64,000 bases of DNA from Dysidea avara (Eukaryota; Porifera; Demospongiae; Dictyoceratida; Dysideidae). The stretch lies in contig NC_089277.1 in assembly GCF_963678975.1 (NCBI RefSeq), forward strand, positions 17,808,757-17,872,756. Direction: 5' to 3'. The position numbers and the translations under genes were made by a program. This document shows positions 1-64,000 of the stretch, in pieces. The notes below the pieces were generated by a model. It had not been told where the DNA came from, made no database searches, and saw only the letters and a list, made by a program, of their open reading frames with translations. Within the stretch, counting starts at the first letter, position 1. Every line of letters begins with the position of its first letter.

Positions 1-170
1 TTTCATGTTTTTAACTGTAACTATAACTAAAACATCAAAGAGTGAATAATCATAACTAAATCAATAACTAAAAAGAATTAAGAAAGATTACTATATCTAA
101 AACTAAAACTAAAATTATTGATGAAACTAGCTACAACTATAACTAAAACTAAACTCCATACTAAAACAAA
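1..170. repeat. AACTAAAACT-type simple repeat
   Basis: Imperfect tandem array of 6-bp steps (AACTAA, AACTAT, AACTAG). It directly replaces the expected continuation of the reverse transcriptase reading frame, so the BEL/Pao copy next to it is cut off here. No coding content. Confidence 0.8.
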
Positions 171-517
171 ACTACTCTATATAGACATTCATTAAGACTC
201 TTCTCGTGTTGACTAGCTTTCACAGAGGCATCATAGACTATTCTGATCTTAGTTGTAGATTTAGATGGTGTAATTACTGGATGGTGTGGAAGATAATGTT
301 TCTTACTTTCAGTTTCACTTCTCCCATTAATGATTTCAATTATCCCACCATGAAGCTGTGACTCAATGACATCACAATACTGCCTAAGTAAACCGTGGTT
401 ATTTTGAAGCCTTCTAGGCAATGACTTCATTCTGCCATAGGCAATATCAAAATTTTCAGGTAAGATAGAATTAGCTTCCAAGGCCACGTGACAAAATAAC
501 GCCCTTCCTTGTAACAA
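161..517 (-). pseudogene. BEL/Pao reverse transcriptase, N-terminal stub
   Basis: Contains the HYLPHHPV and KIRIVYDASVK motifs that open the Pao-type reverse transcriptase domain, ending at LNECLY. The catalytic YxDD region should come later but is absent because the coding sequence ends in the AACTAA simple repeat. About 118 residues of a domain normally several hundred residues long. Confidence 0.8.
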
Positions 518-993
518 ACAGTACTATTAAATTGTTCTAGAGCCTTGTCATCATCCTTCACATCAAATGATTCAGTAATCCCTATCTGGTCCAGAGTCCA
601 AAGGTCACTCAAACCATGGTCATCTGTAACAGTAGCAATTGCACATGAAGACACTATCTGTTTATCATGTTCAGTATGATCGTGATACCTTCCTGTAATT
701 ATATAACCCAGCCTAGAAGACAACAACAACAATCCTGAAGGTAACACCACTCTATCCTTTCCTACTATATCCCAGAAATAGTCGGACCCAATTAAAAGGT
801 CTATTGTAAATGTATTTCCCCTCTCTGGGATACTGTCAGCCAACCTTTCAGGAGCAATGGTATGAAGGAAGTCCAGATCACTCCGTAACAATGGCCCACG
901 CTGAATTGCTCCAGTTATCTGAGGAAGTACATTAGCATTCAAAACAATAGGTGGATTATCCTTAGCAAGAATAGTAAAACAGACCATGCACAC
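427..993 (-). pseudogene. BEL/Pao protease C-terminal part and protease-RT linker
   Basis: Continues the protease in a shifted frame. The segment IDLLIGSDYFWDIV is the conserved core of the DUF1758 protease family, followed by the linker with L..FWTLDQIGI-like content (here LWTLDQIGI) and the GRYFVTWPWK motif that precedes the Pao reverse transcriptase. A frameshift near 490 separates it from the RT start. Confidence 0.8.
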
Positions 994-1861
994 GTGTATT
1001 CAAATTTTGAGGCCTTGTCCCACCAAAGGTTGACACTAATAATGATTCATTTCGTAATGATGGCAATTTCAATTTTCTAGCAAGCTGTTCTGTCATAAAC
1101 GTTCGTTGGCTGGCACTATCCAACAGTAAGTATGCTGAAGCCTTACAGCCATCACTACCACAAATAGTTACCCTAGCTGTCTGCAACAATACCCTTTCAC
1201 TAGTTGTTAGTAATGTATGGGACAGGCTCACATTATTACTTGTTGACACCAGAGAGTCACCTTCTGTTTCACTAGTAGCAGGGCTAGTTGACAAATTAGT
1301 AAACGACTGATTAGTCTCTAAACCAAAGCTCTCTGTTATCTGATTATCACTGTCGTAAGAGACCTTAAACCGTTTAGGACATATACTGCGGTGGTGATGG
1401 CCAATCCTTTTACAATGATAACAAGATCTTGACTGTGCACTAGGGCACTGCTTGTAAGTGTGACCTGCCCTCAAGCATATAAAACATCTTCCCTCACTCA
1501 CCAACTGACTCTTTCTATTATTAACTGTAACATACCTGTCACAGCTGTCACTAAAATGACTTCCCCTACAAAACACACATGGTCTTGATGGCTCACCCTT
1601 TTGATAGTTGTTTCTCACACCCTTTGAATGACCCTGTTTACTGTTTACAACTAGGGCTTCAGCTGACAAGTTGCCCTCTACAGGTGATACTGGTACAGGT
1701 TTAAAACTACCAAAATTTCTATGACCTTTAAAATTGGGTGGTTTAGACATAGCTTCATAGCGTTGAGCATTGGAATGAATAGACACATATTTCTTTAAAG
1801 ATTTTCGCAAGGAAGCAACAGCCCAAACCTCATTTATTTCCTTAGATTCTTCAAGTTTCAC
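962..1861 (-). pseudogene. BEL/Pao zinc knuckles and start of aspartic protease
   Basis: About 300 residues. Three cysteine-histidine knuckles are visible in the middle, each approximating C-x2-C-x3/4-H-x4-C (starting CVFC, CFIC and CYHC), as in the nucleocapsid part of Pao gag. Near the end the motif LLDSASQRTF gives the Asp-Ser-Ala catalytic triad of a retropepsin-type protease (DUF1758). The frame is broken at both ends: a frameshift near 1860 separates it from the upstream gag part, and another near 990 moves the protease into a different frame. Confidence 0.8.
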
Positions 1862-3604
1862 TTGACATCCATGGGAAACTTTGACAATATCTGCTGTACA
1901 ACACTCCGCTGGTGACCAACGTCTTCCCCTTGAGACTCGAGCTGTCGAATTATTTTCTCTATGGCTTCATGAGTGTTCTTGACTTCATTAAATCGATTTG
2001 AAGCAGTCACCAGGTGCTGCAGCTGAGAATATAGAGCTTCCACCTCGGCTTCCACAATATGTTCCCTTTTACCAAACCTTTCCTTTAACAATTCTATAAC
2101 AACAGGATAATTATCATTTAATACTGATATCCCATAAATAACTGAAGCCGCTGCCCCTCTGACTGAACCCTTTAAATGACTAAACTTAGTGACATTAGAA
2201 ATGGCTGTTTGTTGATGAACAGATGTACTAAATACCAGGGGCGGATCTAGGATTTATAAAAGGGGGGGGGCTAACTCAAGGTACTAATCTCTTGGGTAGA
2301 GGTAGTGAAGCATGCTGGAACTAGGGGGTCTGGGGGCATGCCCCCCAAGGAAAATTTTGAAAAATAGATGCTAAAACACTGCAATTTGGAGACATTTCCA
2401 CATAAAATTCATAATATTTTCTGCCTGTAGATATTTTATATACTGCCTTTAGATTATAGGTTTGGCTCTCTGAAGCATTTTGCTAATGGAAACGTTTGGG
2501 TAGGTACAGACAACCAAGTACATGATGCACCCCTCTCACAATTGCACAACACTGAATAGGTGCATGTTAGAATAATAATGTTGAAAGTGGAAAATTTTGA
2601 AATTTGAACAATACAAGATTGAATCTGAGAGCATTTTCAATGGAAATTGTGAACCTGAATTAAGTATTGTCATACATATTAACTACACAAGTAGATGAGT
2701 GAAGCCCTTTAAACAGACCAATTCATTTCATTGCATGTATAGGTGCAGGCAGATTTGGAAAAATTCCATAACAGAACCAACTACATGTTTCCAGTGAATG
2801 TTCTATTAGAGTAGTTAGCTGACTGCTCTATTAGAGTATCTCGATCTTGTAAACCTCCAATGCTGATTCGGGTCCTTGTTGCATAAATTTTAGCATAAAT
2901 CCACTGATAATACCTTGGAAAGACGTTTATAAGGTGGTTTTATGAGTATTTGTATTATTAGTGATCATATAATTATGCTAAGACAAAATTTCATTATAAT
3001 ACTCAGCATATTGATCAAGTAAAGCCTAAATATGAAGGGGGGGGGCTTCAGCCCCCAAAGCCCCCCCCCTGGATCCGCCCCTGAATACATCCCAGAATTC
3101 TTGCCAGCGTAAAACGTTACCATCAAAAGTCGGTAGAGTGAGTTTTGGCAGCTTCATCGGTAGATTAGGTGGCTGTTGTTCCTCAACCAAAGGTTCCTTC
3201 GGTAAAGGTCGCCGTTCTGCCCTTTCTTGCAGTCTCAATACTTTCTTCAGGCGAGCCTGCAGGCGAGCACTCGTCTCTCTTGAATCAAGCAGCAATTCAA
3301 CAAACCCGTCATCACCTTCCGCTGCCCAGAGGTATTCTTTCTCCTCTGCTTCGACCGCTGCTTTGGAGTCACCCTTGAGTTCCTTTAGTAGCGCTTTCCA
3401 CTCGTCATTACATCTCTCCAACAAAGCCGTATTCGTGTCCATTCGATGAACCAAGTCTTCTATCTCCGTTTCCTCCTTCTCCAGGTCCCTGTCGTTGATA
3501 GGCGTCATGAAAATGACTCTCGCGTTCTTTATGTAGCCTTGTAAGTGAGCCCTAGGCGGCCCCAAGAACTTGCGAATCGGTCCTGACATCGTTACCCTGC
3601 TCAC
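1858..3604 (-). pseudogene. BEL/Pao gag region (DUF1759-like), interrupted
   Basis: The start at 3604 opens a charged, probably coiled-coil N-terminal region rich in Glu, Lys and Arg, followed by a Pro-rich linker and the PTFDG...W.EFWDVF motif typical of the DUF1759 gag region of Pao elements. The frame is then split by the element at 2236-3083. Beyond it the same reading frame resumes exactly if one copy of the 5-bp target duplication is ignored, and continues through the gag helical region to a stop at 1858. A one-base loss near 1860 separates it from the zinc-knuckle segment. The original role would be the capsid-like structural protein of the retroelement. Confidence 0.8.
2236..3083. mobile_element. 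Non-autonomous DNA element, TIR CAGGGGCGGATC, 5-bp TSD
   Basis: 848 bp bounded by CAGGGGCGGATCYAGG at 2236 and its inverse ending at 3083. The flanks are AATAC at 2231-2235 and AATAC at 3084-3088, a 5-bp target site duplication. It has poly-G and poly-C runs just inside the ends and no coding capacity. It lies inside the gag region of the BEL/Pao element. A second member with the same ends and a 5-bp TSD is at 48858-49497. It carries a pair of the dispersed CTATTAGAG motifs at about 2801-2840. Confidence 0.88.
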
Positions 3605-3659
3605 TGCGCCACTTTCTGTCTCGTAGGTTCGCCTTATTTGCTTGCTTTACGGGTGACTG

Positions 3660-4384
3660 CGAGGGGTCCGTCACGGGCTGGAATCCCGTACAAGTCATTG
3701 GAATCCCTCGGAATCTAGCACAAAATCTGGAATCTTGCCTTGGAATCTGGAATCTTTTGGTTGATTAAAGTCCGTGAATTTCCGAATAATTCCGGATATT
3801 CTAATAGCGTGCAACTCGTGGTATGCAGCTCGAGATGCAGCTATAAGCTTGTTGGCCTGTTATAACTTGCCTTGAGCTGTTAATTTCACTTCGCTTTAAA
3901 CTTACTGTGTCTATATAGGTGTTTAAGAGCTTTTATGGATTCAACAGAGCACGAGTGTAGAATCGAACTGCTGAATAGTCGAGCCTCGAGTTTTGCCGAG
4001 TCTGTAGTTGTGTCTCCGATTAACAGCGAACCACAAGGCGAATCCAGAGCCTATCCCAGGTACAGCGAAGTCTACAATGAGTAGCTAATGAAGTTTAGGT
4101 GCGAGTTGAACACGAAGTTGAGCAGCATTGTCTGAGCTCGCCGGCATTCGAGGAGAGCGTCCGAGGCACTGATCGTCTATCCAAGAGAGTAGCTCGAGGT
4201 AGCTGTTACTTTTCCACGCATTGCTGTAGGGCTAGCGTGTCATTAATTTTGTTTGAGTACAGGATTTTAATTTTGTTATTTGGATTTCAGTAATTTAAAT
4301 ATTTCTTGGAATCCGGAATCTTGCCTGAAATTTCGTGGGATTCGGAATCTCGTACAGGATTTTAAAGTTGTGGCGGACCCCTCG
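3660..4384. mobile_element. Non-autonomous DNA element, TIR CGAGGGGTCCG, 8-bp TSD
   Basis: 725 bp. The termini are CGAGGGGTCCGTCAC (3660) and the inverse GGCGGACCCCTCG (ending 4384), flanked by the 8-bp duplication GGTGACTG at 3652-3659 and 4385-4392. The interior repeats TGGAATC-type words near both ends, so the subterminal regions look related. No coding capacity. An 8-bp TSD suggests hAT or P-like mobilisation; the superfamily is not settled. Confidence 0.85.
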
Positions 4385-4607
4385 GGTGACTGAGTATTTT
4401 CATTTAAAAAGTTGAATTTATATACAACAAGCTCTATATAGTGCACCACATATTACATCATTAGCTCATTATATGACAGCCCTGGTCACTAAAATTACAG
4501 TTATATTTTAATATTCTGTCACTGTAATCTGGGGTTTCTGTCAAAACCATGGAAACTCACCTACTGTTATCAACAGTGCATTGCTTATTCTAACAAAAAG
4601 TATTGAA

Positions 4608-5231
4608 ATCCCATCCAAAAACAGCTTATAGCTGTAAAAAAAGTGCGCATCCAAGAGTTAACTGCGACAAAAAGTAATGATATCATAATGCGGCCATGTG
4701 CGAGGTGTGCAAGTTGTAAAATTAATATTAGCTAATCAGATAATACAATGTTATTGTTAAAGTGTTAATGAGAACTATGTGATGCTGCTAGTTTTTAAGT
4801 GTGTGAGCATCTTCATAAATGCTACACAAATTTAATTCTCAATAAAGCAATGTGTATAGATTCTCTGATAGCAATAAATAGTTTGAGTTTGGCCGCCTTT
4901 CCTGTATACGGCAATGCTACGAACAAAGGAAAGGTGGCCAAACTCAAGCTATTTATTGCTATCAGAGAATCTATACACATTGCTTTATTGAGAATTAAAT
5001 TTGTGTGGCATTTATGAAGATGCTCACACACTTAAAAACTAGCAGCATCACATAGTTCTCATTAACACTTTAACAATAACATTGTATTATCTGATTAGCT
5101 AATATTAATTTTACAACTTGCACACCTCGCACATGGCCGCATTATGATATCATTACTTTTTGTCGCAGTTAACTCTGCTTTACTTGGACGCGCACTTTTT
5201 CTTACAGCTATAAGCTGTTTTTGGATGGGAT
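4608..5231. mobile_element. Foldback (MITE-like) element, arms about 290 bp
   Basis: The left arm (4608 to about 4900) and right arm (about 4925 to 5231) are near-perfect inverted copies with a loop of about 25 bp. The ends read ATCCCATCCAAAAACAGC and its inverse. The termini and subterminal AGCTGTAAAAAAAGTG resemble the shorter foldbacks at 22923-23241 and 63610-63937, so all three belong to one family. Non-coding; the open frames in it are mirror images of each other. Confidence 0.85.
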
Positions 5232-5241
5232 GTATATATAC

Positions 5242-6706
5242 CAACAGCATGCATGCATGCACAGATTTCACACAATCACCTTCGCTGCATATTTCTCTCG
5301 ATTGTTCGCAGTTAACAACGAGGCTCTATAGCTATGATGCAGCTTGTTGTCATCCAGAACTAGAACAGTGCTTGTGCTCCATGGCAGACTTACCTGCAGG
5401 TATATATATAGCTATAAAGGCTGTCACAGCATTTATGATCGTTCGTAGATATCGCTTCTTCCTTCCTTTTCCGCCAGTTTCTAGTGACGCCACAATTGTA
5501 CCTTTGCTACAGTAGCTAGCTACAGTGCTACACGCATTTGGCAACTACAAAATCACATGTTGCTTGCTGGCAAAAGGAGTACAGGATAACACCCCCCCGG
5601 GGTTGAGAGTCAACTGGGTGCATTCCACAAGCACTCATCATCTTTAGTACAACTACCTCACAGTGAATTGGTTAAGTCTACTTTATAGATGACTGCAAGC
5701 TACTCTGACATAGGGAACTTTGTAGAAAAACATATAGGAATTGAAGAGCTGCATTTGTAGCAATTGTGAGGTAAGAAGATGTGGCTAATTCATGATTCGC
5801 TATTAATTTGCTATCTATATCATTGCATGGCAGTGGAATCCACCATCAACATCACCTAGCTACATAAAGCTGTCAAAGGAAGTGACAAAAAGTAGTTACT
5901 GATGCTTTCAAAACTTGGACTGCTGATGATGTCTTGCATGTGGTAGTACTGTAAATGCAAGAAATCACATAGTAAGTTCTGCTATAGTTCTTGGAAATGA
6001 GTATTTTGTGGTCTATTGAAGTTTGGCAGTGGAGAAACTTGTGATCATGGCTGGATCTTGTGAAAGCTATGAATGACACTGTATCGGGAATAGTATACAT
6101 TAATTCAAGGTTTGCCACAGAAAAAAATTGCCATAGCAATATTTTATTGTAACAAAATTTTTACAGATGCTACCTATAAGAACTATTGATGAAACAGATT
6201 ATGAGAAGAAAGCTGCACTCAACAGACAGAAGCAAAAGAGCCAATCTATATTAATTTTAAGTGATGTAACATCTCTCAGAAAAAAAGAATCCTGAAGGTG
6301 TCAAGAACTTCAATTTGTGAACTGAAAATTATAGTTGCTGTACAAATGATGTGCTTTTTTACTTATTAATGAAATACGTATTGTGGGTAGTAAATACAAC
6401 ACAGGAGCGAGACATTGCTAGCTATATTACTAGTGCAGTATAAAGCAGATGCACAATATAGAAAATGTTGATTTCAGCTACAGGATTTTTTACATCCTGT
6501 ATGCATTTCACAGTGTTAAAATGTACATTTCTTCACTGCCTCATTTCCAGCACCATTCTAGATGCAGTAAATCTTTCTCTATCCTCTGTATGAAACTTTA
6601 CTGAAATCTACTAATTTTCTACTTATGAAATGTGGTTGAAATGACAAATTTCATGCACATTTTATACTCATTACCTACAAGCTGACATGGAACTCTTCGC
6701 CCAGTG
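5242..6706. repeat. Dispersed 1.45-kb repeat, copy 1
   Basis: Nearly identical in the same orientation to 38378-39794, from CAACAGCATGCATGCATGCA to the CCCAGTG end. Differences are point changes and small indels, for example extra sequence near 5411-5426. No convincing protein is encoded. Copy 1 begins 11 bp after the foldback at 4608-5231, which copy 2 lacks. Terminal repeats of a transposon were not identified. Confidence 0.85.
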
Positions 6707-6801
6707 GAAACTCTGAACAGAATAATGCAAAGAATTATGAGCATAATTACCTCAGCCCTAAATGGAATGTGTTGAACGTTCCCTTCTAGTCTTGTTACAT
6801 T

Positions 6802-7095
6802 TTATGTGAATTGACTATTATGTGTACTTAGATGTTTGCTGGCATTTTCAAGGGATTTTGATATTCTTTCTTCAAGTATGTTTTCTTCAATTTCATCAAA
6901 AAACTTCAGAGCTAGTCTGACCTTAGGTTCACAACAAGAGCATAACCACATAACACTACCTGGTGAACCAGAAAGAACTTTATACAAACTTTTAGACAGG
7001 CCAGCGCAATCTCTGTATTTCCAATTATAGCACCATTCACATTGACTAACTTACCACATTTGGCACAAACATCATCCTTCTGCTTGTTTGAAGGT
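6802..7095 (-). pseudogene. Degenerate PHD-finger fragment, probably LINE ORF1
   Basis: On the minus strand the spacing of a PHD zinc finger can be followed through two frames: CAKC early, then CYNW.YRDC.GLS..LY..L, then WLCSCC. This layout (C..C, C..W...C.GLS, W.C..C) matches the PHD finger opening ORF1 of CR1-like LINEs in this window (compare 51068-51979). A frameshift lies between the first and second cysteine pairs. It could instead be a broken host PHD gene. Confidence 0.5.
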
Positions 7096-7422
7096 ACGGT
7101 GTCAACAGTCGACTCACTAGTGGCTATCTTTGTGTGTGCGTGTGTGTGTGTGTGAGTGATTGTCTGGCATGGCGGATGACTTCACCAACAGGTAGCTCGG
7201 GTGACACAAGTACTAGTAACATATAGTGACACAATTGACACATGTAAATCACAAGAAATGCGGATCCTGGATACAAATGACATGTGCACATGGATGAGTG
7301 TATATATATATAAAATATTAGACAAAGTACTCATAAACATATACATGCATAACAGTATTATAACTTTCACTTATAGTAATTTACACAAATTGCACAATTC
7401 TTTACACATAAACAAGTAAAGC

Positions 7423-7890
7423 TTAAGTCACATATACTTGCTGTAATTTTATATCATCTAGGCTTCCTGTATCATGTTTCTTTAATGTCATATTTCCAAG
7501 CTTTGTAAATGGAAATTTTACTCCTCTGCCATTAGCGATCGTGCGTTGCATAAGCTTGTATCTACAATGATGACATAATTTCTGTATTTTGCGAACATAT
7601 CTTTCCCCTTGATGTATTTTATCACGACATTGTCCACATGTATTGTCTAATAGGTCAGCATTAATCAGATTGTGCCCATAGTGATTGTCAGTGTAATACA
7701 AGTCTCCTTGTTCTTTAAATCCTCCTGAATTTTGGAATCTATAAAATAAAAATCTGCAAGCTGAAAGTCTGTTCCATGTTATTGGAGTTTGGTGAACTTT
7801 TAACTTTCTTCTAATACAATCATTTCTAAACTGTGTCATGATGTAGTTGTAATCTGTATACCAGCCTAGTATTTTTTGTAGAATCAACAC
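7423..7890 (-). CDS. Probable C-terminal continuation of the helicase fusion gene, shifted frame
   Basis: An open frame of about 155 residues overlaps the end of exon 2 in another frame. The shift falls at an A6 run near 7877-7882; removing one A would join the frames, so a sequencing error, an allelic indel or a real mutation can explain it. The segment has two CxxC pairs (CGQC...CHHC, about 18 residues apart), suggesting a small zinc-binding module. No intron with good GT-AG sites and the right phase was found at the junction. The product has no recognised family. Confidence 0.5.
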   Translation of the reverse strand: MLILQKILGWYTDYNYIMTQFRNDCIRRKLKVHQTPITWNRLSACRFLFYRFQNSGGFKEQGDLYYTDNHYGHNLINADLLDNTCGQCRDKIHQGERYVRKIQKLCHHCRYKLMQRTIANGRGVKFPFTKLGNMTLKKHDTGSLDDIKLQQVYVT

Positions 7891-10789
7891 TCTTGTTGAG
7901 GTCTACAATAATCCTCATTTCATGCAAGGTATATTCTTGAGGAAAACATTTCATATAACCTCTATGTTGGTCGTCTATATTTATAAAATCTTTTACATCA
8001 TAACATTGACTTTGTGTCCTATTGCTCCAATCAGGGTGGTGTAAGTAGTCATTCAAAGCTACCATGGCTAATGCAAAATCAAGACGATTATATTGATATT
8101 TAGGTTTATCCGGTGGAGGAATCCAGTGCAAGCTGTCAATTTCCCACCTAGTTGTATTAGTTTTATCGCTCCACATATTCATACAACCATCGTTAGTTTC
8201 ACAATTCTGAAAAAAATTATACCAATTATTAGGTAGTTCTCCCTTACAAGGATATGGTCCTCGAGTATTCAGGAAGTGTGATTTAAATATAAACATAGAC
8301 TTTGCATTTTTGATATACCCATCACAGGTTATGCTATAAATGTCATCACTGGAGTCATACCAGACTGAAACAGTAGGAAAACGCATAAAATCAAAGAACC
8401 TTGTACATGCTAGAATCTGAAATTTATAAAAAATTTCACCAGGTTCCACAAACCTCACAAAATGATGCTCACAGAGAAGAGCATAACACACACAGCATAA
8501 TTTGTATTTGTGTAAATGATCGCTTCCCAATTTGTCATCACTCGGTTTATCACACTCACCCATCATTTCCATCAGGTGGAAAGTGGCCCATTCTCTGATG
8601 ACAGTTAAAGTGTTCTTACCCCAGTAGCCACGTAACATTGCAAGAAGAAATTGCAAATGATCTACGTCGTTCCATGATGATGGATCACCAGTTTTGATGA
8701 GATCCAGTTGCTCATCGTACAACTTTAACAACCTAAGCTCCAAGATGAATGGAACAAGTTCGTGCAATCTATGTTTTCTGATTTCTGATATACAATTTCT
8801 ATCCAATTCTTCAATTGTTGTTTGTGATAGCAATTTTTTTATAACAGATTTCATTGAAATGTCAATTGGATGCATATCAGAATTCACTACTACATGGTGA
8901 TACATTGATAATTGTAACAAAGACAGTGGTATTCTTCCACCTCTATCTATTGTAGTTTCAATGAAGATTTCAATGAGGTTTTGGTTGCAGTCATTTACAA
9001 ACACTGTTGGATCATGTGCACTCTCTAGACTAAGCTTTGCACATGCAAAGGCTTGTATAGCAGTATGTCTTTTGTATTTTTCAACTTCTTGAGTTGCTTG
9101 ATTTGCAGACTTGGATTTAATATGCTGTAAGTACATGTAGTTCCGCAGTCCAATTACTAAACTTGTTTTACAAAGTTCTTCAACATAAACTCTTCGTTGA
9201 TAAAACCCAATGAGACACTGTGGTAACAAGTGTGACATCTTGTAAATAGGACCATACCTGTTGTTGCCTCCACAACAACTTAGAAAGGCAATGACAGTAG
9301 GCTTTAGTTTAGTAGTAAGAGCTACCAGTAGTTCTTCTGTGTCAAATGGACCACAACTGAACACACTGGAGTGTCCAAGAATCACTACTACATCAGCAGA
9401 ACTTGCCGCAGCACTGGTATCTGGTATCTGTACTTTCTGCACAGTTGTGAAGTCACTTGAAAGTTCTGATTCTTCCTTGAGAGTAACTCTAGACAGTTCA
9501 GCTTGAAGTTCTTCCGCATACTCTTCAAGAAGCTGAGGTGGCTTGGCAGAAAGTTCTTTATAATAATGCTCAGGAAGTTGTTGTAACTTGGTAGAAAGTT
9601 TCTCCTGACATTCTTTAGTAAGTTGATCCAGCTTGGTATAAAGTTCTTTTTGACACTTCTCAGAAAGTTGTTGTAGTTTGACAGAAAGTTTCAGAACAGA
9701 AAGTTGATGTGGCTTAGCAGATATTTCCTTTTCCAAAAGTTGTTTAAGTTCCATCTGATATTCCTCAAAAAGTTGACAAAGCTTGACACAAAATTCTTTC
9801 TGACACTCTTCAGAAAATTGACCTAGCTTGGCAGAGATTTCCTTTTGATACCCATCAGAAAATTGATGTAGCGCAGAAAGTTTCTTTTCAGATAGTTGTA
9901 GCTTAGAAAGTTTCTGCTGATTCTCTTCAGAGAGTTGGCGTAGCTTTACAGAAAATTTTGTCTGATATTCTTCTGAAATTTGAGACAGTTTTGCAGGTAG
10001 TTCCTCCTCAAACTCTTCAGAGTGACTGAATTCAGAAAATGATTGTGGCATTAATTTCACAAGATCACTAAATGGTCTAATGTCCACCATGTCAGTCATG
10101 TTAGAAACTGGATGATGCACCTTTGAACACTGAGCATAGTGTTGATAAGCTGCTGAAATTGAAATGTTCCTTACAACAGTTTGGTCTAGAGTGTGTGGAC
10201 ACATCTGTATCATGTAGTCACTTTCCAGAAACTTTTTAATGTTCTCTGCTTCTTTTATCAAAGAATCATCCAACATGTACACAGTGACTATATCACCCTG
10301 GGGATCCTCTTTTGCAAGTTGCTCAAACTCTTCACAATTCCTACGTAGGTTGAAGTACTGGTGGGTAACGATACAAGCTTTAACAGGGTCTTTTCTGTCA
10401 ATTTTGCGCACTGCCCGGCCCAAAAAGTGAACAAATTTTACCTGTGATACTGGATTGACTTTACGTATTACTCCCAATACACTGACAAAATTGTGATCAA
10501 AACCCTCCAAAAGCCTACGAACAACAACAAGTGTTCGAATCTTTTTATCTATAAAGTCTTGATAGACTCTTTTAGGAGCATCAAAGACAAACACTTTACA
10601 CTTGCCATCAGGATAGTCTTTTTCATCTTTATGGTACTTATTATATATACCACAAAATCTATCTGCCTCTATTATATTTGGTGCAAGGACCATTCCTTGA
10701 TGCTTCACCTCCTTTTTAGTTTGATGCCTTGCATGTCTCTCCTCATTATCATGTTCATCAAGGTATCTTTCCATTTTATCAGCAATGAG
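7826..10789 (-). CDS. SF2 helicase / caspase-like fusion gene, exon 2
   Basis: The exon starts at 10789 right after a CATAG acceptor; the upstream exon ends in phase 0 at 12768, so the frames join directly. The first 130 residues are the second RecA-like helicase domain: RTLVVVRRLLEGFD (motif V) and VHFLGRAVRK (motif VI, arginine finger). A coiled-coil stretch of about 165 residues follows, built of 15-20-residue repeats of the KLxQLSEEYQKELS type (about 9490-10030). Then comes a segment with a strand ending in LGHSS (about 9370) and a second strand ending in FLSCCGG (about 9275), the His/Cys spacing and context of a CHAT or caspase-like peptidase; this assignment is inference. The C-terminal 400 residues are unrecognised. 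The stop at 7826 probably follows a frameshift near 7880, after which a long open frame continues to 7423. Confidence 0.75.
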   Translation of the reverse strand, partial: LIADKMERYLDEHDNEERHARHQTKKEVKHQGMVLAPNIIEADRFCGIYNKYHKDEKDYPDGKCKVFVFDAPKRVYQDFIDKKIRTLVVVRRLLEGFDHNFVSVLGVIRKVNPVSQVKFVHFLGRAVRKIDRKDPVKACIVTHQYFNLRRNCEEFEQLAKEDPQGDIVTVYMLDDSLIKEAENIKKFLESDYMIQMCPHTLDQTVVRNISISAAYQHYAQCSKVHHPVSNMTDMVDIRPFSDLVKLMPQSFSEFSHSEEFEEELPAKLSQISEEYQTKFSVKLRQLSEENQQKLSKLQLSEKKLSALHQFSDGYQKEISAKLGQFSEECQKEFCVKLCQLFEEYQMELKQLLEKEISAKPHQLSVLKLSVKLQQLSEKCQKELYTKLDQLTKECQEKLSTKLQQLPEHYYKELSAKPPQLLEEYAEELQAELSRVTLKEESELSSDFTTVQKVQIPDTSAAASSADVVVILGHSSVFSCGPFDTEELLVALTTKLKPTVIAFLSCCGGNNRYGPIYKMSHLLPQCLIGFYQRRVYVEELCKTSLVIGLRNYMYLQHIKSKSANQATQEVEKYKRHTAIQAFACAKLSLESAHDPTVFVNDCNQNLIEIFIETTIDRGGRIPLSLLQLSMYHHVVVNSDMHPIDISMKSVIKKLLSQTTIEELDRNCISEIRKHRLHELVPFILELRLLKLYDEQLDLIKTGDPSSWNDVDHLQFLLAMLRGYWGKNTLTVIREWATFHLMEMMGECDKPSDDKLGSDHLHKYKLCCVCYALLCEHHFVRFVEPGEIFYKFQILACTRFFDFMRFPTVSVWYDSSDDIYSITCDGYIKNAKSMFIFKSHFLNTRGPYPCKGELPNNWYNFFQNCETNDGCMNMWSDKTNTTRWEIDSLHWIPPPDKPKYQYNRLDFALAMVALNDYLHHPDWSNRTQSQCYDVKDFINIDDQHRGYMKCFPQEYTLHEMRIIVDLNKSVDSTKNTRLVYRLQLHHDTV

Positions 10790-10834
10790 CTATGTATACA
10801 AATAAGTCTACATTCACGTGTGTGCACATAACAA

Positions 10835-10935
10835 AGGGTGCAGCCTTTAAAAGCCTGGGTGAAAAAGTTGTAAAATCAAAGATGGTGGTTAAGAAATGGC
10901 AGCAATAATGTTAATGCCAATCAATTTTACAAAGG
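10835..10935. repeat. Decayed half copy of the foldback family
   Basis: Aligns with the left arm of the foldback at 22923-23241 (GTGCAGCC...GGTGAAAAA...AAATC.AAG.TGG.GG..AAGAAATGGC...GTTAATG), with many substitutions and no matching second arm. An old, broken relative. Confidence 0.6.
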
Positions 10936-11069
10936 AAGTTGTCTATACCTGCAGATATACTAGTGAACATTTAATCCCTACTTCAGTTTACAGCATACCC
11001 ATGATTGGATTAAGGATTAAATTTCTGCTAGTATATATCTACAGTTTTACCTTGTTTCCCCACTTTTTT

Positions 11070-11790
11070 TATAATCCTTAATCAAACTTAAAATCCTTTG
11101 TTTACTTAATGTGTAATATTATTATGACTAGTGAACCCACATATACCACATCAAAAGAAAGGATGGCGCTAGAGATAATGTTTTCATCTGAATGCATGCC
11201 CCAGCTATCAATTACTGACTAGAAAGTAAAGTGGCTATTACACTTCACTTTCAACCATTACACAGTGCTATACAAACGAAGAACAGTAGGAGAAGTTCCT
11301 CTGCCAGTCACCATGAAAAATATGGACGATTCCCATTTACAAATGTAGGAAAGCCATTGCACCACTGGAAATCGACACCTTGGGCTGTCAGCCAAAGAAA
11401 TGTGACACAAAGGAGGACAAAGGTAAGTCTATGATACATGCCATACTGTGGTATGACAAAAGCACGTCTTGGGATGAAGCAACATCGAACAGCGACCGTA
11501 TAGCCTAGCCGTTATCAAGTTATGCTTGCTTGAAGGCATCAGACAGTTAGTTAGTAAAATTCCATTGAATAAATTAATTTTGTTACAATCTATTGGAAGC
11601 ATTTATAGGGTCGTACTGAAGCATAGGGGAATCCAGGCTTTTGGAAAGGAGGTGTGTGGTCGGTAATGTGCAACGGTGGTTGATAGATAATACATACTTT
11701 ACATGGTCTCAGTCTAGCATGCAGAGCGTTAAAACAAATTGTCTACAAAAATGGGCCCACACTTAGGTTATAGCTGAGAGACAGCCAGAT
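11070..11790. repeat. Diverged dispersed repeat (family also at 29850-30520 and 39795-40000)
   Basis: The three stretches share ordered blocks such as CAACTATCAATTACT, GAGTAAAG.GG..ATTA, ACAAATGTAGGAAA and GACAAAGGTAA. Identity is low enough that these are old copies. No coding sequence and no clear termini. Confidence 0.6.
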
Positions 11791-12125
11791 CAGATGGAAG
11801 TTTTTAGGACCTTCCTTTACTAAGTTAGAAGTTAAGGTACCAGGTATGGTTGATAATTGGTTGCTTATGCTATACATGCAGTACTACCATAGCTAGATGA
11901 TAGACCACAACTAATTTATAGCTGGTGACAACTGGGAATTCATAGCCATAGGACCTTCAGTCCTTCAACAAGTTGGGAATAGAGGATATGCGTGATATAT
12001 TATTCGAAAGAAAAATGATCAATTACAGTAGTGCGGCGGCACTTTCCAAAAAAAGTTGACGGTGAACGACTATCGAAATTTTGTGAAAATCCCATACAAA
12101 AGTATGGGTAGCTAATGCGGCTCAG

Positions 12126-12341
12126 ACTATAACTCACCACTAATGCTACAGGCAGGCTTTCTCTCACCAGGTACACTACCTCCTAGATACAAGAAATCAC
12201 CTCTCTGTAAGAAACGCTGATAACTTCGCTAGGACTATAACTCACCACTAACGCTACGGGCAGCCTTTCGCTTGCCAGTTATACTATCTCCTGGGTAGAA
12301 GAAGTCACCGCTCTGTAAGAATCGCTGATACTGCCACGCTA
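12126..12341. repeat. Two-unit tandem duplication, unit about 108 bp
   Basis: Each unit runs ACTATAACTCACCACTA...CTCTGTAAGAA.CGCTGATA. The two copies differ at roughly one base in six. Lies in the helicase gene intron. Confidence 0.75.
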
Positions 12342-12767
12342 TGAATCAATTCGCACTTCATTCACCGTAAAAGATCACGTGCTTATTAGAATGTTTTCGG
12401 TATGCATATATCCTCTATTAAGAGGACAAAATTTGGTTAATAATTACTATAGGCAGAAACTTTTGAGGTATGAAATTTTCATCAAAAAGTATTTTGACAT
12501 CTTTTTATTCATGAAAATCCAGAAAACAAGACGTTCGCATGCTGCCTCCAAAACTGATAAAATGAAACCACAAGCCTACTTTTTCATGAAGGTGCTACTG
12601 CTAGCAAAATACACAACAAATCATCCCCTGCATGGCCACCATAGCTAGCTACAGTAATCAATCAACAAACCAATTAATTATTCATTCATTCAATTCAATG
12701 CAATCAATTCCCCCGAATAGTGTGACAGGCACATAATTATGTGGCATAAGCCATTTGATGTACTTAC

Positions 12768-13622
12768 CTTATAAATATCTGACAAATTTTTCTTATCATA
12801 AGTATGAGGGACTTCATCAAATTGAATGTCTCTAATTATTCCACCTTCAACAGCTTTTTGACGTTCAAGAGAATAACACGGCTTCATATTTGCAAAAATT
12901 GGTTCCTTCTTATTGTCATGTGGTGTGGATGTTAAGAAAAGACACCGCCGGCGCTTGCGACTGAGGTGATGTTCTTGAAAATGATTAACAAAGCTTCTCC
13001 ATCTTCCCTTTGGGTAACGATGAGCCTCATCTACTATCACTAAATCGTACTTGTCTGCATCAATTTCATTAACTGTAACATTTGAACTCCCACCAACTTT
13101 GTGAATATTGGCGATTACGACATGTGCCGATTTTAAAGTTCCGGCGTCACGTAGTTGAGTGGATCTTGAAATCATTGTTATTGATGGTAGAAAATCGTCT
13201 TCGTCTTCTTTTTTTATGATTCCACGATCCAGCAAGAAGGTTTTGTAATGATCGTGAACTTGTTGTGAGACAATGGCGTCGGGTGTTATTACCAAAACGC
13301 GAGAAGCACACAGAACGTAACTGGCCAGCACCGCCACACCAGTTTTACCACATCCAGAAGGTAATACTACTAGTGCTGTATTGGAGGCGATGGATTTAAA
13401 ATATTTCTGTAATGCTAACGCAGCTTCGACTTGGTGAGGCCAAACTGGTTCAGCCTCGGGCTCAGCATCGGCATGTGATGGGGCGGCATGCTTCACAGTG
13501 TCACGTTGAAGGGAGTCCAAAATTATCTGGCTTTTACTTTGGAATGGCGTTTTTGCTTCTTCGCTGGACTGCTTTTTACCAGCCTGCATGGACATTGCTA
13601 TGATCAATGGTCCAGGCAGCAC
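12768..13622 (-). CDS. SF2 helicase / caspase-like fusion gene, exon 1
   Basis: Encodes about 285 residues of the first RecA-like domain of an SF2 helicase of the type III restriction/DEAD-like branch. Visible motifs: WPHQ (residues 61-64) upstream of the nucleotide-binding site, Walker A PSGCGKTG (88-95), DEAH (198-201) and TSTP (231-234). The first 55 residues are polar and lack motifs. The exon ends IYK at a perfect donor (AAG|GTAAGT on the minus strand, 12768/12767). ATP binding and hydrolysis residues are all present, so the ATPase could be active. The start chosen is the first Met of the frame; Mets at residues 10 and 12 are alternatives. Confidence 0.8.
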
Positions 13623-13924
13623 AAATGACGGTAGCTTGCTACTTCCGACTGTTGCGAAGGTTCTTATAGCTATAGTAGCTACGTAGCTGCGGCTAGAATA
13701 TCTTGGCTGACCCAGAACTTCAAAGACTAAAGAAGGTCTTCATTTAGAGACCTTCGTGAAATTAACTTACTACGTAGCTAGCAGCACCGTTTATACGTGC
13801 ATTGCACGCTGCACACTGACAACTGCATGCACGTACTGGCGCGGCCGCCCCTTCAATTCCAATAATATAATTTAAAAAACTTAACAACCAATAAAAAATC
13901 AGTGGCGTATCTACAGCAGGGCTT
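13623..13924. other. Region upstream of the helicase gene
   Basis: Presumed promoter side of the minus-strand gene. No clear TATA element. A short hairpin (GAAGGTCT / AGACCTTC) is at about 13733-13763 and a NotI-type GCGGCCGC at about 13841. Nothing else recognised. Confidence 0.4.
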
Positions 13925-14345
13925 TTTATTATTATTATTTAAATTTTATCACAGCAAGATATACGTACAAATACGTACATTGCTGATATACAAAAGAACC
14001 TGACTCTAACCAAGAGTGTAGGTTAATGTAAAAAGTTGCCAGCTAGCTATGAGACACACAAAGTACAATAAACAAAACATCAGTCAAATTGTTAAATAAC
14101 GCCGTAACAGTGATGTGGTAGAATATAACACAGTCTATTGAAATGTCCGAATTAAAGATGTTGGCAAGTTGACCTTCTCTAAATGAAATGATAAATCCTT
14201 TGGTATGGATCCTAACGCCCCAATAATTATAGGAATGGTGGATACTTTTCTACATTTCCACACTCTGACAACTTCAATTTTTAAATCCACATATTTTATT
14301 TGCTTTTCAACAACCTTTTGAGAAAGTCTGGAATCCCCAGGAATA
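13925..14345 (-). mobile_element. 3' end of a LINE of the restriction-like-endonuclease group
   Basis: On the minus strand a short coding tail is followed by about 200 bp of 3' UTR and a short (AAT)n tail near 13925. 5'-truncated at a (TTA)n tract near 14350. Related to the longer copy at 15614-17250. Confidence 0.7.
14135..14344 (-). pseudogene. C-terminal tail of an R2/NeSL-like LINE protein
   Basis: About 69 residues beginning IPGDSRLSQKVVEKQIKY and ending at a TAG at 14135. The pattern D.RL..K..EK..KY.DL..EV.R.W......PIIIGALG.I matches the last segment after the endonuclease in LINEs with a C-terminal restriction-like endonuclease, and matches the end of the copy at 15889-16046. Only the end of the protein is present. 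Confidence 0.7.
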
Positions 14346-15260
14346 GCAAATTATTATTATTATTATTATTACTAGGACCGCGTCACATACAACCAAGTAG
14401 ATACACCAACGTTGCAACCTACCCATTGGGCAAGTATAAACAGTGCCATAGGAAACACTCAGAGCAGTGTGTGTGTACCTGTGGAAATGATACATATGCA
14501 TACGTACACAGGCAAGGGAGTTTAACTGGCATCAGAAAACCACAATACTAAAACACAACCTACACAAAAAACCAAGTTAAGTTAGCTATATTGAAAGTAA
14601 CTATATATTGTAGGTGTGACGTGTCTCTGAAGATGACTCAGCAGTGAAGTGAGGCTATGCAGAATAAGGGATATGGTGAAGGCACAATTAGCAATTGATC
14701 CCAATCAAGCCAATATGGCACAACAGACTCTGTTGTAACTAGAGGCCACTGGTGATGTACCTGTATATCAGCGGTGTGGCATTGGCACAGTGATCACAGT
14801 CTATAATATTATGCATACAGCCATGCACAACATACAGGAGATAGTTACACATTGTTGTATATGCAGCACTGCATCGGCTTCTTGTTTAGCTATTACAGAC
14901 TCACAGTAGACTAGTAGTTAAGCCGAGTGGAAAATAATTCCAGCCGCCAGCAAGCCAGATGAAGGTGCTGGTATAAGTATTAGTATTAGTATTAGTATTA
15001 GTGATTTAGGATACATAGGCAATGCCTGTATATGATCCTATTCTATAGCTAGCAAAATAAAATCAAACATAATTTAAATTAGCTACCAGTCATGATCGAT
15101 AGTAAACATTTGTGAGGAGAAGTGTTGATCCAGTAGGTTTTTAAAATATAATGAAAATAATTCCAGCCGCTAGCAAGCCAGATGAAGGATGAGGATGTAG
15201 ACCTATACTGAATACAACTACCGGTACAAGTATTACATTACTCATTACCTTGCTGTTCCA
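14346..15260. other. Non-coding stretch with short repeats
   Basis: Contains (TTA)n at about 14350-14372, (AGTATT)n at about 14975-15002, and a direct repeat of AATAATTCCAGCCGCYAGCA near 14932 and 15155. No gene recognised. Confidence 0.5.
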
Positions 15261-15261
15261 G

Positions 15262-15470
15262 CTGGTTGTTTATGAACGCATCAGCTGGTATCCCAACTGG
15301 TCATCAGCCGGTCATTCACTGCATGACGCCTGGAGCGCATATCCTGCACACAAAATACACAGTTACAAACATTTAAATATACTTGTAATGTTGTTGCTTA
15401 CCAGTAAAGTGGCGCCTGGCCTCTCCGCGGACGTTTACTAATCTTCTCGTTCGAGCAATCTGTAATTAAA
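15262..15470 (-). ncRNA. Possible small two-exon transcript
   Basis: On the minus strand, an exon ending near 15396 at a good donor (CTG|GTAAGC) is followed by a 58-bp segment ending TGTGTGCAG, then a second exon to about 15262 with another good donor (AAG|GTAATG). The 58-bp segment has the size and borders of a typical short intron. A TATATAA box lies upstream at 15491-15498. No reading frame longer than about 30 codons spans the exons, so it would be a leader or a non-coding RNA. Prediction rests on signals only. Confidence 0.25.
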
Positions 15471-15490
15471 CAAGGGCGTGGTGCCGGGCG

Positions 15491-15498
15491 TTATATAG
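15491..15498 (-). promoter_or_regulatory. Possible TATA box
   Basis: CTATATAA on the minus strand, about 25-30 bp upstream of the proposed small transcript, with a CACGTG 10-15 bp further upstream. Isolated motif evidence. Confidence 0.25.
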
Positions 15499-15888
15499 AA
15501 TTACACGTGGTCATCAGCACGAATAGGCATACTTATTATACGGTTGTGCCTTCATTCACAGGCGAATCTATCCCCGCTTAGTTCATGTCTCTAAGCCTCG
15601 TAGTTTTCTCAAACATTATTTATTTATTCATTTATTATTTATTTATTTATCCATTCATTATTAATGACGTAATTTTAACCGCATTTCGTATTATTCTTAC
15701 TACTTGGTTGTATAATTATTATTAATAACACCTTATATACTTTAAAGCATACATACAGGAGATTCAAATCAATGTCACTCGAGTTCAACTTGAACTTCAG
15801 AGTGAGAGATGTTTCCTCAGCATTATATCAGTCTTAAGCAGCACTGTCTTCTGTAATTGGTGAACACTAATTAGTTTACTGGAGCAGT

Positions 15889-16046
15889 TCAAAATTTTTG
15901 GCTGTCTTCAGTTTCATGTAGTGCACCCAGAGCACCAAAAACTAATGGTACTACCTCAACATTGGAGTTCCACAATACCTGCAGCTCAATTGCCAAGTCT
16001 AAATACTTTTCAATTTTCTCCTTATGCTTATCAATCACATGGTGAT
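15889..16046 (-). pseudogene. C-terminal tail of the same LINE protein
   Basis: Frame-shifted continuation: VIDKHKEKIEKYLDLAIELQ, then VVPLVFGALGAL, stop TGA at 15889. The K..KIEKY.DL..E.Q.LW pattern is the conserved end of this LINE group. Confidence 0.65.
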
Positions 16047-16942
16047 GCAATATCAATAATTTTGGTACACCTGGCCATCTTATCTACCAAAACTAAATCA
16101 GGTCGTCTAGCAGCAATACCACGATCAGTATAAATGTTAAAATCATAAAGCAGTTTATAACTAGTATTGTCCAAGACAGCTTCTGGGTGGTGGCACCACC
16201 ACTGACCTGAGCATTCAAAGCCACACACACCATACAAGTACCAATGCACAGCAGAAGCCACCGCATTGTGTCTCTCTAGGTAAACAGTCTGTGCTACTGA
16301 TAGGCAACCAGCTACTATATGTTCAATTGTTTCAGGATACTGGTGACATCTTCTACAGAGATCAGTACTACTTGTACCAAGGATGTGGTACCCAAGCCAG
16401 TGAGTGTTCAATGCCTCGTCCTGGGCTGCAATGATCATTGACTCTGTAACTGGTTTGAGGTGTGCACGCTGAAGCCAGCTGGAAGAGTCTGCCTGCAACT
16501 GGTTCATCAGGTTTGGCCATTGGCCATGGATGGATTTGCCATACCACTGGTCCCTGTGGGTTGCGATCACAGTTGATCTTGATGTGTTGGTAGAGGACCT
16601 ATCATGAATTAAAGAGAATTCCTTTATTATAGCCATAATTGGCTCTTGGCACTTACTTACATACAAACCCAGTGAATGCTTCTCTAGACATACTACATCA
16701 ACAACAGAGAGTAAACCTCTACCACCATCCCCACGGGGCACATACAGCCGGTCTACATCTGCACGTGGATGCAGAGCCTTGTACAAAGTCATTTGCTTTT
16801 GGGTCACTCTATCCAGCTCAGCACATTCACTTACTGTCCAATTTATGATACCGGCTGTGTACCGAATCACAGGCACAGCAAAGCTGTTTATAGCTCTGAT
16901 TTGGTTGGAACCACTAAGCTTAGATTTCAATAGTAAACGCAA
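16031..16942 (-). pseudogene. LINE CCHC motif and restriction-like endonuclease
   Basis: About 300 residues. The N-terminal part (IRAINSFAVPVIRYTAGIINW) is the thumb-region signature. A zinc motif C-x2-C-x8-H-x4-C (CRRC...HIVAGC) is followed about 75 residues later by the endonuclease core RPDLVLVD...KIIDIASP, which holds the PD..(D/E) type metal-binding residues. The enzyme would cut target DNA at a specific site to prime reverse transcription. A frameshift just after SPCD moves the tail into another frame. Confidence 0.75.
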
Positions 16943-17190
16943 CCTCTGTTGTAAACTTCCTTGACTTTACTTTTCACTTCATCATGCTGAAATCCATCTG
17001 ATTCCAGCACACCAAGGTATTTGTAAGACATGCCAATTGGCAATGCTTTGATAGTTCCAGTGGGTAACACAATTCCTTCACTCTCCACCATCACTCCTCT
17101 CTTGATTATCAAGGAAGAACATTTATCAAACCCAAATTCCATTTGAATGTCAGACGAAAATACTCCTACTGTATTTACCAAAGCTAACAT
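16927..17190 (-). pseudogene. LINE reverse transcriptase, C-terminal palm/thumb part
   Basis: About 88 residues (longer by some 16 if read from upstream of the Met). IQMEFGFDKCSSLIIKRG corresponds to RT motif D/E and YKYLGVLESDG is the conserved YKYLG box found after the palm in this group of LINEs. The frame breaks near 16945 and resumes in the next segment. Confidence 0.7.
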
Positions 17191-17250
17191 CTCCTCGGTT
17201 GATTCACTGTACGAAAAGTAAGATGTCCTGCTTGTGTCAACATGTAGGAA

Positions 17251-17802
17251 ATTTTTTTAATGATTTCCTTTAGAATTTCCTATTTGAGTTATCATGCAGG
17301 AAATGTCTCTAAAAAAGAAGCTATGGCATACAGTGATGATACTCAACTGTTTAGGCTTTCAACATGACAATTAAACAGTCAACACATGGAGCTAGATATA
17401 GTTGCATACTGTATGCCGGGGTAAATATTGCATGAATTTATGGCCATAATTGTGTGTTACACTTTGTGTCTTTGTACAATATAGATGTTAGAATTTGTCA
17501 TGAATAGTGACAGACAGCTGGGGAGTATGGCATTGTGACAAAGTGTTTATTTTAGTAAATATCTGGTGATGGCTTTACTTACTGTTTCAGCAGTTCACCA
17601 TCTTCGTGCTATATACTTTAATGTATACTACAATGATATACCTGGATTTGTGGAAAGGATTACTACAATAAAATAACCTGTACTTGGTTGCCAGGAGACA
17701 AGAAAGCAATAGTGCATTTCATGAATATAATAATAAAGTGCATGGCTATGAATATTATACATGTACACCATAAAAATTTCCCCTACATAAGGAATGGGAA
17801 TA
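17251..17802. other. Unassigned AT-rich sequence
   Basis: No convincing gene, repeat border or RNA gene was recognised between the LINE and the composite repeat. Confidence 0.4.
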
Positions 17803-17940
17803 TCAAGACACACGGTAGTGTGTCGTGCGGCCCAAGAAGCCGGCGCGTACGCGTAACACCCGTGAGTATATCAAGACACATGGTAGTGTGTCGTACGGCC
17901 CAAGAAGCCGGCGCGTAACACCCGTGAGTATATTGACAGG
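17803..17940. repeat. Start of composite repeat A: two tandem units of about 70 bp
   Basis: Each unit contains GACACAC/GTGTGTC as a small hairpin and then GCGGCCCAAGAAGCCGGCGC. Copy B of the composite (61164 onward) has a single unit, so the unit was duplicated in copy A or lost in copy B. Confidence 0.75.
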
Positions 17941-18083
17941 AAGAAAGAAAACGCAATTTTCGCATCTCCGTAGCTCTGTGCTTCCTTGATGAAACAAGAC
18001 GATTTTTGCTGTGGACATTTTATTTTTTATTTATTTATTTATTGATTAGCAAACACCCAACAGGGTTTTTACGCTAATGTACA

Positions 18084-18324
18084 AGGTACGTACACATAAG
18101 TGCCTAGTTTAAGTTACAATAACATAAGTGCCTATAATTTAAGTTACAATAATGATTAGTACTAAGTTACAATAAGTGCTAAGTTACAATAGGTGCTAGG
18201 TTACAACTAGTGCTAAATTACAGTAAGTGGTAAGTTACCTGACAATAAGTGCTAGAATTACAATGAGTACTAAATTACAGTGAGTGCTAAGTTACAATAA
18301 ATACAATAAGTGCTAAGCTACAGT
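18084..18324. repeat. Minisatellite, unit near TAAGTTACAATAAGTGC
   Basis: About a dozen imperfect units of 17-20 bp in the 3' UTR of the LINE fragment. Confidence 0.7.
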
Positions 18325-18757
18325 TTATAAAGTAGGAGTAGTTGATTGTTTAAATGTTTCAAGATCAATGGTAGATAGATTTGGGATACATAGATCGTTC
18401 CAATGGGGAATAGTTCTGGGTAGGAATGAATAGAGATATGTGTTTACTGAAGATTGTATGTGATTAAATTTCTGATCATGATGGGCTCTGGTAGCAGTTT
18501 GATTTAATGATGGCAGACAGCGATTTGGGACCAATAATAAATGATTAACTATCTTGTACAATAGGATGAGGCGTGCTTGCTTTCTGCGTTCTTGTAAAGA
18601 TGGCCAATTTAGTTCATTTAACATGTCTGTGATACTGTCACGGTGGTGTCTGTTCCAAGGCTTATTTAAGACGAAACGAGCAGCTCGATGTTGAATCATT
18701 TCAAGTTTAGAAATGTCATTTTGGTGGTGTGGGTCCCAGATGGCACAACAATTCCCC
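18325..18757 (-). pseudogene. CR1-like LINE ORF2, C-terminal end
   Basis: About 144 residues from CAIWDPHHQNDISKLEMIQH to a stop at 18325. The order WDP, Q.RAARFV, ML..L.WPSL..RR...R......, then LP.TI.HWN.L is the C-terminal signature of CR1/L2 group LINEs, seen also in the intact ORF2 at 54840. The endonuclease and RT are absent. Sequence upstream of the WDP motif in the same frame belongs to the host repeat. Confidence 0.75.
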
Positions 18758-19410
18758 CAACTGCAGCACTCTACATTCCAAATTTGAGCGAAATCGCTTC
18801 GCGCGTTCCCGAGATATGCGACTTCAAAAATTGGCTCAGTTTCTTCGTTTTTTCTTCTTCTTCTTCTTATTTTTCTTTTTCTTGTCGCACACTTACAAAA
18901 ACTGCTATAAAACTCGAACGCCATATCCGATTGCCTTGAAATTTGGCACACAGAAGGGGGATATAAAGGCGCATCTCGGTACCAACTTAGGCTGGAATAC
19001 GATAAACAGGCAAAGAGTTATGAGCGATTATTCACGAAAAATAACACCAATATGTTGTCACGCCTACAGGGTAAACCGCGTATGGGAAGAAGCTGAAAAT
19101 CGGTGGGTGAATAGGTTAACTATTGAACCTCAAACCTTTTGTGGTTTGAAAGAAATCGAGTTAAAAAACAGGAAGATACAACGAAAAAAACCAACAGTGT
19201 GTAACAATTACGCAATCGAGATCAGCTAATAAAAAACGACTGCTTGCCACGCCTACCAGATAAACCGCTTGGGGTAATGCTTCGAAAATCGTTATACAGA
19301 TGGAGTATTCATCTTAGAAAGGCTCATCAATGGTGTAGAAGAATCAGACTTAAAGCAACGGAGTTATAACACGAAATCCAACTTGGTGCAGCAAGTGCGA
19401 GATTGAGATA
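18758..19410. repeat. Unique part of composite repeat A
   Basis: Matches 61320-61960 with about 95 percent identity by eye. Open frames here (for example 18729-19229) are also seen in copy B with frame changes and look incidental; the poly-pyrimidine tract near 18845-18885 varies in length between copies. Confidence 0.75.
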
Positions 19411-22400
19411 CTCTAATAGAGCAGTCATCCTAATAGAGCAGTCACCCTGAAGAGAATTCAAGAGATCAGCTAGAAATAAGAAACCTGTATAGAGATCAGC
19501 TACACACAAGTCACCCTGTAGAGAGATCAGCTAGAAGAAGTTACCTTGTAGGGAGTTCATGCAACTATGGAAAGAAATAGTTCAGCTAGAAAAAAAATCA
19601 CCTTGTAGAGTTCAGCTACAAAGAAACCACCATGTAGAGAGTTCAGCTACAAACAAATCGCCCTGTGGAGAGATCAATAGAAGAAGTTACCTTGCAGAGA
19701 GTTCAGCTACAAACAAATCTCCCTGTAGAGAGATTAGCTAGAAGAAGTTACCTTGTAGAGAGTTCAGCTACAAAGAAACCATCATGTAGAGAGTTCAGCT
19801 ACAAACAAATCTCCCTGTAGAGAGATCAGCTAGAAGAGGTCACCTTGTAGAGAGTTCAGTTACAAAGAAACCACCATGTAGAGAGCTCAGCTACAATTAT
19901 GGAACCAACTAGATTATCATATTATCCAAGCTCCATCTCTTGATTTGTTTAACAATTATATAAATTTGTAAATAAGTAGCTAACTACATATGTACGAATA
20001 TACTCATGATTGAGTTTGTACATTAACAAATATATACATATATATATATATAAACTAGTGACCTTGTAGAGACATCAGCTAGAAGAAGTTACCTTGTAGA
20101 GAGTTCAGCTACAAAGAAACCATTCTTTAAAGAGCTCAGCTGCAAACAAATCACCTGTACAGAATTCAGATACAAATAAATCACCCTGTAGAAAGATGAG
20201 CTAGAAAAAGTTACCTTGTAGAGAGTTAAGTTACAAAGAAACCACCATGTAGAGAATTCAGCTACAAACTAGTGGCCCTGTAAAGACATCAGCTAGAAGA
20301 AGTTACCTTGAGAGAGTTCAGCTACAAAGAAACCATTATTTAAAGAGCTCAGCTGCAAACAAATCACCTATACAGAATTCAGCTACAAACAAATCACCAT
20401 GTAGAGAGATCAGCTAGAAGAAGTTATCTTGTAGATAGTTCAGCTACAAAGAAACCATCATTTAGAGAGTTCAGCTTCAAACAAATCACCTGTAGAGAGT
20501 TCAGCTACAAACAAATCTCCCTGTAGAGAGATCAGCTAGAAGAAGTTACCTTGTAGAGAGTTCAGCTACAAACAAATCACCCTGTAGAAAGATCAGCTAG
20601 AAGAAGTCACCTTGTAGAAAGTTCAGTTACAAAGAAACCACCATGTAGAGAGTTCAGCTACAAACTAGTCACCTTGTAGAGACATCAGCTAGAAAAGTTA
20701 CCTTGTAGAGAGTTCAGCTACAAAGAAACCATTCTGTTTAGAGCTCAGCTGCAAACAAATCACTTGTACAGAATTCAGTTACAAACAAATAACCCTGTAG
20801 AGAGGTCAGCTAGAAGAAATTACCTTGTACATAGTTCAGCTACAAAGAAACCACCAAGTAAAGAGTTCAGCAGCAAAGAAATCACCCTGTAGAAAATTCA
20901 GCCACAAACAAATTGCCCTGTAGAAAGATCAGTTAGAAGAAGTTACCTTTTAGAGAGTTCAGCTACAAAGAAACCATTCTTTAAAGAGCTCAACTGCAAA
21001 CAAATCATCTGTACAGAATTCAGCTACAAACAATTCACCCTGTAGAGAGATCAGCTAGAAGAAGTTAACTTGTAGAGAGTTCAGCTACAAAGAAACCATC
21101 ATTTAGAAAGTTCAGCTTCAAACAAATCTCCCTGTAGGGAGATCAGTTAGAAGAAGTCACCTTGTAGAAAGTTCAGTTACAAAGAAACCACCATGTAGAG
21201 AGTTCAGCTACAAACTAGTCACCTTGTAGAGACATCAGCTAGAAAAGTTATCTTGTAGAGAGTTCAGCTACAAAGAAACCATTCTGTAAAGAGCTCAGCT
21301 GCAAACAAATCACCTGTACAGAATTCAGCTACAAACAAATCACCCTGTAGAGAGATCAGCTAGAAGAAATTACCTTGTAGATAGTTCAGCTACAAACAAA
21401 TCACCCTGTAGAAAGATCAGTTAGAAGAAGTTACTTTGTAGAGAGTTCAGCTACAAAGAAACCATTTTGTAAAGAGCTCAGCTGCAAACAAATCACCTGT
21501 ACAGAATTCAGCTACAAACAAATCACCCTGTAGAGAGATCAGCTAGAAGAAATTACCTTGTAGATAGTTCAGCTACAAACAAATCACCCTGTAGAAAGAT
21601 CAGTTAGAAGAAGTTACTTTGTAGAGAGTTCAGCTACAAAGAAACCATTTTGTAAAGAGCTCAGCTGCAAACAAATCACCTGTACAGAATTCAGCTACAA
21701 ACAAATCACCCTGTAGAGAGATCAGCTAGAAGAAATTACCTTGTAGATAGTTCAGCTACAAACAAATCACCCTGTAGAAAGATCAGTTAGAAGAAGTTAC
21801 TTTGCAGAGAGTTCAGCTACAAAGAAACCATTCTGTAAAGAGCTCAGCTGCAAACAAATCACCTGTACAGAATTCAGCTACAAACAAATCACCCTGTAGA
21901 GAGATCAGCTAGAAGAAATTACCTTGTAGATAGTTCAGCTACAAACAAATCACCCTGTAGAAAGATCAGTTAGAAGAAGTTACTTTGAAGAGAGTTCAGC
22001 TACAAAGAAACCATTTTGTAAAGAGCTCAGCTGCAAACAAATCACCTGTACAGAATTCAGCTACAAACAAATCACCCTGTAGAGAGATCAGCTAGAAGAA
22101 ATTACCTTGTAGATAGTTCAGCTACAAACAAATCACCCTGTAGAAAGATCAGTTAGAAGAAGTTACTTTGCAGAGAGTTCAGCTACAAAGAAACCATTCT
22201 GTAAAGAGCTCAGCTGCAAACAAATCACCTGTACAGAATTTAGCTACGAACAAATCACCCTGTAGAGAGATCAGCTAGAAGAAGTTACCTTGTAGATAGT
22301 TCAGCTACAAACAAATCTCCCTGTAGAGAGATCAGCTAGAAGAAATTACCTTGTAGAGAGTTCAGCTACAAAGAAACCATCATGTAGAGAGTTCAGCTGC

Positions 22401-22412
22401 AAAGAAATCACC
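19411..22412. repeat. Minisatellite array A, 30-31-bp units (about 3 kb)
   Basis: About 95 units alternating GTTCAGCTACAAAGAAACCA, AGATCAGCTAGAAGAAGTTA and related forms. All contain the core (T/A)CAGCTA(C/G)A followed by A..A..CCTGTAGAGA. Between about 21260 and 22250 the units are organised as a higher-order repeat of 183-184 bp (six units), repeated about five times with near identity. An unrelated segment lies at 19908-20052. Confidence 0.9.
19908..20052. other. Unrelated AT-rich block inside array A
   Basis: About 145 bp of AT-rich sequence ending in (TA)n interrupts the array; flanking units are normal. Either an insertion or a captured spacer; no terminal repeats seen. Confidence 0.55.
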
Positions 22413-22424
22413 ACTGCCCAAATT

Positions 22425-22531
22425 TCAAGGCAATAGCTCTTTCCAATCTGAAGTTATCAATTGTCAAAGTTGGCAAATTGGATATGTGGAAGGCCCCTTT
22501 TCGCAAATCCGGTCACATATGTATTATATGT
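22425..22531. repeat. Partial copy of the GTGACCGGATTT element
   Basis: About 107 bp that repeats, in direct orientation, the right part of the neighbouring MITE (22655-22771), including TTTCAAGGCAATA and CCCCTTTTCGCAAATCCGG. Lies head-on to the MITE, making a palindrome centred near 22528. Confidence 0.7.
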
Positions 22532-22771
22532 GACCGGATTTACGAAAAAGGGTCTTCCACACACATCCAATTCTATGAACTTGAATGACCATACCTTTAT
22601 GCTCAAAGAAGATACTAACCTGAAACTTTGTTCATGTATTAACCTATGTTGTTACTCATCACTGTCCAAATTTCAAGGCAATACTATTTTCCTATCTGAC
22701 ATTATGAACTGCCAAAGTTCGCAAATTGGATGTGTGTGGAAGACCCCTTTTCGCAAATCCGGTCACATATA
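22532..22771. mobile_element. MITE with TIR GTGACCGGATTTRCG
   Basis: 240 bp with inverted termini of about 45 bp (TATGTGACCGGATTTACGAA and the inverse). The flanks are TATA-like, so a TA or TATA target is likely. Absent from the sister composite at 63440, which reads through. Confidence 0.75.
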
Positions 22772-22868
22772 TATAATTTGTACATTTCCTGATAAAATAT
22801 TTAAAGTACATCTACTTCATCTTTTCTTCTTCCTGTAGTAAAGAAAAAAAAACATAGGTTAAAAAAGT

Positions 22869-22897
22869 CCCAAAGCTGGCCATAGGCCAGCTTTGGG
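22869..22897. other. Perfect hairpin, 13-bp stem, 3-nt loop
   Basis: CCCAAAGCTGGCC / loop ATA / GGCCAGCTTTGGG. The equivalent in copy B (63556-63584) has a T-A to C-G pair change that keeps the stem perfect. Confidence 0.85.
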
Positions 22898-22922
22898 GTA
22901 TACAAATACAAAAAGAAATGAA

Positions 22923-23241
22923 ATCTAATCCAAAACAGCCAAGCTGTAAAAAAGTGTGCGGCCCTCAGAAAGGCTATGGTGAAAAAAGATGTGAAATCCA
23001 AGGTGGCGGCCAAGAAATGGCTGTGATGGTAGGTTAATGGTAAAAATTTTAATAATGACAATTCAGGTAAATTTTGTGAAGCGGCACAAAAATTCACCTG
23101 AATTGTCGTTATTAAAATTTTTACCATTAACCTACCATCACAGCCATTTCTTGGCCGCCACCTTGGATTTCACATCTTTTTTCACCATAGCCTTTCTGAG
23201 GGCCGCACACTTTTTTACAGCTTGGCTGTTTTGGATTAGAT
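22923..23241. mobile_element. Foldback element at end of composite A
   Basis: 319 bp; arms of about 155 bp meet almost at the centre (loop of a few bases near 23081). The ends are ATCTAATCCAAAACAGC and its inverse. Same family as 4608-5231 and 63610-63937. Non-coding; open frames in it mirror each other. Confidence 0.88.
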
Positions 23242-24310
23242 ATATATATATATATATTCCTTTACTGTTATGTGGGTGATTATGTGTAACATAGCTGCAG
23301 TGCAGTGGCTAAGTTAATGCCATCCTAGCATTCCACGGTTATCGCTCGGGTGACATATTATTGTAATGTTGCTTTACATTAATTTTATAACTGAAGCAAG
23401 CAATCAACTTAGCTATGACGATATCACATCATTTTACATATAACTAGTTTCTGTGTGCATTAGCTGCATCATGTTGTTTACAACCTGATACATGATGCAC
23501 GCAAGTCTACATTGGCAATATACAATATGGCAACTCCAAACATCCAGTAAATAATCTCAACTCTTTGGTCTGTCACAAGGTCTGTTATGGATTAAGTAAA
23601 CACAGCCTAGTATACTGTAATGTTGTGACCTCCCTAGTCTCTGTTGAGGCACCACGGCCAACTGTGATTATAGTCTCTCCCACAATCCTATGGTGGATGG
23701 TTGTCAAATGTAGTCTTTGTGTCACTGCCACTGGGCACTTTCTGACAAGTGTATATAATGTATAACAATAAATCACAGATTTTTGATTGTCTATGTGTAC
23801 TATCAATAGTTCATAATAAAGAGGTCTTATAGTATGGACTCTTGGTACAAGAGGTTATTGGTAGACTTTTACTGCAGGAAAAAACACTTATGGCACTTAG
23901 ATGGTTACTTAATTGAAATGTTGGTTTACAGTTAAATGGCTTCTACCCATGCAAGAATTATATATGATGTAGTAAGAAAGCAAAATGTTTGGATTACAGC
24001 ACTCTCATATGGTGGTCTATAGCTACGTAGTATCACATTAAAACTTTTTAGTTCACAGATTTACTATAGAGATTTGAAGACCTGTATGCCTTAATGACAT
24101 TATGAGACCAACTAGATGTGATCATCATTCACATGTAGCTAGTAGTTGGTAATGTGCAAGGACTTGCATGAGGAGTGAAGTTCTCCTAAAATTAGATATT
24201 TGCTAAGAAACTGCATGAGTGAGAAGGGTGGTGGCAGCTAATTGGTCATATTCATAGAGTTAAAGAATTACACATAACTATATTCAAATGTTTTGGTAGA
24301 CCTTTTGGTT
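23242..24310. other. Unassigned sequence
   Basis: Opens with a short (TA)n tract. No gene, RNA or terminal repeat was recognised. Confidence 0.4.
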
Positions 24311-25172
24311 TATGAAGGGTGATTAGTGCCATAATTATGCCATATATTTACATTATTGATCATGGTGTGGTGGGCTGTAGGGTAATGCTGATGTTGCTTA
24401 TAATTACAACCTTGTTATTATTAATAGTGTGATGCTTCCATTGCATGTGATATACACAGTAGTTGTCATCATGATAAGTATGTATACTTAGATATAGACT
24501 ATATGATACCATAATCATGCAGCATTGCCATTATGACATTGTGATATAGACATTTACCATAATGACATAGACATTTGCCATTGTGATATAGACTTTTCCA
24601 TAATGACATAGACCTTTGCCATTGTGATATAGACTTTTACCATTATGACATAGACCTTTGCCATTGTGATATAGACTTTTACCATTATGACATAGACCTT
24701 TGCCCTTGTGATATAGACTTTTACCATTATGACATAACCCTTTGCCATTGTGATATAGACTTTTCCATTATGACATAGACCTTTGCCATTGTGATATAGA
24801 CTTTTACCATTATGACATAGACCTTTGCCCTTGTGATATAGACTTTTACCATTATGACATAACCCTTTGCCATTGTGATATAGACTTTTACCATTATGAC
24901 ATAGACCTTTGCCATTGTGATATAGACTTTTTCATTATGACATAGACCTTTGCCATTATGATATAGACTTGTAATAATGTGATATAGTTAGCTACAGTGG
25001 TAGATCTTGGGGGAGGTACTCCAGCAACCAATTATTTACATACTTGATAATACTATCTAATAGAGCAGTCAGATGTATATTCTTCTATCACAATTAAGAC
25101 TATTTTAACCAACATCTATTTTAATTATACCTAATAGCAGATCTAGAATTTTACAGAGGGGTGCTAACAAGT
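24311..25172. repeat. Long inverted repeat, left copy
   Basis: Matches the reverse complement of 34926-36144 with high identity over unique flanks on both sides of a central minisatellite. The two copies are about 9.8 kb apart and point in opposite directions. The left copy has the shorter array. Termini of a transposon were not identified. Confidence 0.88.
24543..24970. repeat. 42-bp minisatellite (two 21-bp half units), left array
   Basis: About ten units of CATTGTGATATAGACTTTTA plus CCATTATGACATAGACCTTTG. Since 42 is divisible by three and the unit lacks stops in some frames, it produces repetitive open frames (KVYITMAKVYVIM) that are not evidence of a gene. Confidence 0.9.
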
Positions 25173-28100
25173 GCATTTAAAGTAGGGAGAAGAGGTGGTA
25201 ACTGGTTGATACATCTGCTAGTATATGCATTATGCAAAGCACAAGGTCCCGAGCATGCATGTATGCTCTATCTCAAGGGGGCCTGAACCCTCACTCCCAC
25301 AACATTTTTTGCAAACTTAGACTTCTAAGATACATGCAATTTGGTAACAATTTGACTGAATTAGTATAAGCATATTGAGCTATCTGATCCTGCCTGATAC
25401 ATGGGAAATACTTTGTAAAAGGCTGCCTGAGCACGACTGGCTGTGGTGTAAAATTTGCAGTGTAGCTATTGGTGTGGCTAGCTATATCCATACACAGTGA
25501 TAAGTTAGTTTCAAACTTTCAGTGTCATGTACATGCAGATTGAGACTGACCTTTTTATTTTAATCTTCACATGCATGAATTTGAAGTAATACATGATTTA
25601 TGATATCAAGAGTTAGCTAATAATAGTAGAGGGAGAGTACTGTTCTCTCAGTGTACAATCATCACATTTACTTGTAAACATTTTACACCTCTGAAGATCA
25701 TTTCAGTTATTCAGGCCTATACAGTGTTAGATAATTAAAACAATCTTCACCTATAGAGAATACTACAAATTAGCAGAAAGGATTTCTTTGAATTTCTCAG
25801 GATGCAGTGTTACACACTCTCACCACCATCAGAGTGTCTAACTACAGTATGGGAGTGAGTCACTCTCTCAGGATCATTTTATAAGGCCTATACAGTGTTA
25901 TACCTTCTCTCTTCACTATTATTAACTCTTGATGATTTATACTATAATACTATCAAGAGTAAACAATAAAGAGAGTGTTTAACTTCATTGTCTCACTTTT
26001 ATTATTTACTCTTGTTAAGTTATTATTGATTTGCATATAATATTACTGAGTAAAGGCTTCACTGCAATTGCAAATAACACCACAGGCTTCTCTTAGAAGG
26101 AAGGCTGACCTCATCAACAGTTCTTTGGAAGCAGGATAGTGGTGTACATATGTTCAAGAGTATTTTACTCTTGATATGATCAGAACTTGCAGCAGTGCTT
26201 TTGTACAGACCATATAATTATACCACCATGTAGTCACTCTCCCCTATGAATATATTAACTCCCGATATTACCTGTATTGATCATGTCGCAGTCTAGTAGG
26301 AAGAGTTCACTAAATGAAGATTATATAAATAACTATAAAATACAATTAATAAAGAAATTTGCTGTGTAACACCATAAATTTGTTATCCTAAGTATATATC
26401 ATACTCATACTTCTGAACTCTGATTTGCTGTGATCTTGCATTATATAATAATATTATAACATAAGTATCTTAACTTCTATCATTAACATAACATTGATTT
26501 TTAGGTTATGAGTGTACATAATGCTACTATGCAATAGTTACAGGCAGGATTGCATTTATGTACTCATTTTTGAAAAGGACTTAAGATATGTCAACCTAAA
26601 AGCTTTACCTAGCACTAAAGGATAGCTACGTAGCCTTGTAGGCATACATTTATTTTGCACATCCTTACATGCATGACTTTATTGTCGTGTACTGCAGAAG
26701 TCCCTATAACATAGCTAAGGTGTACACAATAATAAAGCCACCTCATTGTTGACAATGTTGAGGCCATTTCTTCTTGATCTCATGCATGACTGTAGTATTC
26801 TAGTACCATGTATCAGTACTATCGTTACACAGTGGAAGAGTAAAGGAGAATAGTTTTATATATGAGATTAAGTTGGAGCTGCACCAAGCAGCCACATAGT
26901 AGTACATATGTTTAAAATTTTCAGGCCATATTCTACATTTAATTGGCTTCATTATACAAGATTCAGAATCAAGATATCAGTTCTATTGATAAGACCTGCT
27001 ATGTGATAGGGGTGTAGTTTTTGCCATTCTTACAGGCCACAATGGTTACATATAGTTAAAGGATGTGCTGATAACAACACAATTTAGCATTACCCCAGAA
27101 CACTACCCTATAAGCATGGAATGATCACTCAGGAACATACACGTACTGTAATGTGTGAATTGCAATATACATGTAACTCATTCTACTATTACTTTAACTA
27201 TAAATATTCTCTGTATACATTTTAAGTAGTTAAATTACACGTAGGCATCTCTTATGACTATCAATAATGTTAGTTGTTAGTCCATAATCAGTTCTTCATC
27301 TTTAAAGTCAGACAGTTGGTTGTAAAAACTGTTGAGAAACATACGAATTGTCAACATATGTGCATATGTGACTGTCTCAGCAAATTGCAGTCTAGTTTGC
27401 AACTAAAGCATGCAGATAAATAGCTTAAAGGATCATGTACAATGCAGTAGGTGTAATCAAAATCATCATTTCTTCATTTAAAATTCCTTAATACTTTGTT
27501 TGCACAAGTATAAATGCAGGTCTAAAACTGTATATAACTTGGTTGACTTGTCAATTCATAGTGAGCATTATAGGCCTATATATGCAAATGAAAGTTATGG
27601 CTACAAATTCAGTTTTCAGGGCAGTTGCTGTACAAATAAATTTTTTCTATGTCTATTGTATCTAGCACTATAATTCCAAATCTACCTACCTCAATAGGTC
27701 TTGTGGAGGAGGCACCTTTTTAGTAGGATTTTAGGTGTTTTAGGGAACTACTTTATTAGGGTATATTGATCTCCTTTATATTAGTATCAAGAATCTGTAA
27801 TAGAGAGGACTCTTCTTTATTATGGACTCTTGTTAGTATCAAGTAGATGGAGATGTACATAGGAGGATCCCTCCTTCTAAGAAATCTTTGATCAGTAGTG
27901 ACCACTAACACAAGTGTGACTGTCGTATTAGGATGACTCCTCTATTGGGGTATATTGATCTTGATACATTTATAGTCAGGTGGTGTGAACAAAGGGTAGG
28001 GACGTAATCAGTGCAAGCTGATAACTTGGAATTCCTCTTTGAATAGCAATAATTGCAAGTAGAATCTGGTGGAATTGTAGGCATAGCTAAGGATTTGTAC

Positions 28101-28464
28101 ACTCAGCCATTAGCTGTAATAAATCAGGACAACTATTGCCCATGTTTGATGACAGATATTCCCTCCATAATCTGTTTGACAAGGGCTACAGTCTCCTTCC
28201 CACTCCTCCATAATCTGTTTGACAAGGGCTACAGTCTCCTTCCCACTGCCCAAGCAATGGCTGAAACTTTGATAACCTATTTTGGACACTGTATACAATG
28301 CTGAGACCAAAAAAAAGTGTGAATTACATAGGTGGATCATCTTTGTTGAGATGGTCACAAATATGAAGCAACTTACAAGCAACCATCTGAGATGTACTTG
28401 TGTAAAGATGGTCAGTGATAAAAGGTAATACACCATGCATTATGTACTCATCAGTGGCTAATGC
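25173..28464. other. Long stretch without a recognised gene
   Basis: AT-rich single-copy-looking DNA. Small features only: repeated ACTCTTGAT/ATCAAGAGT hairpin near 25925-25967, and words such as GGACTCTTGTTAGTATCAAG around 27740-27970. No coding exon with supporting motifs was found on either strand. Confidence 0.4.
28162..28247. repeat. Perfect tandem duplication of 43 bp
   Basis: Two identical units starting CCTCCATAATCTGTTTGACA at 28162 and 28205. Looks recent. Confidence 0.85.
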
Positions 28465-29320
28465 AATAGACAAATTTCAAAACAATGAAAATTCGACCGT
28501 TGCCCCTAGCAACCTAAATTTTACATTATTTATAGGTGTCAATGTCTTAAATCACTTCTCCAAGTTTTAAAAAGATAGCATAAATAAGTCATGGCAATCA
28601 CAAAAATGAGGTATTTCAACGTATGCAAATTCTAAAATTAAAAAGTACATATATCTCAACATTACATAATTTGTAGGTGTGAATGTCAACAATAATCTCT
28701 CCAAGTTTATATGGATAGTGTATATAGGTCATAAGATATGACATTACTTGAATCCCCTGATTTGTGTGATTACTGAGAAGGGGCAACTGTTGCCCCTCTC
28801 ATTGACAATGTTTGGGAAAATTGCAACTTCAAAATGTAATATCTCATCATTCTCATAGATATTACATTTTGAAGTTGCAATTTTCCCAAACATTGTCAAT
28901 GAGAGGGGCAACAGTTGCCCCTTCTCAGTAATCACACAAATCAGGGGATTCAAGTAATGTCATATCTTATGACCTATATACACTATCCATATAAACTTGG
29001 AGAGATTATTGTTGACATTCACACCTACAAATTATGTAATGTTGAGATATATGTACTTTTTAATTTTAGAATTTGCATACGTTGAAATACCTCATTTTTG
29101 TGATTGCCCAGAAGGGGCAACTGTAGCCCTCTCACATAGATATGTATGGGAAAACCACAAATTTCAAAATGTCATATCTTATGACATATATGTGCTATCC
29201 TTTCAAAATTTGGAGAAGCTACTTTAGGCATCATCACCTAATAATACTGGGAAATTCAGGTTGCTAGGGGCAATGGTTATTTCTGTATGCTATAAAGCCT
29301 TATTATGGAATTTGTCTATT
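28465..29320. mobile_element. Foldback element, arms about 390-420 bp
   Basis: Near-perfect inverted arms with a loop of about 8 bp near 28855. Inner 200 bp of each arm are almost identical; outer parts diverge more. Outer ends approximate AATAGACAAATT and its inverse AATTTGTCTATT. The words TTGCCCCTAGCAACCT and GGGGCAACTGTTGCCCCT recur. No coding content. Confidence 0.82.
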
Positions 29321-31087
29321 AACAACTGCAATGTAACTATTAAACCACAAGAGTTAATTATACAATCTCTTCCTTCCCAGCGATGTTGCATGTCCCTTGG
29401 ATCAGAGTTCAAAATAATTAAAGGGTAGTCACTTCTACAGGTTTTGTGCCAGTGCTTGAACCTAGGATAAAAATGCAATTAAGTGATCAAGGGTCTAGTT
29501 AAAGCTACATATAAAGCAGCCAAGTACTGCCAATAACAGGTGATCAAGGAACTTTATAATTTCCAGATCATTATAAGACATTCTGCTTAAAATATCAAGC
29601 ACAGATTTTAGCTGAAATCAAGTGATCAAAGTGAATATTAACAATCAAATGTCTTGATTCCAGTTGCATGCCTTATGATGATGAATACCCCTTGTAAGCC
29701 TATGCAAAGATAACAACACACTATTATATAGTTTAATGTTCATTATTTTGATCATAAAATTAAAAGTACGGATATAAGTAATCCATAACTGAATTTGGAA
29801 TTAAATGTCCACAGGTATATCTTCATGTGCTTAGGTGATCTCCTTGTTTCAATTCTTTGTATTTCTATGATCCCTGATCGACCTCGTTTTCTTTGCACAT
29901 ACTTGTTTGCTTACTTTTGAATAATGTGATTATAACTGGTACATCTACTTATACCATATCAAAATAAACAATAGCACCATATGCAGACTGTATGTTTTCA
30001 ACTGAACACACACACTCCCTCCAACTATCAATTACTACTGAAGAGTAAAGCGGTCATTATGCTTCAATTTCAGCTATGTGTCAGCCTGTTAAACTGCATT
30101 ACAAATGAAGAATAGTGTAAGGAGCTCTGCAGCTACTATAAAAATACCCATTACAAATGTAGGAAACCATCACAAGCTATCACAAATTGACACCTTGTGC
30201 AGTCAGCAAAAATTAAATGGGACAAGGAAGACAAAGGTAATTAATCCCACCATGCATAGTGCAGTAAGGCACCTGTCAAGCTGAAGTGATGCCTATACTC
30301 ACAGCAGAGAAAAAGTCAGACCAAAGCCTTAGCTGTAATTTAATTACAATTGTCTGAAGCATCGGATAGTTAATCAGTAGAAAATTTCTGTTAAAATGTA
30401 CCAAAAATTGTAGCAACTTATAGGAAGTGTTTAGGTTGTGCTGAAGGTACGTTTAGGCTTATTAATACAGGACTATTACAGGTACCTAACTGATAGTCAA
30501 GATGCCATGAAATTATTGTGTTGCTGGTTTCTGACCATGGTCAAGTGTTTTTTGTAAACCTCCTTGATCCCTAATAGCTATACTGCACTTATATTGTTGT
30601 GTATGCTCCAACCCAGCGGATGAGTTTGGGTGACCAGACTTTTATTAAAAGCACTTGCAAACCATTTGACTAAAATGCCTAATGTCATTAATGATAGATA
30701 TTTTATTTATTTTTTCTCTGCGATTCACCATTTGACTAAAAGTCACTTCCATACTTAATCTCATAAATAATTGTCAGTTTTATATCTGAAGTATTCTTTT
30801 TACACAACAATAGCTTCCAAAGTCCCACTTGAACCTCACCTGTAATGTGTGAGGGCATTGAGACATGGACACCAATTACCACCAGGTCTAGCTAGCCTTT
30901 GACAGCACAGCTAGGTGGGCTGCTTTTCCTTTCCTAGTTAACACCAACTCCCCATTATAACAGCTGGGTAGAACAGAGCAATGTGATATGTGAGTATAAA
31001 ATGTCTTGTTCAAGGAAACAACAAGCAATCACAAAACATCAAACGTAAAACCTTTTGATTACAAAATTTAGCACTCAGATCATGCTG
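29321..31087. other. Non-coding sequence with an old dispersed repeat
   Basis: About 29850-30520 is a diverged copy of the repeat at 11070-11790. The rest has no recognised feature. Confidence 0.45.
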
Positions 31088-31246
<159 letters not shown>

Positions 31247-31343
31247 ATCAAACATCAAAGCAAAGCCTTTGATTACTATAAAAATTAGCAGTCACACCTA
31301 CCCAGTGAACCAGCACTGGGACACACATATAAGTATGCACATA

Positions 31344-31629
31344 CACTACCAGATACAGTACATGAAATTGCCATGAAAATAACCATGAAATACCCATGAA
31401 AATACCTATGGTTTATCCCATGAATTTTAACATTTCATGGGTACTGCACCCATGAAATCTCTGCAATGCCATAAAAGTACCATGATAATCTGATCTGGAA
31501 ACGCATTTCATGGCCCATGAAACAACCCATTGTATACCATGAATTGACTTTCATGGTACATTTCATAGGGGAGATTTAACATTTCATGAAAAAACCATAG
31601 ATGTTTCATGGCATACTTCTCTGGTAGTG
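31344..31629. mobile_element. CACTA-like MITE, 286 bp
   Basis: Perfect 10-bp inverted termini CACTACCAGA / TCTGGTAGTG flanked by the 3-bp duplication ATA (31341-31343, 31630-31632). A CACTA terminus with a 3-bp TSD fits the CACTA (CMC/EnSpm) superfamily. The interior is packed with CCATGAAA and TTTCATGG in both orientations, like transposase-binding subterminal repeats. Non-coding. Confidence 0.82.
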
Positions 31630-32131
31630 ATATGATACTTATAGCTACTCACACAAACACATACATACACACACTACTTGTACACATCTTACTTAGAAAG
31701 TTGGACTGCCAATGCTGTCGCTGCTGCTAGTGGTATTGTCACCATTACTGCTCATGCATCTTCCATTCAGGTTACTGTCAGGAGGATGGATTACATATAT
31801 ATACACACTACACCACACACAGAAGTTTTGTATGACTTAAATTAGTTTGCAACTGTGAAGTCAAGAGTTCTTTTTTAACTACTGCATGTAAGGTATGCAT
31901 GCACTATTAGGTTACTTTAATGCTAATATATATTATAGCAATATTAATGAATCTGAATTTCCAAAATGGAAATGATTTACATACATACATGCATAACCTA
32001 CAGTTGTCATATATATGCAATAATTGCATGGATGGTGCTATGGTGCCATGCACAAATTTGTTATAAAAGCATCATGGCTAGACAAGTAGTAGGGTTATGT
32101 CTTGTATATATCTGTTAGATCACACACTTTT

Positions 32132-33839
32132 AGGCCTGCGCCTATTATGCCGGCATAATCTTGAGAATAATAGGTCACCAATTTCGTGAGAATAATTCCG
32201 GAATAATAGGATGGTTACAGGCATAATTTCAGAATAATCGAACGACCACGGGAATAATCGGTGGAATTAGGGGGCGTGTCTCTTCTTGATTACCTAGAAG
32301 AAAGAGTTAAGCTACTACAAATGATATAAAGTTGACAGGAGTGTTGGCTGAAAGGAGCTGAAAAGCCTTTAAAAGATCGATATATTCTAATTGAACGCTC
32401 AAATACTCTAATAGAGCAGTCAGCTCGTTTCATGCTAAAAATCTGCAGCCAGCATCAGGGATTTAACTGCATGATTATCTGCAATTCTGAAACTTGTACA
32501 TCTTATACCAGTGTATCTTCTTCAAGTATTTGAGCATTATTATCTACCTAACTTAGTAGCTATACAATAGTTAAAGCATATTATATAATACACAAATAAT
32601 TAAATACACTTGAACTATTACTGTAAATAGCTATTCTAAGTCTGCTGTAACTATTATGGATAGAAAAATGATGTGTAAGGTGGAATGCTTCATATATGGC
32701 TATTAATAATTCGGACAAAACTACTTATAGCAGCATCTTGAAAACTAAGCGACTAGACACAGATATATTGAATGAGAATAATTATGGAATAATAGGCTGG
32801 ATACAAGAATAACAAAAAGAATAATAGGAGAATTTTTTGGGAAATTCTGGAAAGAATATTAGGTAAAATTTTGAGCATAATAGTAGGCATTCCAGCCCAA
32901 TTTTTAAATTTTGGAAAAATGGACTTTTTATATGCTCAACAGATAGAGTATTGATTGCCGATCTCAGAAATATATAGTTTGTTGGGTTGGAATTAACTAC
33001 TTTGGCATGCACAGTGTTTTAAAACTGAAAAAAGGTACATTTTTTCTCCGGGGCTCCCCATACATTTTAAAGGGAAAAAAGACACAATTGAATCAGGAAG
33101 CCATCTAGCAATCTGGACTGTCTTGAAACTGCAGTTGCTTCTAGCTGCAAGTTTGTATATATAATGAGAGTAACTTCAGATGTTATCGGATCTCAGCGAT
33201 CTTTGTATGCTGTGTAATGAGCAAATATGTTTCACCTACTGCACACTTCTCAATACAATGGTGCATACCCATAGGCAAGAGGCTATCTCAAGTAAGTAAA
33301 AACATCAAGTTAACAACTTATAAAGGTAAACAACTAAAGTGGAGGTGCCACAAAGATGCAACAATACCTAAGGTGGAGTTGTGGTTTCAATTACAGCATT
33401 GTTATGCTGACTTTGAAGTGGTTTGTATTTTTGAGGCTGATGACACAGCCATCAGAAAATTGCTCTGGAGCTGAAAATCGCTAACCCGAGCAAAGTAACT
33501 ACGTACTTTAAAGTAAGCAACAGTCACTACCTTCCACCCGACACTACGTTTTTTTAAGTTTTAAAGTATTCTACATACATTACAAGGCTTGAATAGATTA
33601 CAAAACAACACAAAACGTACTTATATGAAACGCGCACGACAAAACTAAGATTTTCATGATGATCAGCGTGTGGACAAATCCCATAGTGATTTTCATCCCC
33701 ATTGGAGCTTGGACTACGGAGCAATCCCAAGTTAAACGCGAGTTGTTGTTTTGTGCCAGGGTTCTATTGGGGAATATACGGAGAATTTTTTTATTAAAAA
33801 ATCTCGGATACTGGAATACCTAATAATAGGCTCAGGCTT
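32132..33839. mobile_element. Mutator-like non-autonomous element, 10-bp TSD
   Basis: 1,708 bp with termini AGGCCTGCGCCTATTAT and AATAATAGGCTCAGGCTT, an imperfect inverted pair. The flanks carry the exact 10-bp duplication ACACACTTTT (32122-32131, 33840-33849), a length typical of Mutator-like elements. Near the left end and near 32770-32890 it is rich in GGAATAATAGG-type words. One open frame at 33217-33474 (85 codons) has no recognised domain. Confidence 0.75.
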
Positions 33840-33849
33840 ACACACTTTT

Positions 33850-34925
33850 ATAAACGAATGTCAGAACTATGAAAACATGATTTGCTGAAGCCTGATGTAG
33901 TGTGGACTCATCAGATTTTCCTTCAACAAAGGTGTTGTACAGTAGCTGCATCATGTAGGTTGGTGACTTACTAAGGTGGTCGGACAGGTTGGTATATAGT
34001 TGGACAGACATCAAGACAAGCTCCACTGTACTGCCATGACTTTGGGTCAGCCATTCACATCAGTATAGTTGAGTACTGCTCTTTTCACCATTTATAAAAT
34101 ATATAGGACCACCTACTTAATTCGGTCTAGAAATGTGTTTGTCTGTAAAGAAAAGTCTTAACAATATTGTATATCTTGTGAAGCAATCTTAATTGATATG
34201 GAGCATTACTTAGAACACAATAAAGATGTTTTGGTAGACTGTCACCAGTAATAGAGATGGCAATAAGGAACAATGTAATAGCATAAGGAATAAAGTGAAT
34301 TCTAGTTACACAAAAGTATACAACTGACATAAGAGGTGTTCATGAGTCTAATTGGTAACCAATAAATGCCTCGTCATAGTAGTCACTAAGATCTTGTATT
34401 TACATGTCATCAGATCCCTTGTGGTCTTAGGCAAAACTACGGCACCCCTGGAACAATGACATGTACAGTTCAAAATAATTCTATAGGCTGATCAGATTCC
34501 TTATAGAAATACTTCTTAGGAGGCAGAAACATAGTGGAGATTAGATAAGTTTCTTTACTCTAGTACTGGGGAGTTTGCCTTTAGTGTCCCATATGATTCT
34601 GGGGAGGAAGTATGGCTGGGTATAACATACATAGAAAATAGACACCTATTATCTATGGTGTCCAGAACAGTACAAGCGTGAAGTATCTGATGATAGCAAA
34701 GGCAAGCAACTTGAGGAGGAGCAAGGAAGCTAGGGCCAAGATCACTGAGTATAATGTGGGAACACATACCTAATTAAAAAGAATGTATACATAGGCTAAT
34801 GTATACATAGAGCTTATGGTTGTCATGGTTACAAGCATCAGGAGTTTTTGCTTTGCATACTTACTGTACTACCCAGGAGCATTAACCAGCTACCACTCCT
34901 TCCTCTCTATTTTAGTTGCCATTGT
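33850..34925. other. Unassigned sequence
   Basis: No gene, RNA gene or element border recognised on either strand. Confidence 0.4.
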
Positions 34926-36144
34926 GAGCACCCATTTATAAAACCCTAGATCTGATCTGCTCTTGCTATGGCATAGATAATTTAGGTAGATTTTGGTTAA
35001 ATAGTCTTAATTGTGATAGAAGAATATACACTTGACTGCTCTATTAGATAGTATTTCAAGTGTGTATAAATAATTGGTTGCTGGAGTACCTCTCCCAAGA
35101 TCTACCACTGTAGCTAACTATATCACATTATTACAAGTCTATATCATTATGGAAAAAGTCTGTGTCATAATGAAAAAGTCTATATCATAATGGCAAAGAT
35201 CTATGTCATAATGAAAAAGTCTATATCATAATGGCAAAGATCTAAGTCATAATGAAAAAGTCTATATCATAATGAAAAAAGTCTATATCACAATGGCAAA
35301 GGTCTATGTCATTATGGAAAAGTCTATATCACAAGGGCAAAGGTCTATGTCATAATGGTAAAAGTCTATATCACAATGGCAAAGGTCTATGTCATAATGG
35401 AAAAGTCTATATCACAATGGCAAAGGTCTATGTCATAATGGTAAAAGTCTATATCACAATGGCAAAGGTCTATGTCATAATGGAAAAGTCTATATCACAA
35501 TGGCAAAGGTCTATGTCATAATGAAAAGAGTATTATCATAATGGCAAAGATCTATGTCATAATGGTAAAAGTCTATATCACAATGGCAAAGGTCTATGTC
35601 ATAATGAAAAAAAGTCTATATCACAATGGCAAAGGTCTATGTCATAATGGTAAAAGTCTATATCACAATGGCAAAGGGTTATGTCATAATGGTAAAAGTC
35701 TATATCACAAGGGCAAAGGTCTATGTCATAATGGTAAAAGTCTATATCACAATGGCAAAGGTCTATGTCATAATGGTAAAGTCTATATCACAATGGCAAA
35801 GGTCTATGTCAAATGGAAAAGTCTAATATCACAATGGCAAAGGTCTATGTCATATGGAAAAGTCTATATCACAATGGCAAATGTCTATGTCATTATGGTA
35901 AATGTCTATATCAAAATGTCATAATGGCAATGCTGCATGATTATGGTATCATATAGTCTATATCTAAGTATACATACTTATCATGATGACAACTACTGTG
36001 TATATCACATGCAATGGAAGCATCACACTATTAATAATAACAAGGTTGTAATTATAAGCAACATCAGCATTACCCTGCAGCCCACCACACCATGATCAAT
36101 AATGTAAATATATGGCATAATTATGGCACTAATCACCCTTCATA
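34926..36144. repeat. Long inverted repeat, right copy
   Basis: Reverse-complement partner of 24311-25172, about 350 bp longer because the minisatellite has more units. The flanking sequence on both sides of the array matches closely, including the CTCTATTAGA motif at 35037-35047. Confidence 0.88.
35130..35932. repeat. 42-bp minisatellite, right array
   Basis: About nineteen units in the opposite orientation to the left array. Unit length drifts by one or two bases in places (A-run changes), which breaks the repetitive open frames. Confidence 0.9.
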
Positions 36145-36848
36145 TTGGTTAAATACATAAACTATTATACCTGCCACATTTCTTTGTTCTGTTGTAAATG
36201 AGTTTCTGGTCACCTCTTAGCAGTAATGTGTGAACAAAACTCTATCATGTCAGCAAGGTAAGAGTTGTTTTAATCTCAGAGGCTCATAAGATGGAATGCA
36301 ATCCATCTATGTACATGTGTCCTACTCAACTGTGTTACCTGATCCTGCATGGTGGTAGCTGCAGCTTTATGTGTTTAAAGTGCCCAGTGTTCACAATTTT
36401 TTCACAGTAATAATTATGTGAAACACATTGCTCTTCAAAGCAGGCAGTGAAGTGTAGCTTAGTAATCTACTCTATGAATTTCCATACTGGGCATCCACCA
36501 CAGCACATTATTTCATTAGTGGTTATATCCATTTAGTGGCTTGAAGTAACAGCTGTTAGTGTCTTTGTGTCGCCTATGCTTGGAAGGACTTATATACTTT
36601 GCTATTCATGCATGTAAGCATGGCCTATAGACATTTCGAATCTCAAAAAAACTTCTATAGCTGCTAACAGTCTGGCACTATCAAATGCATGACTTTTAGT
36701 GGCACAATCAAAGCTTGGTAATTGTAAGGTTTCAGCCAGGGTTGATGCTCAGTTGCTGTTGTTGCTTCCTTGAGCAAGAAAGTTTATTCACATCGCTCCA
36801 GTTGTTAAATAGGGACCTTTCTTAAATGGTGACTTTTTTGGTAGACCT
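36145..36848. repeat. Direct duplication of about 0.7 kb, unit 1
   Basis: Aligns in order with 36849-37870: TTTGTTCTGTTGTAA, GATGGAATGCAATCCATCTA, CACAGCACATTATTTC, GCTGCTAACAGTCTG and AAAGGTTTCAG. Divergence is moderate, so this is an old duplication. No coding content. Confidence 0.75.
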
Positions 36849-37870
<1,022 letters not shown>

Positions 37871-38159
37871 GTGTTAAATGGCAACCTGGTGACAACTGGG
37901 GAGGCAGACCATCCATAGCTTTAGTATAACATATGTAGTGAGTGAAGGTACAGGTGAGACTTAATTGGGCTGCCATGCCCACACATTCACATGAGATGCT
38001 GTATGGTACACCTTTCTGTGAGTTGCATATAATACTAGTCCTGCCCTCGAAGGATTCTGCTTACGATGACTCTTAGCACCAGCCTACATGAGTAGCTAGC
38101 ACACAGATGTCCCAGTCAGGTAGGCAAATGGTAGCTGAAGGTATTGCCTTTTGTGGGTT

Positions 38160-38190
<31 letters not shown>

Positions 38191-38377
38191 TTGTATGTGT
38201 GTGTGTTGGGCTCTGCTTTGTTGGTGTAGCCTAAGGTTAACGGCTGACTAAGAAGTTGACAGGAATGCATTTAAGTACATGAATATTTTTACTAATTCAG
38301 TGTGAACAATCTAATTAGCCACAGTGCATCCACCGCACTAGCTATATGGCTGCACATGGATTAGGTCACTGCTCTTT
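37871..38377. other. Unassigned sequence with a (GT)n tract
   Basis: A short GT microsatellite is at about 38163-38206. No gene recognised. Confidence 0.5.
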
Positions 38378-39794
38378 CAACAGCATGCATGCATGCACAG
38401 ATTGCACACAATCACCTTCGCTGCATATTTCTCCCGATTGTTTGCAGTTAACAACGAGGCTCTATAACTATGATGCAGCTTGTTGTCATCCAGAACTAGA
38501 GCAGTGCTTGTGCTCCATGGCAGACTTACCTGCAGGTATATATAGAGCATTTATGATCGTTCGTAGATATCGCTTCTTCCATCCTTTTCCGCCAGTTTCT
38601 AGTGACGCCACAATTGTACCTTTGCTACAGTAGCTAGCTACAGTGCTACACGCATTTGGCAACTATAAAATCACATGTTGCTTGCTGGCAAAAGGAGTAC
38701 AGGATAACACTCCCCTGGTTGAGGGTGCATTCCACAAGCACTCATCATCTTTAGTACAACTACCTCACAGTGAATTGGTTAAGTCTACTTTATAGATGAC
38801 TGCAAGCTACCCTGACATAGGGAACTTTGCAGAAAGACATATAGGAAGAGCTGCATTTGTAGCAATTGTGAGGTAAGAAGATGTGGCTAATTCATGATTC
38901 GCTATTAATTTGCTATCTATATCATTGCATGGCAATGGGATCCACCATCAACATCACCTAGCTACGTAAAGTTGTCAAAGGAAGTGACAAAAGTAGTTGC
39001 TGATGCTTTCAAAACTTGGACTGCTGATGATGTCTTGTGGTAGTACTGTAGATGCAAGAAATCACATAGTAAGTTCTGCTATAGTTCTTGGAAATGAGTA
39101 TTTTGTGGTCTATTGAAGTTTGGCAGTGAAGAAACTTGTGATCATGGCTGGATCTTGTGAAAGCTATGAATGACACTGTATCAGGAATAGCATACAAGGT
39201 TTGCCACAGAAAAAATTGCCATAGCAATATTTTATTGTAACAAAATTTTTACAGATGCTACCTATAAGAACTATTGATGAAACAGATTATGAGAAGAAAG
39301 CTGCACTCAACGGACAGAAGTAAAAGAGCCAATCTACATTAATTTTAAGTGATGTAACATCCCTCAGAAAAACAGAATCCTGAAGGTGTCAAGAGCTTCA
39401 ATTTGTGAACTGAAAATTATAGTTGCTGTACAAATGATGTGCTTTTTTACTTATTAATGAAATACGTATTGTGGGTAGTAAATACAACACAGGAGCGAGA
39501 CATTGCTAGCTATATTACTAGTGCAGTATAAAGCAGATGCACAGTATAGAAAATGTTGATTTCAGCTACAGGATTTTTTACATCCTGTATGCATTTCACA
39601 GTGTTAAAATGTACATTTCTTCACTGCCTCATTTCCAGCGCCATTATAGATGCAGTAAATCTTTCTCTATCCTCTGTATGAAACTTTACTGAAATCTACT
39701 AATTTTCTACTTATGAAATGTGGCTGAAATGACAAATTTCATACACATTTTATACTCATTACCTACAAGCTGACATGGAACTTTTCACCCAGTG
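38378..39794. repeat. Dispersed 1.45-kb repeat, copy 2
   Basis: Direct copy of 5242-6706. The high identity along the whole length points to recent duplication or transposition. The sequence just downstream (39795-40000) belongs to the diverged repeat family of 11070-11790. Confidence 0.85.
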
Positions 39795-40006
39795 TGAGAT
39801 GACCATTCTGCTTCATTTTCAACTATATTCTACAACATTACAATTAAAGAACTGTACAAGAAGTCCTTCTGCAATCAATCCAGTCACTACAGAAATCACG
39901 GACAATTCTTGTGATAGCCAGCACTAAAGCCATAATGCATTAATACATAGCTACATGTGCGGTAATGGAGAAAGAAATGGGACATAAAGGAGGTATCTCC
40001 ATGATG

Positions 40007-40655
40007 CAGGGGCGGAGAAATGGCCCCCACTTTCAACAGTGGAGGTCAGTGCCGGCCCCCTCACTTTTTCCAATGCCCAGTTGTCAAAGTAAAGCATCTA
40101 CTCTAGTCATTATCCAACTTACTTTGCCTTGATATACTGAGATTTGTACTAGCTAAAGGTTACACATAAATGGAATACTACATGAATCTGTGCTGGGAAT
40201 GCAGAAGATCGATATATTCTAATAGAGCAGTCACCTAACTACTCTAATAGAACATTCAGCGGAATCATATGAGTTGATCCTGCTTTGCAATTAATTCAAT
40301 TATGTTTTCATTAACATATATATCTATACGTAATCAAAAGCATGAGTCAATCTGAAATGCCTTCAATTACTGGTGTATCTAGGATCTTAATGATAGTCAT
40401 TGCCATAATATTATAGGAATATCCTATTCAAATACACATGTACGTACCACTGAAAATGCTCTCAGATTCAATCTCAAAGCATTCAAATTCCTGTGGGGGC
40501 ATGCCCCAGATCCCCTTAGTATTGACATGATTCACATGCTAGTGTGCTTTGCACACTAAGGTACAGTTAATGATTTTAAAACACTTCGTAACTTACATGA
40601 CTTCCCCCCCCCCCCCCCCCCCCCACCCACTTTTGAGTACTGTTCTCTGCCCCTG
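40007..40655. mobile_element. hAT-like MITE, 8-bp TSD
   Basis: 649 bp with ends CAGGGGCGGAGAAATGG and CTGTTCTCTGCCCCTG, flanked by an exact 8-bp duplication CCATGATG (39999-40006, 40656-40663). A (C)n run is near 40602-40624. It carries two of the dispersed CTAATAGA motifs (40211-40232, 40239-40259). Non-coding. The terminal CAGGGGCGG is shared with the 5-bp-TSD family at 2236 and 48858, but the TSD length differs. Confidence 0.85.
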
Positions 40656-42929
40656 CCATGATGCATTCATTGTAGCTGCTGCTGCTGTTGCAGTTGATAT
40701 TTTTTTACTGATGCCTCCAGGAAAGTATAACTGGGCTATGGTTAAGGCCATGGGCTTAATTTCTTCGCTGTTCTAGGCCCAATTGCTATTACTATACAGT
40801 ACTACTGTACTGCATGATATAACCAGCATACATATAAAGGAAACATATTTGTGTCAAGTTTCTAATGAATCAAAATAAATTGAAGTGCATATTTCAGCCT
40901 TAACAAGGAATAATTTTTTGGTATGGCTTTACAAGTTATAAATCAGTTTGGTTTGTAAGCAGTCAGCATGTGAAAATCGGCACACGTAGCTTCAACCATT
41001 GGCAAGCTCCGACATTTCTCAATACTTTCAAATAGACGATAAGACCTACATTTACACTATATAGAATTACAGCTGCTTTGTAAACTTACTTCATTTGTTT
41101 GATTTATATTAGCTCCTCTTGATATCAGTATTAGTACTACTTGTAAGTGATTGTATTTCACCGCGATAAGCAATGCTGTGTTGCCTGCCCACTATACCAT
41201 AATGATGATGATAATACACATGATAATACAACAAACATTGCATACATTCATTATGTGCATACATACACACACACACACACACACATACATACATTCATGC
41301 ATGCATGCATGATATGCATACATACATACAGTCATACGTTCACATACATGCACGTACGTACATACACACAACTTTTAATGTTGCAGACACTGTCCATTTG
41401 TTTGCATTAAAGATGTTTGGCTGTGTAACCACTGCATGCAGTAACAGATGAACCGATTCAATTTTTGTGATTCCAACTGTATAAAGCCGCTAACCGTATA
41501 TATATTCATAAAGACTTTGGAAGCTATACCATGAAAGATATTATAGTTGCTTCACGTTTAAATTTGAATTCTGTGAATAATTGCTCCTATCCAATGCAAC
41601 AATTTATCATCTAAAGGCAGTTGATGTATTGAATCATACAAACCAGTTTAGGTAGATACTTCCTACATGGGAAGCTCAAATGATTAAATGCAATGTTGGT
41701 AGTAACTGCAGCAACAGTGCTAGTGCCATACAAATATCTTATATAGTAGTAGTAGTTAAGCACCACCGTGAGTGCAATATGGAAAAAATAGCATGAGGTC
41801 ATGGGTGAGAGACTAATACAGCACAAAGCAAAGCCGAGTGCTATTTTTGGCTCAACACCACGCTAGAGTGCTATTTTTTCACAAGTGTCGTGGTGGTTTA
41901 AAGTGCTTTCTGGTCATTCTTGTTGGAAGCATTCATTTTGTAGACTCGAACTGTGTCGGTTGTATCAGTAAGTGTCTATACATAGTACAAGTTTTATCAT
42001 AAAACCAACGGATGGCATTGCTTTGGCTATTTCTGGCGATTTAAAATGTTACACACATGATTAATAGTGCTATATTTTCCATATGCAGTACTGTATTTAC
42101 TTTCAGTGCTGTATGGAACAAAAGCACTCTAATTTGTTTGATTTTTGCCCACACAATTTCTTTAGGTTAAATACAATACCAGCATATATGCAGTGTTAAT
42201 GAATTTAGAATTAGATTATAGTTATGGACATATACAGTATCAATACTGCTGGTAGGTACTGTGCATCATTACTGATAGCATAGCTGTAAAAATTTCCTAA
42301 TTTCAAAACAAACAATGGCTTTGAGACATCAAATACAAATGATGATGTAAACTAATCTCCAAGTATCAAGTGTCACAATTTATTATAATGCATCTTCAAG
42401 CCAACCAACATGCCTCAATGTACAGGTCACCTATTCATATATCTGGTATGGGTTTTGTATTTGTGGATGAATAAATGCCAATGCTTTAGTCAAATAAATT
42501 ATGTTCTCAAAATTTTTCAGAAATTTCCCAAAAATTTCACCTTTTATGTTCTTCAGTGTTCCCATTATGCTTGCAATATGCTCTTTGTTAGCAATTTTTT
42601 TACAATTATCTTGAAACACATGCTCTATTAAAGTATATAGTTCACTACAGAGTGACTGTTCTATTAGAGAGTATCAATCTAAGGAGCTGTGCACAATGCA
42701 TTTGAGTTTGCAGTTTCCACTGACTGCTCTATTAGGGAATATAAAAATCTGTTTTTATGGAAATAAGCTCCATAGTTGGAAATATCCACCTAATATTCTA
42801 ACATCACACTAGTATTGCACATATTATGCTTTTATGTTGGCATATTTGATGCAGGCCTACCAATGGCGATTTGCTTGCATGTACCAATAGGTGTGGCATG
42901 GCCAAGTGTGTGCATGGGTGGGCCTTTGC
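40656..42929. other. Mostly unassigned sequence with one ankyrin exon
   Basis: Contains the exon at 41090-41191, CA and CATA/TGCA microsatellites (about 41258-41370) and three of the dispersed CTCTATTAGAG motifs (42621-42740). Nothing else recognised. Confidence 0.45.
41090..41191 (-). CDS. Ankyrin-repeat exon
   Basis: A 102-bp exon on the minus strand bounded by a CTATAG acceptor and a perfect GAA|GTAAGT donor, phase 0 at both ends. It encodes 34 residues, WAGNTALLIAVKYNHLQVVL and then ILISRGANINQTNE, one ankyrin repeat with the GNTALLIAV, NHL and GANIN signatures. A second exon of this kind is 6.2 kb upstream on the same strand (47393-47480), so they may be parts of one gene with large introns. 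Other exons could not be found. The gene could also be a pseudogene fragment. Confidence 0.6.
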
Positions 42930-44416
42930 TAGGGTCCGCAATCCGAAAAATCAACTTTCACAAATCGATCCCCCTACCATTTTGGGATGTTCATTGTAGT
43001 ATCCCATTGCTAGATCCACCATAAAACCGGAGGCACAGTTGTTGTCTTCACAGAAATATCGATTTTAGTATTTCGTGAGATGCAAAAATTATTTTTAAAA
43101 TTTCGGGCTCCACACAAAGAACAGGATAGAACTTGCTGCTTAGCTAGATATTATCTAGAGTTAAAGTAGTTAAAAAGTACGCACAGTAATAAGCAAATGA
43201 TTCACTGGGTTCCCGGTACAGGGTTGCTTTCTCTCAAAAAGCAGAAAACGAAACACAAATTTTCGAATTCAAACTGCCCTACCAGCCAAGACAAGAAAAG
43301 CCAACTCTTCCTCATAGTGATGTGATAAGGTTGGATGCATAGTCTGTCTATGCTGTTAGTTTGGAAAGGATCTGAGACTTCTCACCATCTGGGTGAAGAA
43401 CGTCAAAATTTTCGTGCGTCATTTCAAGAGATTCTCTCAATGGTACCAAAGTGCTTTCCGGTACTTCTGATGCCACAATGGTCACTTAATTTTGTTTAGA
43501 ATGATGATAAATGATGGTTCAAAACGTTTGGTAGTAGTAGTAGTTGGTAATTCTGTGATTTCATATGATGCAGTATACCAGCAGCTCACCAGGAGCTCCA
43601 CCCAGCTCAAATAAAAAATGAAAGATTTTGTGCATTTTTCGGGGTTTTTGGGATGTTTTGCAGCATAATGGTGATGTAGGGTGATCTAGTGAAGATTTGA
43701 AGCTGCTGTGGAACGTGAGAGGTGAAGTCAAATTTGGACGATTTTGCTGCCTCCCTTGATGCATAGCTTAGAGCGAGGCGTGGAAGCTGTGGATGAAATA
43801 ATAATTGACAACCGCTGTTACCAAACGATCAGGGACATCTTTTGCCATAGTTTTAGTCTATAATTGATGATTGTTGTGGCTGCAGAAGCGCTGGAAATGG
43901 GTAGAATTCGCAACACAGTTCTTTGATGCTGTAAAAAATTTTGACGCTCGTCACCCAGACGGTGAGAAGTCTCAGATCTTTTTCAAACTAACAGCATAGA
44001 CAGACTATGCACCCAACCGTATCGAAATACTATGAGGAAGAGTTGGCTTCTCTTGCCCTGGGTGGTAGGGCAGTTTGAATTCGAAACTTCGTATTTCTTT
44101 GTCTGTTTTTACAAAGAAAGCAACCCTGTACCGGGCACCCAGCAAACCATTTACTTATTTCTGTGTGTAGTTTTCAACTACAACAACTCTGGATATGATT
44201 TGGCTAAGTAGCAAGTTTCATCCGGTACTTTGTGTTGAGCACGAAATTTTAAAAATAAATCTTGCATCTTGTGAGATACTGAAAATGATATTTCTGTGAA
44301 GACAACAATCGTGCCTCCGGTTTCATGGTGGATCAAGCAATGGGATACTACAATGAACATCCCACAATGATAGGGGGATTGATTTGTAAAAGTTGATTTT
44401 TCGGATTGCGGACCCT
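42930..44416. mobile_element. Palindromic DNA element, TIR TAGGGTCCGCA, 7-bp TSD
   Basis: 1,487 bp whose arms of roughly 600 bp are inverted copies with about 80-85 percent identity. Termini TAGGGTCCGCAATCCGAAAA and the inverse, flanked by CCTTTGC at 42923-42929 and 44417-44423 (7-bp TSD). Non-coding. The same terminal motif and TSD length are found in the 10.4-kb element at 49704-60089. Confidence 0.88.
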
Positions 44417-44611
44417 ACCTTTGCCCAACCATTACTCAACTTTTGCCCAATCATCACAATACAAATATAGCTACATAGCTTAAGCTACAGATTCATGACA
44501 GTTCACAAACAGCCCTACCATAGTAGTACTGGCACATCAGGGGTGGGGAGGCAAGACGGGCTGCAGCTCCTGTGAAAAAAGTATGGTGGCTTAGCCCCCT
44601 AAAATTATCTG

Positions 44612-45540
44612 TACCGTATTTGACTGGTTAATAGCCACGGCTTGTATAATATCCACCTTCTGATAGTAGCCACTCCACAGCCTAGAATTATTATCATAAG
44701 AGCCGCCCCCGGATAATGGAGCCATGGCTTGTATCTGAACATACTGGCAAGTGTTGACTAGACACGTTTGAAGCAGCAACCAGGCAAAGGAGTTGTGTTA
44801 AGCCAGGAAATATCGTTTTTGACAAGGTTTTTGAGAGAAGTTAGAATGAATGACAGTATTTACCGATGATTAAACAAGGTCAGCCACTCCTGAATCTGTA
44901 TAAACGCTGCAGGCTACTTCCACACCAGCGTTGAAACCGGGTCGGGTCATCCGGGTCATCCGGGTCACATTTTCTCCGGGTCATCCGGGTCTGACCCGGT
45001 TTACAATTTATCCGGGTCTGACCCGGATTGGATCACGTGGGAAACAAAATTGTTCGTTTTACGACATGGAAACTTATAAACGCTATCGCGTAGCTCTTTC
45101 GTGCGCCACGCCCACTCATCGCATTACCAACATACGCTCAGCCACGCCCATTTGTTAGTAAGCGTAGTATGTAGCACGAAACTGAGGGTATCTATGGTGA
45201 GGGGTAGCTATTGTCAGTAGGTGAAGGCCTTTTTTTTTTTTTTTTTTTTTTTGGTCTTCAACCTACAGCTAGCCTGAAGTTGCAATACTTACTCAACACG
45301 AATCGAACGCTCAAAATGTAGACTCGTTCGCTCGCTCGAGACTAGCCGAAACACGTCTCGGCTCTAATTAATCCGGGTCAGTGGGTCATCCGGGTCAGCA
45401 GTAGTGACCCGGTTTCAACGTTGTTCCACACAAGTTCATAGTAGCCGCCCTCGGATAGTAGCTGCCTTCGCATAGTAGCCACATGGTTTTACTTGCTGAA
45501 AGTTATAGTAGCCGCGGCTATTAATCGGTCAAATACGGTA
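44612..45540. mobile_element. MITE-like element with TIR TACCGTATTTGAC
   Basis: 929 bp bounded by TACCGTATTTGACTGGTTAA and the inverse ending at 45540. Inside, near both ends, the words ATAGTAGCC and AGCCGC recur. A second element (44929-45420) is inserted in its middle. No clear TSD was read. Confidence 0.7.
44929..45420. mobile_element. Nested element with TIR CGTTGAAACCGGGTC
   Basis: About 490 bp starting CGTTGAAACCGGGTC and ending GACCCGGTTTCAACG, with many GGGTCATCC direct repeats inside each end and a (T)n run at about 45228-45252. A probable duplication TTCCACACMAG flanks it (44918-44928 and 45424-45434), three bases out from the right TIR end. Non-coding. Confidence 0.65.
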
Positions 45541-48500
45541 GCGGCTGTAATTTGAGATACTTTAATAAAGCAGTCAAGATTGAGATATTCTAATAGAGCA
45601 GTCACAGTATTTTTAGAGGAGCAGTGTAGCAAGCTACATATGTGGTTATAGGAGATATAGTCTAGTTGGTGGAGGGAAACTATTGACAGCAGGTAGTGAC
45701 CTTTCTTTTTTTTTGGTCTTCAACTTACAACTAGGCCAAGGTATCACTAAGCTCAGTAGACCCCAGCCTCTCCTAAATAAAGGTGTTTCCGCCGCCTCTG
45801 GAACACATACTGAATTTGTTGACAAGTACAACCAAGGTCTGAGCTCAGACAGATATCACATGATCTATTTGGTGGAAAATCTCTTGGAAAGTCCATATAC
45901 AAGAGATCATGAAAGAAGTTTTTACCATATACCAAAAGGTATACACTTTATGGTAGGACAGCTTGACAGTTGACCAAGTTGACAGGCTATGAAATCATGA
46001 GTGGAGTTTCAATTAGATATAAACTCTCAAATTTTTCCATAGTTGCTCTCATATTCTTGCACAGTTGCCCTCAGGTTTAAACAATACAGGTGGGACTATT
46101 ATGTGTCAAACCAGTATGGGTCAATATCTAACTGGAATAACATGTTACTGCCACATATCAATTCAATACAGGTACTATAAGTAGGCTAGTACCAGTTACG
46201 TACCTTAACACAATATTACACCAGTTTACAAAGCAACATGAAAATACTGTTATAAACCATGAGCTTTATAAAGTAGAAAGACAAAACTGCAGATCTGGCA
46301 AGCACAGAAAACTTCGTACTTCTTGCAACATAAAGGATTAGAGTGTGCTTCTCTAACTAGCCACCAACATGCATTAGATAATGGCATTTGAAGAATCCTG
46401 CAAAGTGTCCAGGACTTTTGTATGAATTCTTTTTATTAGGTATGACACCTAACCACAAACTTTGACAAGTGAATTGATACTTTGTGGGTTACTAGCTAAC
46501 AAAATTCCAGTCACACAGGCCATTCTATACATGACTAAGGCATGCTTTGCTAGGATATTTTGTGGATAAATACCTCACAGAAATGATGTAATAATCACCT
46601 TGGCTCATTCCCTGGGGTTGTTTATGGTTTATTTCCAGTTGGTTGACTAGGGAAACAACATATTAAAAGAAAGTCACGTGCTTAAAAGTAACCAATGAGA
46701 TCAGCAACCTTCAGTTTAAACTAGTGCCGTCTGCCTGGCATGCAATTTCATGGTTATTTCATTTCACATGATATTGTTGCATTTGGCCACATGGACAACC
46801 AACCTCTCTATCCACTAAAAATTGTTCACTGTCTGGAGGACAAAATTATTACTATTGAAGAAGCGAAATAGTGTTATGCGCCTTTTAGATTCTGTCTCTT
46901 GTGTTGCAAGAAGCTGTAAAAGTGTTGTACATGTACAAGAGGGTTAACTCAATAGCACCTACTATCCATGTGTTATACCTTCAGGCATATCATATATCAA
47001 GTACCCTCAAGCTATAAAGTAAGCTATAAAGGAGACAGACCTTAGGGTATTGGCATTTATATTAGTTATGCATCAATTCAATGAATCAATGAATGTTTAT
47101 AGTGATGGCCACAAGTAGTGGACTGGCGTTTGTACTAACTTCAAGCTGAGATACATACATACATATGTAGGTTGCCACAGCATACAAAATTGCCTCATTC
47201 TTGTAAAACATAAATTTTGATACAGATCTAGTCACTGCATGCATGTTTAAAATCAAACTTTCAGTCTTAGCTTTGGAGTAGCTAAAACAATTATAAAGTT
47301 GTCAGTGAAATTGGTTTATTGTGAGAATAATAATACAGAGTTTTTACACATGCAATTATTGCTATAATTATCACAATGGATTGTATGCTAACCCCATCTG
47401 TTGAATTGACATCCACTCCACAGTCAATGTGCTTTCTCAAATCCTCCAGTTGACCACATTCAGCAGCCCAAAACAAGCCTCTAACAGTATACTATAGAAT
47501 ACATAAACTAAACATCTGGGTATTAAGTAGTTAGAATAAATATTATGTTCTATAGCCAGCTATGTATATGGTCAGAAACTTCTTCGATGTAGATACATCA
47601 TAACCAGAATAACTTTGTGGATCATGAGAATGGACACCATGATAAAGTTCAAAACACTGACACAACTACGAATTCCTTATAATAGAGTCATGCAGTGTCA
47701 GCTTTAACTCTCTTCCTCCCCCACTATAGTTGCAAAATTGGTTGTTCAGAACAAGTTGGGAAAAGAATAGCTACTTAATTTTCATACTTGATAACACTGG
47801 GGAAAGCCTTGCCATGCAGACTGCTGGCATGCATCATACTTCATTGGTACTTATACTTGAATCCCTGCCGGGGTATTTTTTGTGATCACAGCTACACAGG
47901 GCTTCCTCCCAAAGCACAAGCATACTGTGAATGCATACACTTCACAGGAATGTACACAGGAATTTCTGAAGGGGTTTCCGCAGCAGCTAAATGACTGTCG
48001 ATTGAAGCAGTTAATATTGCCTGACTACTTCAGTAGAGTGTCTTGATATTTTTTCACTGAATAACAATAAATTGATGTTATACTATGTATCATGTCATAA
48101 ATTATTTTAACTAAGTCTATTAAAGGTTAGAGTACGTCCTGTTTCATGATGAATTACTAATTTTGGAAACCTGAATCCTCCTTTAGCAAGACAAAGATTA
48201 ATAGTATCACAGTTTATTGTCATCGCCTGCACAAGACATTGCTCATTGTTTTATCAAGTGATGTCTAGTGGCAACGTGACAGACCTTCAGCACTTGTGCT
48301 GTATGTAAAGGAAAAAAAACATTGTGCAATGGTAATAAAAGAAATTTGAAGCCAGTATACAACAGATATGGGTGCCATGCTTAGGTGGTGACTATAGTAC
48401 TATTCTGTGATACTGTGACACAGCTATATACTTGCTACCAAATTATACTTGAAGTCACTTTCAAACTAGCTTTTGGCCATACGTAGCTAGATCTTTTTTT

Positions 48501-48857
48501 TTTCAGTCTCTGGCTTGTTTTCCAAACTCGATCATATTAATCATTTGATACTAGCTAGCTATTATATCATTATTATATATTTTATAATTGTAAGACTCAT
48601 ATGCATGAGCATAGTACAATGATTAGTTACAAATTAAATTAGAATGTAAGTAAATAAGTAAGTAAATTAATTAAGTATAAGTAATTAAGTAAGTAAATTA
48701 ATTAAGGATAAGTAATTAAGTAATTGAAGAGATCACTAGTGTACAAGTGTAGAGAATTGTTGTAGAGTTGGTGCATTGACAGTGACACTTGGTAAAGCAT
48801 TCCACTGTCATGCGGTGTAGTAGCTATGCGTGATATTTAGTACAACTATAGCCACAC
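45541..48857. other. Largely unassigned sequence with one ankyrin exon
   Basis: Holds the ankyrin exon 47393-47480, an 80-bp repeat related to 45190-45290 (near 45660-45740), and an (AAGT)-rich tandem repeat at about 48630-48724. No other coding exon was recognised. Confidence 0.45.
47393..47480 (-). CDS. Ankyrin-repeat exon
   Basis: Minus strand, acceptor CTGTTAG before 47480 and donor GGG|GTTAGC after 47393. It encodes GLFWAAECGQLEDLRKHIDC followed by GVDVNSTDG, the A-helix, B-helix and finger pattern of an ankyrin repeat. The opening resembles the first repeat of many ankyrin proteins, so this may be near the 5' end of a gene that continues towards 41 kb. Frame and borders are plausible but not proven. 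Confidence 0.6.
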
Positions 48858-49497
48858 CAGGGGCGGATCCAGGAGCTGGCAAGGGGAGGGGCACAAACAA
48901 GTTCAGATTCACACCATTAAAAAGGGGAATCAACGACTTTTTTTCACCCCTTCTAGGTATTTGTCCCGTTTCACTTTAGGATATTAAGCTCAAAGATTTT
49001 CGCTTAGGCTATGGGTAAACACCTCGAACAGGCTCTGCCTTCTGTGTACACCCTCCAGTGCCTAACTGGTAAAGTAGATAATAATAACAATAACAATAAC
49101 TAGCTGCAATCGGTTGTAGTTGATATACACATAGCACCAAATAATCACCTCTCAGCAGTGTTTCACTGTTGATTTGTGCCATTTAGGCCATTGCAGAAAG
49201 TTGTAAAGTCTTAAAAGGTGCTACAAAAGCTAAAACATCTGTACACGATAATTATTTCTAGAGGCGCTTAATACACACGAAGGTACTGGGTGACAAGTTG
49301 GAGTTTAATTTCAGGTTAAATATGTAGTAAAAAGAGGTAATATGTCTGCCTTTTAAGCTAAAAAGTATTCATTTCTTAAGTAATAAACTGATATTGGCCT
49401 AGCTGGCATTATCAAAGTGATAGCTATAGCTAGCTATTCTTTCTAAAAGGAGGGGGGGGGGATTTGCCCCAAATGCCCCATCCAGGATCCGCCATTG
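48858..49497. mobile_element. Non-autonomous element, TIR CAGGGGCGGATCC, 5-bp TSD (second copy)
   Basis: 640 bp from CAGGGGCGGATCCAGGAG to CCAGGATCCGCCATTG, flanked by CACAC at 48853-48857 and 49498-49502. Same family as 2236-3083. Its interior includes 150 bp (about 48930-49080) that also occurs at 61013-61164 next to a tRNA-like SINE. Confidence 0.8.
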
Positions 49498-50372
49498 CAC
49501 ACTCACATATTCTGCCATTATAACCTGCAGGTGATAGCCACCAGTTAACAAGATGTTCAGTCACCCCAGGGCACTGAAAGATGGGGACTGGAATGATGTT
49601 TTCTAGTATACAATGCCAATGACGTAACGATAATCTCAAGGGAATTCTCGGTGCACGTGACTCATAATCAAGTTTCACACTGGTATGGTTCGGTAGCCTA
49701 TAGTAGGGTCCGCAACGCGAAAAATCGATATCCTCCAATCAACTGCCTAACTATTGTCATGTGTTAGGCTAAGTGTAACTTAAATAACACCAGCGTGGCA
49801 ACCAAGTTTGTCACTTTCTTCTGGTAGAAAACGGTACAAGTGTCTTAAAATCACGTGATTTTTCGTTGCAGCGATCCGTAGGGTTCTTGGTATGCCACGA
49901 TATTCACTCTCAACATTGTTCAAGTAGTCTATCATCAACTCAAAGTATTGGTGGTTTGATTTTATTGGTCAGTTTCTGGTGGCAGCACGATCTGTGCAGC
50001 TTTTTGGCGACAGACAAAATGTTTCTTCCTCTGGAGCACAGGACAAGCAGAGCAGCAACTGCGCCGTGGGTCAGCAATGACCAGTACTAGGTAAAGTACC
50101 TGCATGCGTAGTATGGTTATAATTGAAGCTTGTTAGCCATCTGGCTGAACCATCTATATGTTGAAATTCGGCCAAAGCGACGCGATTTTTGCAAACAAAT
50201 ACCAGAATTGTTGACACATCAGTGAGATAGTCTCCAACAGCAAGGATACGAAGCTTATAAGCACCTAACAATACGGCTATCTCGCCCAGTAAACGCATAG
50301 AGCAATCCAATGCATGAAATGAAGATATAAAGAAAATGAGTTAGAACATACATACAAATAACAGTTAAACAA

Positions 50373-50903
50373 TTAAATCAAAAACTGAGTCTCTGATTGC
50401 ACCAAGGCCACAGGAGCACTTTTGATGTAACGACCTTGTGAAGATCGTGCTCCTCTAATGCATTGGATTGCTGAATGCAGTAAACAAAATGACAATCTAC
50501 ATCTAATCCATCCTAGTACTGTGGCATAAGGGTCATTCCATTTGTCAGACAATAAACTCGCCAATCGCTTGTAAAAAACACTGGCTTCATGGCCCATTCC
50601 CCCGGAAGCAGAGAACACTAGAGGGGTAAAAGAACTGTGTTCCACTTCACGGATTCGCAACTCATAAGCTCTCTTCTTTGTTATTTCGTGTTTCCTGTAA
50701 CATGACTGAAGGGTGGTTCCACTGTTGGATGGTGCAAGTGGGTTAAAAACTCTGACGTCCGTATAACATTTTTCATAACGACCACCCCAAAATCCATTCA
50801 TGGCAATGTCCAAGCGTGCGCCATCCTGAGTGTTGGCTGTCTTCTGTTGAAATCTTTCATCACTTAGAGGCTGCAGATGAGGCTCAACCTCCAATATGAT
50901 CAA
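50373..50903 (-). pseudogene. Retroelement ORF, C-terminal PD-(D/E)xK-like segment
   Basis: About 176 residues: EPHLQPL, then DGARLDIAMNGFWGG, YTDVRVFNPLAPSN, YRKHE..KKRAYE.R..E.EH.SFTPLVFS..GGMG.EA, and a tail ending RCRLSFCLL.SAIQCIRGARS. This is the C-terminal block that follows a reverse transcriptase in a retroelement family I know from cnidarian and sponge genomes; the RLDI...DVRVFNP layout suggests a nuclease-like fold (inference). Its upstream part lies at 54915-55477, separated by the inserted LINE. Confidence 0.6.
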
Positions 50904-50908
50904 GTTTG

Positions 50909-50946
<38 letters not shown>
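50909..50946. repeat. A38 homopolymer at the 5' side of the LINE
   Basis: 38 consecutive A on the plus strand directly before the LINE 5' UTR. This is the wrong end for the LINE's own tail. Confidence 0.9.
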
Positions 50947-50949
<3 letters not shown>

Positions 50950-51067
50950 CGTGATGCGAGTTGTTAGTGACTTTTTTGCTCTCTTGTATTCTTCAGTTAA
51001 TTATTATCAGAATTTGCCGTCCATTAACGAACAGACGCCATTGAACACTTAGACTCTGGTTTTACAG

Positions 51068-51979
51068 ATGTCTCAGACGAGGAATAGATTGCCTAAGCGC
51101 GGACGACCTCTTGACTCTTCGCCATTGAACAAAACGGAGAAAAAACACAAAGATACTGAAGCAGAGACTTATTGTACTATTTGTCAAGAAGTTATTTTGG
51201 AAGGAGAAGAAGGTCAAGATGCTGTCTTTTGCGAAGGTCAATGTCAATCGTGGATTCATCGAAAATGTTCTGGTCTAACTAGCCAAGCGTTTGAGAAAAT
51301 CTGTGAGTCCGATGATAAGTACATGTGTCCATATTGTCTGTTATCAATGCAAAATTGTGAATTAAAAGAGCTCAGAAATATAGTAAAGTCTCTTAGTGAA
51401 AAGTTAGACCAACTTACAGGCAGTCCTCCTCCAGCCAATGCTTCTAAGAAAGACACAGTCCAAACTGTTTCAACTCCAGAGTCTAATACTGATATTGTCA
51501 TGAACGATACCTCAAATGATATTGCTGCCACTGTCACATCATTGATAAATGAAGAAAGAGAGAAAGAAAAGCGTAAGCTAAATGTTATAGTCCACAATTT
51601 ACCAGAATGTGATGATCCAGGCCCTTCCAACAGAAAGTCTCATGACATTTCAAAAACATCATCCATTGTTGATAAATATCTTAGTGTTCCAACAACAATT
51701 ACCCAGGCAATAAGAATTGGTAAAAAGAGAGAAAAACCTAGACTGCTCAAAATCACTTTCAATTCTAGTCAAGAAAAAGCTGCTGTCCTTCGCAGCTGCA
51801 CAAAGCTTAGAAAATCAGATGTCCCTGAGGATGTCAGAAGAATCTATATTACTCCAGATCTCACACCTAAGGAACAAGAGTTGAATAAAACTTTAAGGTC
51901 CCAACTAGCTGAGAAAAACAAAAATGGTAACCAGTATCGAATAAAAAACGGGAAGATAGTGCGGAGGTCGGAGGCTTGA
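51068..51979 (+). CDS. LINE ORF1 protein with PHD finger
   Basis: 303 residues. Residues about 35-90 form a PHD zinc finger (YCTIC...CEGQCQSWIHRKCSGL...YMCPYC). A short predicted coiled coil follows (ELKELRNIVKSLSEKLDQL), a Ser/Thr-rich linker, and a C-terminal domain with KLNVIVHNLPE and RLLKITF that resembles the RRM-like nucleic-acid-binding module of LINE ORF1 proteins. The expected role is RNA binding and particle assembly. The start ATG is at 51068, 121 bp from the A-tract. The stop TGA (51977-51979) lies in the loop of a strong stem-loop, 28 bases past a slippery heptamer in the same frame. Confidence 0.85.
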   Translation: MSQTRNRLPKRGRPLDSSPLNKTEKKHKDTEAETYCTICQEVILEGEEGQDAVFCEGQCQSWIHRKCSGLTSQAFEKICESDDKYMCPYCLLSMQNCELKELRNIVKSLSEKLDQLTGSPPPANASKKDTVQTVSTPESNTDIVMNDTSNDIAATVTSLINEEREKEKRKLNVIVHNLPECDDPGPSNRKSHDISKTSSIVDKYLSVPTTITQAIRIGKKREKPRLLKITFNSSQEKAAVLRSCTKLRKSDVPEDVRRIYITPDLTPKEQELNKTLRSQLAEKNKNGNQYRIKNGKIVRRSEA

Positions 51980-51996
51980 ACACCCACCTCCGCACT
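51943..51996 (+). promoter_or_regulatory. Putative -1 ribosomal frameshift signal
   Basis: The heptamer A AAA AAC occupies 51943-51949 in register with ORF1 (codons ATA AAA AAC). An 8-nt spacer (51950-51957) is followed by a perfect 11-bp stem AGTGCGGAGGT (51958-51968) / ACCTCCGCACT (51986-51996) around a 17-nt loop. Slipping back one base continues into ORF2 with no stop. An earlier G AAA AAC at 51913-51919 would lead to a TAA at 51928, so only the later site works. Confidence 0.75.
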
Positions 51997-54840
51997 GTGG
52001 ACCCTTTTATCAACCATACTAATGAAACTCATTTTCTCAAATTATTGAACATTAATTGTCGTAGCCTACGAAGTTTATGTAAAAGAAATCAACTTGCTAG
52101 TATCCTATCACATCACAATATAGACATTATTCTTGGGTGTGAATCCCACATTGATGAGTCCTTTTTATCTGCTGAGATTTTGCCAAATACATACAAAATT
52201 ATTAGAAAAGATAGATCTCTTGGTGGTGGTGGTGTATTTATCGGGTTTAAAAACTCCTTACAATTGTCTGAAGTAACAACTCTTACTTCTTGTGAGTCTG
52301 ATGCCGAAATGATTTGGGGGAAACTCCACATTCATAACCAAAAGCCATTGCATATATGCTCTCTTTACCGGCCCCCTTATAACTCTTGTAGTTCAATTAT
52401 AAGTTTAAAGAATTGTTTATCACAACTGCACACTGAAGATCCTGAAAAATCTCCATGTTTGCTAGTTGGTGGTGATTTCAATTTCCCAGACATCTCATGG
52501 CAGGATGGCTATGCCCACATCAATCCCAGCCCAACATATGGCACTGACACTAACAAACTTTTTGTAGATACTATCAATGATCATGGTCTAGAACAACTTA
52601 TTAGTGTACCTACTCGAGGTAACAATATACTGGACTTGATATTGTGTTCTCATCCTAGTCTCATATCAAATGTAGAAATAACTCCAGGAATTTCTGACCA
52701 TGATGCAATTCTCTATTGCTTTGAATTACCAAATAAACCTCTGTCTGATAAAATAGACCATCCCATCTATCTGTACCACAAAGGAAATATGGAGGGTGTT
52801 AAATCAGATATATTAGACTTCCAGCTGCAATTTCTTTCAAGCAGTCCCTACTCCAATGATGTTGAAAGTAATTGGAACAACTTTAAACAAGCTATAAACA
52901 ATGCAATTACTTCACATATCCCTCAAAAACCACCACAATCTAGAAACAACCTCCCATGGATTACCCCTTCTATAAAAAGATTAATGAACCGTCGAACTCG
53001 TTTATATCGCAAAGCTAAATCTCTTCAAACTGAAAAGGCTTGGAATGACTACCGTATTCTAAGAAATAAAATCACAAACTGTATTAGAAATGCTCACACC
53101 AAATATCAAACTAACCTATTCAACGAAAATGAAAAGACAAATCACAAGAATTTCTGGAAATACATAAAGAATATTCGTAAAGACCAACATGGTATACCTC
53201 CTTTAAATGAAAATGGTAATACTATCAACAGCTCTAAAGAAAAAGCTACTGTTCTAAACAACAAATTTCAGTCTGTATTTACTCAAGAGAATACCACTGA
53301 CATACCAAACTGCGACGGCACTCCACATCCTATAATTCCAGATATTGCAGTTTCATGTGATGGTGTACAAAACCTCCTCCAAACTCTAGATCCAAGTAAG
53401 GCATCTGGTCCTGACAACATCCCTACCAGGATTCTAAAATTTTGTGCAAAAGAGATTGCTCCAATTCTAACTGTTATCTTTATCCAGTCCCTAACATCTA
53501 GACATATACCAAATGATTGGCTAAAAGCCAACATAACACCTGTGTTTAAAAAGGGGGATAGAAGCAACACCAACAATTACCGGCCAATTTCACTAATTTC
53601 AGTTTGTTGCAAGATATTAGAACATATTATGTATCACCACATTGCAGAGCACCTCAACACCAACAACATATTAATTGACGAGCAATTTGGTTTTAGAGCA
53701 GGTCATTCATGTGAGGCTCAGCTCATATCTGTTGTTGAAGACGTACAATTGGCCATGGATAATACTTCCCAAGTAGACATGATTTTCATTGACTTTAGGA
53801 AAGCATTTGATACAGTTCCGCATTGTAGACTCTTAAACAAGCTTTCTCACTATGGGATTCAAGGTACAACTTATGACTGGATAAAGATTTGGCTGACTCA
53901 GCGAACACAGCGTGTTGTTGTGAATGGACATGATTCAAATTTTGTGCAAGTTCAGTCAGGTGTTCCCCAAGGAACTGTTCTTGGCCCATTGATGTTTTTG
54001 CTCTACATTAATGACATCAAGTGTGGCATCTCATCCCATTTGAAACTTTTTGCAGATGATTGCATATTATATCGAACTATCAATAGTCAGCAAGATCAAT
54101 TATTATTACAACATGACCTCAACATTATATTAAAGTGGACTGAAACTTGGTTAATGGAATTAAACACTTCCAAGTGTGTGGTACTTACCTGTAGTAGACT
54201 AACATCCTCCTCTACTTTCAACTATACTATCAGAAATTGCTTTTTGCAGCGAGTTACCCAACACCCTTATTTAGGAATTCTCTTAGACTCAAAAATGTCA
54301 TTTACACCTCATATCAATCAAGTTATCTCTAAAGCAACAAGGATGCTAAACTTTGTTAAACGTAACCTTTATAGATGTTCTGCAGAAACTAAATGTTTAG
54401 CCTACACCAGTATAGTGAGACCACTGTTGGAGTATGGATCGGCAGTATGGGACCCCTACTTGCAGAAGGAGATACAAAGTATAGAAATGGTACAACGACG
54501 TGCTGCTCGTTGGGTCAAGTCAGACTACCGATATAACAGTAGTGTTACATCTATGTTAGCAGATCTACAATGGCCATCACTTCAACACCGACGATATGTG
54601 ACTAGATTAAAAGTATTCTACAACATTGTTTACTCCTCATCAGTCTTAACAGTCCCAAATTATTTCACCAACACCACATATCCCACCCGCCACCACCACC
54701 CCTTCCATTTTGAGATTCCGTTTGCTAGAACAGATCATTATAAATTCAGCTATTACCCCAAATCTATCCGCGATTGGAACAATTTACCAACTGACACAAT
54801 AGAATCCCAATCTCTACAAGTATTTTTAGATAAATTATAA
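51949..54840 (+). CDS. LINE ORF2: AP endonuclease and reverse transcriptase
   Basis: About 960 residues. The frame is open from 51931; the first in-frame ATG comes only after the endonuclease domain has begun, so translation likely enters by -1 frameshifting from ORF1. N-terminal AP-type endonuclease: LLNINCRSL, DIILGCESHID, CSLYRPPY, GGDFNFPDISW, ISDHDAI. Reverse transcriptase: KASGPDNIP, NYRPISLISV, QFGFRAGHSCE, IFIDFRKAFDTVPH, SGVPQGTVLGPLMFLLYIND and the catalytic LFADD. The C-terminus has the WDPYLQ..I...Q.RAARWV and IRDWNNLP signatures of the CR1/L2 group. All catalytic residues seen are intact. Role: nick the target and prime reverse transcription. Confidence 0.88.
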   Translation, partial: REDSAEVGGLNTHLRTVDPFINHTNETHFLKLLNINCRSLRSLCKRNQLASILSHHNIDIILGCESHIDESFLSAEILPNTYKIIRKDRSLGGGGVFIGFKNSLQLSEVTTLTSCESDAEMIWGKLHIHNQKPLHICSLYRPPYNSCSSIISLKNCLSQLHTEDPEKSPCLLVGGDFNFPDISWQDGYAHINPSPTYGTDTNKLFVDTINDHGLEQLISVPTRGNNILDLILCSHPSLISNVEITPGISDHDAILYCFELPNKPLSDKIDHPIYLYHKGNMEGVKSDILDFQLQFLSSSPYSNDVESNWNNFKQAINNAITSHIPQKPPQSRNNLPWITPSIKRLMNRRTRLYRKAKSLQTEKAWNDYRILRNKITNCIRNAHTKYQTNLFNENEKTNHKNFWKYIKNIRKDQHGIPPLNENGNTINSSKEKATVLNNKFQSVFTQENTTDIPNCDGTPHPIIPDIAVSCDGVQNLLQTLDPSKASGPDNIPTRILKFCAKEIAPILTVIFIQSLTSRHIPNDWLKANITPVFKKGDRSNTNNYRPISLISVCCKILEHIMYHHIAEHLNTNNILIDEQFGFRAGHSCEAQLISVVEDVQLAMDNTSQVDMIFIDFRKAFDTVPHCRLLNKLSHYGIQGTTYDWIKIWLTQRTQRVVVNGHDSNFVQVQSGVPQGTVLGPLMFLLYINDIKCGISSHLKLFADDCILYRTINSQQDQLLLQHDLNIILKWTETWLMELNTSKCVVLTCSRLTSSSTFNYTIRNCFLQRVTQHPYLGILLDSKMSFTPHINQVISKATRMLNFVKRNLYRCSAETKCLAYTSIVRPLLEYGSAVWDPYLQKEIQSIEMVQRRAARWVKSDYRYNSSVTSMLADLQWPSLQHRRYVTRLKVFYNIVYSSSVLTVPNYFTNTTYPTRHHHPFHFEIPFARTDHYKFSYYPKSIRDWNNLPTDTIESQSLQVFLDKL

Positions 54841-54914
54841 CTGACTCTCATCTATGTGATTTGTAATGTTTTTTCCTTACCTGAACATATCAGTTTGTAA
54901 CTGTGTTTTCAGTA

Positions 54915-55477
54915 ATCATAATCATAATCATAATAATCCACATCATGGCACACTTCAGATAACAATTCAGCTGTGATATCCCTCACTTCGTTGTGGCGTA
55001 TTGAAGGGAATCCACCCTTTGGACAAGATAGGGCATGATCGACAGAAAAGTTGGTACCACACGCACAGTGGGAAGGTGTACGAGAGGGTATCCAGCCATA
55101 TCTCAAAGCAAGGGCATCTTGAAAGGCAGTCTTGTGTAGGGAGAAACCATGTTCCTGCACAGGTAGGGCAGTAAGCCAGCTAGAAGCACCCTTTTCCTGT
55201 GCTAAAGTAACAGCCCTCTGAAGAGTGGGAGTAAGCTTTTAGAGAGCAGTTCCTTAGAAAGAGTGGACAAATTGATAGTCTTGGATTGATTAATTTCAAG
55301 CTTACGGGAGTACAGACTACAACGAGTATCAGCAGTATAGCCAAAATTCTGTGATAAAATGAGTGATCGTAAGGGTGCTGTGACATACATTGAAGCAGAA
55401 AACTCAATAGATGATAAAGAATCAGGTGCAAAAAATAGGCACTCACGTGATTGAAATTTAAATCGCCAGAGATACAC
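54915..55477 (-). pseudogene. Retroelement ORF, segment upstream of the LINE insertion
   Basis: Two overlapping frames. The first (from 55477) carries YVTAPLRSLILSQNFGY..., the second (to about 54950) carries KTAFQDALALRYGW and CACGTNFSVDHALSCPKGG, a C-x-C...H...C zinc-like motif, then IRHNEVRD..AELLSEVCHDV. The frame is cut after CHDV by the 3' tail of the LINE and resumes at 50903. The reverse transcriptase itself is missing upstream of 55477. Confidence 0.6.
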
Positions 55478-55711
55478 ATGGAATCGCTTTCATTTCTGAA
55501 TAGGAACCATGCAGTGTGCTCCTTTTGTAAATATTTCTGCTAATTGTTTGCTCGGGCGTGGTCTGGGCCAGTGCAAGGTGTGTTCGGCTGTGATGGTATC
55601 ATATAGGGAGAGTCTTAGACTGCTGCGCTAATCGAGATGCTGAACGTAATGAACACAAACTGATTGTCACTTGATTCCAAGTGATTTTACAGTCATTGGA
55701 ATAGATTATGG

Positions 55712-56007
55712 TTTTTTTATTTATTTATTATTTATTTATTTTAACCCGGGCTTGATGGACTGCCCTTTCCTACCACCCCCAGCAAAGATTGCAAGTGCTG
55801 GCCAACTGAACAAATCAGTGTATTCGTGGGGCACGGTCTTCCATTGGTGTTTACACCAGGACTCCACAGTCAGTGGACTTAGTGACTGTGGAATCCCATT
55901 TGTCTGCTTAATTTTGTTCAGTTGGCCAGCACTTGCAATCTGTGCTGGGGATGGTAGGAAAGGGCAGTCCATCAAGCCCGGGTTAAAAAAATAAAATAAA
56001 TAAAAAA
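55712..56007. mobile_element. Tailed hairpin flanked by a 13-bp or longer duplication
   Basis: About 296 bp. Inverted arms of about 88 bp (from AACCCGGGCTTGATGGACTG to the inverse) surround a 100-bp loop; each arm is capped on its outer side by a TTTATTTATT-type tail (TTTATT on the left, AATAAA on the right). The flank GAATAGATTATGG is present on both sides (55699-55711, 56008-56020). This looks like two retro-copied 3' ends joined in inverted order. Confidence 0.7.
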
Positions 56008-56457
56008 GAATAGATTATGGTTGTATTTTCCGAGATTCGAATATCGATCACGTGAGTGCCTATTTCATGCATTGGATTGCTCTATGCGTTTACTGGGCGA
56101 GATAGCCGTATTGTTAGGTGCTTATAAGCTTCGTATCCTTGCTGTTGGAGACTATCCCACTGATGTGTCAACAATTCTGGTATTTGTTTGCAAAAATTGC
56201 GTCGCTTTGGCCGAATTTCAGCATATAGATGGCTCAGCCAGATGGCTAACCAGCTTCAATTATAACCATACTACGCATGCAGGTACTTTACCTAGTACTG
56301 GTCATTGCTGACCCACGGCGCAGTTGCTGCTCTGCTTGTCCTGTGCTCCAGAGGAAGAAACATTTTGTCTGTCGCCAAAAAGCTGCACAGATCGTGCTGC
56401 CACCAGAAACTGACCAATAAAATCAAACCACCAATACTTTGAGTTGATGATAGACTA

Positions 56458-59400
56458 GAGTAAGCCACCGATATTCGGCCACCAGGAATTATCGGACGCT
56501 CGTACGCAGAAACTATGCAACGTATTCCCTTGCATTTTGCATTGCTATTACCTTAGACCCTCACTATTTAGCCCACCAAGTTTCGTAGGACTTCTTCAAG
56601 GACTGTGTGTTTGGCGAGCCAATAAGCATGTGTCCGAATCACATGACGTTTTGGCCAAAAGTATGGATTTTCGGACTGTAGCTCGCAAAGCACAATAAAT
56701 GCACGGATTTGAATGAAATTTGGCATGCAGCTAGGGTAATCACTCAAGGTTCAGCCCACCAAGTTTCAGCTTATAAATCAATTCTATGCCTCAGTAATTA
56801 TTAAATCTATAAGCGCATGTAGGCGTATCAAATATCGGACATTTATTGCCGCGAAAAACTACAACTGCTGATCAGATTTTTGAGCAAATTCAGATGATTT
56901 CAGCTTTTACACACTATAAAAAGCAAACAAATCACAACTGATTGTTATTTGAGAGCTCATATATCTTGTGACAGTCTGCAACTGCTCAGCTGACAAACTA
57001 GCTATGCACTGAGAGCCACAAACACCTGCTGCATAGCCACAGCAAACTGTAAAATCTTTATTGGAATATTCTCATGAGAAATGATAGAGCATACAAGAAT
57101 TGTGAAAAGATTCTTACTGTATCTAAGTGACTGTTCTATTAGAGTAGTTCATTTTGCCTGACTGCCTTATTAGAGTATCTTGTGTTTTATTCACATTATG
57201 GGAAGCCACTAAATATAACTGATACTATATCATGTGAGAAACCATTGCTTACAACTAAAATAAAATTTGTAGTGTGTTCTGTTTATGTTAGATCCTTGAT
57301 TTTGGAACCAGAAGTCTTGATACTGTCTTGCTCCTTGCAAGTAGCTATAATAACTTAAAATAAACTTAAAAGGGGTACTGAAGCCACTTAAAACTGCGTG
57401 GTATAGCATGCCCTGACTGATGAATTTATACATGCCACTCTTCCTTATAAAATCAGGCAACTACAATAGATGTGCATCTAAGTAATTTGGTATATGCCTT
57501 TCTTCAGTCCAACACCTATAAAATCTGTGGCATTTCCAGATTTTATAGACACTTTGCAATTGCAAGATTAGATCTCATAAAATAAATATAGCTTGACAAT
57601 AACACAGTGAAGAGATACATTGCCATAACATATGTATAGCTCTATTGCTACCCACATGTATTCAACTATTCTGATTTTGGTTTTCCTTATCCATTTATTT
57701 TAAATAGGATAAGTTTGCATATGTATACAAGTGCAGAAATGCAATGAATACATTCACACCAACTATTTAGCTACAAAATTTGATTGAGATGTAATGTGAA
57801 GTGTATAGCTTGAAGAGCATGCAATGTAGCCCGGATTGTTGCTAGTGCTGAACTACATCCCGCAGTAAGTAGTTCCAAGATAGCTCTGGGGATGATGTAT
57901 GTATTTGATATGCATGGTCATGCACTCAAGGTCATTGATTAAGTTATTATTGGAAGGAGTTCAGTTAGACCATGGATGGCTTTACCATTGTAAGGATTGA
58001 AGAGTGATCAACATACTGGAACTCTGTATGATGACAGCAAGTAAACCTTGAGTAATTGCTTAGCATAATAATAGTGTTTCATATTATAACAGTATACTTT
58101 TAATAAGGGAAAATACATGTACAGGCATGTAAAATTGCATGGATGATGCATACGATTTTAGGAAAACAATTACATAGACTCTAAATTGATCCATTTACTA
58201 TAATGTATTATCATGAGTTTCCAGCTCTTGGATCATAGCAGAGATTATTGATAGCCATATATATGTATACAAATCTTCATCAAACCTGATTGCAGCCACT
58301 GTCCTACACAATTAATCTTTGCAGGATATATGCAATGGAAGATTGAAAATGGCAACATGCTAGGGATGGTTCAGTTTCCAAGCTTTCATGAGAGAATCAA
58401 TTTATACAATATTTATTTTTTTCCTCCACTATGTGTCCATTAAACAAATTGTGCAGTCATTTATGTTTGTCACACTTATTACACAAGTAAAGCCTTACAG
58501 TGCAGCTTTGTTATAATTACATCGTGCATATATTATGGCATGATGAAAGCAGCTTTATTGGTTACTTGAATGACAAATGATTCTCACTTTCCAATAATGA
58601 TTTTGCCTTCAGGGAGGCACAAATATACACATGCATTTATAAAAGATTTACACAATAGCAATTCAATGCAAAAATTTGCACAATATTGGCTATATGTATA
58701 GCGATCCATAATTAGATCTTTAACAGGGTAAAAATGCTTAAAATCATTCAATCACTTTAAAATAAAGGTTGCACATGGCTTCATGAAAGTTATAGCATAA
58801 AGGGCATGAAATGGTTCCTTCATATCAGTAGGATTCAGGACTGGGAGATGGTATCAAATTATTTTGCCTTGATATCTAACAAAACTTATAAGATTACAAG
58901 CAATTCCATTTTACTTAGAAAAGAGAAGAGCTAATTCAGAGTGTGAACTTCTTATACTTAGTTTCAAGGGTTACATTTTCAGGAAACTTCTTCGCACTAT
59001 AGGTATAGCCAAGAGTTCATACATATATAGGGAGGGATTATTATGAACTCTTGGTATAGCTATGTATTGGCGGTTAAACAATGTATGGCTTCTTACATGA
59101 CATTTATTAGCATTATCTGATCATATTGTAAGTATAAAGACAAGATATACCCTAAAGCAGTCAGACAAAATGAACTACCCTAATAGAACAGTCACTTAGA
59201 TACAGAAAAAATCTCTTCACAATTCTTGTATGCTGTATCATTTCTCATGTGAGAATATTACCAATAAAGATTTTACAGTTTGTTATGGCTATGCAGCAGG
59301 TGTTTGTGGCTCTCTGTGCATAGCTAGTTTGTCAGCTGAGCAGTTGCAGACTGTCACAAGACATGTAAGCTCTCAAATAGCAATCAGTTGTGATTTGTTT

Positions 59401-59866
59401 GCTCTTTATAGTGTGTAAAAGCTGAAATCATCCAACTTTGCTCAAAAATTTAATCAGCAACTGTAGTTTTCGCGGCAATAAATGTCCGATATTTGATACG
59501 CCTACATGCGCTTACAGATTTAATAATTACTGAGGCATAGAATTGATTTATAAGCTGAAACTTGGTGGGCTGAACCTTGAATGATTACCCTAGCTGCATG
59601 CCAAATTTCATTCAAATCCGTGCTTGTATTGTGCTTTGCGAGCTACAGTCCGAAAATCCATACTTTTGGCCAAAACGTCATGTGATTCGGACACATGCTT
59701 ATTGGCTCGCCAAACACACAGTCCTTGAAGAAATCCTACGAAACTTGGTGGGCTAAATAGTGAGGGTTTAAGGTAATAGCAATGCAAAATGCAAGGGAAT
59801 ACGTTGCATAGTTTCTGCGTACGAGTGTCCGAAAATTCCTGGTGGCCGAACATCGGTGGCTTACTC
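56458..59866. mobile_element. 3.4-kb foldback element inserted at TA
   Basis: Inverted arms of about 700-730 bp (56458-57190 and 59150-59866) start GAGTAAGCCACCGATATTCG and end with the inverse. The TSD is TA (56456-56457, 59867-59868). The empty site is readable in the other arm of the host element near 49930. The 2-kb centre (57190-59150) is AT-rich and has no coding motif; a 17-bp hairpin (CCAAGAGTTCATA / TATGAACTCTTGG) is at about 58999-59062. Each arm carries a pair of the dispersed TAATAGA motifs. Confidence 0.88.
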
Positions 59867-60096
59867 TACTTGAACAATGTTGAGAGTGAATATCGTGGCA
59901 TACCAAGAACCCTACGGATCGCTGCAACGAAAAATCACGTGATTTTAAGACACTTGTACCGTTTTCTACCAGAAGAAAGTGACAAACTTGGTTGCCACGC
60001 TGGTGTTATTTAAGTTACACTTAGCCTAACACATGACAATAGTTAGGCAGTTGATTGGAGGATATCGATTTTTCGCGTTGCGTACCCTACCTATAG

Positions 60097-60540
60097 GAGT
60101 ACTCTTGCGTGGCTTCGATGCACGCTTTCTTTTTCTTTGTTGTAATCAGCAACAATGTGCATCCGGGTAAGCCGCTCTATGATCTCTTACAGGTAGTCAT
60201 CTGATCATGATGCTTCCCCCGGAATTGGGTCTTGTAAGTGAGCCTGGGGACTTCTAGTCTGGCCCCTAACACTTGTTTCATTCATCTTTCTATATTGCCC
60301 CATGCCACTGATATCCCAGACGACCAAAATTTTCACTCTCTTTTAATTCGTTGTATGGGTGCTAACATCATATAATAACAACAACATTTCCCTACTTAGG
60401 TGTCCTCCCGCCCAAAGTTGGCTAGGGTTTTACTCTTTTCACCACCTTTCATAACCCTTACGTAATATTAAGCTCAAAAGCATCCAGACTTCCTACTGTA
60501 GTTGTTGCTCTCTCTCTCTCTTTGACTTTAGGGCACGCAT
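60097..60540. other. Unassigned sequence
   Basis: Slightly higher GC than surroundings. No coding or RNA feature recognised. A short (CT)n tract is near 60510-60522. Confidence 0.4.
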
Positions 60541-60680
60541 CTAGTAGTTTCTGCGAGTAGTCGACTTTAGGGGATGCGTCCAGTAGTTGCCGCGAGTAGT
60601 AGACTTTAGGGGAAGCATCCAGTAGTTGCCACGAGTAGTAGACTTTAGGGGAAGCGTCTAGTAGTGTTAGCGTTAGGGTT
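60541..60680. repeat. Minisatellite, unit about 40 bp
   Basis: About 3.5 units containing GAGTAGTAGACTTTAGGGGA and CCAGTAGTTGCC, then a short run of GTTAGGGTTAGGATTAG. The latter resembles the animal telomere repeat but is too short to indicate a telomere. Confidence 0.75.
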
Positions 60681-60794
60681 AGGATTAGAGTTCAGCTTTG
60701 GTTTCTTCTTCACCTTTAGGGTTAGGTTCTTCTTACTATATACAGCTTATTTCGTTAGTCACATTTATAAGATACAAAAGAAAGGAATCAAGGA

Positions 60795-61164
60795 AGCTAG
60801 CAGCGGTAGCATAATTGGTAGCACACTGGGATCCTGGGTTCGATTCCCCTTCAATACTGCACTTTTTTTTTCGGCTTTTCGGTTCACCGTTTTTTGTCTA
60901 AGTTCTTTAGGGTTATGAAATAGGGTGAAAAGAGTGATACCCAAGTTGGCTCCGAGCGTGGCGCTTGGTCGGAATCTGGGTGGCCTGCGGATCAAGTCAC
61001 GATGTAGTTGGCTTTTTTTTCAGCCCTTCTAGGTATTTGTCCCGTTTCACTTTAGGTTATTTAGCTCAAAGATTTTCGCTTAGGCTCCTAGGCTATGGGT
61101 AAACACCTCGAACAGGTTCTGCCTTCTGTGTACACCCTCCAGTGCCTAACTGGTAAAGTAGATC
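60795..61164 (+). mobile_element. Possible tRNA-derived SINE
   Basis: The head contains an A box (TAGCATAATTGG, 60807-60818) and a B box (GGTTCGATTCC, 60837-60847) spaced as in tRNA genes and RNA polymerase III promoters. The body (about 60860-61012) is followed by a T-run and a 150-bp tail that also occurs inside the element at 48858-49497. The tRNA-like part does not fold as a complete tRNA (the acceptor stem is not matched), so it is a tRNA-derived repeat, not a gene. Confidence 0.5.
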
Positions 61165-61960
61165 CAGACACACGGTAGTGTGTCGTGCGGCCCAAGAAGC
61201 CGGCGCGTAACACCCGTGAGTATATTGACAGGAAGAAAGAAAACGAAATTTTCACACCTCCGTAGCTCTGTGCTTCCTTGATGAAACAAGACGATTTTTG
61301 CTGTGGACATGCCCTCTAACTTCAGCACTCAACATTCCAAATTTGAGCGAAATCGCTTCACGCGTTCCCGAGATATGCGACTTCAACAATTGGCTCAGTT
61401 TCTTGGTTTTTTTTTCTTATTATTTTTCTTCCTCTTGTCGCACACTTACAAAAACTGCTATAAAACGCGAACGCCACATCCGATTGCCTTGAAATGTGGC
61501 ACACAGAAGGGGGGTATAAAGGTGCATCTCAGTACCAGCTTTGGCTGGAATACGATAAACAGGCAAAGAGTTATTAGCGACTATTCACGAAAAATAACAC
61601 CAATATGTTATCACACCTACAGGGTAAACCGCGTATGGGAAGAAGCTGAAAATCGGTGGGTGAATACGTTAACTATTGAACCTCAAACCTTTTGTGGTTT
61701 GAAAGAAATCGAGCTAAAAAACAGGAAGATACAACGAAAAAACCAACAGTGTGTAACAATTATGCAATCAAGATTAGCTAATAAAAAAAACCACTGCTTG
61801 CCACGCCTACCAGATAAACCGCTTGGGGTAATGCTTTGAAAATCGTTGTACAGATAGAGTAATCATCTTAGAAAGGCTCATCAATGGTGTAGAAGAATCA
61901 GACTTAAAGCCACGGAGTTATAACACGAAATCCAACTTGGTGCAGCAAGTACGAGATTGA
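61164..61960. repeat. Composite repeat B, unique part
   Basis: Sister of 17870-18019 plus 18758-19410, without the LINE insertion. It runs directly into array B. Reading frames here match those of copy A only in part. Confidence 0.78.
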
Positions 61961-63432
61961 GATACTCTAATAGAGCAGTCATTCTAATAGAGCAGTCACC
62001 CCGAAGAGAATTCAAGAGATCAGCTAGAAACAAAAAACCTGTATAGAGATCAGCTACACACAAGTCACCCTGTAGAGAGATCAGCTAGAAAAAGTTGCCT
62101 TGTAGGGAGTTCATGCAACTATGGAAAGAGATAGTTCAGCTATAAGAAGAAATCACCTTGTAGAGTTCAGCTACAAAGAAACTACCATGTAGAGAGTTCA
62201 GCTACAAACAAATCGCCCTGTAGAGAGATCAATAGAAGAAGTTACCTTGCAGAGAGTTCAGCTACAAAGAAACCCATCATGTAGAGAGTTCAGCTACAAA
62301 CAAATCTCCCTGTAGAGAGATTAGCTAGAAGAAGTTACCTTGTAGAGAGTTCAGCTACAAAGAAACCATCATGTAGAGAGTTCAGCTACAAACAAATCTC
62401 CCTGTAGAGAGATCAGCTAGAAGAAGTTACCTTGTAGAGAGTTCAGCTACAAAGAAACCATTCTTTTAAGAGTTCAGCTGCAAACAAATCACCTGTACAG
62501 AATTCAGCTACAAACAAATCACCCTTTAGAAAGATCAGCTAGAAAAAATTACCTTGTAGAGAGTTCAGTTACTAAGAAACCACCATGTAGAGAATTCAGC
62601 TACAAACTAGTGACCCTGTTAAAACATCAGCTAGAAGACGTTACCTTGTAGAGAGTTCAGCTACAAAGAAACCATTTTGTAAAGAGTTCAGCTGCAAACA
62701 AATCACCTGTTCAGAAGTCAGCTACGAACAAATCACCCTGTAGAGAGATCAGCTAGAAGAAGTTACCTTGTAGATAGTTCAGCTACAAACAGATCTCCCT
62801 GTAGAGAGATCAGCTAGAAGAAATTACCTTGTAGAGAGTTCAGCTACAAAGAAACCACCCTGTAGAAAATTCAGCCACAAACAAATTGCCCTGTAGAAAG
62901 ACCAGTTAGAAGAAGTTACCTTTTAGAGGGTTCAGCTACAAAGAAACCATTCTGTAAAGAGCTCAGCTGCAAACGATCACCTGTACAGAATTCAGCTACA
63001 AACAAACCACCCTGTAGAGAGATCAGCTAGAAGAAGTTACCTTGTAGATCATTCAGCTACAAACAAATCACGCTGTAGAGAGATCAGCTAGAAGAAGTTG
63101 CCTTGTAGAGAGTTCAGCTACAAAGAAACCACCATGTAGAGAGTTCAGCTGCAAAGAAATCACCCTGTAGAAAATTCTGCCACAAACAAATTGCCCTATA
63201 GAAAGATCAGTTAGAAGAAGTTACCTTGTAGAGAGTTCAGCTACAAAGAAACTATTCTGTAAAGAGCTCAGCTGCAAACAAATCACCTGTACAGAATTCA
63301 GCTACAAACAAATCACCCTGTAGAGAGATCAGCTAGAAGAAGTTACCTTGTAGATCGTTCAGCTACAAACAATTCACCCTGTAGAGAAGTCACCTTGTAG
63401 AGTGTTTAATTACAAAGAAACCACCATGGAGA
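61961..63432. repeat. Minisatellite array B, 30-31-bp units (about 1.5 kb)
   Basis: Same units as array A, about 47 copies, without the long run of 183-184-bp higher-order repeats. The first 450 bp align unit by unit with array A, while the rest differs, showing expansion and contraction in each copy. Confidence 0.9.
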
Positions 63433-63555
63433 TTTCTGTAATCAATATATGTATTATATATATAATTTGTACATTTACTGATAAAATATTTAAAGTACAT
63501 CTACTTCATCTTTTCTTCTTCCTGTGGTAAAGAAAAAAAGATAGGTTAAAAAAGT

Positions 63556-63584
63556 CCCAAAGCCGGCCTATGGCCGGCTTTGGG
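63556..63584. other. Hairpin, copy B
   Basis: CCCAAAGCCGGCC / loop TAT / GGCCGGCTTTGGG; compare 22869-22897. The changed pair is C-G here and T-A there. Confidence 0.85.
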
Positions 63585-63609
63585 GTATACAAATACAAAA
63601 AGAAATGAA

Positions 63610-63937
63610 ATCTAATCCAAAACAGCGAAGCTGTAAAAAAAGTGTGCAGCCCTCAAAAAGGCTATGGTGAAAAAAGATGTGAAATCCAAGGTGGCGGCCA
63701 AGAAATGGCTGTGATGGTAGGTTAATGGTAAAAATTTTAATAACGACAATTTAGTTGAATTTTTGTGCCGCTTGGTCTTGGCACAAAATTCACCTGAATT
63801 GTCATTATTAAAATTTTTACCATTAACCTACCATCACAGCCATTTCTTGGCCGCCACCTTGGATTTCACATCTTTTTTCACCATAGCCTTTTTGAGGGCC
63901 GCACACTTTTTTACAGGTTGGCTGTTTTGGATTAGAT
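63610..63937. mobile_element. Foldback element at end of composite B
   Basis: 328 bp, arms of about 150 bp, ends ATCTAATCCAAAACAGC and the inverse. Sister of 22923-23241 with a slightly different centre (extra bases around 63765-63780). The remaining 63 bp to the window end show nothing recognisable. Confidence 0.88.
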
Positions 63938-64000
63938 AATAATAACATAACATAACAACAACATCCATGCAGCACTAGATGCTAGCACGCCTTCAGTATA

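Follow-up and report, generated by a model that had tools for sequence, protein, structure and literature searches.

In a LINE copy of the sponge Dysidea avara, -1 programmed ribosomal frameshifting very probably yields the product of the second open reading frame (ORF2) as a fusion with that of ORF1, an interpretation put forward in a sequence-only reading of the window (the 64,000-nt stretch of contig NC_089277.1 analysed here) and now supported by recurrence of the junction across the genome, a kept slippery heptamer and compensatory changes in the predicted stem. We also consider it likely, from comparison of the elements' sequences, that this one animal genome holds related LINE families with three different signals (a -1 shift at A AAA AAC with a covarying hairpin, readthrough at UGA CUA and a +1 shift at UCC UGA U), that ORF1 and its signal travel together as a module between ORF2 lineages, and that UCC UGA arose more than once.

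The window element and its ORF1-ORF2 junction

The element is an APE-type LINE copy with both ORFs open, and it lies, like its parts described here, on the forward strand. Its 5' end is at 50947, within a boundary common to other copies at 50940-50948; six of the 11 loci of the family reach this boundary in blastn matches (L002 and L034 start at 50948, L008 at 50946, L004 at 50944, L006 at 50941 and L005 at 50940), and the other five match only from further in. ORF1 (51068..51979) encodes 303 amino acids with the C-terminus ..YRIKNGKIVRRSEA-stop and contains a PHD-type zinc finger (51173..51337; Pfam PF00628, E 2.9e-05) whose score of 24.4 bits is barely above the Pfam cut-off of 24. ORF2 occupies the -1 frame of ORF1 (51931..54840) and encodes the endonuclease and reverse transcriptase (Pfam RVT_1, 4.9e-36; Exo_endo_phos_2, 1.7e-12); an APE-type endonuclease domain spans about 52048..52701 (PF03372, Exo_endo_phos, residues 25-242 of ORF2 translated from 51976), a reverse transcriptase domain spans 53551..54228 (PF00078, residues 526-751), and the nearest PDB matches of ORF2 in a sequence search are LINE-1 ORF2p (E 2.9e-22). 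A short tandem tail, (TAATCA)n, read from the sequence at 54913..54939, is the probable 3' end, and we take this tail and the PHD finger in ORF1 to fit CR1/L2.

Several features flank the element. About 40 A directly precede its start (50907-50946) and may represent another element's tail or a piece of the target site. The LINE lies between the arms of a long inverted repeat (49925-50320 and 56062-56457; arms of 396 nt, 99% complementary, 5741 nt apart) and seems to be nested within a foldback or TIR-type element. A second inverted repeat, with arms of 98 nt that are 91% complementary and 98 nt apart (55717-55814 and 55913-56010), lies just 3' of the LINE.

The sequence-only reading had described a complete -1 cassette at the junction, and its anatomy is as described. 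The ORF2 frame opens at 51931, after a TAA at 51928-51930, remains open to 54840 and overlaps ORF1 from 51931 to 51979. Within this overlap the heptamer A AAA AAC (51943-51949) sits in the ORF1 register (codons xxA AAA AAC) and is followed by an 8-nt spacer (51950-51957) and by a stem of 11 base pairs, all Watson-Crick, formed by a putatively stimulatory 5' arm (51958-51968) and a 3' arm (51986-51996); a G-U pair (T51957-G51997) and an A-U pair (A51956-T51998) extend the stem to 13 bp. The ORF1 stop, TGA at 51977-51979, is inside the hairpin loop (51969-51985). The folding energy of the 62 nt 3' of the heptamer has a z of -5.8, and 0 of 500 dinucleotide shuffles fold as low. The claim that no AUG precedes the endonuclease holds for the window copy, which has none in the ORF2 frame from 51931 to 52308 and a first one at 52309..52311, within the endonuclease, but fails for families C and G, which have such an AUG. 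The window copy thus combines the parts of a canonical eukaryotic -1 signal: an X XXY YYZ heptamer in the register of the upstream ORF, a spacer within 5-9 nt, a downstream structure, and a downstream ORF in the -1 frame that, other than in families C and G, lacks its own start. In the part of a recoding review covered here, A_AAA_AAC is among the heptamers most prone to shifting with mammalian ribosomes, and a spacer of 5-9 nt is the one used in many studies (PMC5009743).

In the mechanism we propose, a ribosome translating ORF1 would pause at the hairpin 8 nt downstream with the AAA and AAC codons in its P and A sites, both tRNAs would slip back by one base on A AAA AAC to AAA AAA, and the slipped ribosomes would continue through the hairpin in the ORF2 frame to yield an ORF1-ORF2 fusion. 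Ribosomes that do not slip would terminate at the stop in the loop and release ORF1 protein alone, an arrangement that would keep the endonuclease-reverse transcriptase scarce relative to the ORF1 protein. We infer the slip, its efficiency or ratio and the use of the fusion protein from the observed anatomy, frames, conservation and covariation.

Recurrence, conservation and rival readings

We searched the window's own genome (550.8 Mb, 108 contigs). A first DNA search gave 29 matches, from which 28 loci were fetched, and 24 of the 28 have the heptamer at the junction, as A AAA AAT in L009 and as A AAA AAC in the others; among the remaining four, L008 lost the heptamer by deletion, and L010, L011 and L014 are decayed and lack it. 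A protein search with the start of ORF2, which scored 149 matches of 1990 candidates, supplied further loci; other matches of this search, like the window copy, retain a long open ORF2. The degenerate pattern ATAAAAAACNGNNNRATNGTGC matched the genome 93 times, compared with 0 matches for the reversed pattern used as a control. Forty of these 93 sites (L233-L272) were fetched on the basis of heptamer and GTGC alone; z is at or below -2 in 34 of them and above -2 in the other six, the ORF1-frame stop lies at +21 to +30 in 37, and the -1 frame is open for at least 60 nt in 33. By a collection rule of ATAAAAAA followed by C or T, with GTGC or GTGT a short way downstream and, 15-45 nt past the heptamer, a stop in frame 0, we assembled 55 distinct junctions, which fall into 21 clusters at 80% identity. 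The clusters share ancestry, so that their counts do not represent independent events; 19 of the 21 have A AAA AAC and a -1 frame open for at least 60 nt. Since the patterns behind the 40 fetched sites, the 55 junctions and the 140 sites described below fixed the heptamer or its codons together with GTGC, the independent evidence in these sets consists of the stem, the exact place of the stop, the open -1 frame and the choices among synonyms.

The comparison with other genomic copies that the sequence-only reading had proposed comes out in its favour: the cassette recurs in 21 junction clusters with pairing kept as the stem sequence changes, and where it is missing the copy is decayed or comes from another family, one in which ORF1 ends differently and the frame relation is not the same. 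The cassette is not an accident of a single copy. The junction pattern also had three matches in viral contigs and at least 119 in genome contigs; none of the loci retrieved, which for the genome contigs represent a part of the matches, had LINE homology by tblastn, and they were taken as chance. A search for relatives in viral contigs found none.

The heptamer is conserved at the level of synonymous codons. Its codons, ATA AAA AAC, encode Ile-Lys-Asn, and a search that allowed all synonyms in the same junction context returned 140 sites, many of them copies of one family and thus non-independent, that divide into 93 A AAA AAC and 47 A AAA AAT; by subtraction, the synonyms ATT, ATC and AAG occur in 0 of the 140, and the reversed-pattern control again gave 0. 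ORF1 codon use in these families assigns ATA a share of 0.32 of Ile codons and AAA a share of 0.56 of Lys codons. Among 56 sites with letters shown, the T is followed by GG in all 17 AAT sites, and some AAT sites may be products of CpG decay of AAC GG. Conservation of the heptamer and 5' arm is owed in part to coding in two frames (peptide IKNGKIVRR). In 113 ORF1 homologues, considered as protein sequences only and of which the first two may be from this species, the peptide [IV][KR][NKQ][GWRSQ]x[IV] is present in 97, and the C-terminus lies at most eight residues from it in 82; the spacings among these correspond to a stop at +24 in 60, at +27 in 16 and at +30 in four. In one homologue, P0093, ORF1 runs straight into the -1 peptide (IKKRENSAEE..), as if by an indel at the A run.

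The predicted hairpin likewise persists as its sequence changes. Nine representative junctions have hairpin z values from -2.0 to -5.8, the weak end being family F (z -2.0, with 21 of 500 shuffles as low, and z -2.1 in the 80-nt stretch around the stop), whose hairpin is no stronger than those of two families with ORF2 in the +1 frame, M (-2.1) and N (-2.7). MAFFT failed to align the 3' arms of these nine junctions, so we read covariation from each junction's own fold and from chimeras. The 19 intact clusters share an almost invariant stem base, for which dual coding could account; further along, in the clusters' own predicted folds, position +14 is G-C in four, A-T in 11, G-T in two and unpaired in two, and four pair types occur at each of positions +19 to +23, with G-T counted. 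These pairs were predicted one sequence at a time, and the independent test consists of swapping 3' halves between clusters: the native combinations sum to -409.5, compared with a mean of -320.8 for permuted 3' halves, and 0 of 100,000 permutations are as low (z -6.4). Taken by cluster, more than 10 of 36 chimeras are as stable as the native pair in eight of the 19, as expected where the stem base is shared. Counted from the heptamer, the predicted stem begins at +6 to +8 in 18 of the 19 clusters and at +11 in one, and the ORF1-frame stop lies at +21 to +30 in these 19.

Recurrence in 21 clusters, retention of stem pairing and the presence of A AAA AAY at 140 of 140 sites make -1 frameshifting the best explanation of the junction. 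It is highly unlikely that ORF2 is instead restarted after termination of ORF1, in the manner of SART1, the hairpin serving to keep the ribosome close to the stop. SART1 has an overlapping stop-restart site with a required downstream structure, according to the part of the paper covered (PMC5972666), and the location of the ORF1 stop in the hairpin loop would suit such a process, as would the AUGs in the ORF2 frame upstream of the endonuclease anchor in families C and G (at 57 and 15 nt, and at 42 nt), which could use both frameshifting and reinitiation. Between the opening of the ORF2 frame and the endonuclease, however, families A, B, D, F and K, which are five of the seven -1 families examined, have no AUG in that frame, the window copy has none at or next to its ORF1 stop, and restarting leaves unexplained both the invariant A AAA AAY with its constant -1 frame and a predicted stem whose start stays at +6 to +8 in 18 of 19 clusters while the stop moves.

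We give still less credence to a frame supplied by slippage on the six-A run while the element is transcribed or reverse transcribed, in place of slippage by the ribosome. Some copies do have longer runs (eight A in L028, seven in L078), and homologue P0093 reads straight into the -1 peptide as an indel copy would, but six A is short for slippage of either kind, and such slippage offers no role for a covarying RNA hairpin downstream. It is hardly credible, finally, that no recoding takes place, the motif having arisen through conservation of the peptide and dual coding, and that ORF2 is dead or initiated at a non-AUG codon. The peptide is indeed kept in most ORF1 homologues, yet its other synonyms are missing from all 140 sites, ORF2 remains long and open, and the 3' arm, which past the ORF1 stop codes only for ORF2, pairs better with its own 5' arm than with the 5' arms of other clusters; moreover, the related families that lack the heptamer show other recoding contexts already known, and a stable hairpin is missing from 10 of the 12 tested.

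Three junction modes and their relation to ORF1

These LINEs appear to use three recoding solutions, of which the -1 cassette is one. Homology anchors in ORF1 and the endonuclease set the frame relation in 78 loci, some of them the same copy fetched twice, and place ORF2 in the -1 frame in 34, in frame (0) in 18 and in the +1 frame in 26. The cassette is present in 31 of the 34 -1 loci, and the other three (L010, L039 and L052) look decayed. The 18 in-frame loci comprise 14 with a single TGA CTA, one with TAA CTA, two decayed -1 copies and one artefact, and the +1 loci comprise 15 in which ORF1 ends in TCC TGA T, one in which it ends in TCC TAA, and 10 that are decayed copies or mixed matches. 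At the family level, UGA CUA lies between in-frame ORFs in I, I4, Q, R and S and, by eye, in T; UCC UGA U with ORF2 in +1 is found in H, H2, M, N and O, and UCC UAA in P. CTA and TCC each make up about 1.5% of codons in these elements.

At the level of individual loci, a single UGA CUA separates same-frame ORFs in L038, L040, L043-L045, L048, L053, L080, L082, L083, L086, L091 and L094-L096, and ORF1 ends in UCC UGA U with ORF2 in +1 in L055, L062, L064-L066, L070-L072, L074, L075, L077, L089, L090, L092 and L097, and in UCC UAA in L085. We left L057 and L063 (family J), L039, L051, L052 and L098, as decayed or ambiguous loci, out of the examples of each mode, and L079 and L093 have no usable junction. 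In L093 (G000:C9:289480-290050) the endonuclease match follows a long open minisatellite with TRTIRTTG-like repeats, within an open frame of 1117 amino acids.

Folding of the 80-nt stretch around the stop differs among the modes, with z from -2.1 to -4.3 in the -1 families, from -0.7 to +0.9 at UGA CUA (seven loci of six families) and from -0.1 to +1.6 in the +1 families, except M (-2.1) and N (-2.7). Of the 12 UGA CUA and +1 families tested, 10 thus lack a stable hairpin at the junction; the exceptions, M and N, have hairpins at least as strong as that of F, the weakest -1 family, and the hairpin contrast between modes is imperfect. In family M (L092) the UCC UGA site lies in the loop of a perfect 8-bp hairpin (GAGCAGTC/GACTGCTC), and family N (L090) has a different hairpin at the ORF1 stop.

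The distribution of modes differs between trees of the two ORFs. In a tree of 22 endonuclease domains, from which the near-duplicate or partial L007, L046, L070 and L063 had been dropped, and in which L039 (I3) was labelled 0 from its TGA CTA by eye and L057 (J2) was left unlabelled, the three modes need at least six changes. Placing each mode in a single clade was rejected (AU p of 0.0003 for -1, 1e-06 for 0 and 0.035 for +1), for groups chosen with the modes known and with the placement of family C, a long branch, unsure. In a tree of 17 ORF1 C-terminal regions, with O and T left out for their short open ORF1 ends, three changes suffice; the -1 families lie on one side of a branch of modest support (68/86), and +1 occurs in two places separated by well-supported branches. 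Family A, that of the window, has an ORF1 of the -1 type, but its ORF2 is closest in the endonuclease tree to that of the readthrough family I (94/98). The mode of recoding tracks the ancestry of ORF1 rather than that of ORF2, which suggests that ORF1 and its signal form an exchangeable module. The simplest reading is that ORF1 and the recoding signal were exchanged between ORF2 lineages; the alternative is repeated change of mode instead of ORF1 exchange.

Comparison with known recoding systems

Translation of LINE ORF2 is a long-standing question, for which reinitiation, internal entry and 2A are known or proposed, and -1 shifting has been proposed for some insect LINEs. A conserved textbook -1 cassette in many LINE families would give a clean answer for one large group, and -1, 0 and +1 solutions in related elements of a single genome would constitute a natural experiment in how recoding signals originate and are swapped. 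The three modes suggest that selection acts to hold the amounts of ORF1 and ORF1-ORF2 product in a fixed ratio, like that of Gag to Gag-Pol.

The junction closely resembles the -1 cassettes of retroviruses and LTR elements in type of heptamer, 0-frame phase, spacer length, a simple GC-rich stem-loop and a pol-type ORF in the -1 frame, as these are presented in the part of a recoding review covered here (PMC5009743), but it lies between a LINE ORF1 and an endonuclease-reverse transcriptase ORF and has the ORF1 stop in its loop. The same part of that review holds no -1 case between LINE ORFs that we found (PMC5009743), and we found no report of a -1 heptamer and hairpin between LINE ORF1 and ORF2 in the portion of the open-licence PubMed Central literature covered, so that reports may exist elsewhere. 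The review does describe the gag gene of HeT-A, a telomeric non-LTR element of Drosophila, as requiring a frameshift; that frameshift is within gag, in an element without its own reverse transcriptase, and not between ORF1 and ORF2 (PMC5009743).

Other two-ORF LINEs provide different solutions. Silkworm SART1 and mammalian L1 translate ORF2 unusually, by reinitiation-type mechanisms (PMC5972666, in part), and Candida Zorro3 requires the AUG of ORF2 (PMC1965478, in part); the elements described here, in contrast, carry a slippery heptamer, and five of the seven -1 families examined lack an AUG at the stop. The 2A/StopGo sequences of trypanosome and sea urchin LINEs likewise exemplify translational recoding in LINEs, but there the ribosome skips within one frame, without a change of frame (PMC5972666, in part). 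For the other two modes, the ORF1 ends of families H, H2, M, N and O, known here by sequence, match the antizyme +1 site UCC_UGA (PMC5009743, in part) in elements unrelated to that gene, and the in-frame ORF1-UGA-CUA-ORF2 junctions of families I, I4, Q, R, S and T match the human UGA CUA readthrough consensus (PMC4359377, in part), with the putative readthrough falling between LINE ORF1 and ORF2 rather than in human genes.

The nearest precedent, within the literature as covered, is the germline LINEs of Paramecium, in which groups 1-3 likewise seem to combine several modes in one genome, with +1 frameshifting or reinitiation suggested for ORF2 of two groups and stop readthrough for that of the third (PMC5405496). 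The modes of those elements were derived from consensus frames, and the part of that paper covered describes no -1 shift, heptamer, hairpin, UCC UGA or UGA CUA (PMC5405496). The mechanism proposed here is therefore of a known kind, and what is new is its location in LINEs, the breadth of its occurrence and the switch among three modes.
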